Assembly (NCBI RefSeq): GCF_901000735.1
Contig: NC_081543.1
Coordinates: forward strand, 15,279,574 to 15,343,573
Length of the DNA: 64,000 nucleotides
Reading direction: 5' to 3'
From: Corylus avellana
Lineage: Eukaryota > Streptophyta > Magnoliopsida > Fagales > Betulaceae
Shown: in pieces, positions 1 through 64,000 of the stretch
Layout of the letters: each line of letters starts with the position of its first letter
How positions within the stretch are numbered: position 1 is the first letter of the stretch
Position numbers and translations under genes: made by a program
The notes under the pieces: model-generated
The model's input: the letters and a program-made list of their open reading frames with translations, nothing else
The model's database searches: none
What the model was told of the DNA's origin: nothing

Positions 1-540
1 GTGTACGTACCACATCTTAAAGAGTTAACAAAAATTATACCATACATATGAAATAAAATATCCAAAACGATATCATAAACACAAAGTGTACCACCTCTTA
101 AAAGAGTTCACAAAAATTGTTTATTACATATGAAATAAAATATATCAACGAGTTCGCTTAGCATTTGGCGTCAAATACGTACTCAACCTAACAGGTCAAG
201 TATACGTACGTCACTTAACGATTACCTGCAAATGATAAAACCAAAAAAAAAAAAAAATATTAAATTACAAACCTATATCTAACTATTTTGAAAGTTCAAA
301 CCTATATATAATTAGATTATATTACAATTGACTAAGATATGAAGATCTACACATACTTTGTGATGATCCACAATGGTCGCCTTCTGCATCAGCTGCATCC
401 TCATCTTCATTTGTTAATTCATTCTCACCTATATATAAATAGATGCAAATGTATATTATGCAATCATATATATGTTCTTAAGTCAACAGTAATGAATTGT
501 GTTTGAGCAGCTAGTTCCCCTATAAAAGGATAAAAGATAA
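1..540. other. AT-rich stretch, no gene seen
   Basis: No coding or RNA signal is visible. The first 145 bases hold a rough duplication of about 85 bp (two copies of a block containing CATATGAAATAAAATAT). Confidence 0.5.
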
Positions 541-960
541 AAGAAGAACAGCATAAAATAATTTTTATTGTGTTTAAATTATATAAGCCAACATTAAAGG
601 ATAAAAGATAAAGGATGAAAGATAAGCCAACATTAGAATTTCAAATTTTATGTTGTTCTTCATTTATCTTTTATCATTTATACAGCAATAAAATAATTTT
701 TATTGTGTTTAAGTTATATAAGCCAACATTAAAGGATAAAAGATAAAGGATGAAAGATAAGCCAACATTAGAATTTCAAATTTTATGTTGTTCTTCATTT
801 ATCTTTTATCATTTATACAGCAATAAAATAATTTTTATTGTGTTTAAGTTATATAAGCCAACATTAAAGGATAAAAGATAAGCCAACATTAGAATTTCAA
901 ATTTTATGTTGTTCTTCCTTTCTCTTTTATCATTTATTGTGTTTAAGTTATTTTTATATA
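541..960. repeat. Tandem repeat, 135-bp unit, three copies
   Basis: The block containing GCCAACATTAAAGG recurs at 587, 722 and 857, a constant 135-bp spacing. The first two units are nearly identical and the third has a small deletion. Each unit also has inverted blocks (GGATAAAAGATAA against TTATCTTTTATC), so each can fold. No coding potential is visible. Confidence 0.85.
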
Positions 961-1013
961 ACTTAATGTTTGAGCAGCTAATTCTCCTATATAACTAAAA
1001 ATAATTTTGATGC

Positions 1014-2650
1014 GTCTGCTATCCAGGCGCCCTTAATTAAGTGCGCCTGGATAGCAAGCGCCATTAATTAGGGGCGCCTGCCAGCTAGGCGCCCTTAATT
1101 AACGATGCCTGGCTGGCAAGCGCTCCCCTAATTAAGGTATATTCCGGACTCCATAAGATCATCATGTTTCTTCCACAATGGTATATATACAACTTTTCCA
1201 AAGAACTTACATAAGGCAATTAAAATTCAAAAAATGGCACCAATCTCGACGAGTAATTTTGGATAGTAAAGTGGACTATTCTGGCACTACCAATGAAGAG
1301 GAAAAACAAAGGAACATGATAATAAAGGATAAGGAAAAACAATAAATTTTTTTAAAAAAAAAAAAAGAAAAGAGGTATTCCGATCCACTTAATTCTGCAA
1401 TAATAATTCAATACTAAATGTTAATATGAACGAACTGCACAGTGAAATCAAAACTGAATTAAATTTGAAAGAACACTCCAGGACAACCACGGAGATTCTT
1501 CAAAATTGTGATTGTTGCATTCAACAAACCAACTACACCCTAAAAGTAGAGAAAACTTTGTTGAATTTAAAATTCCTAATTCTCATAAAAATCATAATAC
1601 ATAAAAAATCTGACTATTAGAATCCCAAATCGACAACTTAAAGAGACAGCAGATACAAAGAAAAATAGAGACAGAGACAGAGACAGACTCACTAGTACAA
1701 GAACATAGAGAGAGGCAGGCCGGTTTCGACTGGAGAAGATGGCCGGTGGGTTGGCCAAACGTGTGGGTCACTGGGCGCCGAAGAGAGAGATAGGAAAATC
1801 GAGATTGAGAGAGGGGCGACTAGCGCCGTAGAGAGAGATATGGATCAATATATATTGAGGGAGAGGGGAGAGGCTAGGGATCTAATATATATATATATAT
1901 ATATCCTGATGCAGAGAGGGGGGACAGGCAGGCCACGCGGGGAGAGGTTAGGGAAAATATATATTGAGGGAGAAATTAAGTCTTAGAGCGGGAGCTGAGG
2001 AATCAAAAAGAAAATTAAGTTCCCGCTCGCAAAAACAAAAAATATAAATATATTAAAATTAAAAAACACTTATAAATTTATTTATAAAAATAAAAAGTAA
2101 ATACTAAAAATTAAAAAACATTTNNNNNNNNNNNNNNNNNNNNNNNNNNNNNNNNNNNNNNNNNNNNNNNNNNNNNNNNNNNNNNNNNNNNNNNNNNNNN
2201 NNNNNNNNNNNNNNNNNNNNNNNTTAATTAGGGGCGTTTGCCAGCCAGGCGCTCTTAATTAAGGGCGCCTAAGTCGCAGTCGCCCCTAATTAAGGGCACC
2301 TGGATAGTAGACGTCCCGAATTAAGGGCGCTTGCCAGCCAGGTGCCCTTAATTAGGAGCGCTTGCCAGCCTGGTGCACTTAATTAGGGGCGCCTAGTTGG
2401 CAGGCGCTCCTAACTAAGGGCGCCTAGATAGCAGGCGTCCTGAATTAAGGGCGCTTGCCAGCCAAGCACACTTAATTAACTAAATTGGGGCATGTCCTAT
2501 TGGAATGTCCCGAATTAAGGGGACGTTTTTTTGCGCAGGCGTTGCTAATTTTATTTTGTGTCGTTTACACAATAAAATGTCCCTATAAGGGGATGTTTTA
2601 TTAAAACGACTATATTCCAAGCGTTACTAAACCTTGTTTTTTTTGTAGTG
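1014..2650. mobile_element. Non-autonomous CACTA-type element, terminal part with subterminal repeats
   Basis: The segment ends at 2650 in TTTTTTTTGTAGTG, the reverse complement of a CACTA-superfamily terminus (CACTACAAAAAAAA). Inside that end are about a dozen short units built on TTAATTAAGGGCGCCTGG, in both orientations, about 31 bp apart (1014-1140 and 2224-2480). Arrays of short subterminal repeats in both orientations are typical of CACTA elements. The opposite terminus was not found and a 100-N gap lies inside, so the left limit is uncertain. No transposase is encoded. Purine-rich low-complexity sequence fills 1630-2000, including a GAGACA microsatellite near 1670. Confidence 0.6.
2124..2223. 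other. Assembly gap (100 N)
   Basis: Exactly 100 N, a conventional placeholder of unknown true size. It falls between two arrays of the same subterminal repeat, which probably broke the assembly. Confidence 0.99.
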
Positions 2651-3080
2651 ACATTCACTTTGGTCCACCTTGCAGCCAGCTTAATCCACTGTATTTGAAG
2701 TTCGACTTGGTCAAAACCTTGCTGATCTTCAGGCTTGTTTGCTTGCTCATAATCAATCATCGCCCTTTCAACTTCCCGAACTACAATATCTGGATGAGAG
2801 AACGTTTGTTCGTATATCCAAGCATTTCATCTCAGCCAAATTCGCCTCGAAATTTATGATAATAAGCGAAGGACTTTACCACCCCCGTTCGCAAATAAAT
2901 CCCCAGCAACTTGGAAAAAATCTGACCCAGGAAAAATGTTATTTTGAAAAACTTTTAGACTTGCACCCCAAACATCCCTAGACGCCGGGCAATCCCACAA
3001 GGCAGGGAAAGTAGTTTCGGCCTCCAAGCTACAAATGGGACACATGGGATCCTCAACTACCCATCTCCTCAATAAGTTAT
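2651..3080 (-). pseudogene. LINE fragment, C-terminal zinc-binding RVT region
   Basis: The minus strand from about 3072 to 2854 encodes a peptide with WVVEDPMCPICSLEAETTF and ALWDCPASRDVW, the Cys-rich zf-RVT region found after the reverse transcriptase in plant L1-type LINEs. The same motif (VVEDPICPICSLEAETTF) ends the larger LINE copy near 14.2 kb, so both belong to one family. Only the tail is present; RT and endonuclease are missing. The fragment is bounded by the CACTA terminus at 2650 and by an LTR starting near 3082. Confidence 0.75.
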
Positions 3081-3156
3081 CTGTTGTGCCAAATACCCAC
3101 CTAAATTAATAGGCAAATACTTGATATGTTTTACTCACAAGTGCACAAGATCAAAC

Positions 3157-3164
3157 GATAGTAT
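3157..3164. repeat. Target site duplication of the hAT-type element (left copy)
   Basis: GATAGTAT here is repeated exactly at 4318-4325 on the other side of the element. Eight bases is the usual hAT duplication length. Confidence 0.9.
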
Positions 3165-3499
3165 TAGGCCTGGGTATCGGTCAAAACGGTCTGGTTAAGG
3201 ACCTTATCGGTTATTAACTGATAATTTTCGGTTAAACGGTTTAGTAACCAATACTGAACCAATAAGAATTTTAACCGATAATTTCAGTTAAAACAGTACA
3301 CGGTTAAACGGTTCTGTTAAACCGGTTAACCGATTTAACCGAGAGCTTTATATTAATTTATTGTGTTGGGCCAAAAATCGAAAATGAGTTTTTTTGACTT
3401 TTGAGAGCCCAAATACTTTTTGTTGGGCTAAAATAACTTATTAAAAATGAGTTGTTTTAGGGTCCAAATACTTTTTTTTGGGACCCAAATATTTGTTAC

Positions 3500-3767
3500 C
3501 TAATTAGATTCTTGGAAGTAAGACGAGGAGCTTTGATTGCAGCACCGATCAAACTGCTTCCGGTTATGTAAATACCCCTAACAAGTCCACGTAATTACAG
3601 ATAAGTTTTCAGATACCCCTAGAAGATGAAAGGTACCAGGCGGCGCCGAGGACGGAGACGCCTATGGCAACGGCGATTCTGATAGCGGAGAAGGTGTAGG
3701 GCGAGATCTGGACCAGCGCGTGGGCCCACGAGCTCGCTTCTCTAGCTATTATTGCTGAGCCTGACAT
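3500..3767 (-). pseudogene. VHA-c'': Captured V-ATPase subunit c'' gene fragment, exons 1 and 2
   Basis: Minus-strand exon 1 (3767-3637) starts ATG and encodes 43 residues including ISPYTFSAI and AIGVSVLGAA. It ends after two bases of a Trp codon at a GT donor. After a 59-bp intron (3636-3578, GT...AG), exon 2 (3577-3500) restores the Trp and encodes GIYITGSSLIGAAIKAPRLT then SKNLI, ending at another GT donor. In the known family this is the N-terminus and first membrane helices of the proteolipid c'' subunit of the vacuolar proton pump (full length about 180 residues). Only about 70 residues are present; the rest of the gene is missing and transposon sequence follows. Reading frame and splice signals are intact; one Gly of the family motif is Arg (SAIRIA). 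Confidence 0.9.
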
Positions 3768-4130
3768 GGTTCGATCTGTTGGTGATTGCTCTCAGATTTG
3801 AAGGTTTTCGTACTGATTGATATGTGAGAAAGAGAGAGAGAAAGAGTTTAGAGATTTGTGAAATCTGAAATCGGATTACTGAATCGTATTGTTCTTCTGT
3901 TTCACAGTCACGGGGGAGGAAAAAAGGAAAAATAAAAGAAAATACAAGGCTCTGAATCTGCTGAGCCGCGAGAGACCGAGAGAGCAGAGAGGCTGCGTGA
4001 GATTTGCTAATTTTAGACTAAAGTGGAGTGGGGCTTACTGGCTTAGGGTTCGACTGTTGTGGGAATTTGGAAACCTCTCTAAAAGACTAAAACGACGCCG
4101 TTTTGGGACTAGGACTAATAAGTAATATCT
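3768..4130 (-). promoter_or_regulatory. Probable captured 5' UTR and promoter of the c'' gene
   Basis: Sequence directly upstream of the captured ATG is unlike the CGGTTAA-rich transposon ends. It has a CT-rich leader (a CTCTTTCTCTCTCTC tract near 3830) and, further up, AAAACGGCGTCGTTTT, a motif common in promoters of plant housekeeping genes. That it is the original promoter is inferred from contiguity with exon 1. Confidence 0.5.
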
Positions 4131-4317
4131 GGTTTCTTATCGGTTAAATCGGTTAATCGATAAGAACCCCTTAACCGGACCGAACCGGACCGGACCGAAT
4201 TCCGGTATACTTTTTTTAACCGATAAGGATATCGGCATATCGGCTACGGTTTATATCGGTTCGGTCGAAGCCGGTAGATGGCCGGTTAAACGGTAATGGT
4301 TAATTTGCCCACCCCTA

Positions 4318-4325
4318 GATAGTAT
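4318..4325. repeat. Target site duplication of the hAT-type element (right copy)
   Basis: GATAGTAT, identical to 3157-3164. The interrupted LTR resumes here with AGTACAAC. Confidence 0.9.
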
Positions 4326-5056
4326 AGTACAACAAGTACGAGATCGATCCCACGAGGATTGTTGATTTTATTTAGAATTAATTAAAATATCAAATTGTCA
4401 CAAAATTGATATTAATACTAAGGAAAAGAAATAAAGATAAAGATAAAGATAAAGATAAAGGTAAAGGTAAGGCTTTGATATCCACCACTAATTATACCTA
4501 GATAATATAACAATATGCCAATGATTTAATCATATTATGAATACTCAATGTTTGTCAACCTAAGGGCATGGGTGTATACTCTTTAACCTATAGATTTTCC
4601 TAAGCCACGAGTTAGGCATGGATGTAAACTCTAACTCTTTTCTTTCTTAAATGATTTAGCATGGGTGTATACTAAGTTGTTCTTTAAGAAAGCATAAATT
4701 TATAAAAATCGACAAATACATGAGGCCTATGGCATGGGTGTCTACTCCCGGTTTCCCATGTTGATTAACCTAAGAACCCGGTGTAGATTTCTTTTGTTAC
4801 TCTTATTAAACCCAAGACTCGGTCATCCAAATTGATTTAATTAACTAGTCCATACCACATGCATATAATGACCAATCATACACATATGAGAAATTCAAGA
4901 AAATAGGCATTAATCAAGTTAAGCATCATAATATGATTATCACAAAGGTGCCAATATTGAAACATTAAATAAAGATAATTAGGGCTTCAATCTAGCCCTC
5001 CTTAAAAGTTAGTTACACATACTTAAAATAAAACTAAAAAGAAAAGGGAAAGAAAG

Positions 5057-5156
5057 NNNNNNNNNNNNNNNNNNNNNNNNNNNNNNNNNNNNNNNNNNNN
5101 NNNNNNNNNNNNNNNNNNNNNNNNNNNNNNNNNNNNNNNNNNNNNNNNNNNNNNNN
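5057..5156. other. Assembly gap (100 N)
   Basis: Placeholder gap that truncates the family A LTR. Confidence 0.99.
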
Positions 5157-6317
5157 TGTGTAACTCATTCTATTATTTTACACTCACACTTATATATACT
5201 CAATAATCTCCTCCTAATTATTGACTCAATTCTCCTTCGCTTATGAATCTTTTTATATTTTTAAGAGTATCACGCGTACACGAGTTATGAGAGTAGACAC
5301 AATTCCAAACCAGATGCATCTAGACACCCGTCCCAAGAAACTAAACTTGGCTTTGATATTAGTTGTTGCAAGATAAATACCTTGGGAGTCTTTTTTAGTG
5401 AGCTCATAATATAATATATAATGTTGAGATACCCCATAATCCAAAAGTTTAAGCTTATGGGTTTGAGCCCAACAATGCTATTTTAACCACTCACACTTCT
5501 TACATATTTTCAAGTGGGACTTTATTCTTTTACACTCACACAAATTTGAAAAGAGACAAAAACAAAAGAAAATGTTATAAATTAAAGAGATTAAAATAAG
5601 AAAATAATATATTGTTCTACACATCTCTCTTCATGTTATCCATGTTCTACACATCTCTCTCTTCTCTCCTATCCTCTCCCATCTCTCTCTCCAAACGAAG
5701 AACAAAAAATATGTAAATCAAGAAGAAGCCAAGAAGACCCTCATTACCGTACGAAGCAACGTAGAAGAAAAACAAAGATTATGGTTTCTTCTCCTCTCCG
5801 CTCTCACCGTCAGTAATCAAAGACAAAAAAACCCACCTGTAGTCGAAGCAAAAACACCCGATGGTAATTAAAAACTAATCAGAAAAATCACACTAGCAAT
5901 CAAGAATCTACAAAATCTGTAAAAACATGATTTGCTTCAGCCATGGCGCATGTGAACACATCCATAACAGGAGACCATAGACAAAGAAAAGAAACTCAAT
6001 TTCTGGAGATGAGAGATTGAAAGAAAAAGAGAAAGTAGACAGGGATGAGAGAAAATAAAAGGCTTTTAGATTTTTTTTTTTTTTAAAAAAAAAAAGTAAA
6101 AAATATATTATTTTAATGATATAAGAAAGTGTTAAGGAAAGCTATTGTGGAGTGTATTTAGATAGGAAAGTAAAAAGTAGTTTTAATCCTTATATTTAAG
6201 AAAAATGACGAGAAAGCTGCTCTGAATGCTCTAAATCCTATCAGATTTGTACTCTACATTTGGAGAAACAATCTTCCAGTTTATCTTATTTTTATATTTA
6301 TTCCTCTCTTCTCCCCT
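5157..6317. other. Non-coding stretch, no gene seen
   Basis: AT-rich sequence with repeated TTTTACACTCACAC blocks (near 5177 and 5529) and CT-rich tracts (near 5640-5700). It may be degraded LTR or leader sequence, but no motif identifies it and no ORF resembles a known protein. Confidence 0.4.
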
Positions 6318-6677
6318 CTCTCTTTAGGATCGGGTTCCCCTCCAATTGAGGGGATAATTTGAGATTTTCCAATTGTCCATCTGGGACGTTCAATTTGATC
6401 CAACACTCTACAGAATGCCACGTGTCATACTATAATTAAATAATAAAATATTATTTAATTTTTAAAAAGACAATAAAAGTAAAATAATAAAAAAATTTAT
6501 TTTTTATTATTTTTATTTTTATTTTCTTTTTTAAAATTAAATAATACCTTATTATTTAATTATAGTATGACACGTGGCATTCTGTAGAGTGTTGGATCAA
6601 ATTGAACGGTTTAGATGGACAATTGAAGAATCTCCAATTAACCCCTTAATGGAAGGGGATCCGGATCCCTCTCTTTC
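6318..6677. mobile_element. MITE with ~140-bp inverted arms (Mutator-like)
   Basis: The body (6327-6668, 342 bp) is a near-perfect inverted repeat. Both arms contain CAATTGTCCATCT, TTCAATTTGATCCAACACTC and TACAGAATGCCACGTGTCAT, in opposite orientation around an AT-rich centre. Flanks are CTCTCTTTA (6318-6326) and CTCTCTTTC (6669-6677), a 9-bp duplication with one mismatch. Long inverted arms plus a 9-bp duplication point to a Mutator-like non-autonomous element. No coding region. Confidence 0.85.
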
Positions 6678-6839
6678 TCTCCACATGGGTGCTTTTGAGA
6701 ATAAAAGAGAATATTTGATAGAATAACAACTATATTTAAATAGAATAGAGTGAGATTTAGAAAGTTCATTGTGTAATGGTTTTGAAAAGTTGCTAGTTAA
6801 ACTTAAAAATGTGAGTTTTTAAGCTAAATTTTAACTAAA

Positions 6840-7629
6840 GAATAGAGAATTCAATGAGATGGATGGGTATCAGTGATTGTGCATCATATCTCTACGCTGT
6901 GCAGATCGTGAGATGGTTAAGGAAGTTTCCATTGGATACAAACATCCAGAATAGAAGGGGTCTTTCAGCGTTGGAAATCTTGGAAAATGAAGCAAACTTG
7001 GTGAACAAAGCACAAATGAGGCATATGATACGCTGTGCCGGAGCAAGGAGGCGTTGGGGTCTTCGTTGACCTCTCGCTGCGTACTTCAGATCTCCTGTCC
7101 GATTTGATGAGAGAGTATACGTAATTTTCCTCCGTCGGAGATCGCATATCACAACTGAAATGCGTGCGGCATTGTTGGTGGTTGCTGCTCTGCTTATAAC
7201 AATCAGCTTCCAGACAGTACTCAAGCCCCCTGGAGAAATTTTTCTAGATAACACCTATCGTTTAACCAATACATCCAATACACCTATCGTATTCATGCTC
7301 GAAAACTCTTTGTCGATGCTATGCTTTGTACTGGTTCATTCTTTTTTGCTTCAATCTCTGCAATATACTACCTCCTTCCCGGTGGTTATGGTTATTTTCT
7401 GTTCGCTATACCCATTTGTACCCTCTCACTATGTTTTATCCTTTCATTATACATCACATTTCCGAGGTTTTCGCCACGTTCATGGAGGGAGGATCTCTAT
7501 GTTGTACCGTTCTTGTTTTGTGCTGCTTTACTGTTGTTCTTGCTGTATCTCTATGTGTATCGGAAGGTAAGAATATTTCTCAATGCCTTTGTTCGAAGAT
7601 CGGAACCGCTTGACCCAACCCGTACATAG
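6840..7629 (+). pseudogene. BDA1-like ankyrin/PGG protein, exon 2 only, broken
   Basis: The frame after the acceptor-like TACGCTGTGCAG (to 6906) encodes IVRWLRKFPLDTNIQNRRGL, the last ankyrin repeat, then FDERVYVIFLRRRSHITTEM and ALLVVAALLITISFQTVL, the PGG domain and first membrane helix. Three further hydrophobic segments follow (FFFASISAIYYLL, FLFAIPICTLSLCFIL, FLFCAALLLFLLYLYVY). The family, plant ankyrin proteins with a C-terminal PGG/membrane domain such as BDA1, usually has two exons; only exon 2 is here. Two lesions are visible: an in-frame TGA at 7068-7070, and a frameshift near 7318 where ATGCT is duplicated. Another family member's exon 1 lies at 33.7-34.3 kb on the other strand. 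Confidence 0.85.
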
Positions 7630-7960
7630 GTCGGTGGCGGTATGCTTATCTCCCAACAGTCTAAGCAGTTAGTTCGTTACTGAAAGAAGAATTGGTCTAC
7701 GAGCTGGGTTGACGATTATGTACGTAGTCTAGCTGTTGGGCTTATTTCTTTATTTCCTCATTTAAAATGTCATTTGTTCTTTTCTTTTTTCTGTTTTTTT
7801 CTTTTCTGCATAAAAGTATGTAGTTTGTGTTTTATGTTTTTTAATCTTGAACAAAAGAGCCTCATTATTCCTAGAAGAACAAAAGAGAGACAGAAGAGAG
7901 ACTTTTAATAATATTCTACCACATAACTCCATTAAATGGACGTAAATGCATTACATTAAT
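7630..7960. other. 3' flank of the ankyrin/PGG exon, no gene seen
   Basis: T-rich sequence without coding signal; probably the old 3' UTR and flank. Confidence 0.4.
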
Positions 7961-8345
7961 TAATGGGAAATTTGTAAAATTAATACATGTGGTTTACTTT
8001 ATTTATAATTAATTTTCTGTGGTATCAAAATAAACTTAAGAGGTCTACGAGGAATGTCAAAAAAATAATTTAGTCATTATAGTCAAATTTTGTCTAATGA
8101 TTTAACACATTCCATTAATGTGACATGACTTAAATAGGACATGTGTCACTATGTTTTTGGGTCTGGCGTGTCACACTATCGAAATCTATTAAGTCAATAG
8201 ACAAAATTTGACAGTATATATGGAGTAAATTATTATTATTATTATTATTTTGAATACTTCAACAACTTCTTAGTTCATTTTAATACCTCACGGAGCTAAT
8301 TACAAATCAGGTAAACTGTGATGACTAATTTTGCATTTTTCTTTT
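7961..8345. mobile_element. Diverged MITE with ~75-bp inverted arms
   Basis: The left arm (GTAAAATTAATACATGTGG, then TAATTAATTTTCTGTGGTAT, AAAATAAACTTAAGAGGT) pairs with the reverse complement of the right arm (GCAAAATTAGTCATCACAG, TAATTAGCTCCGTGAGGTAT, TTAAAATGAACTAAGAAGT). The centre has no ORF. Arms are diverged and no clean target duplication was found, so limits are approximate. Confidence 0.5.
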
Positions 8346-8740
8346 AATTAATTGAGAAAGGAACTCCCCCTCTCTCTTGACCTGATCTGTATTACTTTAA
8401 AAAAAATGTTAAAATATAAATTATATTAATAAATTTATATTTTTCAATCAGCTTAAACTTTTAGAACAAAAAAGAGAAACAAATGAACAATACGAATATT
8501 CATCGTCATTTTTATGTCCTATGCCGTTTCCTGGCAACAACACGGATCAACAAATCATGAATGAAGTATGTCACACGAAAAAAAAAAAAAAATCAGCTTA
8601 TCACAATTGCTTAAAAAACAAAAATAATGCTATTTTTAAGTTTAATTATTACACTTATGTCACCCGGAGTATGACATATATGTAACAAGAGAATTGCTAC
8701 ACTTACATAGGCTTTTTACTAACAAACCTTACGTACTGAC
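8346..8740. other. AT-rich spacer, no gene seen
   Basis: AT-rich, with A-tracts and no recognisable motif. Confidence 0.4.
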
Positions 8741-8905
8741 GTGGCAAGGAAAAAGGCAAAAACAATTTGGGACCACACTGCCCGTGAGAGACTAGCTTTT
8801 GGTGCACGGCTTGAAGAAATGGAGACCTTCCTATTCACCTTTGAATTAGTGAACGAGGGGCATCCAGACAAGCTCTTTGATCAACCTGTGGTTCCTGAGA
8901 AGTAT
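8741..8905 (+). pseudogene. S-adenosylmethionine synthetase scrap with an internal deletion
   Basis: A short open frame contains METFLFTFELVNEGHPDKLF then DQ, close to the conserved N-terminus of plant S-adenosylmethionine synthetase (ATP + methionine to AdoMet). It passes straight into PVVPEKY, which resembles a motif over 200 residues downstream in that enzyme (KPVIPEKY). The frame is open on both sides; the first 26 residues before METF are not recognised. The fragment ends at 8905 where a copia LTR begins. It cannot encode an enzyme. The N-terminal match is strong; the second match is short. Confidence 0.65.
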
Positions 8906-9090
8906 TGTTGTAAGTGCACTTATGAATGTTGTGTCCCACATTGAGAAAATATAAAAAAAAAAAAAAAAGAATGTTTAATATACCTAAGTGGACCTTAACC
9001 CATTAACTTAGGCTTTTGGGCTAGAGTTGTGTTCAATTAGGTATATTAATGTACTCTTGGTAAAAACTCCATAACAACTTTATCTCCTAA
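8906..9090 (+). mobile_element. Ty1/copia LTR, short
   Basis: The LTR begins TGTTGTAAGTGCAC, contains GTCCCACATTGAG and runs to just before a primer binding site at 9095. The same layout (AATATAC, then GGACC, TTGGGYTAGA, TTACTCTTG) recurs at 50965-51085. The exact 3' limit is unclear because a terminal CA is not obvious. Confidence 0.6.
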
Positions 9091-9094
9091 TAAA

Positions 9095-9106
9095 TGGTAT
9101 CAGAGC
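9095..9106 (+). other. Primer binding site (initiator tRNA-Met type)
   Basis: TGGTATCAGAGC is complementary to the 3' end of plant initiator tRNA-Met, the usual primer of Ty1/copia reverse transcription. It lies 3' of the LTR and 11 bp before the gag ATG. Confidence 0.85.
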
Positions 9107-9117
9107 CTAATTATACA

Positions 9118-9321
9118 ATGGCGGGGATTGACACATCTTCTACGAAATTCAACGTGATGAAATTCGACTGAACTGGTAATTTCGGATTATGGCAAAGACG
9201 TGTCAAGGATTTGTTGGTGCAACAAGAAGTGATAAAGTTTGACGGAATTGGTAATTTCAGATTATGGCAAAGACGTGTCAAGAACTTGTTGGTGCAACAA
9301 CGAATGGTGAAGGGTAGGTGA
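9118..9321 (+). pseudogene. Ty1/copia gag N-terminus with in-frame duplication
   Basis: From the ATG the frame reads MAGIDTSSTKFNVMKFD, then a TGA, then TGNFGLWQRRVKDLLVQQ, the start of a copia gag protein. A 75-bp block (25 codons) is repeated in frame: the second copy reads IKFDGIGNFRLWQRRVKNLL. The frame ends after RMVKGR at 9321, and nothing downstream resembles the rest of gag-pol, so the element is truncated. Confidence 0.8.
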
Positions 9322-10740
9322 GCAGCCATCCAATAAAATTAGGAGGAAAAAACAGTGAAACATTTGCCAAGTAAAAGACGACAATATTTATTCCGTAAGA
9401 GTCTCCCACAACTACAAGTTTGTCTCGAGATGGATTAACTTCATTGTCAGGGTTGAACCGGCCGGCAGTACCAGTACGGTTATAAACAAAACTTTAGAAC
9501 CCACAAAAATAAAAGCAAAATATCACAAGAGTAATATTAGGTATATATTTTCATAAGAGTTTATAGATTGATGACTTGATCCTAATTTTTCTTATGGACT
9601 TTGTAATAGCTCATATATTTTAAAGTTGTTATCTTATGAATAAAGCAATAAGAATTAATCAAAATCAGTGTTTGCATTGTGAGGCCTAGATTTCTCTAAA
9701 AAACTAATTTTTCTTTTGATTGACTTAATTTGAAATCAAATGGAAAAAATAAAATCAAATGGGAAATTGGAGAGGATCCAGTTTCGAAGATTGTGTTCAA
9801 CGTTTAAAATCAAATGGGAAAAATAAATAAATAAATACTTGAAAATTGAAATTTTCTAAAATATTTTATTCAATTACAAACTCCTCTCTTTATAAATTTC
9901 CAATTTTCTCTTTATAAGATTATATCCCTATTCAAGCCTTATTCAGATTTAAATTATCCTCTTCTTCCCCATAATTTCCTTATTTGCTAGCAATTAGTGA
10001 TAAAAAAAAAAAAAAAAAAAAAAGGTTAGTTACCAAAAAAGTTAGTTACCAAAACATCAATCAATCACTTTCATTATTAGTTTTTTATTTTATTTTTCAA
10101 AATATTTTTCCAATTAAGAACAACGAAATTAAAATTGATAAAATCCTACCTAAGATCAACAATGTCACAATAGAGATTAAATGAATTAGCCATATTATCA
10201 ATTGAAAAGAGGATGTTAAAAAATTTTGAATATAAAAACTTAATTAGTAATTTTGCACCCCTAAAAGCGAGAACAATGATTTTTCAATAAAAATATAATT
10301 AATTTTAAAATAAATATTATTTAATTAATATTTAAATATATAAAAAAAAATGTCCCACTTAAACTTTTCGCCTAAGTCCTCAAAATATCTCGAGTCGGCC
10401 TGCTCAACCTCTATGGCTCTCTATGGCCCCTTCATTGGATTTGATAATGCATTCAAATACAAAAATCTATTTGAGGCTGAGGAAAGTACAAATAAAAGGC
10501 AAAAGCATAAGCTTAAAAAAATAATAATAAAAAAATAAAAAAATAATTTTTCCTATTCCCAAATTTTGTTTCATTGATTACTCTTTCATGAACAGACTAA
10601 CCAACTGTGTAACTCTGCACTTCATATTTATGTACTCTTAAAAATTTTAAAAAGCACGTAAGAAAGTGAGTAAAAATTGAGTGTTTGTAATACTAGTCAG
10701 CGTAAAATAACTTAACGTGGAAAAGAAAAGCAAGGGCAAG
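9322..10740. other. AT-rich intergenic stretch, no gene seen
   Basis: Long A/T tracts (a 22-base A run near 10002), no convincing ORF and no repeat I can name. Confidence 0.4.
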
Positions 10741-10941
10741 GGCAAGGTCAACCCAAACTAGTTCGATTTGTGCTCAGATAGAAACACGTAAAAGACAGTC
10801 AAAAAGGGATATGGATGGGGATCTCTCAGGAGAGAAGAGAGGGAGGAAAAGTGGGTTGAGTAGGGAAGAGAAGAGTTGTTTCAAAAAAAATTTTAATGGT
10901 TTGGGATTGGCGGGTGTTGCACCATAGCATCGCCGACCACA

Positions 10942-11736
10942 ATAACCACCCTCAACTGGAACTGCCGAGGGCTTAGGAACCCGCGGACAGTTTGTGAACT
11001 TTGTCGGTTGTGCAAAGTCAAGAGATCTAACCTGGTTTTCCTTATGGAAACCAAGGTACGACAAAAAGAGATCGAGAAAATAAGAAGCAAGGTGGGATTT
11101 CAAAATTGCTTTGTTGTGGATTGTGTGGGACGAAGTGGAGGTTTAGCATTGCTATGGAAGGAGGACTTGGATCTTGAAATCCAAAACTATAGTCGTAAAC
11201 ATATTAACGCTATAGTTACTCCGAAGAGGGGAGGGGAGAGTTGGAAATTGATGGGGTTTTATGGGAACCCGGAACCTCATAAGAGACATGAAACATGGGC
11301 ACTTTTGCGCCATTTAGCTGGTCTTGATCCTAAGTCGTGGGTCTGCTTCGGGGATTTTAATGAGATCACGGATAAAGCTGAAAAAAGGGGTGGGAATGAG
11401 CAGTCTTTGGGTTAGATGGATGCTTTTCGAAATACCCTTTCTTTTTGTGAGCTATCAGATCTCAAGTGTAATGGGTCGTGTTTTACATGGAATAATGGGC
11501 AAGAAGGGAATTCTTTTATCCAAGCCAGACTGGATAGGGTGATAGCGAATGTTGAATGGTGCGCAATTCACCCAGACGTGATTATTTCGAGTGAAGTTTT
11601 ACTCAATTCGGACCATATGCCGCTATTGTTTACTTATAACAACTTCGGCCAGGGTGGGAGGAGGATGAAACTATTCAGGTATGAGGCTCATTGGGCGAAG
11701 GAAAAAGGGTCAAAGGATGTGGTTAGGCAAGTCTAG
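10942..11736 (+). pseudogene. LINE endonuclease domain
   Basis: The frame shows the order expected for an exonuclease-endonuclease-phosphatase fold: LNWNCRGLRNP, METK, SGGLALLWKEDL, CFGDFNEI, LDRV and SDHMPLLF. These hold the residues that bind metal and cut target DNA in this family (N, E, D/N, SDH). An amber codon at 11413 splits the frame and another ends it at 11734. Confidence 0.9.
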
Positions 11737-11892
11737 AAGAAGAAATTCAATCATAAGGACAGGTGAAGAAATATGAAGGGGGAACTTGATAGTTGCTCAA
11801 AGGGACTATTACGGTGGAGAAAGAAGGAGCTGGGGGGAGCAGAAAAAGAGTTGAGTTATAAAACGCAGCAATTAAAAGAGCTTTAGCGTGGG

Positions 11893-13303
11893 ATGGGGGA
11901 CTCGAAGAGAAGAAAAATATTGGGCCTCCAAAAAGAGTTGCAGACACTTTTGGAAAAAGAAGAAATAAAGTGGAAACAAAAATCAAAGGAGGCATGGCTC
12001 AAGGAGGAAGATAAAAATACTAAATACTTCCACACATGTGCAACCCAAAGAAATCAAAGAAATTCCATTGACAGTATTATTGACGAGCAGAGGCAGTCTT
12101 GGGAGTCAAAAGTGGACGTGGTGCAAGTGTTTGTTAATTATTACCAAACTTTATTTACATCAGAGGCCCAAACCGAACCAAACCTCTGGTTGGAAGAGCT
12201 TGAGTGCCATGTGTCCTCCGAGATGAATGAAGGTTTGATGAGGGACTTTTCTGTAGAGGAGGTAATTACAGCTTTGAAACAAATGTCACCCCACAAAGCC
12301 CCGAGACTCGATGGTTTCTCTATGGGTTTTTTTCCTGACAATTGGGAGGTGGTGGGTGAGGAGGTATGTCAATCTGTACTAGCAATTTTAAATTCTGGTA
12401 TAATTGAAAGGGAGCTCAATTTTACTTATATAGCACTTATACCTAAGACTCCTAATCCTAAAAGGGTGACGGAGTTCAGACCTATAAGTCTGTGTAATGT
12501 TTTTTTATAAGATTATCTCCAAAGTCCTTGCTAATAGAATTAAGGTGATTTTGCCTAACCGGATTTCTATGAACCAAAGTGCCTTTATACCGGGAAGGTT
12601 GATCACTTATAATATTTTGGCCGTCTAAGAGACATTGAATTCTATGCATACTCGTATGTGGGGTAAGGAGGGGTATATGGCTATCAAATTGGACATGAGC
12701 AAGGCAAATGATAGGGTGGAGTGGGACTTCCTGGAGGCTATTATGAGAAGAATGGGTTTCAATGAGAGGTGGGTTAATCTCATCATGATGTGTGTTTGTT
12801 CAGCCAACTATGCCCTCTTGGTGAATGGTAATCCTGTGGGCCATATTTACCCTTCACGGGGCTTAAGGCAAGGAGGCTCCATCTTACCTTATTTGCTCTT
12901 ACTATGTGCGGAGCATTGAGCTCTCTCCTTGTCAAGGCGGGGCAAAATGGGTATATTGAATGGGGTGCCTACTTCAAAAAGGGGCCCTAAGATCAATCAC
13001 CTATTTTTTGCAAATGACAGTTTACTATTTTGCAAGGCTGATTTGGAGCATTGGAACCGGATAACAAAAGTTTTGGGTACTTATGAATGTGCTTTAGGAC
13101 AACGGTTGAACAAAGAAAAAAATGCTATCTTTTTTAGCAGGAATACTGAGATCGAGGTCAAGAAAAAAAATTTAGAAGTGGCAGGAATTCTAGATTCGCA
13201 GCGGTTTAATACGTACTTAGGGCTCCCGGCTTTAGTTGGAAAATCCAAAATGGCGGAATTCCAAAGCATCAAGACCCGGGTGTGGAAGAGGTTGCAAGAC
13301 TAA
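11893..13303 (+). pseudogene. LINE reverse transcriptase domain
   Basis: Motifs in order are [88 protein letters not shown] and FFANDSLLF. Two changes affect key sites: the usual FADDS box is FANDS, with one catalytic Asp replaced by Asn, and KAYDRVEW is KANDRVEW. A T7 run near 12500 shifts the frame by one base, followed by stops at 12626 and 12917. The copy cannot make an active enzyme. Confidence 0.9.
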
Positions 13304-13306
13304 GAA

Positions 13307-14256
13307 TTGAATTTCCTTTCTCAAACTAAAAAAGAGATATTGATAATGGCGGAAGTTCAAGCGATCCCTATGTATAGCATGAGTGTCTTCCCTCTACCAA
13401 AGGCTTTATGCAATGATATTAATTCTTTGATGAAGAGATTTTGGTGGGGGAATCAATCAAATGAGAAACACATACATTGGATGACTTGGGAGAAGCTAGG
13501 AGTGGCAAAATCACAAGGTTGTATGGGATTTAGGGATCTCATCATTTTCAACCAAGCTCTCTTAGCAAAACAATGTTGGAAGTTAGGGACCTCGCAGGAC
13601 AGTTTGACGGCACGGATTCTAAAAGCAAAATACCATCCAAATTGCACCATTTTGGAGGCACAAATGGGGCCCAAACCTTCTTTCGCTTGGCGGAGTATTC
13701 AAGGGGCCTGCAAAGTAGTTAGTGATGGGTTGATTTGGCGGGTTGGGGATGGATCAAATGTCTGGATTTGGGGTGACAAATGGCTTCACAACCCATCCAC
13801 CTATATGGTCAAATCTCCTCCAAAGGTTTTGAATGCAGAAGCAAAAGTGAAAGAGTTAATTGACCATGAGGGGCAGGGGTGGAAATTAACATTGTTAAGA
13901 GAAATTTTCACCCTGGAGGACCAAGTGGCTATTCAATTGGTTCCATTCAGTTGCCTCAATCAGCCGGACAAGCTGGTGTGGAGAGGGACTCAAAATGACG
14001 TGTTCTCGGTGAGTAGTGCATGCCACATGTTGAAAGAGCAGGACATCGGCCAACAACCTGAGAGTTCTAGTAGAAGGGGGCACAACGTTTTATTGAAGGG
14101 AATTTGGAACATACACTCTCCAAATGCAGTTAAAAATTTCACATGAAGAGCTTGTAAAAACCTCTTTCTGACGAAGGATCACTTACTGAGGAGAAGGGTA
14201 GTTGAGGATCCCATATGTCCCATTTGTAGCTTGGAGGCCGAAACTACTTTTCATGC
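13307..14256 (+). pseudogene. LINE C-terminal region after RT
   Basis: This continues the RT frame with MAEVQAIPMYSMSVFPLP, INSLMKRFWWG, WEKLGVAKSQGCMGFRDL, AKYHPN, WRVGDGSNVWIWGDKWL and, after a stop at 14144, VVEDPICPICSLEAETTFH. This is the standard extension and zf-RVT start of plant LINE proteins. The sequence ends abruptly at the LTR beginning at 14257. Confidence 0.88.
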
Positions 14257-14766
14257 TGATGCAGCGTGACTTTGTGGGCTGCAGCGAAGAACAACAATAA
14301 ACAAGGGATAAATAATTCTAGATTTAGATTCTATCAAAGACCTAATAATTCTTCTAAAAATAATAAATAATTTCTAAAGTTTAAAGGAAAAGAGGAATAA
14401 ACTCAACTCTAAGTATTCTCATTAATCAAAATCAATAATAAAACAACAATTGATTTTCTGTGGAGGCTATAAGCATATCTTTATAGCCCAAAACCCAAAA
14501 CCTAATAAAATATAACATAAATACCCCCCAAACCTTAAACCTAATAAAATAACGAAATAACAACTTCCAAAACCCTAACCCTAATAAAACAACAACATAA
14601 AGTCGGCTAGAAAATAATAAAATGCGGAAAAATAACATAAGCCTCCTGTGTGTGCTAGACCACAGTTACAGGTGTGATCGAGCGCAGGTGGGCGCTCGAT
14701 CGTGCACTCGATTGCAAGATCAAGCGCAGTACCAGGGGGTGTGCGAACGAGATCTGATTTGCATCA
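14257..14766 (-). mobile_element. LTR of a Ty3/gypsy-like element (family B), 3' LTR
   Basis: Ends are TGATGCAGCGTG on the left and GATTTGCATCA on the right (TGATGCA...TGCATCA), 510 bp. On the minus strand it is preceded by a purine-rich tract (CTGGAGAGAA), the likely polypurine tract, so it is the 3' LTR of the minus-strand gag element to the right. It cuts into the LINE. It contains GATCGAGCGCAG and GCGCTCGATCGTGC motifs that recur elsewhere in the window, and a CCCTAACCCTAA block. Confidence 0.65.
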
Positions 14767-16353
14767 TTCTCTCCAGGTTGGAGAGAATTCGTCCTCGAAT
14801 TCAGCTGGTTCTTTCCACGGTCCTTCGAATGTCCCATCAACTCATTCCACTCGCCCTTCCTCAAGATCAAGACAAGGCAACATCCCAAAATAAACGCGAT
14901 GCTTCTCATTGTCGAAATACCTTGATGGTTGTCATGAAAGCTCCATACACCATTTGGCAATACTTTAGATCTGCCATTCTTCGTTCGTTCCTTCTTCCTT
15001 CCACGTGCCATGAAAATACTCTAGAATGGATTAGTCATAGTTGCCCTTGTGAATAAATAATTCTCCTCAACCATATAGAACTCACCACAATCATTATTAG
15101 GAGAATTTAAAATACTTTCAACCCCAAGAAAATCAGCATAATCAACCCCTTCATCATTATAATTAGGCACTTGACCTGAAAAGTCTTCATCAACCTCTTC
15201 ATAATTGGCGATGTCACCCGTGGGCTCTTCCTTTTCTAATTGATCATCTTCTGGTAGAGGCCGCCAAACATGGGAGTAAAAACCATCTTCTTCGTACTCT
15301 TCCTCTTGGTCATTTTCTTCGGGTTAGAAGCCGCCAAACATGGAAGAAAACCCATCCTCTTCGTACTCGTCCTCTAGGTCAGATGCCAAAGGTCCTTCAA
15401 TCGACTCTTCCTCGTTGACATCGTCATTATAGGTTGGTGGGGAATCCTAATCCACAAATCCTTGCGAAGGATCTGCCACATCTTCATGTCTGAACTCTTC
15501 ATCAAAGAATTTGGATTCCTGGAACTCTTCATCCACAGATTCTTTTTTCTCCTCCACAGAATAAGGATTCGGTTTATGGATTTGTGTTTGGCAAGTAGGG
15601 GTCCAATTGGCCTGTTGTGGACTCTTCGCCTCACTCCATGTTTCCCTAAATACCTTTTTTTTGTACGAATTTTTTATTTTCTTTGTCACAACTGTAGTCC
15701 CTTGTCTCCAATTTTGTGACTTCTGGCCTATGGTATAACTATGGGGCAAGAAAGCGACTCACATATATTTCAATAGTTTCTCCCAACTATTGATCTTCAA
15801 TTTGCCTTGCCGCACCCAAGTTTTCTTTAGTTGTTGCCACCACGCACCAACTCTTCCCTGGAATGTGTGTACCCCCAAAGAGACTCGTTGTTCATCGGGC
15901 ACCCTGTTGAATTCAAAAACCTCTTCAACAACCAACACCCAATGCAGAAATTCACCGGGTTCTAGATCCCCGTCGAATTCCAGAAAGATGAATTCGAATC
16001 TACTCACCCGCCAATTGGCATGAGCTTGCGCAAGGTGTTGACATCCGTGCGTTCAGCGCTCCGCAAACAGGTTTCTAGATCTGTTTCCATGTTGACCACA
16101 CAAGTTGGATCATTGGGTAGTGAGGTTTCCAATTTGATCCCTCATAGCCATGAATCGATCCTCCTCGTGTTGCCAATGTTTAACGATAGATTTGCCTTCT
16201 GCCTCTGCGAATCGCGGTCTTGGTTGGCGACAACAACCGTTCGGCCCACCACACATGTGCCGCAAGTGAATTACTAGCTGCTCTTTATGTGATATCTCCG
16301 TGCGCACATGCACCTCGTTCATGTCTACAAAATTGTTGCTCTTCCCCATTCAT
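14767..16353 (-). pseudogene. Ty3/gypsy gag remnant
   Basis: The minus strand between about 16007 and 15759 encodes FDGDLEPGEFLHWVLVVEEV, FNRVPDEQRVSL and GRVGAWWQQLKKTWVRQGK, a retrotransposon gag domain. Upstream, toward the gap, is an N-terminal piece with CCRQPRPRFAEAEG and MRDQIGNL. Downstream is an acidic stretch, then a segment (MARGRKKERTKNG) running into the LTR. No protease, RT or integrase is seen, so pol is deleted. Stops and frameshifts interrupt the frame. Confidence 0.75.
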
Positions 16354-16453
16354 NNNNNNNNNNNNNNNNNNNNNNNNNNNNNNNNNNNNNNNNNNNNNNN
16401 NNNNNNNNNNNNNNNNNNNNNNNNNNNNNNNNNNNNNNNNNNNNNNNNNNNNN
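16354..16453. other. Assembly gap (100 N)
   Basis: Placeholder gap. It hides the 5' part of the gag element and the left end of the Tat-lineage 3' LTR. Confidence 0.99.
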
Positions 16454-16474
16454 TTTTATAGGCATCTGGAAGTA

Positions 16475-17648
16475 GCTGTTGATGTTCACAATTATCTACC
16501 TAAATTAATTGGCAAATAACTGGATGTTTTATCCGCAAGTGCACAAGGTCAACATAGTAGTATAGTGTGCAAATATTGGGTCATTCCCACGAGGATTGTT
16601 GAATCTTGTCTTAAAATCAATTCACAAAGTAAAATAAAACAACAGATTGGATTTAAATTAATAATGATAAAAAGATAGGGCTTTGATATCCACCATTAAT
16701 TATATTAAGCTAATATATCAATAAGCCAATGTTTTGATCAAGTTATGTTTATCTAATGTTTGTCAACCTAAGGGTATAGGTGTATACTTTTGGTTCCCCA
16801 TGTTGATTAATCCAAGAACCCGGTGTGGATTACTTTTGTTACTTATGTTAAACCCAGGACTCGATCATCTAAATTGATTTAACTAACTAGTCCATATCAC
16901 ATGCACATGTTGATTAGGCACACACATATGAGGAATTCATAAAACTAGGTATTAATCAAGTTGGATCTCATAACAAGATCATCACAAAGGCGCCAATATT
17001 GAATATTAACAAAACATAACTAGGGCTTCAATCTGACCCCACTAATTAAATTAGTTACACATAAAGTTGATGTTAAACATCTTTATAAAATTAAAGAAAA
17101 GAAAGGAAAAGAATAAACCCGAAACTTAAACTTAAAGAGCTCCTATTATTCTCGTTACAAGCATACCAATTCTAGAGGCTTAAGGGTCTATTTATAGGTT
17201 TTAGAAGTCCTTGACAAACTAGTAAACCCAGAAATTTCGTAGGATTTCAAAACCTATTACAATTGGGTGTTGGAAAACCCTATTATGGAAATATTAGAAT
17301 TCTAGCCGCAGCTTTGATGTCTCTCTTGTGCACGGGTGCGATCGATCTCAACTTGTGTGCGCTCGATCGTAGGTCTACGATCAAGCCTCTTCTATTGTGT
17401 CCTCGTGGCTTGCTTCATGCTTTGTCTTCTCTGGTACTGCGCTCGATCGCAGTGTCAGGGGCTCCCATTTTTCCCATCTTCTCACTTTGAGCCCAAATCT
17501 TCCAGCTTTACTTCATTTTCTTTGAAAAGCCTGCAAAAGTATGGCAAGCACAAAAAGGAATTGAAATTGCCTAATTAACTAAAATCAAAGGATTAAAACA
17601 TGTAAGTTAAGGGCTGAAAATATAAATATTTTAGCACGTAACAGCTGT
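16475..17648. mobile_element. Solo LTR of family A with target duplication
   Basis: The LTR body is 16480-17643 (1,164 bp), from TGATGTTCACAATTATC to ATTTTAGCACGTAACA. It is flanked by GCTGT at 16475-16479 and 17644-17648, a perfect 5-bp duplication. No internal sequence or second LTR is present, so it is a product of LTR-LTR recombination. The flanks read as one continuous LTR of the surrounding Tat-lineage element. It contains GCGATCGATC and GCGCTCGATCGCAG motifs near 17338-17456. Confidence 0.88.
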
Positions 17649-17969
17649 CCACCTGGTATAGTGGTCCTCCTAAGGATCCACGTGTCAAATATTGGTATGG
17701 TGAATTGTAAGAGGACGCCACGTAAGTAGATGACGTTTCCCAAGTATTCCTCAAGAGCATGTACCTTACTCGGTTCACCGAGGTTTACCGAGTCTCTGTT
17801 TGAGTGATCCAAGTATTCTTCGATAACCGATCTTTAAACTAAATATAGTTTACCGAGGAAAGACTCGGTAAATGTAATGTTCGGTAGATTGGAGAAAGCA
17901 ACCGAGTTTATATTGTGGGCTAGGCTTAATAGTCTGTTGGGTTTAGTGTGGCTGATCCATGATCCAACA
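17649..17969 (-). mobile_element. 3' LTR (visible part) of the Tat-lineage element
   Basis: The right edge is GATCCAACA at 17969. On the minus strand this LTR starts TGTTGGATCATGG, directly after a purine tract AATTGGGAGGTAAC (17970-17985). The remaining part continues across the solo LTR insertion to 16454-16479 and into the gap. Repeated ACCGAG motifs (17768-17905) are notable. Confidence 0.7.
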
Positions 17970-17985
17970 GTTACCTCCCAATTTT
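17970..17985 (-). other. Polypurine tract of the Tat-lineage element
   Basis: Minus-strand AAAATTGGGAGGTAAC directly precedes the LTR. It closely resembles the polypurine tract of the nested gag-only element (AATTGGGGGGTAAC), which suggests related lineages. Confidence 0.7.
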
Positions 17986-18421
17986 CTGCTTTAAAAGACT
18001 GAAAATTTCATGTTTCCGAGAATGGGTTAGCTTTCAAAAGTCTTGACCTGTCTTCGGTGAAAATATGATGAATTGGTATTTTTAATTTTGAAATTAGGGA
18101 GGGAATATTTGGAGCACTGACCAATTCCCCTTCCTTTTTTAAAGGCACGTGTCATATTTCATGTGGTTAAAAAATTCAACAACCACGTGTCAGTTTGTGC
18201 ACAATGGCACGAATTCAGAATGCGCCTTCTCGAGGAACCCTAGTCTCTAGGGCATTTAATGCACCGCTACCGTTTCACTTTCTTGAACCCTTTAAAAACC
18301 CTTTGGCTTCGTCGTTTCTTCCTTTTTATTTCAACATAAGCCATTTTCGAAGCTTTGCAATTTTTCTTCACAACTGGCGTGCTTCCATTCGAACCATTCT
18401 GCTCAGTATTACCTTCTGAGA
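17986..18421. other. Leader/promoter side of the opposite-strand ORF
   Basis: Non-coding sequence between the polypurine tract and the plus-strand ORF, with TTTTTTAAAGGCACGTGTC and a second ACCACGTGTC block (CACGTG cores). It may drive the opposite-strand ORF; this is inferred from position only. Confidence 0.35.
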
Positions 18422-21400
18422 GTGGTATATTTTAGGGTTACGGTTGATTCTGTCCCTTCTACAGAAACTTTTGTTGACCCTAATAGCCCAATACTAAAAT
18501 ACGTTGATTTCCTTCTTCCCTTAATCGAAACATCTGTTGAGTTCCTCCGTTTGAGTGTTTCACACCTTATAATTTGGCATGGTTACCCTTTAATTCCTCG
18601 GCAATTAGTCCCTGAACTTCTGTATTTGATGGGTCACAAAGGCAGTGCCGATTCCAGTGGATTAGATAATTCATACCTAGCTTCGTGGGAAACAGATTTA
18701 AGAGATCAAGATGAGCCTGAAGTTCAGCAAACATGCTTCATTCCTGATTTAGTGAAATTACGCTTTGACAATGAAGGAACCGGAGCTGTGGTAGATCTTG
18801 ATTGTAATGAGGCATGTTTATAAATGGACATGTGTAGCTGAGTTACAACCGAGTAGCCCCTCATCAAATTATGCCGAATGGTTGGAGGGCCTTTTTTGCC
18901 AGTTTGATTCTCTAGCCCAAGATCCTCGGGGAAGAGCATCCTCTTACCGTTAGAGAATTCTTGAAAGTATAGAAACTTTCAAAGGGCCCTAATACTGACC
19001 ATCTCTTTACCTTTCAAACACGACGAAGGGTAAAATTCATTCACTTCAAGCCTACTTACTCTAGTAATAAAGGATAGAAGAACGAATTCTTTTTCGTTCA
19101 AGGTGACTGGGAATTTGTGCCCTCATAAGTGATCAGAGATCCTAGCATTCCTCGAGAAACAATTTCTCCCTCAAACCGAGGTATAATATGAAAATTACTC
19201 TTTCTCTTGTTTTCACACAAGTCCCTTATATTTCTGACTTAGTCAATTCTGCATCCCTTTTCAGGCAACAACAACCCACGCTATCCCAAGAAGAAGATGA
19301 CCGAGTGAAGTGGGTTCTAGCTTTTGCTGAGTAGCATGAGAATGGGATGGATTATGATGCCATCATGACGACTGACAACAGAAGGTTATACCTAGAACAC
19401 CCCCCGGTTGGAGAACCTGCTGAAGCTGCTCAGCCGAGAAAAGAATCTGCTTCTAAAGCAATCAAGAAAGTTACTCCCTAGGCTTCAAAGAAATAGGCTC
19501 CTGGAGCTCCAAAAGGATCAACTGCTGAGTCTCCGAGGAAGAGGATTACTGGCAAAAGCAAAGCTGAGGAGCCTTCTAAAAAAGTGACTAGAGACAAGGG
19601 CAAGAGGAAAGTTGGAGATGCTTTCCCAAGAGTTCCTCAAGCAATGAAACCACCAATTGCTGCTAGAGTTTCTCTAAAACTCTCTGACGAGACTGAAGAC
19701 CCTAATATCTCTCCTCTAAAGAAGAAGAAGAAAGTAAAAAGGTTTGAAGTCAACTCAAAAATAGTAAAGCCTATAATTGATCTCGAATTAAAGAGGCCTG
19801 GAGTAGACTCGAGACTAGAGGCAGAAAGAGTTGAGGCTAAAACTGGTTCAGAGACAAGAGGAATCTCAGCCAGTTCTGAAGCAGCGGAACCAACTTCTTT
19901 TGTGCCTGCCCCATATGTCAAAGCATATTCTATTGTTTTGGGTGGTATCAGGAGGTTTTTGGGCGATAAAGATACATCAGTTTGAGATGCTCTTCTTGTA
20001 GATCGACCTTCTAGGCCATTGACAATTACACATTTACACCAACAAGGGCCGAGTTTATCACTCCTACCCCACTTGAGGTCCTGCCACTTTCTGCTGTACC
20101 TCTTTCATTACCCCCGACAGAACTTATGCATCTGATAGCTTCTGAATCTTAGGAAGGAAGCCCTATTGATGTGGATCGCATCCTTAGAGGTGTTGTTGCA
20201 AAGGTGATCACGAAAGATCCATTTGCAAGGGTAGCTCTAGAACCAACTGAGCATGAAGGTCTATCTGCAAACCTTGAAGTCATTCATACCGAGCCTACAG
20301 TTTCTGATTTTGTCACCACCGAAGCTGCTGCTGAAGAACCTGTGATTGCAGAAGCTACGGTTGCAGAGTTTGTGGCGATCGAACCAATGGTTGCAGAATT
20401 TGTGGCTGTAACTAATGAAGAAGCCAAGCAAGTTAACTTTCCAAATGGTGGGGAACCGACCAATCCTGAAGAATTAACTCAACTGCCAAAGAATAACCTG
20501 GTTTGTTTTTATGCATAAAACAATGCCGAAACTTCACAAACAGTTGGTTCTTCGGTGAATCGTACGCCCAAGCCAATAACTTGGTCATTTGGGGAACCCC
20601 TCTCTCGGCTAGGTGATGGCTGGTTAGGCAACCCTTTTATTGCCTTATTTGATTTAATTTAGGCTAAAGACATCAATGCCCAATTGCCGAAAGAATTGAT
20701 GGAACACATGCTATATTACCAACTTCATGTAAATATTTCTCTCAATCTTCTAACTGATGATAATGATAATTTTAATCTGACAGATTTCTTTTCTTGTAGG
20801 GATCAATGCAGAGCATGAACTACTACCTCCATTTTAGACGATCTGCTGAAAGTTTTGCTTTAGCAGTCGAGGCTTCAAAAAAGAAACTTGAAGTTGCTGA
20901 AGCTGAAATCAAACGATTACAAGAACTGTCAACTCAACAAGATAACGAGTTTCTTCTTCCCGAAGAACAAATAACTCAGTTGAAAGCTCGATTTGTCCAA
21001 GCAGACTCTCGAATCCAAGAATTGGAAGCTGAGCTAGTTGTTTGAAAAGCTAAGTCTGAAAGGCTGCTAACAGACTATTCAGCTCTTGAAGATGAAGCAG
21101 TCAAATCAAAGAAAGACATGCTGAGGCTGAGCTTCAATGCCGAGCTACTAAATCTCGGATTAACTCGGTTTCTCAGGAACTTCAAGAAGCATAGAAAGAA
21201 GCCTTGGTTCAGTGTGCTAAAGCTGAAGTAGCTGAAGAGAAACAAAAGTTAACTTAGGAGAAGCTCCTTGCTGCCGAGAAGAAACTTAAGATTGCTGAAG
21301 ATAAAACTCTGAGCTTAAAGGGGAAATTCTCTCGAGCAAAAGATCAAGTGGTCATGTACAAGGAGAAAGCTCAGAATTTCTACAAGTAGCTTTCTTTTGC

Positions 21401-21431
21401 TTATTGAGCTCGAGATTGAGATTGGGGCATA
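18422..21431 (+). pseudogene. Opposite-strand extra ORF of the Tat-lineage element, N-terminal and coiled-coil parts
   Basis: This ORF runs against the pol genes. Pieces in order: VDFLLPLIETSVEFLRLSVS; FQTRRRVKFIHFKPTYSSNK and NEFFFVQGDWEFV, which resemble the plant 'putative gypsy type transposon' domain (PF04195); a Lys/Pro-rich region with KKKKKVKRFEV (19.58-19.99 kb); an acidic Ala/Glu/Val region (20.17-20.52 kb); and a coiled coil with KKKLEVAEAEIKRLQEL (20.81-21.4 kb). Two GT-AG introns are visible (19181-19264 and 20729-20799). Several stops show decay. Extra antisense ORFs are known in Tat-lineage elements. The coding sequence is cut at 21436 by the gag-only element and resumes at 26313. 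Confidence 0.65.
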
Positions 21432-21436
21432 GGCTT
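21432..21436. repeat. Target site duplication, left copy (GGCTT)
   Basis: GGCTT is repeated at 26313-26317, bounding the nested LTR element exactly. Confidence 0.9.
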
Positions 21437-22001
21437 TGTTAGAACAGTTTTCAACACGGTGGATGCGCTTTCTTCGGGGTCTTCAATACGTCGTCGTGCA
21501 CTCCAAATCACTACAAAAAAGACAATATTGTCAAGGGGGTCCCCGGGGAACCGGGGACACTCCGATGCCAAAGTCAGAAAATTCTTAAGAGAAATATGGT
21601 ATTTCGGCGCACAATAATTAAATACGCTCAATCATATGTGTGATTATATTTCAGGATTCAAGATGTTTTAGTACCTTGTGTAGGGGCCTATTTATAGGCT
21701 TGGCCAGTAGAAGTAGACTTGGACTGAATCTTCTTATTTGAATTAGTTTGAGAGTCCAGAGTTGAGATAGAACTCAACAGCTATCATATAAAGATAAACC
21801 TTCAACAGATGTAGAGATAATCTTGAGTAGTCATCTTGTAGAGATAAGTAGGACGTCTTTATTCCAATATTATCCTAATTGGAATATAAGACTATTAATT
21901 AATTAAATAGTCTTTGCTATTTAATTAATATCTTCATGGGCCTATCTTTGGCCATTGGGCCCAGAATTTGGTGGGCTTGTAGTGTGAATTTATTCCCAAC
22001 A
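21437..22001 (-). repeat. 3' LTR of the gag-only element
   Basis: 565 bp, TGTTAGAAC...CCCAACA on the plus strand. It carries a TATAAATA box on the minus strand near 21697. Read base by base it matches 25748-26312 without difference. Confidence 0.93.
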
Positions 22002-22016
22002 GTTACCCCCCAATTC
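22002..22016 (-). other. Polypurine tract of the gag-only element
   Basis: The minus strand reads GAATTGGGGGGTAAC directly before the LTR start TGTTGGGAATAAA. Confidence 0.85.
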
Positions 22017-22539
22017 CCTTAGCCAAGGTACTTGAGTAATGGGAATTTAGTCAAAGCCTTCTGGTGGCTTGTTGTTTAACCTTGTCCGAGACTCGTGTCT
22101 CCCTAGTGAGTGTACTTTGAGCTCGTTAGTTGGAACTCTTCAGCTCTGTTTTTGGCATCGCCTGAGTTTTCGGGAGCACCCCCCAGCTCTATCCTTTGCC
22201 CGGGGTTAAACCCATCCTAGTTCCGAGATACCTTTGTTCCCCGTTCGCCTTGGGGTGATTTCTTGTTTTTGTCCAATGTTTTCTCCTTGTTGCCATGAGT
22301 ACCCCCCAACTCTTTCCTTTGCCAGGGGGTTAAGCCTATTATATCCTTGAGACACCCGAGGATCATGCCCGATTCTCTCACAAATGCCTTTATTCCCTGT
22401 TCGCCTTGGGGTGATTCATCGTTTTTTTCTAAGGTTTTATCTTTGTCTACGAGAATGAACCTGTACAATAATCTGTTAATAATGATTTATAAGTCTTTCA
22501 ACAGACTAACCTTTTGCTCCCCGTTCATCTTGGCGTAGC

Positions 22540-22830
22540 TCCTTGTTTTTACCGGGTTGTCTCCCGTTAATTGTTTTTGCCCAAGGTCGTCTCCTTGTCC
22601 TTGTTTTAGAGGGTTGTCTCCCTATTCTTGTTTTTGCCCAAGCTTTTCTCCTTGTCCTCGTTTTTTCCCAAGGTTTTCTCCTTGTCCTTGTTTTAGAGGG
22701 TTGTCTCCCTATTCTTGTTTTTGCCCAAATTTTCTTCTTGCCCTCGTTTTTGCCCAAGGTTTTCTCCTTGTCCTTATTTTAAAGGGTTGTCTTCCTATTC
22801 TTGTTTTTATCCAAGGTTTTCTCCTTGTCT
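22540..22830 (-). repeat. Tandem repeat in the 3' region of the gag-only element, ~87-bp units
   Basis: Blocks containing CCTATTCTTGTTTTTGCCCAA recur at about 22621, 22708 and 22794 (87-86 bp). Each has roughly 29-bp subunits around CCAAGGTTTTCTCCTTGTCC. Because 87 and 29x3 keep frame, the minus strand stays open for 83 codons of Arg/Lys-rich repeats (KTRTRRKPW, WAKTRIGRQPS). Whether it is translated is unknown. Confidence 0.8.
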
Positions 22831-23313
22831 TCAGTGGTGACATATCCAGTTCTTCTTTGACATATCCGGGGTTGATATACCCGATTCTTCTTTGAAATAT
22901 ATGGGGGTGATATACCCGTTTCTTCTTTCAAATATCCAGGGGTGATATACCTGGTTCTTCATTGAATCCCGCTTAACAAACTAAGCTTTAACCTGTAGAA
23001 TAATTTACAACCATGATATATGAATCTTTCAATAGATTAACCTTTGCTCACCTTTCACCTCGAGGTAGCTCATTATTTTTGTCCAAGGTTTTCTCCTTGT
23101 CCTGTCTACCAAAGAGTAATTGTCAAAGGGGGTCCTCGGAGGACCAAGGACACTCCGATGCTTAAATTAGCATTACTCTTTATTCAAATCAAATTTATTA
23201 TTGAAAGACAATCAAATAATAAAAGCATAAAAGCATAAATAAACCAAACTCTGGGCGTACTACTGATAGTACTTCTTCAAATGCTCCGCGTTCCTTCCTA
23301 TTTCCTGTCACTG

Positions 23314-24486
23314 CTACACCCAATCCCGGAAGTAGTCTTCCTTGTTTTTATCTTCTTTTTGCCCCGGATGTCTCGTGTTATCTATTGCTTCCAGAACATC
23401 AGCCTCATTGATGAACTCTTGTACCTTGCTCATCAATTCTTGTAGATTGCTCGGTGGTTTTCGTGCCATTTTCCTCATCACCGGTTCTTTGGTCAAGAGC
23501 CCATGATAAATTGCCGAGTATATTAGGTCATCTGAGGGTTCTTCAATTTCTGTCTTCTCTAGGTTGAATCGAGTTATGAATTGCTTCAAAGTTTCATCAT
23601 TGCGCTGCTTCAGAGTCAGCAAATAGGATGGTGGTTTCTTCCGGATCCGTGAAGTCATAAACTGAGTTAAGAATACCCGACCTAGATCTTCAAATTTGTC
23701 GACTGAGCCCGGGGGCAGCTTCCTGAACCAGTTCCGGGCACTTCCTGATAAAGTGAGGGGGAAGGCCCTGCAAGCCACCTCATCTGGGATATCAAGGAGG
23801 CGCACATGTGACCGAAAATCTTCCAAGTGTTCGACTGGATCTCCAACCTCATTATAACTCATCATAGGAGGAGCCTTGAATTTTTCAGGCAATCGGTATT
23901 CCTCCACACGTGGGGAAAAAGGTGAACCGGTTCCCTGCAATATCTTCTCCACGAAGGTGTCCTTCCTTCTATTCTTCCGCTCCATCTCCAGGTTAGTGAA
24001 CCTCTTGTCAAATTCTGCCATCCTTCGGTTGAGCTCGTCATCTCTATCTTGGGTACCACTGATTTTGCTATCATTCACCCGACTTTCCTCCTTTCGGCTT
24101 GCATGCTGCTTGAACTTGTCTTCTTGGTGTCCTCGTCTTGGCTGATTATGAGTGCTAACACGGCTGTTGTACTCTTCTTCGTCCTGCCTACCACGGGTTT
24201 CCTTGCGATGAGACAGCTTTGATACTCGTAGACGAAGTTCTGCATTTTGCCGTGTCAGGGTTTCGATTTGCGCTGCCATTGCTGCAAAGCGTTCAGGATC
24301 TCTCATTTCCGGTTGACGGGGAGGTATGTTGTGTTGAATTGGTCCTTGCTGAACTATGGGATCAACAGAGTTAATACTGATAACTGGATCTATCGAGTCA
24401 GTCTGGCTGGCGTGGTTGACCGGTTTCGGATTAGGCTGGACCAATGGACCAACATGGTTGGCTATTTCCGTTCGCGTGGCCACCAT
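23314..24486 (-). CDS. gag: Gag protein of the gag-only LTR element
   Basis: Intact 390-codon frame from ATG at 24486. The N-terminal third is polar, with a short coiled coil (MAAQIETLTRQNAELRLRVS) and an Arg/Glu-rich region. The retrotransposon gag core follows at about residues 195-330: HLEDFRSHVRLLD, ACRAFPLTLSGSARNWFRKL, FLTQFMTSR and FITRFNLEKTEIE. In the family this protein forms the virus-like particle that packages element RNA. The frame ends (EDYFRDWV) without a CCHC zinc knuckle and without pol. Similar gag proteins belong to Tat-like Ty3/gypsy elements. The lack of stops and the identical LTRs suggest it may still be expressed. Confidence 0.9.
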   Translation of the reverse strand: MVATRTEIANHVGPLVQPNPKPVNHASQTDSIDPVISINSVDPIVQQGPIQHNIPPRQPEMRDPERFAAMAAQIETLTRQNAELRLRVSKLSHRKETRGRQDEEEYNSRVSTHNQPRRGHQEDKFKQHASRKEESRVNDSKISGTQDRDDELNRRMAEFDKRFTNLEMERKNRRKDTFVEKILQGTGSPFSPRVEEYRLPEKFKAPPMMSYNEVGDPVEHLEDFRSHVRLLDIPDEVACRAFPLTLSGSARNWFRKLPPGSVDKFEDLGRVFLTQFMTSRIRKKPPSYLLTLKQRNDETLKQFITRFNLEKTEIEEPSDDLIYSAIYHGLLTKEPVMRKMARKPPSNLQELMSKVQEFINEADVLEAIDNTRHPGQKEDKNKEDYFRDWV

Positions 24487-24599
24487 GGCAAAATTTTTTC
24501 TTCCTTTTTGCTTTTCTTTTTTATCCGGGATAGAGTATCCCCAAAATGTAATAATTTGGAATAAGAATTACCTTATTCTCACAACCAACAAAAACCAAT

Positions 24600-24795
24600 T
24601 TTGGAATTTAAACTAGAATAGCCTATTCTTAATCTAGAATAAGAATATAAGCTTAAACTAGGATAACCTATTCCTAAACCAGAATAAGAATATGGACTTA
24701 AATCAGGATAAGCTATTCCTAAACCAGAATAAGAATATAAATTTAAATCAGGATAAGCTATTCCAAAACCAAAACAGGAATATAAATTGAATAAG
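24600..24795 (-). repeat. 45-bp tandem repeat in the leader of the gag-only element
   Basis: The block starting GGATAAGCTATTCC recurs at 24661, 24706 and 24751 (45-bp period), with a partial first copy. It lies at the end of an open minus-strand frame (25076-24579), where it makes a 15-residue repeat of the form YSYSGLGIAYPDL. The same frame starts with a long Lys/Glu run from the polypyrimidine tract at 24860-25050, so its coding status is doubtful. Confidence 0.8.
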
Positions 24796-25728
24796 AAAAA
24801 CCTGTTGCCAAACGCCAATTTTCTTCTCCAAATTCCTCCAACGTACTGCCCTTCACGTTTTTCTTTTTTCTTCTTTTTTTTTTTTTTTTTTCTTTCCTTC
24901 GCAGTACCCTTTTTTTTTCTTCTTTTTTTTCCTTTCTTGCGCTGCTGCGCAGCACCCTTTTCTTCTTTCTTTTCTTTTTTCTTTTCCTTTTCTCTCTCCT
25001 GCGGCAAGCACCTTCTCCTTCTCTTCTTCCTTTCCTTTTTTCTTTCTTTTTCACAGGCCTCCCAGCACAGTAGCACGCCGTTTATACTCCATGCCTAAGG
25101 TGCGTTGACGGTGGTGACAGAACGGATCTATCATGGGCTAGGGGAGAATGGCTCTGTCGCAGGTTTGCAGGTATGCGGGTCTCCGACCGGCATTGGACCT
25201 CCAGCGAACGGCAGTGCGGTTTGAAGGCTCGGCTGGTCTTGCTGCGCGCTGGGTCAGCGACCTGAACTTTGGGTCTCCGGTCGTGATGGGTCAGTGACAG
25301 TGGGACAGATCGGCGACGCAGGGAGCGGCGGTCGTAAGTGCGAGTTTGGAGGTTTCAGCAGTGGAGCATCGACGATTTGAGGCTCCGTAGGTCCGGCGAT
25401 CTGCAACTGTATGGAGCTACGGCAATGAACGGCAACCAGCAACTTCGAGGAGTCGCGGGTCTCTAGGTTCGGAGCTTCGGTGATGAACGGCGAACAGCAA
25501 CTTTGAAAACTTTGAAAATCTGCGGGTCCAGCGGTGAACGGCAGGTCCGGAGTGACTGTCGTGGGCTGATCGTTTGGGCTTCTGTGAACGTGGATTTGAG
25601 ATACGGATCTGTCCAGATTTGCTAGGGACAACGCAAATCGGAGAGTACTTCCGGTGGATTGTCGCTGGAATGCGTGCTCGCACCGTGATGAATTTTTTTT
25701 TTTTTTAATGAGAAACGAACTAATCGTT
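24796..25728 (-). other. Leader of the gag-only element
   Basis: Between primer site and gag: a polypyrimidine tract (24860-25060) and a GC-richer segment (25080-25700) with open minus-strand frames of up to 163 codons that resemble no protein I know. Such leaders usually hold packaging and dimerisation signals. Confidence 0.5.
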
Positions 25729-25744
25729 CCCACAGACGGCGCCA
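25729..25744 (-). other. Primer binding site of the gag-only element
   Basis: Three bases inside the 5' LTR the minus strand reads TGGCGCCGTCTGTGGG, a primer-site type common in Tat/Athila-group Ty3/gypsy elements. The exact tRNA was not checked. Confidence 0.85.
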
Positions 25745-25747
25745 AAC

Positions 25748-26312
25748 TGTTAGAACAGTTTTCAACACGGTGGATGCGCTTTCTTCGGGGTCTTCAATAC
25801 GTCGTCGTGCACTCCAAATCACTACAAAAAAGACAATATTGTCAAGGGGGTCCCCGGGGAACCGGGGACACTCCGATGCCAAAGTCAGAAAATTCTTAAG
25901 AGAAATATGGTATTTCGGCGCACAATAATTAAATACGCTCAATCATATGTGTGATTATATTTCAGGATTCAAGATGTTTTAGTACCTTGTGTAGGGGCCT
26001 ATTTATAGGCTTGGCCAGTAGAAGTAGACTTGGACTGAATCTTCTTATTTGAATTAGTTTGAGAGTCCAGAGTTGAGATAGAACTCAACAGCTATCATAT
26101 AAAGATAAACCTTCAACAGATGTAGAGATAATCTTGAGTAGTCATCTTGTAGAGATAAGTAGGACGTCTTTATTCCAATATTATCCTAATTGGAATATAA
26201 GACTATTAATTAATTAAATAGTCTTTGCTATTTAATTAATATCTTCATGGGCCTATCTTTGGCCATTGGGCCCAGAATTTGGTGGGCTTGTAGTGTGAAT
26301 TTATTCCCAACA
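25748..26312 (-). repeat. 5' LTR of the gag-only element
   Basis: 565 bp, matching 21437-22001 without visible difference, TG...CA ends. Transcription should begin here, leftward, from the TATAAATA near 26008. Confidence 0.93.
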
Positions 26313-26650
26313 GGCTTCATGCCAGGTTTTGAGACCTTCCGAAGCTGGTTTAAAAACCCTTCTAAACATGCCAATCTGGACACTATTCGGCCTTAAGATA
26401 TTCCTCCTACCGAAGAGCCTATCAAGAAAATTGCCAAAGTTGGGCAAGAAGAAATACTAGACTGCATGGGAATTACCTATTTTGGGTTCAACCCATTTGC
26501 CATATCTGCGCAAAGAACTGGATAAACCTCTGTCATCGAAGAACATCTGGAGTCTTCTGAACTTTCATCTGATGATGACTCTAAAAGTCAATATGCGTAC
26601 CAGAAGACGAATGGGACCTTGAGTTGGATGAGGCTGAAAGTTCTTAAATT
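26313..26650 (+). pseudogene. Opposite-strand extra ORF, C-terminal part
   Basis: After the GGCTT duplication the plus strand continues the interrupted ORF: GFMPGFETFRSWFKNPSKHA, then IPPTEEPIKKIAKVGQEE and an acidic end (SSELSSDDDSKSQ). Removing the gag-only element plus one GGCTT joins these regions in the expected order for this protein family (coiled coil, then GFETFRSW-like end). At least two stops are present. Confidence 0.65.
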
Positions 26651-27660
26651 TGAAATTCTGAGTTCCAAAATCTAACCCTTTGTGGATTTTTGTTGAAACT
26701 CTTTTGTATTTAAACAATTTATTGAACATCTCTAGCTCTTTCTCTCTTAAATAGATACTGAGAGTTATTTATCAATCACTTCCCCACCGCATGCATTTCC
26801 ATAACTTATTCATTCAATTAATAAATATTGGGAATATGAGGTTTTGAGTAATTATTTGTTAGCATAGTACTTGATTGAGAAAATACCTTTATGGTTCTAT
26901 TTCTCGGAGAATAGCCTTAGAATGATCCTTCGTATTCTATATATGGCTATGTTCGGAAAATACCTTTTCGGTTATATTTCTGAAATATTTGCCTCAAAAA
27001 GTGCTTTGCTCAGCTATATTTTTTAAAGGTCTTTGAATTCAGAAAACACTTAGTTTAGCTCTATTTCCTGGATGTTTGTCTCGGTAAAGAGCTTTGTTCA
27101 GCTATATTTCTGAGGCTTTTAATGTTTAGAAAATGCTTGGTTCAACAAGATTTCAGAAAAACTTGCCTCGGTAAAGCACTTTGTTCAGCTATTTCTTCAA
27201 GGTCTTTTCCTTAGGAAAGCACTTTGGCTCTATTTCACCGAATTAAATTCGGGAAACGCCTTGGCTATATTTCTGTAAGGTTAGTCTTCGAACAATCCTA
27301 CTTTGGAGGCTATGTTCTTTAGAAGATTAAGTTTAGAAAGCACTTTTTTCAGCTATATTTCTTAAACTTATCATCGAGAATTCACCTTGGTTATACTTTG
27401 TTGAGTTAATCCCGAGAAAGTTCCTTGGTTAAATTTCACCGAAGAATTTCAGCCTTAGAATTAACCATACGTGGAGGTTTTAAATTCTGAATTGGGCTGA
27501 GTTTGGAGAGCACTTTGGTAGCTATATCTCACAAACAATATCTTTGGAAAAGTACCAATGTCGCTATATTTTCCGAGGATTATAGTAAAGTGCTTGATCA
27601 GCTATGTTTACTAAGACTTGTATAATTGTAATTCCAGAAGATTCTCTCTTAACAGAACAT
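26651..27660. repeat. Spacer with irregular ~60-70-bp repeats
   Basis: The motif GCTATATTTCT with nearby AAAGCACTTTG or GAAAATGCTTGG recurs about a dozen times at irregular spacing, in the region between the Tat pol end and the opposite-strand ORF. No ORF is seen. Confidence 0.6.
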
Positions 27661-27779
27661 TTGTTTTACAATAACAAAGTAAGAGAAGATGAATCTCTGA
27701 AATTACAACTATTTATACAAAGTATTTCTTAAGATGTTCAGCATTCCACGGCCTTAGGAGTACCTTTCCCTCTGAATCT

Positions 27780-28640
27780 TCGAGGTGATATGCTCTTGCT
27801 CTGAAACATTTGATTACCTTATGTGGTCCTTCCTAGTTTGGAGCCAATTTTTCATCAACCGACTCCTTAGTCGCTATAGTGACTTTTCTCAAAACTAGAT
27901 CTCCAATCTTGAAACTTCGATGCTTAACTTTTTGATTGAAGTACCGAGTTATCCTCTGTTGGTATGCTGCCATAGTTATTTGGGCTTGATCCCATTTTTC
28001 TTGCAATAGGTCAAGGTGCAACTTTAAGCCTTCATCATTGACCTCTAATTTAAAAGTCTCTACAAGAAAACTTCCTCATCCAACCTCAGCTAGAATAACT
28101 GTCTCAGTTCCAAAGGCTAGAGCATAAGGATTTTCGTTAGTTGGAGTTCTTTTTGTAGTGCTGTATGCCCATAGAACCTCCAGAAGATCCTCTCCCCAGT
28201 TTCCCTTGCGCTCACCGACCTTCTTCTTCAAAATTTTGAAGATAGTTTTATTGGTAGCTTCCACCTGCCCATTTGCTTGCGGATGACCTGGAGATGAGAA
28301 ATAATTTATGATATGTAGCTTAGCACACCACTCTCGGAAAGAATCACAATTGAATTGTTTGCCATTATCTTTGACAAATGCATGTGGAATGCCATATCGA
28401 CAAACTATATTCTTCCAGAGAAATTTTTCAATGCTTTTTGCTATAATATTCACCAAAGCTACTACCTTTGCCCATTTGGTGAAGTAATCGACAGCAACAA
28501 CTGCAAACCAAACACCCCATTTTTCTCGGGGTAACGGTCTTACTATATCTACCCCTCATTGTGAGAATGGCTAGGGTGAGGAGACTAAACTAAGCTGTTT
28601 AGGAGGTTGCTTAGTAGTATTAGCAAAACACTGACAATTT
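27780..28640 (-). pseudogene. Integrase of the Tat-lineage element
   Basis: The minus strand shows AVVAVDYFTKWAKVVALVNI, FLWKNIVCRYGIPHAFVKDN, SSPGHPQANGQVEATNKTIF, then GNWGEDLLEVLWAYSTTKRT and, further on, FKIGDLVLRKV. The three catalytic acids of retroviral-type integrases (VDYF, KDNG, QVEATN) are retained, although TDNG has become KDNG. Frameshifts and stops occur before VDYF and around 28.06 kb, so no active protein is expected. Confidence 0.88.
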
Positions 28641-29179
28641 TCACAAGTTCTGACCATTTGCATTAAATCTCGACTCATATTTAAGCCAATGAAAACCTGC
28701 TCTGATTGCTTTGAGTGCTAGCACCCTTGCTCCTGAATGACTGCCACAAACTCCATGGATTTCTCATAGGATATACTCACCTTTTTTTTTTTTTCGAAAC
28801 ACACTTAAGAAGAGGCAACATGAACCCTCGTTTATAAAGAGTTCCATTTACCAGAGTAAACCGAGCAGCTTTTATCCTCAATTAAACTGCTTTCTTCTTA
28901 TCTACATGAAGGACAACTCTTTCCAAATATTCTACTATTTCTTCAGCTCAAGCAGGTATGATTTCAATTGTTAAAATCATAACCCCTTCAGTTATAGCAG
29001 GTTGCTGTAGAACTTGAATTGGTTGATCAGTCTCTTTTACTTCATCGTCGGTAGTTGAACCCATCTGAGCTAAAAAGTCTGCCTTTTCATTCTTTTCCTT
29101 CTATATTTTAACAATGCAAAATTTTTGAAACAATTTTTGCATATTTTGTACTTTAGACAAGTACAATTTCATTTTATTT

Positions 29180-29480
29180 CCCTTGGTTTCGAATTCACAA
29201 CAGATATGCCCGACAATTACCTGTGAATCACTTCGTACTTCTACAAATTCTGCTCCCATCTCTCAAGCTAAGCCAAGTCTAGCCAAGACAGCTTCATACT
29301 CGGCTTCATTGTTAGTAGTTTTGAATTCTAGTCTCAGTGAACTACTTAACTCTTTTCCATCTAGCGCAATCAATACTACTCCTGCCCTACCATTCCTCTT
29401 TGTAGATGACCCATCTACGTAAATCAGCCATGTCTTATCTCTCGGCCACTCTTCAGTCTCTTGCATATTTGTAAACTCTA
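29180..29480 (-). pseudogene. RNase H domain of the Tat-lineage element
   Basis: The frame reads TWLIYVDGSSTKRNGRAGVV, then RLEFKTTNNEAEYEAVLARL and, past a stop, EVRSDSQVIVGHI. YVDGSS, NNEAEYEA and RSDSQ hold the acidic active-site residues of the archaeal-type RNase H typical of the Tat lineage. A linker reaching ADFLVEF joins it to the RT frame. Confidence 0.85.
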
Positions 29481-29564
29481 CTAGAAAATCTGCTAATGTT
29501 TGAACCTTGATGGCATTCTGAGAAACAAACTGTATATCAAACTCGCTAAGTTCGATTGCCCAAT

Positions 29565-30938
29565 TTAGTAACCAACCAAATAATCCAGTTTTCGAAGCAC
29601 CTTTTTTAATGGATACTCAGTTAATACTTTGATTGTATGAGCTTGAAAATACGGCCAAAGCTTTCTAGATGCAATTGTTAACGCAAAGGCGAGCTTCTCC
29701 ATTTGCACATGTCTTTCCTCAGTTCCACGTAATGCCCAGCTCATGAAATATACTAGCTTCTGCATTCCTTCTTCTCGGATTAGAGCTACATTAATCACAG
29801 TTGGAAATACGGCTAGATACAAATATAATGTTTCTCGGCTCAACAAAGGTGGGCTGATCAAATACGTCTTCAACTGCTCAAACACTTGCTCACACTCTTC
29901 ATACCACTCAAATGCATTTCTTAAAATCTGAAAGAATGGAAGACATTTATCAGTAGATCGAGAGCTGAACGCGTTTAACGCTGTAATCCTTCCTGTTAAT
30001 TGTTGAAGTTGCTTTGTATTTCTCAGGGACTGCATATCTAGAACTGCTTGAATCTTCTCAGGATTAGCTTCAATCCCTTGGTTTGAAATCATATAACCGA
30101 GGAATTTCCCTGATGAAATTCCAAAAGCACACTTGGCAGGGTTGAGCTTCATCTTATACCGCATCAATGTTTTGAACGCCTCCTGTAGATCTTTTACATG
30201 GTCTGTACGCAGTATACTCTTGACAAGCATATCATCCACATAGACTTCCATATTTTTTCCGATCTGCTCTCGGAACATCTTGTTCACCAACCTTTGATAA
30301 GTAGCACCAACATTTTTTAGACCGGAAGGCATAACTTTGTAGCAATATAAGCCTCGATCAGTAATAAATGTTGTCTTCTCTTGATCAGATGGGCTCATGA
30401 AGATCTAGTTGTAACCAGAAAATGCATCCATAAAACTGAGCAGCTCATACCCAGTTGTTGAATCAATCAGTGCACTAATATATGGCAATGGAAGGTTATC
30501 CTTTGGACATGCCTTATTAAGATCAGTAAAGTCTACAGACATCCTCCACTTCCCATTAGACTTTTTTACCTACACTACATTGGCCAACCACTCAAGATAA
30601 TAAACTTCCTCATTAAACCGAGCTTAGAGCAGCTTCTCTACTTTCTCGACGATAGCCATATTTCTTTCAGAAGCAAATTTTCTTCTCTTTTGTTTTACTG
30701 GTTTCATCCCCGGATTCACATTCAACTGATGAACAATATCTTTCAGATCAATCGCAGGCATATCTTCATGAGACCATGCAAAAACTTCTAAATTCTTTCG
30801 AAGAAACTGAACAACAATCTCCTAAACTTTTGAAGTTAACTGGGACCCTATCTTCACAACTTTTCCTTCTGCTATCAACTTATCAATCAACTGCTTCGCT
30901 GGTTCTCTTTTCAGATGACCCTTCTTTTCATTGCACAC
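29565..30938 (-). pseudogene. Reverse transcriptase of the Tat-lineage element
   Basis: In order on the minus strand: [52 protein letters not shown], a stop, TFITDRGLYCYKVMPSGLKN, VEVYVDDMLVKS-type box (MEVYVDDMLVKS), LNPAKCAFGISSGKFLGYMI and the connection to RNase H. The YVDD box is intact. Nonsense codons lie in AFSGYN-stop-I (about 30411), before KKSNGKW and further upstream. The frame is truncated at 30938 by a family A LTR, so gag and protease are missing. Confidence 0.9.
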
Positions 30939-31633
30939 TGTTGTCATAATTACCTACTAAATTAATAGGTAAATAATTGGATATTTTACCCGCAAGTGCA
31001 CGAGGTCAACACAGTAGTATAGTGTGCAAATAAAGGGTCATTCCCACGAGCATTGCTGAATTTTGTGTAAAATAAATTCCCAAGGTAAACTAAAATAAAA
31101 GATTGGATTTGAGTTTATAATGATAAAAAGGTAGGACTTTGATATCCGTCACCAATTATGTTTAGCTAATATGTCAATATGCCAATGTTTTGATCATGTT
31201 ATGTCTATTTAATGTTTGTCAACTTAAAGGCATGAGTATATACTCCTTAAGTTATAGATTTTCCTAAGCAACGAATTAGGCATGGGTGTATACTCTAACT
31301 CTTTTTTTTCCTAAAGGATGTAGCATGGTGTATACTAAGTTGTTCTTTAGGAAAGCATATATTCTGTGGAAATCGACAAACACATGAGACCTAAAGCATG
31401 GGTGTATAGTCCCGATTCCTCATGTTGATTAACCCAAGAATCCGGTGTGGATTACTTTTGTTACCTATGTTAAACCCAGGACTCGATCATCCAAATTGAT
31501 TTAACTAATTAGTCCATACCACATGCACATGTTGATCAGGCACACACATTTGAGGAATTCATGAAAACATGAATTAATCAATTTAGATATCACAACAAGA
31601 TCATCACAAAAACGCCAATATTGAATATCAACT
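30939..31633. mobile_element. LTR fragment of family A
   Basis: Starts near TGTTGTCATAATTACC and shares with 16480-17643 the blocks CCCGCAAGTGCACGAGGTCA, AGTATAGTGTGCAAAT, GGGTCATTCCCACGAG and TTTGATATCC. It interrupts the Tat pol region and is cut by the gap at 31634. Confidence 0.8.
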
Positions 31634-31733
31634 NNNNNNNNNNNNNNNNNNNNNNNNNNNNNNNNNNNNNNNNNNNNNNNNNNNNNNNNNNNNNNNNNNN
31701 NNNNNNNNNNNNNNNNNNNNNNNNNNNNNNNNN
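31634..31733. other. Assembly gap (100 N)
   Basis: Placeholder gap between two LTR-like sequences. Confidence 0.99.
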
Positions 31734-33066
31734 ATGGATTACAAGTGCGAGGTCGAACCCACAAAGAATTGTTTTTTTGAAAAAGCAACTTATATCTAAA
31801 CTAATTTTACCCTAACCTAGTTCCAAAAAGGTTTTGATTTTGGTTTTGAAAATTAAAAGACAAACATAAACTAAATAAAATAAAACAAAAGGTAAAGACT
31901 AAGGTTTAGGAATCCACACTCACCAAATCATAACAACATACTCCATGTTTATCAATATTAATATGAAGTTCTCACAATTAAAATCTTAGATATGTTTTAC
32001 TATGTTTCAAACAATTAATCAAAATCATCACATGTATCCATTCATCACACAAATCACAAAAGGAATCCAATATCAATTAAATCATCAGATGTATCTGTAA
32101 ATCACAAAAGATATCCAATCTTAATTGAAACACCAAATGTATTCGTAGAACAAATCACAAGGGATATCTAATTATTTAGGAAAATAAAATCAAGCAATCA
32201 ATTACGTGAAATTATCTTAAATCATCAAGTGTATCCTTAAATCACAAAAGATATTCAAGAATCACTCCACACATTGAAAAGATGTAAAACAATTGAAATA
32301 TTAAACCCAATAAAATCAGATAAATAAAGACTTACATGAAAGTATTGATGTTCTTCATCGGTGAGGCTTCATCCCCAACCTTAGTTGGGAATTTAGCTCC
32401 ACATAAAAATAAAACTTAAATCTAAAGAAAACCTAAACTAAAAAGAGAAAAACTATAGAATTTTGCTCTCTGGAATTCTCTTTATTTTTTTAAATGCAAA
32501 GAAGTCTATTTATAGGCTTAGGAAAGTCCTAGAAGCCCTATTAAACCTAGATAATTCAGAGGTCTGTCTCACAATCAAAATAGAAATCTAAAATCGGAAT
32601 AAGATTCGTTCAGATTTGTGTCCTTTAATTACGGGGAGATTTTTGCATAGTAACCGTCCGAATTAGGAAAATTATATTTCACAACGAATTGTATTATTTT
32701 GACTTAGCTTTCCAATGCCGCTTGAATCACTTCAATCCGATATTTGAGCGGAAAGTTATGATCAAAATACTGAGACATGTACAGAATCTGAATTTGAATC
32801 CGATCCGAAATCTTATCCAATCTGATCTTTAATCCGATTTAACTTTTTTCTTGGATTTGGTTGAACTTAACCACATCATCTAGGTCTTCTCAAAGTATGT
32901 TTTCTTCCAAACTTCGCATTTTTCCCTTTAAAGTTGTAGTTTTTCTTCAACGACCTACAAAATACTAAAAGCACGAAATTAACACAAAATATTAAATAAC
33001 GACACAACTAAAGGATTAACGAACGTAAATAAGGTGGTCCAAGTATGCAATATTTGGCACTTATCA
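31734..33066 (-). mobile_element. LTR fragment of a further family, 3' LTR orientation
   Basis: The right edge GGCACTTATCA (33066) is followed by AATACCTCCAAAC; on the minus strand this is a purine tract (GTTTGGAGGTATT) and an LTR start TGATAAGTGCC. Internal repeats of AAATCACAAAAGATATCCAA occur at 32050-32260. The other end is in the gap. No coding region is seen. Confidence 0.65.
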
Positions 33067-33645
33067 AATACCTCCAAACTTACATTTTGCTAGTCCCTTA
33101 GCAAAAGAAAACGACAAATAAAATGAAAGCAAGAAACATAAATCCTCTTTCGTATGAGAGACGATTGCATTTAGCATATGCAACAAGCCTTTTAAACCCT
33201 TAGGCATCCTTAGTGGACGAGTGAAGTCTCATGAGGCCTTAACATGAATGATACCCACAAACATTGTAGCACTATGTTGTTAACAAGAAAGAAGTTTCAC
33301 ATAAACCATGGTTCTTATTCATGAGCAAACTTAAAAAGACAAACACCATCATAACAGTCAAAAGGAAATCCAAAATCAAATCACTCATAAATGGACAATT
33401 GAGACCTCATATGTTCTGAAATGTGTAAAGTGTAATTAGCATATAATCATGAAGCTTTTAGTTTAAACTCAAGATAAGTTCCATAAAATTTGTAAGAATC
33501 CATAACAAATGAAACAACCAAGGCAAGATATGCATTTAGTTTTCATAGGCTCTGCAATGTCTAACTCCCTTAAGCTTTCTAATTGACTCATGTAACAAGT
33601 GTTAGGCCAATGACTCCCAAGCCAGGTGGCTTTAGGGCACTAGAT
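33067..33645 (-). mobile_element. Internal non-coding part of the same LTR element
   Basis: Sequence next to the polypurine tract, with no ORF, reaching the old ankyrin gene at about 33.65 kb. No gag or pol trace is visible, so the element is truncated or of a large non-coding type. Confidence 0.5.
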
Positions 33646-34348
33646 GTAAAACATCCATTTGAAATTGAATCCTCAATATCATTTTGATAGACTCCAAAAA
33701 TTTCCACTCAATTTCACTTATTAGAAACCATGAGTGGAGAGAACTTGCCTGGGGTTGATCATTGGATACTGCAATGTGCAAGAAAGTGTTGTCTTCCTCA
33801 TTCTTCCAATTCAGCAATTTATTTTCCCACAATGAGGAGGCATCTTCCAACGTGGTATGCTGAAGCCATCTTGTAAGGAGCTCAAAAGCATCTAGCTGGT
33901 TGTTATTCAGGACAAAATGAAGAGCAGTCTCTCCTTGAATTATTACATCTTTAATAGACATGGGACAAACCTTTCAAAATTCGGTCAAAATAGGGAGGTT
34001 TCTTGTTTGAGCTACATAATGCAAAGGAGTTGCCCCCTCCTTTCCTTGGACACGAACAAGGTCTTTATCGGCATAAAGTAGCCGGCTCACCACTTGGGTT
34101 TGGTTATCTTGCAAAGCAAGGTGCATCGGGGAGAAGCTATCTTGATTAAGCTTCCTAGCAAGTGACGGCTTTACCCTCATGATCTCCATGGCAAACTGAG
34201 TATGTCCAGCGGATGCAGCTATGTGTAAAGGAGTCTCAACATATGGAATTTTATCGATTGTATCCAAAATATATGGGTCTCCCCATACCAATGAGTGCAA
34301 GCCATCAATGCTTCCTTCCTGAGCAGCATCTCTCAAACTCTGATCCAT
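33646..34348 (-). pseudogene. BDA1-like ankyrin protein, exon 1, broken
   Basis: ATG at 34348 begins MDQSLRDAAQEGSIDGLHSL. Ankyrin repeats follow: ETPLHIAASAGHTQFAMEIM, SPMHLALQDNQTQVVSRLL, ATPLHYVAQTRNLPILTEF, ETALHFVLNNNQLDAFELL and NTFLHIAVSNDQPQ. An in-frame TGA (33974-33976) follows TEF where relatives have Leu. After NDQPQ (about 33751) the sequence GCAAGTTCT looks like a splice donor with GC instead of GT; the tail beyond is intron, then the LTR element. Exon 2, with the PGG and membrane domain, is absent here; a matching exon 2 lies at 6.9-7.6 kb on the other strand. Confidence 0.85.
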
Positions 34349-34559
34349 TAGAATTCAAAGAAGAGTGACAAGCAGCAAATCAAAAAAAAGAAAATGTGTT
34401 AAGCAGTAAATTGTTGACACTGACTACTAATTAACGCAGCTACTATGAAGAGAGAGATGAGGAGAGTTATTAAGTGCAAAGAAGAAGATTAGCTCGTTCC
34501 TTTTTTATAGGATTAATGTTTGAGTGAATGGTGATGACTGATGAATCTGATTATATACT

Positions 34560-34580
34560 AAGATGGATATATATAGGGAT
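34560..34580 (-). promoter_or_regulatory. TATA-like box upstream of the ankyrin exon
   Basis: CTATATATATCC on the minus strand lies about 220 bp upstream of the ATG at 34348, a plausible TATA box. Position-based inference only. Confidence 0.4.
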
Positions 34581-35302
34581 TAGTAACGCTGTGACGTACA
34601 TGTGAAAAACACATGCTACCTGAAGGATCCGGCTTATTAAGTGTTGTTTTAAAAACAACATCACATCTCCTGTAATAAAATTAACGGTGCAGATTGTAAA
34701 TCAATTCATTTAAGTGAAAATGACACGGCGGGCAAACGTTTAATGACAACCACCAAGTATCACGCCGTTCAAACGTTAGCAGGGGTGCTTGCACGCGTAC
34801 GTACGAAATATACTAGCTTGTCAGGTGGGTCTTGGAATCTTATGGGGTTCGTCCAAATTAGCACCAATTAATTATTTATATTAGGATTAGTCGAGGAAGG
34901 GTGGTATAAGTATTTTGCTTGCCTTTAGAAATATATATAGTCTTACTAGACTGGCAGCGAAAAATATAAGTAAACTTTTTGGTTTTGGGTTGGTTATATA
35001 AGAAATAATATGATAAATATAAAAGCGGAATAATAATAATGAAAGGAAATAAAATAAACATAAAGATTAAGGTGGTTCGGCTTCTAGCCTACATCCACAC
35101 ATCAAAGTCTTTAATAGGCTACATATTTCATTGATTTATATCTTGAGTACACAACTATATTTATAGAGATTTACATATGATTTAAATTATTTTAAATACA
35201 ATCACATCCTTGAAATCATGGTTAATAAATATTATCTAAATTCCTTAAATTAGAAAATATAAAATCAATATTTATTCCAAAGAATTTCTATCCTTAACAT
35301 GT
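34581..35302. other. Upstream flank of the ankyrin exon, no gene seen
   Basis: Ordinary AT-rich sequence; no repeat or ORF I can identify. Confidence 0.4.
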
Positions 35303-35446
35303 TAGAGTATCTTCAATAGATTGTTTAAAACATTATTAATTTGTTCTGACGTGCTTTTACAGTAAGATTCAACGATTAATCTCAATGAAAATGAGTCACA
35401 GAATTAAAAAAGAGGCTCACAATGATCGAAGATGCTTCGAGCCATG
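35303..35446. mobile_element. Possible small MITE
   Basis: Left end TAGAGTATCTTCAATAGATTGT and right end, reversed, CGAAGCATCTTCGATCATTGTG share a GAGCATCTTC-like inverted terminus. Target duplication is not clear. Confidence 0.35.
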
Positions 35447-35889
35447 AGAAAGTAATGCTTACATAAAGAATAAAATAAATAAATAAATCAAAACAGTGAT
35501 TTCTGGCGTACATCTAGTTAGCGTTTACTATAAATACCAAGAAAAAAAATTTTGTGCCGCACTTGTAAAACACCAGAATTTTCCGGGTTCATGAGTTGAA
35601 CACCAGGAATTCCTCCTTCCACACAGCTGAACATCATGAATTCCTGGCTCATCATGAATTCCTGAAATGTCATGGATCTCTTCTTTACCCGCCAGAAATT
35701 TGCATTACTTGCTTAATAGTTTTATTTTCTCTTCTCTAAACTACACCACTTAGATCTAATTAGTTCAAACATTATCTTCTTCTTGTAAGAAATTTCATTT
35801 AAAGTATGTCTCTTATGTCATAAATATTATTGTAATTATAAAATATAAATAATTACGGTGTTCAGTAATTTATTCCAATTAAAGCTTAT

Positions 35890-36020
35890 TGTGTAAATCA
35901 AATATTCTGAATTAAATTACTGATTTAATTCTTGTGGAACAAGTATTTGATTTCAATCAAATATTCTGAATTAAATCACTGATTTAATTCTTGTGGAACA
36001 AGTATTTGATTTAATTAAAG
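35890..36020. repeat. Two-copy tandem repeat, ~60 bp
   Basis: TCAAATATTCTGAATTAAAT, a GATTTAATTC core and TTGTGGAACAAGTATTTGAT occur twice in a row, probably within the LTR of the copia element that follows. Confidence 0.75.
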
Positions 36021-36260
36021 ATTTTATTTTTGTAGAATCAATTAGCTGTATTGATTTGATTTTTATTCCTTGATGGGAAGAATAATTAAGGTAACAGCTC
36101 TAATGGGTCTCTCAATATTTTTTGTTTTTCAGATTTGTTTCTGTGAAGCTGTTCTTCAATTGGCTTGAGCAAAGCATGACTAGAGGTATTTATATAATTA
36201 TTCATTTCGCTACTAATTTTATTGTCAATTAGCATTTAATTATATATTGAATCTTACATG

Positions 36261-36272
36261 TGGTATCAAAGC
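36261..36272 (+). other. Primer binding site, degenerate initiator tRNA-Met type
   Basis: TGGTATCAAAGC, one change from TGGTATCAGAGC. It marks the end of a copia 5' LTR at about 36258. Confidence 0.7.
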
Positions 36273-36822
36273 ATTCTAGATACTCGTATAAAAGTGAAAA
36301 AACAAATTCTCATGCCTTATTGCAATAGTGTGAACAAATAATATATAGTGGGGAAAACAGTTTGGGCCATAGTGGGTTTAGAACTTAGGTTTTTGAGGAA
36401 CAAAGGGCTTAAGATCACTTCAAGACCATTAGGCTATTCAATTTATGATACTTTAGTGTTACATTTTTATTTATCTTATGATTTAAATTGTTCAGTATTA
36501 AATTATTGTTTCTTTAATACATGAATTCAATGATATATTTATTCTTTTAATTGTTTAAATATAAATTGTTTGATACCTAGACCTGAGAATAATTAACTAA
36601 GCCTCATGTGTTGGTGAATGTTTATGGTACTATCCAAAATTGCAATCGGAAAGCTCTAGCAAGGCAAGTCTTGGGACTTAAGTGTGCCGTTGTGCGCCCC
36701 CTCACTTACCTGGGACACTATCCGGTTGTACTTTGGAAAAATACTGTTTACCCACTAACATGATGGTTTTGTCTTTTATTCTTTGTAACTTTAGTTTTGG
36801 CATCTATACAGTTATTGGATGT

Positions 36823-37560
36823 TAATAAAGTCGTGATTATCATAATAATTTTGGGAGAACCACAACATCTCGATTTTATAATGATGATTGCATCAAGATC
36901 ATATATGTGAACTTCATAAGGAAAATTAACATCCTATTGTAATTAATTCATAAATTTAATTACTAATCCCCACAGGGATGTTATTATTTTTATGACTTAA
37001 TTAGAATAAGATAATAAATTTAACTTTAAAAATAAAATTTCTCTTAGGCCCACAGGTACGGAGAATTTTATTTATTAATGTTAAATTTATTAGTCCTATT
37101 AAAGAGTAAATTTCATGCGTGATGCAACCTTTGCCCACAGGTAGGTTGAAATTTACTACTAAATTAGCATTGGTTAATTTAAATGAATTCGATGTTAATG
37201 AAGTCGTAATTGTCATAATAATTTTTGGGAGAGCCACAACATCCCAATTTTATAATGATAATTGCATCAAGATTATATATATGAACTTCATAAAGAAAAT
37301 TAACATCGTGTTGTAATTAATTCATAAATTTAATTTGCCAATCCCCATAGGGACGTTTTTATTTTTATGAGTTAATTAGAATAAGATAGTAAATTTAACA
37401 TTGAAAATAAAATTTCTCTTAGGCCCACAGGTACGGAAAATTTTATTTATTAATTCTAAATTTATTAGTCTTATCAATAAAGAGTAAATTTCATGCGTGA
37501 TGCACCTTTGCCCACAGGTAGGTTGAAATTTACTATTAAAGTAACATTGGTTAATTTAAA
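36823..37560 (+). repeat. Leader duplication of the copia element, ~370 bp x 2
   Basis: Two consecutive copies share ATCATAATAATTTTGGGAGA-type starts, TGCATCAAGAT, CTTAGGCCCACAGGTACGG and TTTGCCCACAGGTAGGTTGA. They lie between the primer site and gag. Confidence 0.85.
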
Positions 37561-37689
37561 TAAGGTTATTTCATAGCATTAAAGTATATAATTTTTCTTG
37601 GTTACTGGATGTATTCCTACTGCTTTAATTATTAGTATTTTATGTTCCAATAATTCATAGTGGTAATTTTTCCTGACTGAAAAGAAAAA

Positions 37690-39207
37690 TGTGCTTTTCA
37701 CTTTGGGGTGTTTGGAGACTGAATTGGCGTTTCGTGTGGATGAATCACCTTCTCCCACGGAATCAAGTACGCCACATGAAATTATTAAATATGAACGATT
37801 GTAGTGATTTAAATCGCTTAAGTTTCAACGTTCAAGAAATCTCATATCAAGGAAAGCATTAGGGTTTTATTCTTTAATGTTTTAAGGCCAAAGAAAGGTC
37901 ATTGAGGAACATTTAGTGAGTTCCAATAAGGCTTTGGCATGCACCCTAATAGAAAAGCTTTAAAGTAAAACATTTTACAGTTCCAAAATGTGCTTGAGCA
38001 CATTATGGAAATGAAGGACATAACAGCTCATTATAAAGTCCCTAAAGGATGAGTTTTTGAGTCATTATGGTCAATTTTATTCTCTCATCTAAATATGATA
38101 TTTTTTCAAATATCTTGTGGCACACATAAGGATAACTGATCAATTAAGGAACTTCTGATCATATGTGTTCAAGAAGATGAGAGATTAAGACATGAGAATC
38201 TAGAAAGTTACTCATGTTAAGGGAAAGACCTTTAGAGGCAATCATGTCCAATAGTTGATGAATGAGAACAAGGTGCCAACAAAGTGTTATGGCAATTAAG
38301 ATACTTGTTTCTCTTACACTAAGGAGAATTATGGGCATATAAAGAATGATTGCATAAAGTATCATAAATGCCTTGAAATAAAGGTAATCTCATATACCTA
38401 GTGTGTCATGAATCTCTTTTATTAACTCTCTTAAGGACTATGTGGATTGAATTTGGTTTAGCGGTCCACGTTGTCAACATAATGCAGGGTTTTCTAAATA
38501 ATACTTATTTACAATTGGAAGTTGTTGGGATCTATAGATTAATTTTAAAAATTCAGTTATGTCATTTTGACCTTAATAATGTTTTTATATATTCCACAAT
38601 TCTTTTAGAAATTTAAGTTCTATTTTAGTTTGTTAAAATCAAATTTGAATATTGTTAAAAAAATTTTGGGTGGAATATTAAATTAATGGTCTATTTAAAA
38701 GTGATCTAGATCCCAATTTTCGGAAAATTAATCCTTGCATATAAATGTTGACATAAAGCAGAGTCTTATGAATGAGAAAATCCTCTATGTTATGGCATTG
38801 GAGATTGGAATATATCTCTATAAAGAATAAAAGGTCGATAAATGATAGAGTTTTTACGACTCTTGAAATTTACTATCTTTGGTATTTATGTGGACTGCAT
38901 TAAGGAAAAACAGACTAACTATACCACTAAAGGTGCCAACAAAAGGATTTTTTGAAATTTTCAAGATCATGTACAAGTGTAACATTTTCATACTTCTTAC
39001 CTAAATGGTTAGAGATATCCTATCTCTTCCAGTAATAACCATATAAGGTTTATGTATCTCTATCTTCTAAATCATAAGGTTTGGGCATTAATGCTTCCAG
39101 TACCTATTAGGTAGAAGTAGAGAAACAAAACAAAAGAAAATCAAGATCGTAAGATCCGATAGAGGCAGATAGTATTATGGTAGATACACAAAAAGGGGAC
39201 ATGAAAG
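37690..39207 (+). pseudogene. Ty1/copia gag-pol remnant (gag, protease, integrase start)
   Basis: Heavily decayed plus-strand pieces, in order: gag start (VDEPPSPTESSTPHEIIKYE, near 37.74 kb); MEMKDITAHYKV; VQEDERLRHENLESY; a zinc-knuckle-like region near 38.33 kb; a protease-like piece with MWIEFGLAVHVVN and QGFLNNTYLQ; a GAG-pre-integrase region (MLWHWRLEYISIKNKRSIND); and an integrase start with VEVEKQNKRKS then DPIEADSIMVDTQKGDMK. Many stops and frameshifts. The gap at 39208 ends the trace; RT and RNase H are not seen beyond it. Confidence 0.75.
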
Positions 39208-39307
39208 NNNNNNNNNNNNNNNNNNNNNNNNNNNNNNNNNNNNNNNNNNNNNNNNNNNNNNNNNNNNNNNNNNNNNNNNNNNNNNNNNNNNNNNNNNNNN
39301 NNNNNNN
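39208..39307. other. Assembly gap (100 N)
   Basis: Placeholder gap inside or at the end of the copia pol. Confidence 0.99.
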
Positions 39308-40182
39308 GCTTAGAAATCTATCCACCACATTTTTGTAAAGATTAGTAGTTAGTCATGTGATGCGTGTCTTGAAAAGTATATTTTGTTTTTGTTTTTTTTT
39401 TGGAAATATGCTTTGATATGACATAAATTGTAAAAACTGTTTTTTGTATTTTTAATAAGTTTATGTGTGTAAGTTGGTTTTTGGTATTCTTATTTTAAGA
39501 AGAAAAAAACAAAAGATAGAAAACAAGAATTTCGACAAATAGAGCCCAAGTTTGTTGTCAATTTTATTTTATACTCCGCTGCTTACCAATGATAACCAAA
39601 AGAATTCACAAGTCTCAAAAGGACAAATATTCTTAAAAAAAAAAAAAAAAAAGAAGCAAAAAATAATAAAAACCTACTGTCGCTGTAGGTATAGTGATGA
39701 CTATGGCCACTGCCGTGGATTAACAGTTTTCTTTTTAATGTATTTTTTTTTAAAATAAAATTATAATAATATTTTTGTCAAGTTTTATAAAAGAGTGAAT
39801 TGCAATTTTTTTAGTTGTTTGAGACGAGACATGACTTGAATTAAAAGTTAACAGTTTGTCAGAATTGAAGTTATTGTACCTCAATAGCATCTAGGAGACT
39901 AGAATAACTATTATACCTCTTAATTAATTAAAAAATGTTAGTAAAATAATAATAATAATAATACGGATTTACAAGACTCATATACGTACAAAAAAATCTA
40001 TCCACCACGCATGAAAAATAAGGATATTAATTCAAATCCTTTTTAACTATTTTTTCCTTTTGTGCAAACATGTACAAATAAATAAAATAAAATAAAATAA
40101 AATTATTCACCACACATTTGTTAAGGGACCCCCATATATGTGCTTAGAAAAAAAAAAAAAAAAAAGAAGAGAAAGAAAGACC

Positions 40183-40215
<33 letters not shown>
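39308..40215. repeat. Non-coding segment with dispersed TATCCACCACACATTTGT motif (copy A)
   Basis: Variants of AAATCTATCCACCACACATTTGTAAAG occur near 39316, 39998, 40107, 40538 and 40625, separated by unrelated AT-rich sequence. The same motifs recur at 47348 and 47430. No ORF. An AT microsatellite ends the segment at 40184-40216. Confidence 0.7.
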
Positions 40216-40216
<1 letters not shown>

Positions 40217-40218
<2 letters not shown>

Positions 40219-40522
40219 TACCACCAAGGTGGTAGTTAAGTTGGTAAAGCAGCAAGGGAAAAGTTTTCCCCTTCCTTTCATTCTAGTGGTCGCATATTCG
40301 AATTCACTTACGGTAGTAGATGCGTGAATTAGATGCTATTATGAAGGGGCTTTATTGGCTTACACCTTAGTGGAGTTGTGGTGACAGGCTCGCCTTTCCA
40401 AGCAGTAGCTATGGTTCAAACCGGACATTTTATAGCAGGTGGGAACCCCAATGGTAACGCTTAAGGAGGAAATTACACTGGTTGCCCCTTTCCACCTTTT
40501 TAATTAAAAAAAAAAAAAAAAA
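40217..40522 (+). mobile_element. tRNA-derived SINE
   Basis: Starts CTACCACCAAGGTGG; GTGGTAGTTAAGTTGGTAAAG fits an RNA polymerase III A box and GGTCGCATATTCGAATTC about 45 bp later resembles a B box. A non-tRNA body follows (TTACACCTTAGTGGAGTTG, GGTTCAAACCGG) and it ends in TTAATT plus a 17-base A tail. AT-repeat sequence flanks both sides, so the target duplication cannot be read cleanly. Confidence 0.7.
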
Positions 40523-40714
40523 GTATATATATGTACTTCAAATCTATCAACCGCACATTTGTAAAGATCGAAGAGTCCAATAATAGTATTAAAGATTCGC
40601 AGGAGCCAAAAATGTAGTTGAAGTCTATCCACCACACATTTGTTCATGTCCGTGAGGAAAGATATACTAGTGGCTACAGTAACGACGTGTGTAGAATTTA
40701 TATCCCTACACCAT

Positions 40715-40719
40715 TAAAT
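40715..40719. repeat. Target site duplication, left copy (TAAAT)
   Basis: TAAAT, repeated at 45565-45569. Confidence 0.85.
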
Positions 40720-41044
40720 TGTTGGATTCTTAACGATAGTAGGATCTTGTATAATTAATCTCAGGAAGGATTTCTCCCGTTAGGGTGGAAATCCTGTGGA
40801 GATCAAGAGAACTTGAACACACATTTTGTACGTAACAAAACCAATGTACGTAAAAATTGAGAGAGATTGTGTTTGTGTTCTCATGGGACTCTATTTATAG
40901 AGTCCCAACTTAACTCTTGACCAAGAGTTATGTCTCTTGACCGGTTACCTCCACTGGAAGTTATATTACCTTCCTGTATATATTATACAATCTGGCGTGG
41001 GTATGACCACACTTATAATAGTGTGATCATCCTATGCACCTTCA
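40720..41044 (-). repeat. 3' LTR of the copia-derived element
   Basis: 325 bp, TGTTGGATTC...CACCTTCA. A TATA box lies inside a perfect inverted repeat at 40885-40906 (GGGACTCTAT, 2-nt spacer, ATAGAGTCCC). Confidence 0.92.
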
Positions 41045-41139
41045 TCTCCCACTTGATCATACTATTATGATCGGTAATAAAACCCTAGTTATACATGTTT
41101 ACCTTTGGTACCATAAAACATGTCAACTCCTTATTTGCT

Positions 41140-42200
41140 AACGCTTGCAGACAATAGTCAGATTATAACATCTTTGATGTGTACACACTTATGTTATTTC
41201 ATCTGATTGCACCTTTTTACCATATGTGTCTTACTGGCGACATACTAGTGGTGACTTTACTTGCTATATAATCTAAGCAAATAACATTAATTATCCATAG
41301 TTGGGAATACAGTCCACACCCAAACTACAATTAATGATTTTTACATAGTAACCATATGTAAACTTGTATTGAATTTTTCATTTAATTTCTTATCTCCAAG
41401 GTTATCCCTATTTGAGATTTACATTGACACTTCTTTCCGATGACTATCGGTATATAGATATTATACCAAACTTAACATAATGCCTTTAAGTGGACTTTAC
41501 ACATTTATGTCTGTTTATGATATCTATATTCACAAGGGTCATTCACCCAAGAATGTTCATTACATTTAATGAGGCGTAAGAAACGTATACCATCATTCAT
41601 TCAGGCATTCCCTGAATCCTTCTGATTATGCCGTTTTTACCATTAGTTGAGCATGATTACCATGGTAGTAATAATTTTGCCCTATGCCAACTCTCATCTG
41701 TAAAACCTACAGATTGTCGTTAGATCATGACATGGCTATACGTGCGCACGTTTTCGTCATCTTATCTGACCGCATCCTTTACCATATACTTCCTTACCGC
41801 TATAGTATATTAGGGATGACTTCATTTCGCTATCTCTCAAACGAACGGCATCAATTCTCCATGGTTGGGAGTATAGTCCACACCCATTCCACAATTGACG
41901 ACTTCAGTCGTACACAAAACCATGTGTCGATCTGCGCTAAAGTTTTGATCAAGTACTTCCTTTAAAGCCATTATTCCTATGGTTTTACTTGATACACCTT
42001 ATTAGCGTCTTTTTACACTCTCTGAGCATAGATACTATCCAATCTCAACATAATGCCTTTCAGTGGACTTTACATTTATGTGAGATGTAATATCTGTACC
42101 TCATTAGTGTCATCTGCCCTTAACTGACCAATTCTTTTCCCATTAGGCAGAAGTGCATAAAATCGTTCTTCCAGGCGTCCCTGGATCCTTCTGACTATGT
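41140..42200 (-). repeat. Internal duplication, ~570-bp units, in the copia-derived element
   Basis: Two diverged units: ACATAATGCCTTTAAGTGGA near 41477 against ACATAATGCCTTTCAGTGGA near 42048, and TTGGGAATACAGTCCACACC near 41303 against TTGGGAGTATAGTCCACACC near 41865. Both end with a CCCTGGATCCTTCTGA-like block. Non-coding, between RNase H and the 3' LTR. Confidence 0.75.
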
Positions 42201-42221
42201 GTCAACCCATGTAGCTCTCAC

Positions 42222-43180
42222 CTAGGTGTATTTCAATCCCATTGTTGCTACATGCCCTCTGAATTTATCCAGAGGCAACCCCTTGGTCATAGGATCGGCT
42301 ACCATCTCTATTAATGAAATAAATTCAACCTTTATTTCACATTTCTCCACTATATCTTGAATATTGTGATAACTTCTATCAATGTGTTTGTCTTTGGAGC
42401 TATGTGCTCCACTTTTTATTAAAGAGATAGCAGACTTATTATCACAAAACACATTTATTGGTCTACTAGGTATACCTAAATTAAATTGTCGACAAAAAAT
42501 TAAATCCAAACCAAATTACTTACCTTTGTGCTGCATGTAATGTACTAAGCTCCATTGTGATTTGTGAACTCCGCAACACAGCCTTGTTTCTTTCTGAAAC
42601 CAAGAAACAACCATTCCACCAAATAGAAATATGCATTCACTTGTAAATTTTTTATCATCTAGATAACCTGCAAAACCTGCATCGCTATTACTTGTCATAA
42701 CATACATGAGGATGCCCATAGCCTGGGCATAGGGGACATTTTCATTTCTTTGTTATTTACTCCTCATTTCTAGAGCACATAGTCACTTTGCTCTTCGCAC
42801 ACAAGTGTGCTCAAAACTTTACAATTCTCCAAATTGTACCTTTTGAACACTTTATTCGGATAATTTTCGATCCAAAAACAATAATCTTGAGTTTCTATAT
42901 CCAGAAATTCTTGTACCAAGAACATGAGTGTCATTACCCATGTCTTTCATTTTAAAATTTGAATCTTGAGAATGCCTTTTATTTCATTCATCATATCTGA
43001 ACAATTATGAGCTAACAATATACCATTAACATATAATGGCTATATTATTAACTTATCTTGGCACCTTTATGTGTAAACACAGTGATTTAACGAACTCATC
43101 TCATATCCTATTTCCAGTATAACTTGGTGGAACTTCAAATACCACTGTGTCATTATCACTCAAAACATAATGATCTCTAA
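42222..43180 (-). pseudogene. Ty1/copia RT (C-terminal) and RNase H remnant
   Basis: RNase H: SNSDAGFAGYLDDKKFTSE, GMVVSWFQKETRLCC, NVFCDNKSAISLIKSGAHSS, KDKHIDRSYHNIQDIV and EMVADPMTKGLPLDKF, the standard copia C-terminus. To the right (42.78-43.18 kb) broken RT frames read FKMKDMGNDTHVLGTRISGY, matching the region after the RT active site. The YVDD box itself is decayed. Several stops and a frameshift separate the pieces. Confidence 0.85.
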
Positions 43181-43399
43181 GTATACTTGACAGTTGCCTT
43201 TATCTCTTACTCCCACTGTTTCCATCACTTGCATCCACAAGTAATTGATTTTTAAACTTTCTTTTACTCCCACTGTTTTGAACATATGTGTCTTGTTCAT
43301 CTTGTAATGGAGTATCTTGTAGTTCTAGACATTGAGAATCTACATTTTGTGAAAGTTAGATCATTTTCATAAGAGTAATTTAGTTGATATTCTGAAGAA

Positions 43400-45215
43400 A
43401 GATAGTATAACTACTTTCTATCAATCTTCGCTCAGAATAGTAGATTTTGTACCCTCTACATAAACCTGTAGCGCTGTAGCCCTTCGAATAAGCTTTCCAA
43501 CGGTTTTTGAACGAACCAAATCGGAGTTACATCGAGCTAGAACGAGCAAAATTACTAAAACCCTCTTGAATCGGCCGGTTCAAGTGAACCGGGCGGTTTT
43601 CTGGTGCTGGACAGGTTCTGATTCGGGTTGAATCCTGGACCGGTTATCGGGTATGGGCGGTTTGGCGGGTCGGACAATTTAATTGCCGGTTGTTTTTCAA
43701 CGAACCGGGCTTTTGCAGGTCGGGCTCCATTTTGGGCCGGAGCGGAAGGGCTAACGGGTTGGGCTGCACTGATGGATCGTTATGGTGGGCGTGCTCCAGG
43801 AGGCGTGGAGCGGGTCGGTTGACCCGATCCAAGACCGAAACGGCATAAAGGTTAAAAAACCAAAAGAAACGACCAATGCGGTGGTTCGAACCGGTGTGTT
43901 CTTCCTCGCCACTCTCTTGCGCAAAGCCTCAACCATTAGGCCATGCGCTTCTTAAGTTGCACGTTAACCAAAAAAAAATATTAAACCGTGTTTGAAATTT
44001 GTTTCCACCATTGTCTTCTTCCTCTGAATGTCCTTTTTTCTTCTCCGATTCTTTCTCTACCCAAACCGGTGCCTTCTGGGTCTGTTAGGGATTTTTCTCG
44101 AAAAATCTCTTCCTGCAGTCCGTCTTCTTTACTCATCGTAATCACGGAGACTCCCTTGAAGAAACTCAACCTCTTCACGGGTTGTAGCAAAAAGGAATCA
44201 ACTAAGAACAAAGCCCCATTCGAAAGTACCAGAACCTTCCCAATCTCAGCAAGCACGAGTATCCGATGAAAACAATCTGATGTATGCAAATTTGCAAGAT
44301 AAAATCTGGAACATTTTATATATTGGAAGAGAAAGTATTTCGCAGTAGCGCCGATTAGGCAAAAGAGCAAAATCCGAGAATACAATGCCTTCCTTTTCTC
44401 AATTTTCTCCCATTCTTTTCTCAATATTTTTTACTTTCCTTTCCTAGAGAAGGGAGAAAAAGAAAGAAAGAAAACAAAGATTTGGGAGATCCGATGGCTT
44501 CACTCCTGTCTTGGCACGAGATCCGGGCCAAGCACAGAGGAATCGTATTCTTGTTCTGGATTCAATATTCTCTAACTTCGCCGAGATTGAAAGTTTGTGT
44601 GTAGAATTTGTTGGTGCAAATGGCATCGAAGGAGAGATTTCTGACTAATGAAGTGTTGAAGATAGCGAGCCAAAATGTGGAGATTTTGTCATCGTCCCCA
44701 AAATCCCCGACATCTTTGCTTTCTGAACATGAGAAACATTAATTTCTATCCCTGGTTTCCAAAACATGTACATGTTTACAGATCGCCTGAATTCATCAAC
44801 CGTTTTGCATTCTCTCGATCTTTCCTCTCCATTTCCTTCCACACAATATCTTCCTTTTCCCAAACCGGTGCCTTCTCCAGTTCTCCTTCGCAGAAACTTA
44901 ACCCCGCAGAATCTTAACCATTAGACCAGACGCATCTAATGTTTGATTTTAACCAAATCAAATCTTAAACTGTGATTGAATCTGTTTGCACAGATTACTT
45001 GCGATGACATCCATTGATTTTAACCGAATCAAATCATAAAACCATATTCAAATCTGTTCGAATCTGTTTCTTATCACAGATTAGTTGCGTGTATATGCAT
45101 CGAACAGAGTATATATATACATATAATTGCAATTTGAAGATATAAACTTCAAATAACTCAATTCACGTTCATAAGAAGAACCAACGGATGAAGCAATTTC
45201 AAATTCTCTTGATCT
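43400..45215 (-). other. Leader region of the copia-derived element, unknown origin
   Basis: GC content rises (43.5-43.9 kb holds several CCGGTT blocks and GGTTCGAACCGG). An open minus-strand frame of 147 codons (44424-43981) has no recognisable domain. Two diverged copies of a block with CAAACCGGTGCCTTCTC-like and AACCATTAGRCC sequence occur (44.0/44.85 and 43.93/44.92 kb). It could be acquired host sequence; I cannot identify it. Confidence 0.4.
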
Positions 45216-45223
45216 TCCACAAC

Positions 45224-45238
45224 CTGGCTCTGATACCA
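45224..45238 (-). other. Primer binding site of the copia-derived element
   Basis: The minus strand reads TGGTATCAGAGCCAG one base inside the 5' LTR, complementary to initiator tRNA-Met. Confidence 0.92.
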
Positions 45239-45239
45239 C

Positions 45240-45564
45240 TGTTGGATTCTTAACGATAGTAGGATCTTGTATAATTAATCTCAGGAAGGATTTCTCCCGT
45301 TAGGGTGGAAATCCTGTGGAGATCAAGAGAACTTGAACACACATTCTGTACGTAACAAAACCAATGTACGTAAAAATTGAGAGAGATTGTGTTTGTGTTC
45401 TCATGAGACTCTATTTATAGAGTCCCAACTTAACTCTTGACCAAGAGTTATGTCTCTTGACCGGTTACCTCCACTGGAAGTTATATTACCTTCCTGTATA
45501 TATTATACAATCTGGCGTGGGTATGACCACACTTATAATAGTGTGATCATCCTATGCACCTTCA
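45240..45564 (-). repeat. 5' LTR of the copia-derived element
   Basis: 325 bp; differs from 40720-41044 at ATTCTGTACG (ATTTTGTACG) and TCATGAGACT (TCATGGGACT). TAAAT follows at 45565-45569. Confidence 0.92.
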
Positions 45565-45732
45565 TAAATGACCAATAAAAACTCTTTCATTATATATCTT
45601 ATCAAATCAGTAGAAAATTAAATGGGAGGTTAGATTTCGTCCTATGGGCAAAGCTAAATTTAGGAAGATTAGAAGCTAGATAATGACAGAATGTTTGCAT
45701 TCGTTATATATAGATGGGGAATTGAATCCAAT

Positions 45733-45786
<54 letters not shown>

Positions 45787-46180
45787 TTGATTTGTTTTGA
45801 TGTATAGGAAGACTAAAATCTATGAGTTTAGATTTTGAAGCTTGTTTCAAATTTTGGTTTCTGCTTGTCCCTTGTTTAATGCAGAAGTGTAATGATGTAT
45901 AGTGCTTGGTTTACAAAATTTGATCTAATTCATAAAAAAGATATAGCTTATTTAAAATTTTTAAATTACATGTCAATATATTTTTTATGTAATATATAGT
46001 AGATATTATTACATTTATAATTTTTTTTTCAACAGTTTTTTTTTTTTTTTTTTTTTTTTGGGATGATGAGCCATGCACTTAGCCACGGCCCTTGGCATCT
46101 TCCCTAATTTCGTCCCTGAATTAATGGAGAGGGATTCTATAATTTCTATTCCTCATCGTTTTTAATGGAAGCTCAATGCA
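45565..46180. other. Continuation of duplicated segment copy A, no gene
   Basis: Matches 49308-49710 (ATTAAATGGGAGGTTAGA, GTTGATTTGTTTTGATGTA, TTTAGATTTTGAAGCTTGTT, TTGATCTAATTCAT). An (AT)n tract lies at 45738-45783 and a 23-base T run near 46040. Confidence 0.7.
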
Positions 46181-46186
46181 TTTAAG

Positions 46187-46415
46187 GCTTGTTTAGGTGC
46201 GTTTGAGGGGCTTAAAAATTTTAATACTCAAAAAGTCAGTTTGAAGAAAAAATATATTCGTTTGGTTAAAAAATTAAAAATGTTTTTAAGGGTCCAAAAA
46301 GCTTAAAAATTGCAAAAAAAACTTTTGGCAAAAGCTTAAAAATGAAGCTTTTATCCAAAAGCAATTTTTGACTTAAAACTTCTATTTTTCAAACGCAATC
46401 TCAAACATGCTCTAA
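46187..46415. mobile_element. Small MITE-like inverted repeat element
   Basis: Left GCTTGTTTAGGTGCGTTTGA pairs with the reversed right end GCATGTTTGAGATTGCGTTT, with inner AAGCTTAAAAAT and AAGCTTTTATCC blocks. No ORF; the target duplication is unclear. Confidence 0.5.
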
Positions 46416-47050
46416 TAATTTTCTTGACTTTGCTCTATTGCTTAATTATGATATTTTAACTAGACTCTCCAAATTGCTAAGAGTTATATTTAATATTCAT
46501 CCAATAATAATGACAAGATACTCTGAGCTAATTATTAATTTTTTTTATTTAACAATGATTTAATAATTTATTGGGAGTATCACATCAGCATTGTTTGATG
46601 TATGTTGGACAAAATTATAGTATTTAGCATTATTCTTTCTCAATTGCTAATTATATGAACTCACTCACAAATGCACTGCATCTCACTCCCTAAAATAAAG
46701 GATTTGACTTGGGTGTTATTTAGACATTTTAAAAGTAACTTTCTAGAAAATATTCTTAAAACTTCTAGCATTCTTTTTCTTTTACGTATGAAAAATCAGT
46801 TAATCGGACATCATACTCAAGGCCAATCGAACGTACAACGGAAAAGAAAACAAGCATGACTTATGTTAGATCATGATCTAATTCCATATTAGGTTTATAT
46901 TTGTTTTCTTTGCCCATATTAGGGTTTATATACCTTATATACCTTATAGGATATTTACCTTCTATGATTGATAGGTTTTATTGTAATTAAATCATTACTA
47001 TACTTATCTTCACATACCCTAAGATTTGATTACCATTCTTATCTTATCTC
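46416..47050. other. AT-rich spacer, no gene seen
   Basis: No motif or ORF recognised. Confidence 0.4.
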
Positions 47051-47054
47051 TAGA

Positions 47055-47345
47055 TTGGCCCAGCAAGTCGGTAATACGCGCGTGGATGGTCATGGGTTTG
47101 AAAATGAAACCTATGACTCATCCACCGTGACAAACACATCTCACTTAACAATAATATCCCATAATCTAAATATACATTATAATACATAACAAATCCAGCC
47201 ATGCCATGATGCGAACCAAATTGGCCCAGCATTCAGTAATACGTGGATGGGTCATAGGTTTGAAAATGAAACCTATGACCCATCCACCGTGATAAAGAAA
47301 ATACAGGACCCTAACGTCTCACTTAACAGTAACATCCCATAATCT
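47055..47345. repeat. Two-copy repeat (~166 bp) with a 19-bp perfect hairpin
   Basis: Both copies run from TTGGCCCAGCA through the hairpin to CCCATAATCTAAATA. In copy 2 the stem (47243-47261 with 47269-47287, built on GTGGATGGGTCATAGG) is perfect around a 7-nt loop. Copy 1 carries mismatches. Unit ends and hairpin suggest a mobile or foldback origin. Confidence 0.8.
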
Positions 47346-47500
47346 AAATACACATCGAAAATTTTATCCACCACACATTTGTAAAGAGACCCCATATATA
47401 TGCTTAGAAAAAAAAGACCCACACTTGAAATCTATTAACCACACATTTGTTTACAATTTGTGATCCGCGAGGAAAGATATATAAGCTGGTGGCTATAGGC
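47346..47500. repeat. Duplicated segment copy B, left part
   Basis: Matches copy A (TATCCACCACACATTTGT near 47352, CCATATATATGCTTAGAAAA, GAGGAAAGATATA, TGGTGGCTA). It resumes after the inserted element at 49092. Confidence 0.75.
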
Positions 47501-48675
47501 GCGACGGGATGGCTAGCAGGCGCTGGCCTTCCCAAGGCACGGATGTTGACGTGCCACATAAGGCACATCAGGAGACGTGCCACATATGGCACGTCAGGAA
47601 TTATGAGGCACGTCAGGATCCATGCAAATATTTTCAAAAGATGGCTTCTATTAAATATCTTGTTGGTTAATTTATTAATGTTAAGTCTCAAACTAATTAA
47701 TTTGTTAGCAGAATATAATCAATTTATTTATTTCTTACTTTGCAGAAGTACTTCAAATCTGCGGAGAAGATTAAAATTAACTCAATCTATATATAGGGGT
47801 CTCCAAATGAGGCCTTGATATATATTAATCTTAACCCAAATGTACGTCATGGTTTTATTAATTACTTGATGTTGGATTCCATCACATGTGAAACTCCAAC
47901 ACTTGTTGAATGTATATAAGAACATAAAATTAAAACACAAGGCAAACAAAATGCATCGTTCAATACTTCAATGGTAGTCGAAGACATCATTCGACTAGAA
48001 GAGTGTTTGAACGACATTAAAACACAAGTCAAACATAATACAATTATGTTCGAATTGACGATAGAAGCATAGTTCAAATGAGAGACAAACAAAGAGGTTT
48101 AAAAAATTTCAGTCATTGAACGCAAGCCAATTAAATAGAAAGCCATGCATTTCAAATGTGCTATAGAACCTGATGGTTATATATTGAAGTGTTTTAATTA
48201 AAAAAAGAGTTTTATTTTTTTTCCCTGTCTTTTTTCTATTGCTTCCACTTCATCATAACAAAAGCAATCGATGTTATAACCAATTAATCAGCACATTCGG
48301 GTTTGTTTGAGTCTATTTGGTCAAGAACCAAATTAAGCTGCCATTAATGGTAAAGATAGGTGCTAGTGATTACTGATAAACCTAGCTATATGGGTAGGTT
48401 TCAAAGTCCAGTAATTATACAAATATCAAAGAGAAGCACCCAAGGGCTGAATGGTGAAAGTTGGTTTGGTTTTGCTATATATATATGCTATCCCAATTAA
48501 AGCATGCACGCTTTCTTGTTATGCATGGCTAACGGTCATAAATTGACTTGTATTTTTGAATGTTGAAATGGTGTTATAAAGGAAAAGGAAAGTGTTTGTT
48601 TTGTAGAAATATCATTGAATGTTGGGATCATATTATATATTATTTATAAATATAATATAAATAAACATAAATAAA

Positions 48676-48715
<40 letters not shown>

Positions 48716-49091
48716 ATTATAATTTGTTGACGTGTCAAAGTGACACGTCAATATTTACTCAAGCATCACTTTGACACGTCAACAATTGTTGACATATCAA
48801 AGTAACATGTCAACATTTATTATTTACTGACATGTCTAACTTTACCACGTCAATAAATATTAAATTATTAAGTTATTTATATAAAATATTTTAAACTTAA
48901 CTTGAATTAAAATTACTGACGTGTCAAATACTGACACATCAGATTCAACATGTCAGTAAATATTGATGTGCCACTTTTGGCACGTCAAAACAAAAATTTG
49001 TTGACATGCCAGTTTTGGCATGTCAAAATTTACTGACGTGGCAACAATTGAATACTGTTTGCCACGTCAAAAGATGGCCGGTTTCCTGTAG
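47501..49091. mobile_element. CACTA-like non-autonomous element rich in TGACGTG repeats
   Basis: The right end is CCGGTTTCCTGTAGTG, the reverse of a CACTA-type terminus (CACTACAGGAAACCGG). Next to it are many short direct and inverted copies of TGACGTGTCA/TGACGTGGCA (48729-49072), including TTGACGTGTCA and its reverse complement around a 3-nt spacer at 48729. The left end has the same motif series (GACGTGCCACATA, GGCACGTCAGG at 47540-47615) but no clear CACTA. Copy A of the flanking segment provides the empty site. No transposase; an AT microsatellite at 48679-48711. Confidence 0.6.
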
Positions 49092-49720
49092 TGCGATGTG
49101 TGTAGAATTTACATCCCCACAACATTAAACTTCGGTAAAACAAAAGTCAGCTTAAAATCAAAATTTAATGCATCGGTTATAAAAAAACAGCTGACATCTT
49201 AAAAACCGTTGGATTTAAAATGAAGGGCCAGGATTTCGTAACATGAAAATCTTCAATTTTGACTAATTTGAGGGGATTTCAATCCTTATTTAATAGTGTG
49301 CATGATATATCTTATTTAATCTTGCAGAAAATTAAATGGGAGGTTAGAGTTTGTCTAATGGGCAATTTATTTCGTCTATTAGTAATGTTATAGATGGAGA
49401 ATTGAGCCCAATTAATATTCTGGTATAGGTTGATTTGTTTTGATGTAACGTGTAAAGTTCCCCTCCCCCCTCCTCTAACTTCTACTTTGCTTAGAAAAAA
49501 AAAAAAGAAAAAAAGTGTTCATTGAGTTTAGATTTTGAAGCTTGTTTCAGTATCTGGTTTCTACTTGTTTAGTACAGAAGTGTACAGAGCTATAGTGGTT
49601 GGTTTATAAAAAATGATCTAATTCATCAAAAAAGATATATCTTATTTAAAACTTTTTAATTACATATCAACATATTTATCATGTGATATATATATTATTA
49701 ACTTCATAAATTTTTTTAAT
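49092..49720. repeat. Duplicated segment copy B, right part
   Basis: Starts GATGTGTGTAGAATTTACAT, matching GACGTGTGTAGAATTTATAT at 40684, then matches 45570-46030. Non-coding. Confidence 0.75.
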
Positions 49721-50419
49721 TTTGATTATGAAATGGCTTCTAATCAAAGACAAAATTCATAATTTAACTCTAGAAGGCAGAGAGCATTGAGCTTTTTTGA
49801 AAGGAGTAATTAATCATCATAATAAAGTTGTTTTTTTTTTGAAACCGCTTAGGCGGCTAGTAAAATAGGCTAACCGCCTTGATGGTTATTTAATAATTGT
49901 CGGTTACTGCTTTTTAAAAGTTAAAAAGAGAAGACAAAAAAAAAAAAAAAACCGAAACGACGTTATTTCTACGATAATACGGTAATACCCAACTACATAC
50001 GACGTTGTTTGTAGAGTTTTATATTTAAACATCTAAATGACGTCATTTCATATATATATATATAGGTGGTTATCAATTTTTCGGAATCTTAAAACCGCTA
50101 ATCGCACCATCTTACATCTCCTCTTTAATGTTCCAATTATGACGCATAACTACATTCTCAAGATTATTTTTAAGCCTACCTTTCCCCAAAACTCTGGTTT
50201 TCACCTCCCCAATTATTTAAAATAGAAAAAAAAAGTATTAAATTATTAGTTGTCTCAAAAGCTTAAACCGATAAAAAGATCTAATTAAATTTAATCACTT
50301 AATCCATACTGTAACACTTCCCCTTACGTGTGGACTTAAACTCCTTTTTAATAGGTGAGACCCAACACGTGCAATATTTAATTTAAATGAGGGTTAATTG
50401 ATGGAGTCAATGTTTGAAC
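49721..50419. other. Spacer with unresolved repeat-like sequence
   Basis: AT-rich; a CCGCTTAGGCGGC hairpin near 49843 and AACGACGTTAT/ACGACGTTGT blocks near 49960-50010. No gene seen. Confidence 0.4.
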
Positions 50420-50958
50420 TCAGCACCTTTGGCTCTGATATATACCAATTGTTGGGGAGAGAAACAATAAGGGGAGCCAAACAAGAGTAACTTTTTTTTT
50501 TTTGGTTTTCGGAAATTGGATCCAGATATCATTAATCAATAAGAGCTGCTCAGCAAGTACATTATCTTTTACACATTCTGGATAAGAATCCCTCCACAAT
50601 TTATCCTCACCACTAGTTGTTGCCAACTTTGCTAGACGGTGGGCTACTCCATTTGCAGATCTTTTAACATGTTGAATTTTCCAACTCTGCATGTTGTGAA
50701 GAAGAATTTTCGCTTCATTAACCATAGCTCTGTAACTTCACCTCTCAGCTATATTCAAAGCGTTAACAACCTCCAAGCAGTCACCCTCCAAAATGACCTG
50801 CTGAAAGCCTAAATAACATGACAACTCCATTGCCATACGTGCAGCAACCGATTCTACTACAAAAGGTTACAGAATTTAAGGTCTGGATATGCAGCTTGTT
50901 GCAACGACCTGGCCTGCATAATTTAGAGCAACAATGCCCACTCCCATCCACAGCCGTG
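50420..50958 (-). pseudogene. LINE RNase H-like fragment
   Basis: The minus strand reads MGVGIVAL-like sequence, VESVAARMAMELSCYLGFQQ, VILEGDCLEVVNALN and WKIQHVKRSANGVAHRLAKL. This is the RNase H-like domain (RVT_3) found at the C-terminus of many plant LINE proteins, with E and D active-site positions (VESVAAR, EGDC). No RT is attached; one frame break near 50730. Confidence 0.8.
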
Positions 50959-50959
50959 A

Positions 50960-51090
50960 TCGAGTAATTTAATATACATAAATGGACCCAAATCTATTAG
51001 CTTAAGATTTTGGGTTAGAAGTAGTGTCATAATATGAATATTAATTTACTCTTGTTTGACTCTCTATAGTGCTCCCAAATAATTAGTATC
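50960..51090 (+). mobile_element. Degenerate copia LTR end with primer-like site
   Basis: Resembles 8970-9106: AATATACATAAATGGACCC, TTTTGGGTTAGA, TTTACTCTTG, then AGTATCAGAGTCC, a decayed TGGTATCAGAGCC. Confidence 0.55.
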
Positions 51091-51230
51091 AGAGTCCATG
51101 GTTAGCTTCCGCTGTGTCTGATATGAGTATCTTGGTTTGACTCCGGTAAAACGAGTATGTTTTTCTTGGAGTATGCTTGTTAATTGCTATTAAAAAAAAT
51201 AGCCTATTTTAACTGCTATTAAAAAAAAAA

Positions 51231-51330
51231 NNNNNNNNNNNNNNNNNNNNNNNNNNNNNNNNNNNNNNNNNNNNNNNNNNNNNNNNNNNNNNNNNNNNNN
51301 NNNNNNNNNNNNNNNNNNNNNNNNNNNNNN
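51231..51330. other. Assembly gap (100 N)
   Basis: Placeholder gap that removes the 3' part of the CACTA second gene. Confidence 0.99.
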
Positions 51331-52919
51331 AAGATCGCATCTCATTCCTCTAACGTGCCCAAATCGTCGGCCCCCTAGCACTTGTGTGACTATTTCTTGC
51401 ATTCGGTCTTCCACACTTCTTCCCTCCACATTGCCTTCCTCTAAGGCCTCACTGGTTGTTAATTCATGCATCTGAAGCTGCACAAGTCATAGTTGGCCTT
51501 AGTTTAATATATACTTCATGCAAGTTTACTATTCATGTTCTTCACTAATCAACTTAATGATCGGAGCGTAAATATTTACTTACATATAGACTTTTGCATT
51601 TGTCGTTTACAAACTCTTTATCCTTTTTTCTTGTATGGGTAGCCTCATATAGTTCAACAGGATTGGGCTTCACTTTTGTTTCTTGTACCTACACATAATA
51701 CATATAATCAAAGTTTACACCAAATAATGTTACTTTCATTAAATTATGCTACGAGATACTTACCTTTTTGTAAATGATGTTGACAAATGAACAAGTCCCA
51801 GCTGTGTGTTTTGTTTTCAATTTGCTTCTGTTTTTTATGTTTCGTTCAGACTTTTTCTATGAAATTTGGAGAAAAAAAAAACACAATTATTCATAAAATG
51901 TCTTCAAGTGCATGCAAATTATATCAATCTGAATTTTCTAATCAGTATAATAATATATATTTACCTTCCATTTACGGTCATCAAATGAGTCACATAGTAG
52001 GTTCCACTGTTCAGGACCATACCCTGCTGGCACGTTTTCCCTTCCAATAGCCTTAGCCTTGGCAATCCCCTCATCATCATTTTTATCAATGCCTTCAAAA
52101 TATTTCTTGTAGTGGTCCCTATACAAGTTCAAACGAAGCATAGCATATGTACGACCCAATTTATGTTCAACAGCTTTGATGTGCTCGTAACGTTCCATAT
52201 TCAGTGCGAAGTTTGACTTATACATAATAAATAAGAAAACAATGGTAAAAAATGTGTCACATTATTTTTTCATACGAAACATATTCTTAAACATTACATT
52301 GATATTTATACCTAAACATGAAATAATAACTTGCTTTTTTCCTCAGCTGGGTCCTTTTTCCATTCAGCGTGATGGAGTTCGCACAAGTTACGAATAATCT
52401 CTCCAATCTTGCTTGCAAACCATGCTGCATTCTCGCCTACAGGTGCCCGGTGTCTATTTGGATGTTTAGCACTAAGGGACCATTCTTAAGTACGTGGTCA
52501 CTCAACTTCTTACACTTGGCTTTACCCCTTACACTTCTGACAGACGTGGTAGCTGTTACGCAAAACATGGTAACGTAGTAAGTTATATTTGGAAAAGTAT
52601 ATTGTCAAATGTCTATAACAAACCAAAATAATACAAAAGTAACATTTCATAAACATACAATTCATAAACTTACAAGATGCAGTAGGGGCGGCTCCCTGTG
52701 AATCCAATCTTGCCACTGAGTGAATAGGATTATTAGACTCGTGCGAAGGATGCCCATCCACTGACTCGAGGAGGAGGGGGGCGAGGGCGACATTTGCATA
52801 TCTGTATCACCAAACCCAGAATTCAGAGTCGGACTCTCATGCTCGTCAATAAGACCCCGACCTTGACCTTGGCCTCGACCTCATGCTGCTGGAACACGTT
52901 TGCATCCTGTTGTTGTCAT
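51331..52919 (-). pseudogene. CACTA second gene (Transposase_24 / Ptta-En/Spm type)
   Basis: From ATG at 52919 the minus strand reads MTTTGCKRVPAA, a stop, then GRGQGQGRG. After AT-rich intron-like sequence come RSVRGKAKCKKLSDHVLKNG, RAPVGENAAWFASKIGEIIR (one base out of frame with the former), YKKYFEGIDKNDDEGIA and EQWNLLCDSFDDRKWK, then ETKVKPNPVELYEATHTRKK and MHELTTSEALEEGN with VTQVLGG, running into the gap. This order fits the plant Transposase_24 family (PF03004), the usual partner of TNP2, thought to bind subterminal repeats. The stop and frameshift mark it as broken. Confidence 0.8.
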
Positions 52920-53044
52920 TGTTATGATCAATCTGCTAACAACTCAAAAACCAAAAAATTATATTAGTCAAATTATAACCATATAGCATGTTCAATATTT
53001 TTGACAAACATACAATAATCATGCTAGTAAAAAAAAAAAAAAAA

Positions 53045-53053
53045 AACACCACA

Positions 53054-53095
<42 letters not shown>
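53045..53095. repeat. AT/AG microsatellite
   Basis: An A run, (AT)n and (AG)n in a row, between the two CACTA genes. Confidence 0.9.
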
Positions 53096-53156
53096 CATCA
53101 ATTTCATTAAATATGCTAATACACTTTGTACTTACACCAAATTTGAGCTTATGTGT

Positions 53157-54152
53157 TCAACACATTTCATCATCAGATTCATATTCAGAATCTGTATCAC
53201 TGTTACTTGAAGATGATTGTTCGTGTTCAGAGTCTATATCGTTGTCGCTACATAACTCCTCTTCTTCATCAAAGTTTGTATCATGGTCCTCATTCGGCAA
53301 GTTATCGTTGGCAAACATGCTTGCATCAAGTTGAATATATAATTCATCAATTGCTATTGCCGCATCATCTCTACGTAATTGAGTGGAGGCTTCAACATTT
53401 GCTTCATCAACAAAGACCATATTACCCCCAACACATTCACCTTCCTGGTATACGTCATCACTGAGTCTTTGGTCATCTTCTGTATTATCTCCCTTCTGTA
53501 CTGTTGGAATATCATAGATGTCTCTATTGATCCACTTCTGCACCACTTTCCAATTACCACCCAATTTGGGATCATCCAAGTAAAACACTTGCAAAGCTTG
53601 ACATGCTAAGATGAACGGGTCAGATTCACACCATTTACGAGATGTATTCACAATCGTGAAGCCTTGGTCCATTCGTACTCCTATTGCACTCCCAGTGTCC
53701 CACCAATCGCACTCAAACAAGTACACGAGATTTTGGCTAGGGTAACGTAACTCTAAAATATTTTTTAACTCACCATAATACTCTGTTATTGAGGTTTCGT
53801 CCTCACCTGAAATAGAAATACCACTGTTCTGGGTAGTACGAGTTTCTGCACATTCTTTCGTGTTGTACCTAACCCCATTCACGATGCAACCTCTATACGA
53901 TCTAACATGACGATCAGGCCCGCATGCAAGATCGTATAATTGTTTTGAGCCATTGTTTGCAGTACGCCCACTATTGTATAAACGTTTATGGAACCAACGT
54001 TCAAAGTTAGCCTCATGCTTTTTTTCAATGTCACGGCCACCTTCTCTTTTGATCATATTATAATGTTCACTGCATGAAAAATAAATGTATTGGTAAATGA
54101 TCATCAACGCTAAAATTATAACAGGTCGTAACAGGTAAAACACAAAGACCAT
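53157..54152 (-). pseudogene. CACTA TNP2 C-terminal part with DUF4216
   Basis: The frame reads KHEANFERWFHKRLYNSG, CIVNGVRYNTKECAETRTTQ, NSGISISGEDETSITEYYGE, LVYLFECDWWDTGSAIGVRM and FILACQALQVFYLDDPKLGG, a DUF4216 domain (about residues 110-215). It ends in a very acidic Ser/Glu/Asp tail (EHEQSSSSNSDTDSEYESDD). The first 30 residues are an unspliced intron: an acceptor CATGCAG lies before TGAACATTATAATATG near 54071. It belongs to the same protein as the next entry. Confidence 0.85.
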
Positions 54153-54343
54153 TACTAAACTTACTCCAAATATAAGGCTGTTTCGTTACAGTTGGTAAGC
54201 ACATACCATCGTGCCCTACCAAAATCATTAGCATCCAGTGTTACTAATTTAGCTGCTCCTAACGGCCGAACTCATTGGGAGAACACATCCAAGCGCTAGC
54301 TCATTTCTACAATATCAACATCAACATTTCTCTGTTCACGGTT

Positions 54344-56656
54344 TCATCTTCTCTCAATCCCCCGAAGATACCTGGAACAGAAGGTCAAGCTCTCCTCAGC
54401 TAGGTAACACTCGGCAATAGACCCCTCTGGACGCGCTTTGTTACGCGTCCACTTCTTATATCTTCCAAGTTCTCTTTCGAACGGATACATCCAACGGTTT
54501 TGTACAGGATCGGCAAGCTCGGCCTCCCGAGGTAAATGAAGTGCTAGATGGATCATAACATCAAAAAAAGTTGGCGGAAATAGTTTTTCCATTTTGCATA
54601 AAATTATTACAATGTCGATTTTCATTTGTTTTAGGATATCAACTTTCAACGTCCGTGCACATAACTGCGTAAAAAAGGTACTGAACTCGGTCAATGTTGT
54701 TCGTATTTCCGACGTAGAGAAATTTTGAATTGCAACAGGAAGCAAGCGCTGTAAGAAGACATGACAATCGTGGCTTTTCATACCCGAAATTTTACCAGGA
54801 AGCTTGTTCACACATCGACCAATGTTAGATGCATACCCGTCAGGAAATTTAACACCTTTCAACCACTCACATAAACTCTTCTTCTCATCTCTTGTCAAGG
54901 TGTACTTCGCAAGTGGCATCCTATAAGTTTCACCATTTGGCTGCACATGCAATTCTTTACGTATACCCATCAACTGTAAATCTCTTCGTGCCTTGACTGT
55001 GTCCTTGGTCTTCCCATCAATATTCATCAACATACCTAAGATACTTTCACATATGTTCTTCTCAATATGCATTACATCTAAATTGTGACGTAGTTTCAAG
55101 CTTGACCAGTAAGGCAACTCAAAGAAAATACTTCTCTTCTTCCAATTCAACACAACATCTGTGTACTTTCTCTTTCTCCCGCTTGTTTTTCCAAATTGTA
55201 AACCCTCAGCATCCCTTAGTTGTTTCAACAATTGACTTGCAAACAATTCTTCAGGTTCCAATCTATGCTCCTCTGTACCATCGAACAAATCTCCTCTTTT
55301 GCGCCATGGATGCTCTTGAGGAAGCCACCGATAATGACACATGAAGCACTCCATTTGTAGACCACCCTGATAATTTTTCATATGCGGGAAAATCATTTAT
55401 AGTCCATAGTAATGTCGCATGCAATTGAAATGTCTCTCTCTTTGATGCATCGTACACGCGTATGCCTTCATTCCATAAATCTTTCAAGTCATCAACCAAT
55501 AGCCTCAAATATACATCAATATTCTTTCCAGGATCTGAAGGCCCAGGGCTAATAAGGGACAACATCAAATTTGGACTCTTCACACAGATCCACGGAGGGA
55601 GATTGTATACCGTTAACATTATTGCTTATATGCTATATATTGTACTCATATTACCATATGGGTTGAAACCATCACTTGCTAAACCAAGCCGCACGTTGCG
55701 GGAATCTGCAAACCACTCAATTCTTTCATCAAACTCTTTCCATACAATAGAATTGGCGGTGTGTCTGAGAGTATTGCCATCATCTTCTCGACCTTCTTTG
55801 TGCCACCGCATTTCCTTGGCCATTTCTTTTGTCATAAACAACTGTTGTAATCTCAATTTTATTGGGAAATACCGTAAGACCTTTTGAGGAATATTACTTT
55901 TTCTGCCTTTGCCATCAATCCATCTTGAATTGTTGCACTTTGGGCATACCACTTTGTCTGCATGTTCTTTCCAAAAAAGCACACAACCATTCTTGCATGC
56001 GTGTATCTTATCGTAACCGAATCCCAAGTGTCGCCTAAACTGTATTGCTTCTCTATACGAGCGTGGCAATGTCTCTCCATCTGGGAGGGCCGTCTTTATC
56101 AAGTCAATCATCATATCAAACGCCTTGTTACTCATGTTGCAGAACGCCTTTATATGAAGCATCTTCAGTACAAAAGCAATTTGTGTAAATTTCTTGCAGC
56201 CTGGATAAAGTTCTCGTAAACCATCTTCCCATAATCGGTAGAAGGAGCTTGTTTGTTCGTGATCATCAATTGTGGGGCCCTGTGAAGTAGAGGATTCTCC
56301 GATGTTAGCATCAACAAATGTCCCCATACATACATCGTCTAACAATTCTTCAACTGCATCAACCTCCTCCATCATTTCACTTGTATGTGTGTGCATTGTT
56401 GTAGAAGTGTTTACCCTAAAATGATCTTCTTCCCCGTGAAATATCCATGAGTGTATGTCGGAGTAAATCCATTCATATACAAGTGACCCTTCACCTCGCT
56501 AATATGACAATAATATCGATTTGCACAATCACGGCATGGACACTTTGTCATATCACGTGAATCAACTGATTTAACTGCCATTCCCATGAATTCTTCCACA
56601 CCTTTTTGAAATCGCTCTGAACATCGAGTACTTTCCCGCATCCAACTCCTATCCAT
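54344..56656 (-). pseudogene. CACTA transposase TNP2, N-terminal and catalytic parts
   Basis: From ATG at 56656: Transposase-associated domain (MDRSWMRESTRCSERFQKGV, CPCRDCANRYY); TNP2 region (SNKAFDMMIDLIKTALPDGE, LGFGYDKIHACKNGCVLFWK, CPKCNNSRW, RLGLASDGFNPYGNMS, LPPWICVKSPNLMLSLISPG, WTINDFPAYEKLSGWST, NLDVMHIEKNICESILGML); and DUF4218 (FPPTFFDVMIHLALHLPREA, QNRWMYPFERELGRYKKW). Lesions: a one-base shift near 56449, an in-frame TAA near 55627, and a frameshift with deletion of the Cys-rich segment near 55370. The family cuts and pastes CACTA elements. Both CACTA genes face left. Confidence 0.9.
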
Positions 56657-57249
56657 ATTGATGTCCCTATTAGAGGTTATTTATTACATACATGTACGCA
56701 CACAAGGGAATTAGAAGGTCAGATTCTTAAGAATTAAGAGGATTAAATGGGAGGCATGTTCTAAAATATTAAGGGAGGGAAAGTTTAAAAGGAGCATGGG
56801 TAATGAGAGAATTCTAGAAGTGGGTTACTAGTTTAGAACAAATATTCACAAAATGATGCTAGCTCAATGCAATGTTACCTAACAAAATATTCTAGAAGTA
56901 GGTTACTAGTTTAGAACAAATTTCTATTTGTAATTTATTTACTAGTTTAGCTCAATGACAGTTTTACATTTTTTAGTATTGTTGTTAGCTTTGATATTTA
57001 TTATAGAATGTTGTCTTGTTTCAAGTTTACTGTGCTGCTTCCTTATTGAACTTAAATAGAAAAGACAATACAATCATAATTCATACCAACTTTGATAACA
57101 TAAGTTGATGTGAACTAGAAAATTAATAACATAATCCTAATATAAGAATAAGACTTAATACTAATCTAAAAGTAATAATAAGAGAAGAAGCAAGGTTTAA
57201 TACAACCACAAGAGAAGAAGAGAGGTTTAATACAACCACAAAAGATTAT
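56657..57249. other. 5' flank of the CACTA transposase, no terminus seen
   Basis: AT-rich; a TTCTAGAAGTRGGTTACTAG block occurs twice (56813 and 56891). No CACTA terminus was found here, so the element's end lies further right or is lost. Confidence 0.4.
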
Positions 57250-57630
57250 ATGTGTTTATATATGTTAAAGCATGTCCTCAGGGGATCGAGTGCAGGTCCA
57301 GTGCGATCGATCGCACGATCGGTCGTAGTACCAGAAGCTCTAGGTGAGAATCAAAGTAATCTGCGATCGACCGCAGGATCGATTGCAGTACCAGAAGCTC
57401 AAGGTGAGAATCAGAGTAAATTGCGATCGATTGCAGGATCAATCGCAGTACCAGAAGCTCAAGGTGAGAATCAGAGTAATACGCGATCGATCACTGGATC
57501 GATCGCAGGATCGGTCACAGTACCAGAAGCTCAAGATGAAAATCAGAGTAATCTGCAATCGATCGCAGGCTTGATGCGATTGATCGCAGATAGGCGTTCA
57601 ATGCAACAGGAAGAGAAGGAACAAACTTAA
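57250..57630 (+). repeat. 60-bp tandem array with GATCGATC motifs, open in frame
   Basis: Units start GTACCAGAAGCTC at 57328, 57388 and 57448 (exactly 60 bp), with a fourth after a 12-bp insertion. Each unit carries TGCGATCGATCGCAGG-like palindromes. The period is a multiple of three, so a 126-codon frame stays open with 20-residue repeats (RSIAGSIAVPEAQGENQSNL). Protein status is doubtful. Confidence 0.85.
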
Positions 57631-57639
57631 TATCAATGC

Positions 57640-59560
57640 AAACAGGACTTGCTAGCAATCAGCTACATGACCACATTATTCATATTCTAGGACTGATCAA
57701 TAGGACTACTTCCTATAATGGCCAAGCCTCAATATCTGAAACTCAGATCCATCAAGTGATCTCAAGATCTCTCAAGATGAGTTTTTTTATTTTTTGGTTG
57801 GATGGGGCTCACATAAATAAGGCCAAAGAATAAACATATGTCTTTAAGAAGCATAATATGCATACAATAACTATATTAGAAATTTTGAAGATAACATTTG
57901 GTAACTATATTAAAAATTCAAAAGATCACCCACTCCACCTGTTATCTTAAAAAACACCAACTCTAGCAAGATATAACTAACCTGTTTCTTGTTAAAATAT
58001 TTATCTTAACACCTACAGCATAGACTATTTTCTTACCAAAATATCTACATGCACTACATTTTTCTTTTCGAGGGTGGGGGACCACACAGCAACATGAATG
58101 AACACAATGAGATGGTGCAGTTGAGGAGGGTGGTGCTGTAGGTAGATAGCACAATAGTGGACTAGTTATTGGTAATAATCATAGGATTGTACAATTCTGG
58201 TGATAAAGTTGGCACAACACCAGATTAGAAATTAGTGGAACTCATCATTGATTAGGTGTCCTCGCCATTCTTCTTCATTGCTTTCCACCCAGATAACGAC
58301 ATTTAGAAAGCATAATGGAACTAAAGGGCTTGATTTTTGTGTGTGTGTGTTGAGTGTAAAAGCTTGCTCAGTTACTAAAAAAATTAAAACTAAAACTTAT
58401 AGAAGTCATGACTCCCCTTTGGTTCTCAAACTAGGAAGAGGATCAAAACCCCTAAAATGAAAAGTTATTTCCCACAAGCAGAGACATTCCTAATCAACTT
58501 TCTAAAGCATGCAAATTATATCATAAATCAATGACTATGTATATATTACTATGAAGATTGAAGCGGCACAAATGTACCATATCAAAGACAATTGTATAAG
58601 GTTAGAACTTATTATAGGGCTTGGTTATCTGTGACTTTTCGCTAGGTCACCCACCAATGGCCTGACGGCCCACAGCCAAAAAGCTTAGAAGGTCGGCAAC
58701 CCATAATTGGAAGGCCCGATGGTCCAAGACTCAAATTATCAATAAGGATTCAGGTGCACTTTTGTAAAGATGTAACACTCAACAACTATCTATTTATGCT
58801 ATGCATTCCTTCCCAACAAACTTGAGGAATGAATCTCCACTTCAGTAAATTAGAAAGTATTGGTGGAAATTCTTAAAACCCTAAAGAAGAATAATGAGAG
58901 ACAACGGCCTATATATAGGCATTCACAAAGAAAAACATGGAGTTTATGCTTTGGAGTAAATACTTTTTTCTTCTTGACATAATTTCACTTTTATTCTTCC
59001 TTTTTTTTTTTTTTTTTTTTTATGAGTAAATACTTTCTTTCTTAACAACCAGAAACAAGCTGAAACACAAAACCAACCACCAGATATTACAAACCAGTCT
59101 CAAAAGGAGAAACCACAACCAATAAAAGCCAACCAAAAACATCTCAGGAAACAAGACGCAACTCAGCAGCAAAAGATACAACAATTTACAGATATTTCAA
59201 AAAATAAAAAAATTCTTCTGAAACCTAAACTACCCCAAAAGTGGAGAGTTAAAACCAAAAAAAAAAAAAACAAAACAAAAAAGACCCAAAACAATTTGAC
59301 TGATTCATACAAAAAAAATAGAAACTGAGTTCTTTGCTTTAACGGAGTAATAGCAACTGAGTACCCATTACAATTCTTTTTTTTCTTTTTTTTTTTCAAA
59401 TTTGTTCCTAGAAATTTAGAAGAATTTAGGGGTCCACGGCAGTTTTTGAATGGAACCAATTAGTTCTGTAGGGAAAAAATAGAAAGAGAAGAAGAGAGGA
59501 AGTACCAAAATACTTAATTTTTTCAAATCACAATTCATGGATACTATTTGGGTGATTGAG
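57640..59560. other. Spacer, no gene seen
   Basis: AT-rich sequence with a 20-base T run near 59002 and A-rich tracts near 59250. No known domain or repeat was recognised. Confidence 0.4.
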
Positions 59561-59689
59561 AGGCATTTAAGGTTTGCAAGGGTTTAGGAGAAACTCATAC
59601 TTGAGAGAGCTACAAGAGAGCATTAAGTTCGCCGGAGTGAGAGCTAGCAGAGAGAGAGGTGCGCCGGAAAGAGAGCTGCCAGAGAGAGA

Positions 59690-59775
59690 GAAACTTGCGT
59701 GGAGTGAGTGAGAGAGAGAGAGAGATCGAGAGAGAGAGAGAGTGAGAGTGAGAGATAGAGTGAGAGTGATGAGCT
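59690..59775. repeat. GA-rich microsatellite
   Basis: GAGAGAGA and GAGTGAGAG repeats, continuing a GA-rich stretch from 59640. Confidence 0.9.
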
Positions 59776-59837
59776 GCTGGCGGGAGGTCATGGGATTTGG
59801 TGAAAAAATGGGTTCTGAAAATTTTAGAACCCCCGCC

Positions 59838-59873
59838 AGTTTACCGCCATCTATTAATAGATGGCGGTAAACT
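59838..59873. repeat. Perfect 36-bp palindrome
   Basis: AGTTTACCGCCATCTATT and its exact reverse complement AATAGATGGCGGTAAACT are joined with no spacer. It can form a cruciform or hairpin. TTTACCGCC is preceded by another CCCGCCAG block. Confidence 0.95.
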
Positions 59874-59924
59874 ATTTTGTACAGCTCAATACTTGGGGTA
59901 TTTTCTTTAAAAAAAAAATAAATG

Positions 59925-60650
59925 AGAAAAATATAAAAAAAAAAAACCCTCCAACCTACGAGCCGTTTGCAATATAGTCCTCCAATATTCAAAAGGGACT
60001 AAAGTGGCCTGTCAAACTACCAAATTGTATCAAAAAGGCTACTTATTTTGTTATATTTCTATAATATCCCTATTATTTTAACAAAGTAAAATCAAATGTA
60101 CGGTTCTTTAGATATTTAAAAAAAAAACAATTTATTCCCTAAAGTCAAATTTTGTACCTTTGATTTTACTTTAATACGATATGAAGCAATTTGTAATTTA
60201 GGCAAACTACATTGACTAATTATTTATTATTTATTCCAAAAAACATTTTCTTTTTTTTGTTTGTGTTTTTATTCGTCCATTGGTTTTCTTATATTTTTAA
60301 AAAATTGTCATATCTATGGTTTTCCTTTAATAAAACATGAAGCAATTTGTAATTTATGCCAACTACAGTGACTAATTATTAACTATTTATTCCAAAAAAT
60401 ATTTTCTTTTGTCGTTTTTATTCACCCATTGGTTTTCTTGTATTTTTTAAAAAATTGTTTCGTTTTTTTTTTCAATTATTTTATTATTTATTTGTTAAAA
60501 TAATAGGGGTATTATAGGAATATTAAAAATAAGTGGCATTTTTATACAATTTGGTAGTTGGGGAGGCTACTTTAGTATCTTTTGAACATTGGGGGGTTAT
60601 ATTGCAAACGACTGGTACTTTTGGTGGCTTTTTTATATTTTTCCCAAAAA
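59925..60650. mobile_element. MITE-like element with ~140-bp inverted arms
   Basis: Left-arm blocks GTTTGCAATATAGTCCTCCA, ACTACCAAATTGTATCAAAA and TAATATCCCTATTATTTTAA match the reversed right arm (GTTTGCAATATAACCCCCCA, ACTACCAAATTGTATAAAAA, TAATACCCCTATTATTTTAA). The centre has a two-copy repeat of about 157 bp (GAAGCAATTTGTAATTTA at 60184 and 60341). No ORF. Confidence 0.8.
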
Positions 60651-60859
60651 AAATATACTTCCAATTTTTTAATTTTTATTTATTTATTTTTAATTTTTCT
60701 CTTATAATATGTTTTTATTATTATAATATTAACTAAAAATTTCCGTTTGATAAATTTTTATGATAAAGATCATTAAGTTGATATTTATCTTATAATTAAT
60801 TATAAAATAATACAAAATCTAAAGGTAATTTAAGATCAATATAACTAAGGCACTAAGAT

Positions 60860-61500
60860 AATATAAAAGGCTAATAGATCAATTGAATGTTCGATTGAAC
60901 CTTCAATTGTATCCAGTTTGACCTATCAATTGATCATACCACAGTCAATCGAACTAATTCAGTAGGATCGACCGGACATTTGATTCTATCACGATCAATC
61001 GAACTAATTCATTATGATCGATCAGATGTTTGATCGAACGATTGATCCTATCGCGATCAATCGAACTAATTCATTAGGATCGATCGGATGTTTGATCGAT
61101 CATTTAATCATATCACGATCAATCGAACTAATTCATTATGATCGATCGGATGTTTGATCAAACGATTGATCCTATCGCGATCAATCGAACTAATATGTAA
61201 TAGTATCGATCGGAATTGATTTTATCAGGTGTTTGATTGAACCTTCAATCATGTCAAGTTTTATTGATTGTATCCCGATCAATTTAAGTAATGCACTAAT
61301 ATAATATAAAATGCTTAGAGTTCAATTCAATGTTCGATCGAACATTTAATTTGTTTGAATTTTGTTCGATCATTTGATCTTATCACGATCGATCGAACGA
61401 ATGCACTAGGTAGGACCAATCAGATGTCTGATCAAACATTGAATTTCAATTGTTTCAAGTTTGATCGATCATTTGATCATATCATGATCGAAGTTGTTGT
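60860..61500. repeat. 62-bp tandem array with GATCGATC motifs
   Basis: CGATCAATCGAACTAATTCA recurs at 60993, 61055, 61116 and 61178 (62/61 bp), alternating with GATCGATCGGATGTTTGATC. More diverged units lie on both sides. No ORF. Confidence 0.85.
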
Positions 61501-61571
61501 ACATTATGTAATAAAAATTAAAAACAAAAAAAGAAAAAAAAATAATATATATATATATTTGAGCCATTCTG

Positions 61572-61667
61572 TTATTGCGATCGATCGCAATAATCGAATA
61601 TTGGCTTTGAACATTCTGTTACTGCGATCGAACGCACCTTGGGTGCGTTCGATCGCAATAACAGAAT
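61572..61667. repeat. Strong palindromes on GCGATCGATCGC
   Basis: First, a perfect 22-bp palindrome (61572-61593, TTATTGCGATC and its reverse). Second, a 26-bp stem with one mismatch (61613-61638 against 61642-61667) around a 3-nt loop; its inner 16 bp (TGCGATCGAACGCACC) are perfect. Confidence 0.92.
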
Positions 61668-61908
61668 CACCATGCACACCCTTGGTCGAATGAGATCGAT
61701 CGCACCGTGTGTGTTATCGAGCGCACTCGGACAGCACACCACATGACCTATTTTAGGTCACTTTCCCCCACACCCCACATATTTTCTTCCCCTATGCCGT
61801 ATACCTCTCCAATCACCCACGCACCTCCGGCACATCCAAAGCACACAACCACTCGTCCACCGTTTTTCATCACCTCTACCACACAGCCACCACACGGTTC
61901 TCTTCTCC

Positions 61909-62008
61909 NNNNNNNNNNNNNNNNNNNNNNNNNNNNNNNNNNNNNNNNNNNNNNNNNNNNNNNNNNNNNNNNNNNNNNNNNNNNNNNNNNNNNNNNNNNN
62001 NNNNNNNN
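61909..62008. other. Assembly gap (100 N), flanked by the same 15 bases
   Basis: ACGGTTCTCTTCTCC stands directly left and directly right of the gap, as if two overlapping contig ends had been spaced apart. Confidence 0.95.
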
Positions 62009-62286
62009 ACGGTTCTCTTCTCCGGCAACCATACCAGGTATTTTTCACCACCTCTACTTTACACCCCGTTCCCCATTCCCATCAACACCCCAACCCCGAT
62101 CACTTCCCCAACTTTTTTTTTTCTCATATTTCTGCAATTGTGGGTGTTCATCCACCCACATTGCTTTGTTGTGGTTGGATTTTGGTGTTTTTGCAGGGGG
62201 TTTTGAGCGGAGTTGCTTTGTTTTGCAATTTTGGCTATCTCTAGTGCACACCAGGTGTTCGACAAAAGTTCCCAATCAAGCTCATC

Positions 62287-63371
62287 ATGCCAAGAACTCG
62301 AGCTTCGTCCTCCCGAGGGTCCGATACCCAAGCCATTTCTCCCCAGCCCACTTTTGAGGAGCGGGAGCTGCTATTTGAGACCACCTTCGCCATTCGCGAA
62401 GACTTTCAAAATCTTGAGGCTACTCAATGGGCGGTCGTCGAGTTCAAGCGACGGGGGCTCAAGAAGCTTTTCAAGCCAGTCACCCCTACTTCTTACAGAA
62501 AATTGGTGATCAAGTTTTATGCCCACCTGTCTCATGACTGCAACAGGCTGCTTCCCTCTCTTCCAAAGTGCAATGCAAAGCTATTGACGTAACACGGGCC
62601 GACATTGCTGCTGCCCTTCAATGCAAAGATGAGCACCCTCCAGAAGGCGCACAACTTGCTGAGCAACCAGCCAGATTCTACGTCGTGGAAATCATTGAGG
62701 ACATGTGCGAAGGGATATATGCCGATGCCCATCATAATGCCGGCAGCCGATCCAAGCTACGTCAACGGCTTTGGTTTGTGGACTCCGTATTACACCGTAG
62801 TGTTTTTCCCTTAGGGCACAAAACTCAAAGGCGGGATCAATTTCTTCAAGCACTCTACGCCTTCCATAAAGGTGCTTGGTACTCCATTCCCGACATAATT
62901 TGGAACCAAATTCACAAATTTTGGAATGGGGTGCACGTTGGAGGAGAGGAGTCCACACATTCATGGGGGTTGCCTTTCCCATACTTAATCTCCTACATCC
63001 TCTTGAAGAAAGGTGTCAAGGGTACCGCAACTGATAAGCCAGTCACTACTACTCCCATATTTGGCATTTGCCAATGGAACAAGAGCCTCTCCCACATGCC
63101 CCGGGTACCTCCAGCACCAGGAGCTAGTGCGGAAGAGTATGAGGCCGAGCCGATGGCCGAAGATGAACCTGTAGTTGGGCCAGAGGCAGCTAAGGAGGAG
63201 GCCCCGACAATTTTTCGTGAAGCACGAAACCGCTCACTTAGTGAAGAAATAGCGGGCCTTCGAAGAGAGTTGATGGACAAACGCCTAGGCGCCTTAGAAG
63301 AATCGATGCAGTCCATTCTCAGCCGGTTGCCACCACCATCTACAGGAGCATCATCTTCAGGACAACAGTAA
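62287..63371 (+). pseudogene. Plant transposon protein ORF (PF20167-like), frameshifted
   Basis: ATG at 62287 starts MPRTRASSSRGSD, then FKRRGLKKLFKPVTPTSYRK and LVIKFYAHLSHDCNRLLPSL. The frame breaks near 62560 and continues in another frame from about 62568: AIDVTRADIAAALQCKDEHP, NAGSRSKLRQRLWFVDSVLH, GHKTQRRDQFLQALYAFHKG, WYSIPDIIWNQIHKFWNGVH and WGLPFPYLISYILLKKGVKG. It ends with an acidic Pro/Ala/Glu region and a short coiled coil (EEIAGLRRELMDKRL). The family ('putative plant transposon protein') is common near LTR elements; its biochemical role is unknown. An upstream CA/C-rich leader (61740-62060) crosses the gap. Confidence 0.7.
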
Positions 63372-63885
63372 GCAGGGACCACTGTCTAGCTGAAGAAGTT
63401 AAACTTAGCGCTCATGGAGGCATCCCATAGTTTACCCTTTTTATTTTGTTTAGTATGTTTTAAGTTAATCTTTTTATTTGTCTTTAGTTTTGTTTCTTTT
63501 TACTTGCTTTTGTGTTTTCTTATGGGAATGACCCCGTATTTACACACGGCCGGTGTTGAATTGCAAGGTATCAATATATTTTCACTTAAAACTGAGAGGA
63601 ATTATTTTACGATTTCGATTTTATTTTGTTATATTTAACAGTGTAAAATCTTTCCATAAGGTATCAATATATTCATCATATAATATATATACACTATTAG
63701 ATCTATAAAATTTAATATGAATTATGAAATGGGAATTAACTCTTCAAATTAGTCCAAATGAAAACTTTATCCTCCAAATGTAACTCCTAACCAAATGGCA
63801 AATATATACAAATTAAAATCTTTCTTTAGGAGGATGGAATTCAAATAGAAGAATTTTTCCTTTTTTTTTTTTTAAATATATATAT
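63372..63885. other. 3' flank of the transposon ORF, no gene seen
   Basis: T-rich then AT-rich; GGTATCAATATATT occurs twice (63567 and 63660). A 12-base T run and (AT)n precede the next element. Confidence 0.4.
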
Positions 63886-63890
63886 ATATG

Positions 63891-63905
63891 GCTCTGATAC
63901 CAACA
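63891..63905 (-). other. Primer-site-like sequence of a minus-strand LTR element
   Basis: The minus strand reads TTGGTATCAGAGCCA, an initiator tRNA-Met primer site. An LTR would extend to the right past the window end; it cannot be confirmed here. Confidence 0.5.
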
Positions 63906-64000
63906 ACTCTTATGCATACTCTTACTACTAAGAGTACCAGAGAATCCAGTAGCAAGTAAATTCACAATATCAGCTTGACTTTTATTGTGGTTAGTGAGAT

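Follow-up and report, generated by a model that had tools for sequence, protein, structure and literature searches.

Gene fragments, some of them intron-bearing, were described in 2 Ds2 and 9 Ds-l4 elements of maize, in a 2011 study whose cited passages call gene capture rare among hAT elements (PMC3260210). The Ds-l4 elements, which belong to the Ac/Ds family, are most commonly about 1 kb long and contain filler DNA; 438 of 486 carry at least 3 copies of AAACGG, the hexamer bound by the Ac transposase, and 180 of the 486 adjoin repeats (same passages of PMC3260210). Grapevine Hatvine-6 was reported in 2008 to contain exon and intron sequence (PMC2528002, in part), 208 hAT cases were counted in 2021 among animal Pack-TIRs, 370 in all (PMC8277862, in part), and Pack-hAT elements were annotated in maize and rice in 2022, in a report whose cited passages give no new Pack superfamily for Arabidopsis (PMC8903248). 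The first-pass annotation of the locus described below had stated that gene capture is less often described for hAT elements. This agrees with the rarity mentioned in the passages of PMC3260210, yet published cases date back to 2008.

The locus lies in a 64-kb window, which is the whole stretch of Corylus avellana DNA that was analysed, and consists of a hAT-type element enclosing part of a VHA-c'' gene (Table 1). As far as the cited passages of PMC3260210 describe them, maize Ds-l4 elements resemble it by their 8-bp duplication, their modal length, the AAACGG hexamers near their ends, their filler DNA with gene fragments and, for 180 of 486, their position beside repeats, while host, terminal sequence and captured gene differ. 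The Ds-l elements assayed in that paper all failed to respond to Ac. With the Pack-hAT elements of maize and rice, the locus shares hAT terminal repeats, an 8-bp duplication and captured host coding DNA; unlike them, as they come from whole-genome annotation, it is one copy known from a 64-kb window (passages of PMC8903248). Hatvine-6 is likewise of the hAT family, with a variable part often matching host exons and introns, but its members share transposase coding sequence, whereas no ORF in the present element reaches 130 aa (passages of PMC2528002). Pack-hAT-N8_XT of the western clawed frog is also a hAT element, with captured 5' untranslated gene sequence; it differs by its animal host and its presence on three chromosomes, and coding exons are unmentioned in the passages of PMC8277862 that describe it. 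A search of the open-access literature found no paper on Pack-TYPE elements in Betulaceae and none on a V-ATPase fragment in a hAT element; papers of either kind may exist elsewhere.

Table 1. Coordinates, in the window, of the element, its parts and the related repeat copies that lack it
Feature	Position	Strand	Remarks
hAT-type element	3165-4317		1153 bp
Target-site duplication, left copy GATAGTAT	3157-3164	.	single target, alike at 6/8 positions, in related empty copies
Target-site duplication, right copy GATAGTAT	4318-4325	.
Left terminal repeat TAGGCCTGGG	3165-3174	+
Right terminal repeat	4308-4317	-	reads TAGGGGTGGG on the minus strand
Left subterminal region	3165-3355	.	CGGTTA-rich, 3 AAACGG; right edge approximate
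Filler between left subterminal region and exon 2	3356-3490	.	28-nt direct repeat, 3400-3427 and 3455-3482
Captured VHA-c'' exon 2	3577-3500	-	78 nt; followed by intron-2 donor GTAA, 3499-3496
Captured VHA-c'' intron 1	3636-3578	-	59 nt, GT...AG
Captured VHA-c'' exon 1	3767-3637	-	131 nt; ATG 3767-3765
Stretch upstream of ATG, presumed 5' leader and promoter	3768-4130	-	363 bp; assigned from position only
Right subterminal region	4131-4317	.	CGGTTA-rich, includes terminal repeat; left edge approximate
Related empty site (repeat copy without element)	16489-16622	+	76% identity to joined flanks, 136 aligned columns
Related empty site (repeat copy without element)	30938-31625	+	76.6% identity to joined flanks, 725 aligned columns

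Borders of the element and insertion into a dispersed repeat

The element is flanked on both sides by a perfect 8-bp duplication, GATAGTAT, the length of a hAT target-site duplication. Its termini, TAGGCCTGGG and TAGGGGTGGG, match each other at 8 of 10 positions and form short inverted repeats of the TAGGNNTG type, which is the consensus type of hAT terminal inverted repeats. The 11-bp terminus of Ac/Ds is not matched letter for letter. Mutator elements make duplications of 9-11 bp and have long terminal repeats, and the element shows neither trait. Assignment to a different superfamily whose members end in inverted repeats, such as that of the Mutator-like Pack elements, would fit the frequent gene capture noted for Mutator-like elements in PMC2528002 (cited passage); we give it almost no credit, as the 8-bp duplication and the AAACGG-type repeats near the termini agree with hAT and Ac/Ds in the cited passages.

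These repeats are present at both ends. CGGTTA occurs 7 times in the left 196 bp (3165-3360) and 5 times in the right 187 bp, with a single occurrence in the 780 bp between, and AAACGG is found 3 times in the left end and once in the right one, a fifth copy at 4098 lying outside both. They represent putative binding sites for a transposase. Counted per 200 bp, CGGTT/AACCG peaks at 10 in one end and 8 in the other, against a maximum of 4 in 200 simulations. Elsewhere in the window, a second dense patch at 43451-43700 has 7 per 200 bp near 43501, so that the simulations, with their maximum of 4, understate the natural clustering of the motif; the terminus scan described below listed no TAGG-type termini at this patch.

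The chance expectation for the borders was estimated by scanning for termini of 10 bp with at most 2 mismatches, 100-6000 bp apart and flanked by a perfect 8-bp duplication, in the window and in 200 first-order Markov simulations of it. With TAGG-type termini, a restriction chosen post hoc on an element already known, the window contained 1 such structure and the 200 simulated windows 0. When any terminus was allowed, 7.99 chance structures were expected per simulated window, and AT repeats dominated among the matches listed. A duplication with a loose terminal match therefore proves little by itself. TAGGSSTGGG was found, allowing one mismatch, at 7 places in the window, two of which are the element's own ends, for 5.1 expected by chance; GATAGTAT was matched 5 times, a number also reached by 7 of 100 shuffles. 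When the element was compared by blastn to the 64-kb window, no second copy was detected, the only matches being its own internal repeats.

Insertion is decided by empty sites, the statistics alone being no proof. The flanking sequences were joined, leaving out the element and one copy of the duplication, and aligned to the rest of the window. Two related copies of a dispersed repeat, at loci other than the element's own and about 76% identical to the joined flanks, run through the junction without the element (Table 1), and the alignment of the copy at 16489 can be extended to 334 columns at 71% identity. Where the element would be, both carry a single target, AGTAGTAT, which shares 6 of its 8 positions with GATAGTAT. 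The element is thus inserted into a dispersed repeat. Taken over 16489-17063 and 30938-31633, these two copies of the repeat are 85-88% alike over two matched pieces.

Could the termini and duplication nevertheless be fortuitous, the locus being a decayed VHA-c'' pseudogene left by a segmental duplication? The shortness and imperfection of the terminal repeats, the unremarkable number of GATAGTAT matches and the yield of the any-terminus scan go in that direction. Chance termini are ruled out, however, by the related empty sites, which share exactly the borders of the element, together with the TAGG-type structure absent from all simulated windows, and CGGTTA is clustered at both ends and scarce between them; we find the pseudogene reading hardly credible. 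A full VHA-c'' gene running past the termini had been set beforehand as decisive against the element; none does so, since both flanks belong to a dispersed repeat that has empty copies, and a full gene at the locus was ruled out on the same ground. The first-pass proposal of a hAT-type element with an 8-bp duplication is thus borne out by the duplication, the termini, the motif-dense ends and the empty sites.

The surroundings are repeat-rich, with retrotransposon coding remnants and the remnant of a tnp2-type (CACTA) transposon. The latter is a transposase gene remnant at 53157-56498 (Transposase_21, DUF4218, DUF4216). A gag-like ORF at 23314-24564 matched 11 proteins at E<=1e-60 among 1842 candidates, the three best being from Corylus avellana (88-92% identity over 49-56% of the query), which by itself would place the host probably within or close to Betulaceae. 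LINE-like remnants occupy 10897-14146, with an endonuclease/phosphatase domain at 10897-11412 and two adjacent ORFs resembling pieces of reverse transcriptase, each matching 0 Pfam families. What looks like a hairpin-type MITE is found at 6327-6668, a 342-bp near-perfect palindrome with an AT-rich middle, which shares 87% identity with its reverse complement and whose DNA fold has a z-score of -27.4 (0 of 100 shuffles as good). Finally, three 135-bp units form a tandem array at 548-937.

The VHA-c'' cargo and its decay

Between its termini, as in Pack-TYPE elements, the element holds host gene sequence. The coding piece lies on the minus strand, a point absent from the first-pass annotation, which had placed two exons of the VHA-c'' N-terminus here with an intron of 59 bp; both statements held. 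Translation of the two exons gives 69 residues that match plant V-ATPase c'' chains of solved structure (7uw9_c, E 5.9e-29; 9 distinct sequences at E<=0.001) and Pfam family PF00137 (E 4e-8). Among plant c'' proteins, 184 of 200 candidates matched at E<=0.001, and the best of the matches listed was Juglans protein P0001, with 87% identity over 100% of the query. The full-length coding sequence is not present, as the cargo stops after exon 2, upstream of the FCE segment of P0001. The glutamate of this segment carries the ion in c''. From its position, the stretch at 3768-4130 is presumed to have come along with the gene as leader and promoter, and the filler at 3356-3490 may include intron-2 sequence.

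Intron 1 has been shortened. It is the same intron as that read through by P0132, an ORF on JGI contigs, but has lost 26 nt at one place and 1 nt at another; it measures 59 nt in the element and 86 nt in P0132, the latter length being deduced by degenerate back-translation of protein letters and not from DNA. Over the 44 exon-1 residues, P0132 and the element disagree at 5, and P0132 may not be the donor of the cargo. In viral and bacterial contig collections, 89 and 361 stretches respectively matched its pattern, none of which was confirmed. For a more distant ORF, P0030, the intron read through comes to 81 nt (counted from protein letters), and 59 nt was rejected as the native length in view of the 81 and 86 nt of these two ORFs. 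The first-pass statement that splice signals are intact stands for the GT and AG ends; it does not stand for the intron itself, 27 nt shorter than that of the close relative. Plant introns below about 70 nt reportedly splice poorly, an observation attributed to Goodall and Filipowicz (1990), and splicing of intron 1, which is below this minimum, is therefore doubtful.

The coding sequence has also changed at conserved positions, as judged by pattern matches around each column among 200 fetched proteins, 11 of which are unrelated gag proteins. Residue 30 is Arg in the cargo, where 148 of the 149 matched proteins have Gly and the remaining one Ser; residue 63 is Leu, where 145 of 146 have Ile and the remaining one Val. 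Translation would stop at residue 70 were intron 1 spliced and intron 2 retained, and after residue 52 were intron 1 retained. Neither product would reach the FCE segment known from the full-length protein. A different protein end could result if the intron-2 donor were spliced onto some other sequence.

These data bear on whether the cargo is functional. As a mobile promoter expressed together with a truncated c'' peptide, the element might interfere with the V-ATPase or, after insertion, feed exons into host transcripts. Such a role is one possible reading, and preservation of the start codon, the two-exon reading frame and the GT...AG ends speaks for it, as does the hydrophobic stretch of the 70-residue peptide (19-residue mean up to 1.93). 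We regard it as improbable: intron 1 has fallen from an inferred 86 nt to below the minimum of roughly 70 nt reported for plants, its retention stops the frame early, Gly30 is replaced by Arg at a near-invariant position and the element sits within a repeat. Still less probable is a transcribed mobile cassette that would spread the promoter of a housekeeping V-ATPase gene along with that gene's first exons and provide a new start for nearby genes, the 59-nt intron still being spliced. The working promoter and truncated membrane peptide suggested by the first-pass annotation are thus unsupported, given the shortened intron and the changed glycine, and the cargo is most likely inert.

Origin of the element and its significance

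Taken as a whole, the locus is very probably a non-autonomous Pack-hAT with a genomic piece of VHA-c'', inserted into a dispersed repeat and with its cargo decaying. The captured piece would run from the upstream stretch through exon 1, intron 1 and exon 2 into the start of intron 2. Since an intron is kept in the cargo, we infer that capture took place from genomic DNA and not from mRNA; the same argument was used for maize Ds2-22 (passage of PMC3260210). The route was probably either break repair, whose errors were suggested as a source of capture in PMC3260210, or the joint mobilisation of two neighbouring elements, a route given in PMC8903248 (both in the cited passages). As the element contains no stop-to-stop ORF of at least 130 aa, a hAT transposase supplied from elsewhere would have been needed, and would have moved it in trans into the dispersed repeat. 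A non-exhaustive look through the window revealed neither a VHA-c'' donor gene nor a hAT transposase. The cargo would now be decaying, most likely without yielding a useful protein.

Gene capture by hAT elements being already known from maize Ds-l4, Hatvine-6 and Pack-hAT (cited passages), the VHA-c'' case, though clean, is an ordinary one. It adds a clean hAT capture in a plant other than the maize, rice and grapevine of the cited papers, with related empty sites in the same window. Such captures are useful for counting and dating capture events, the overall picture being unchanged.
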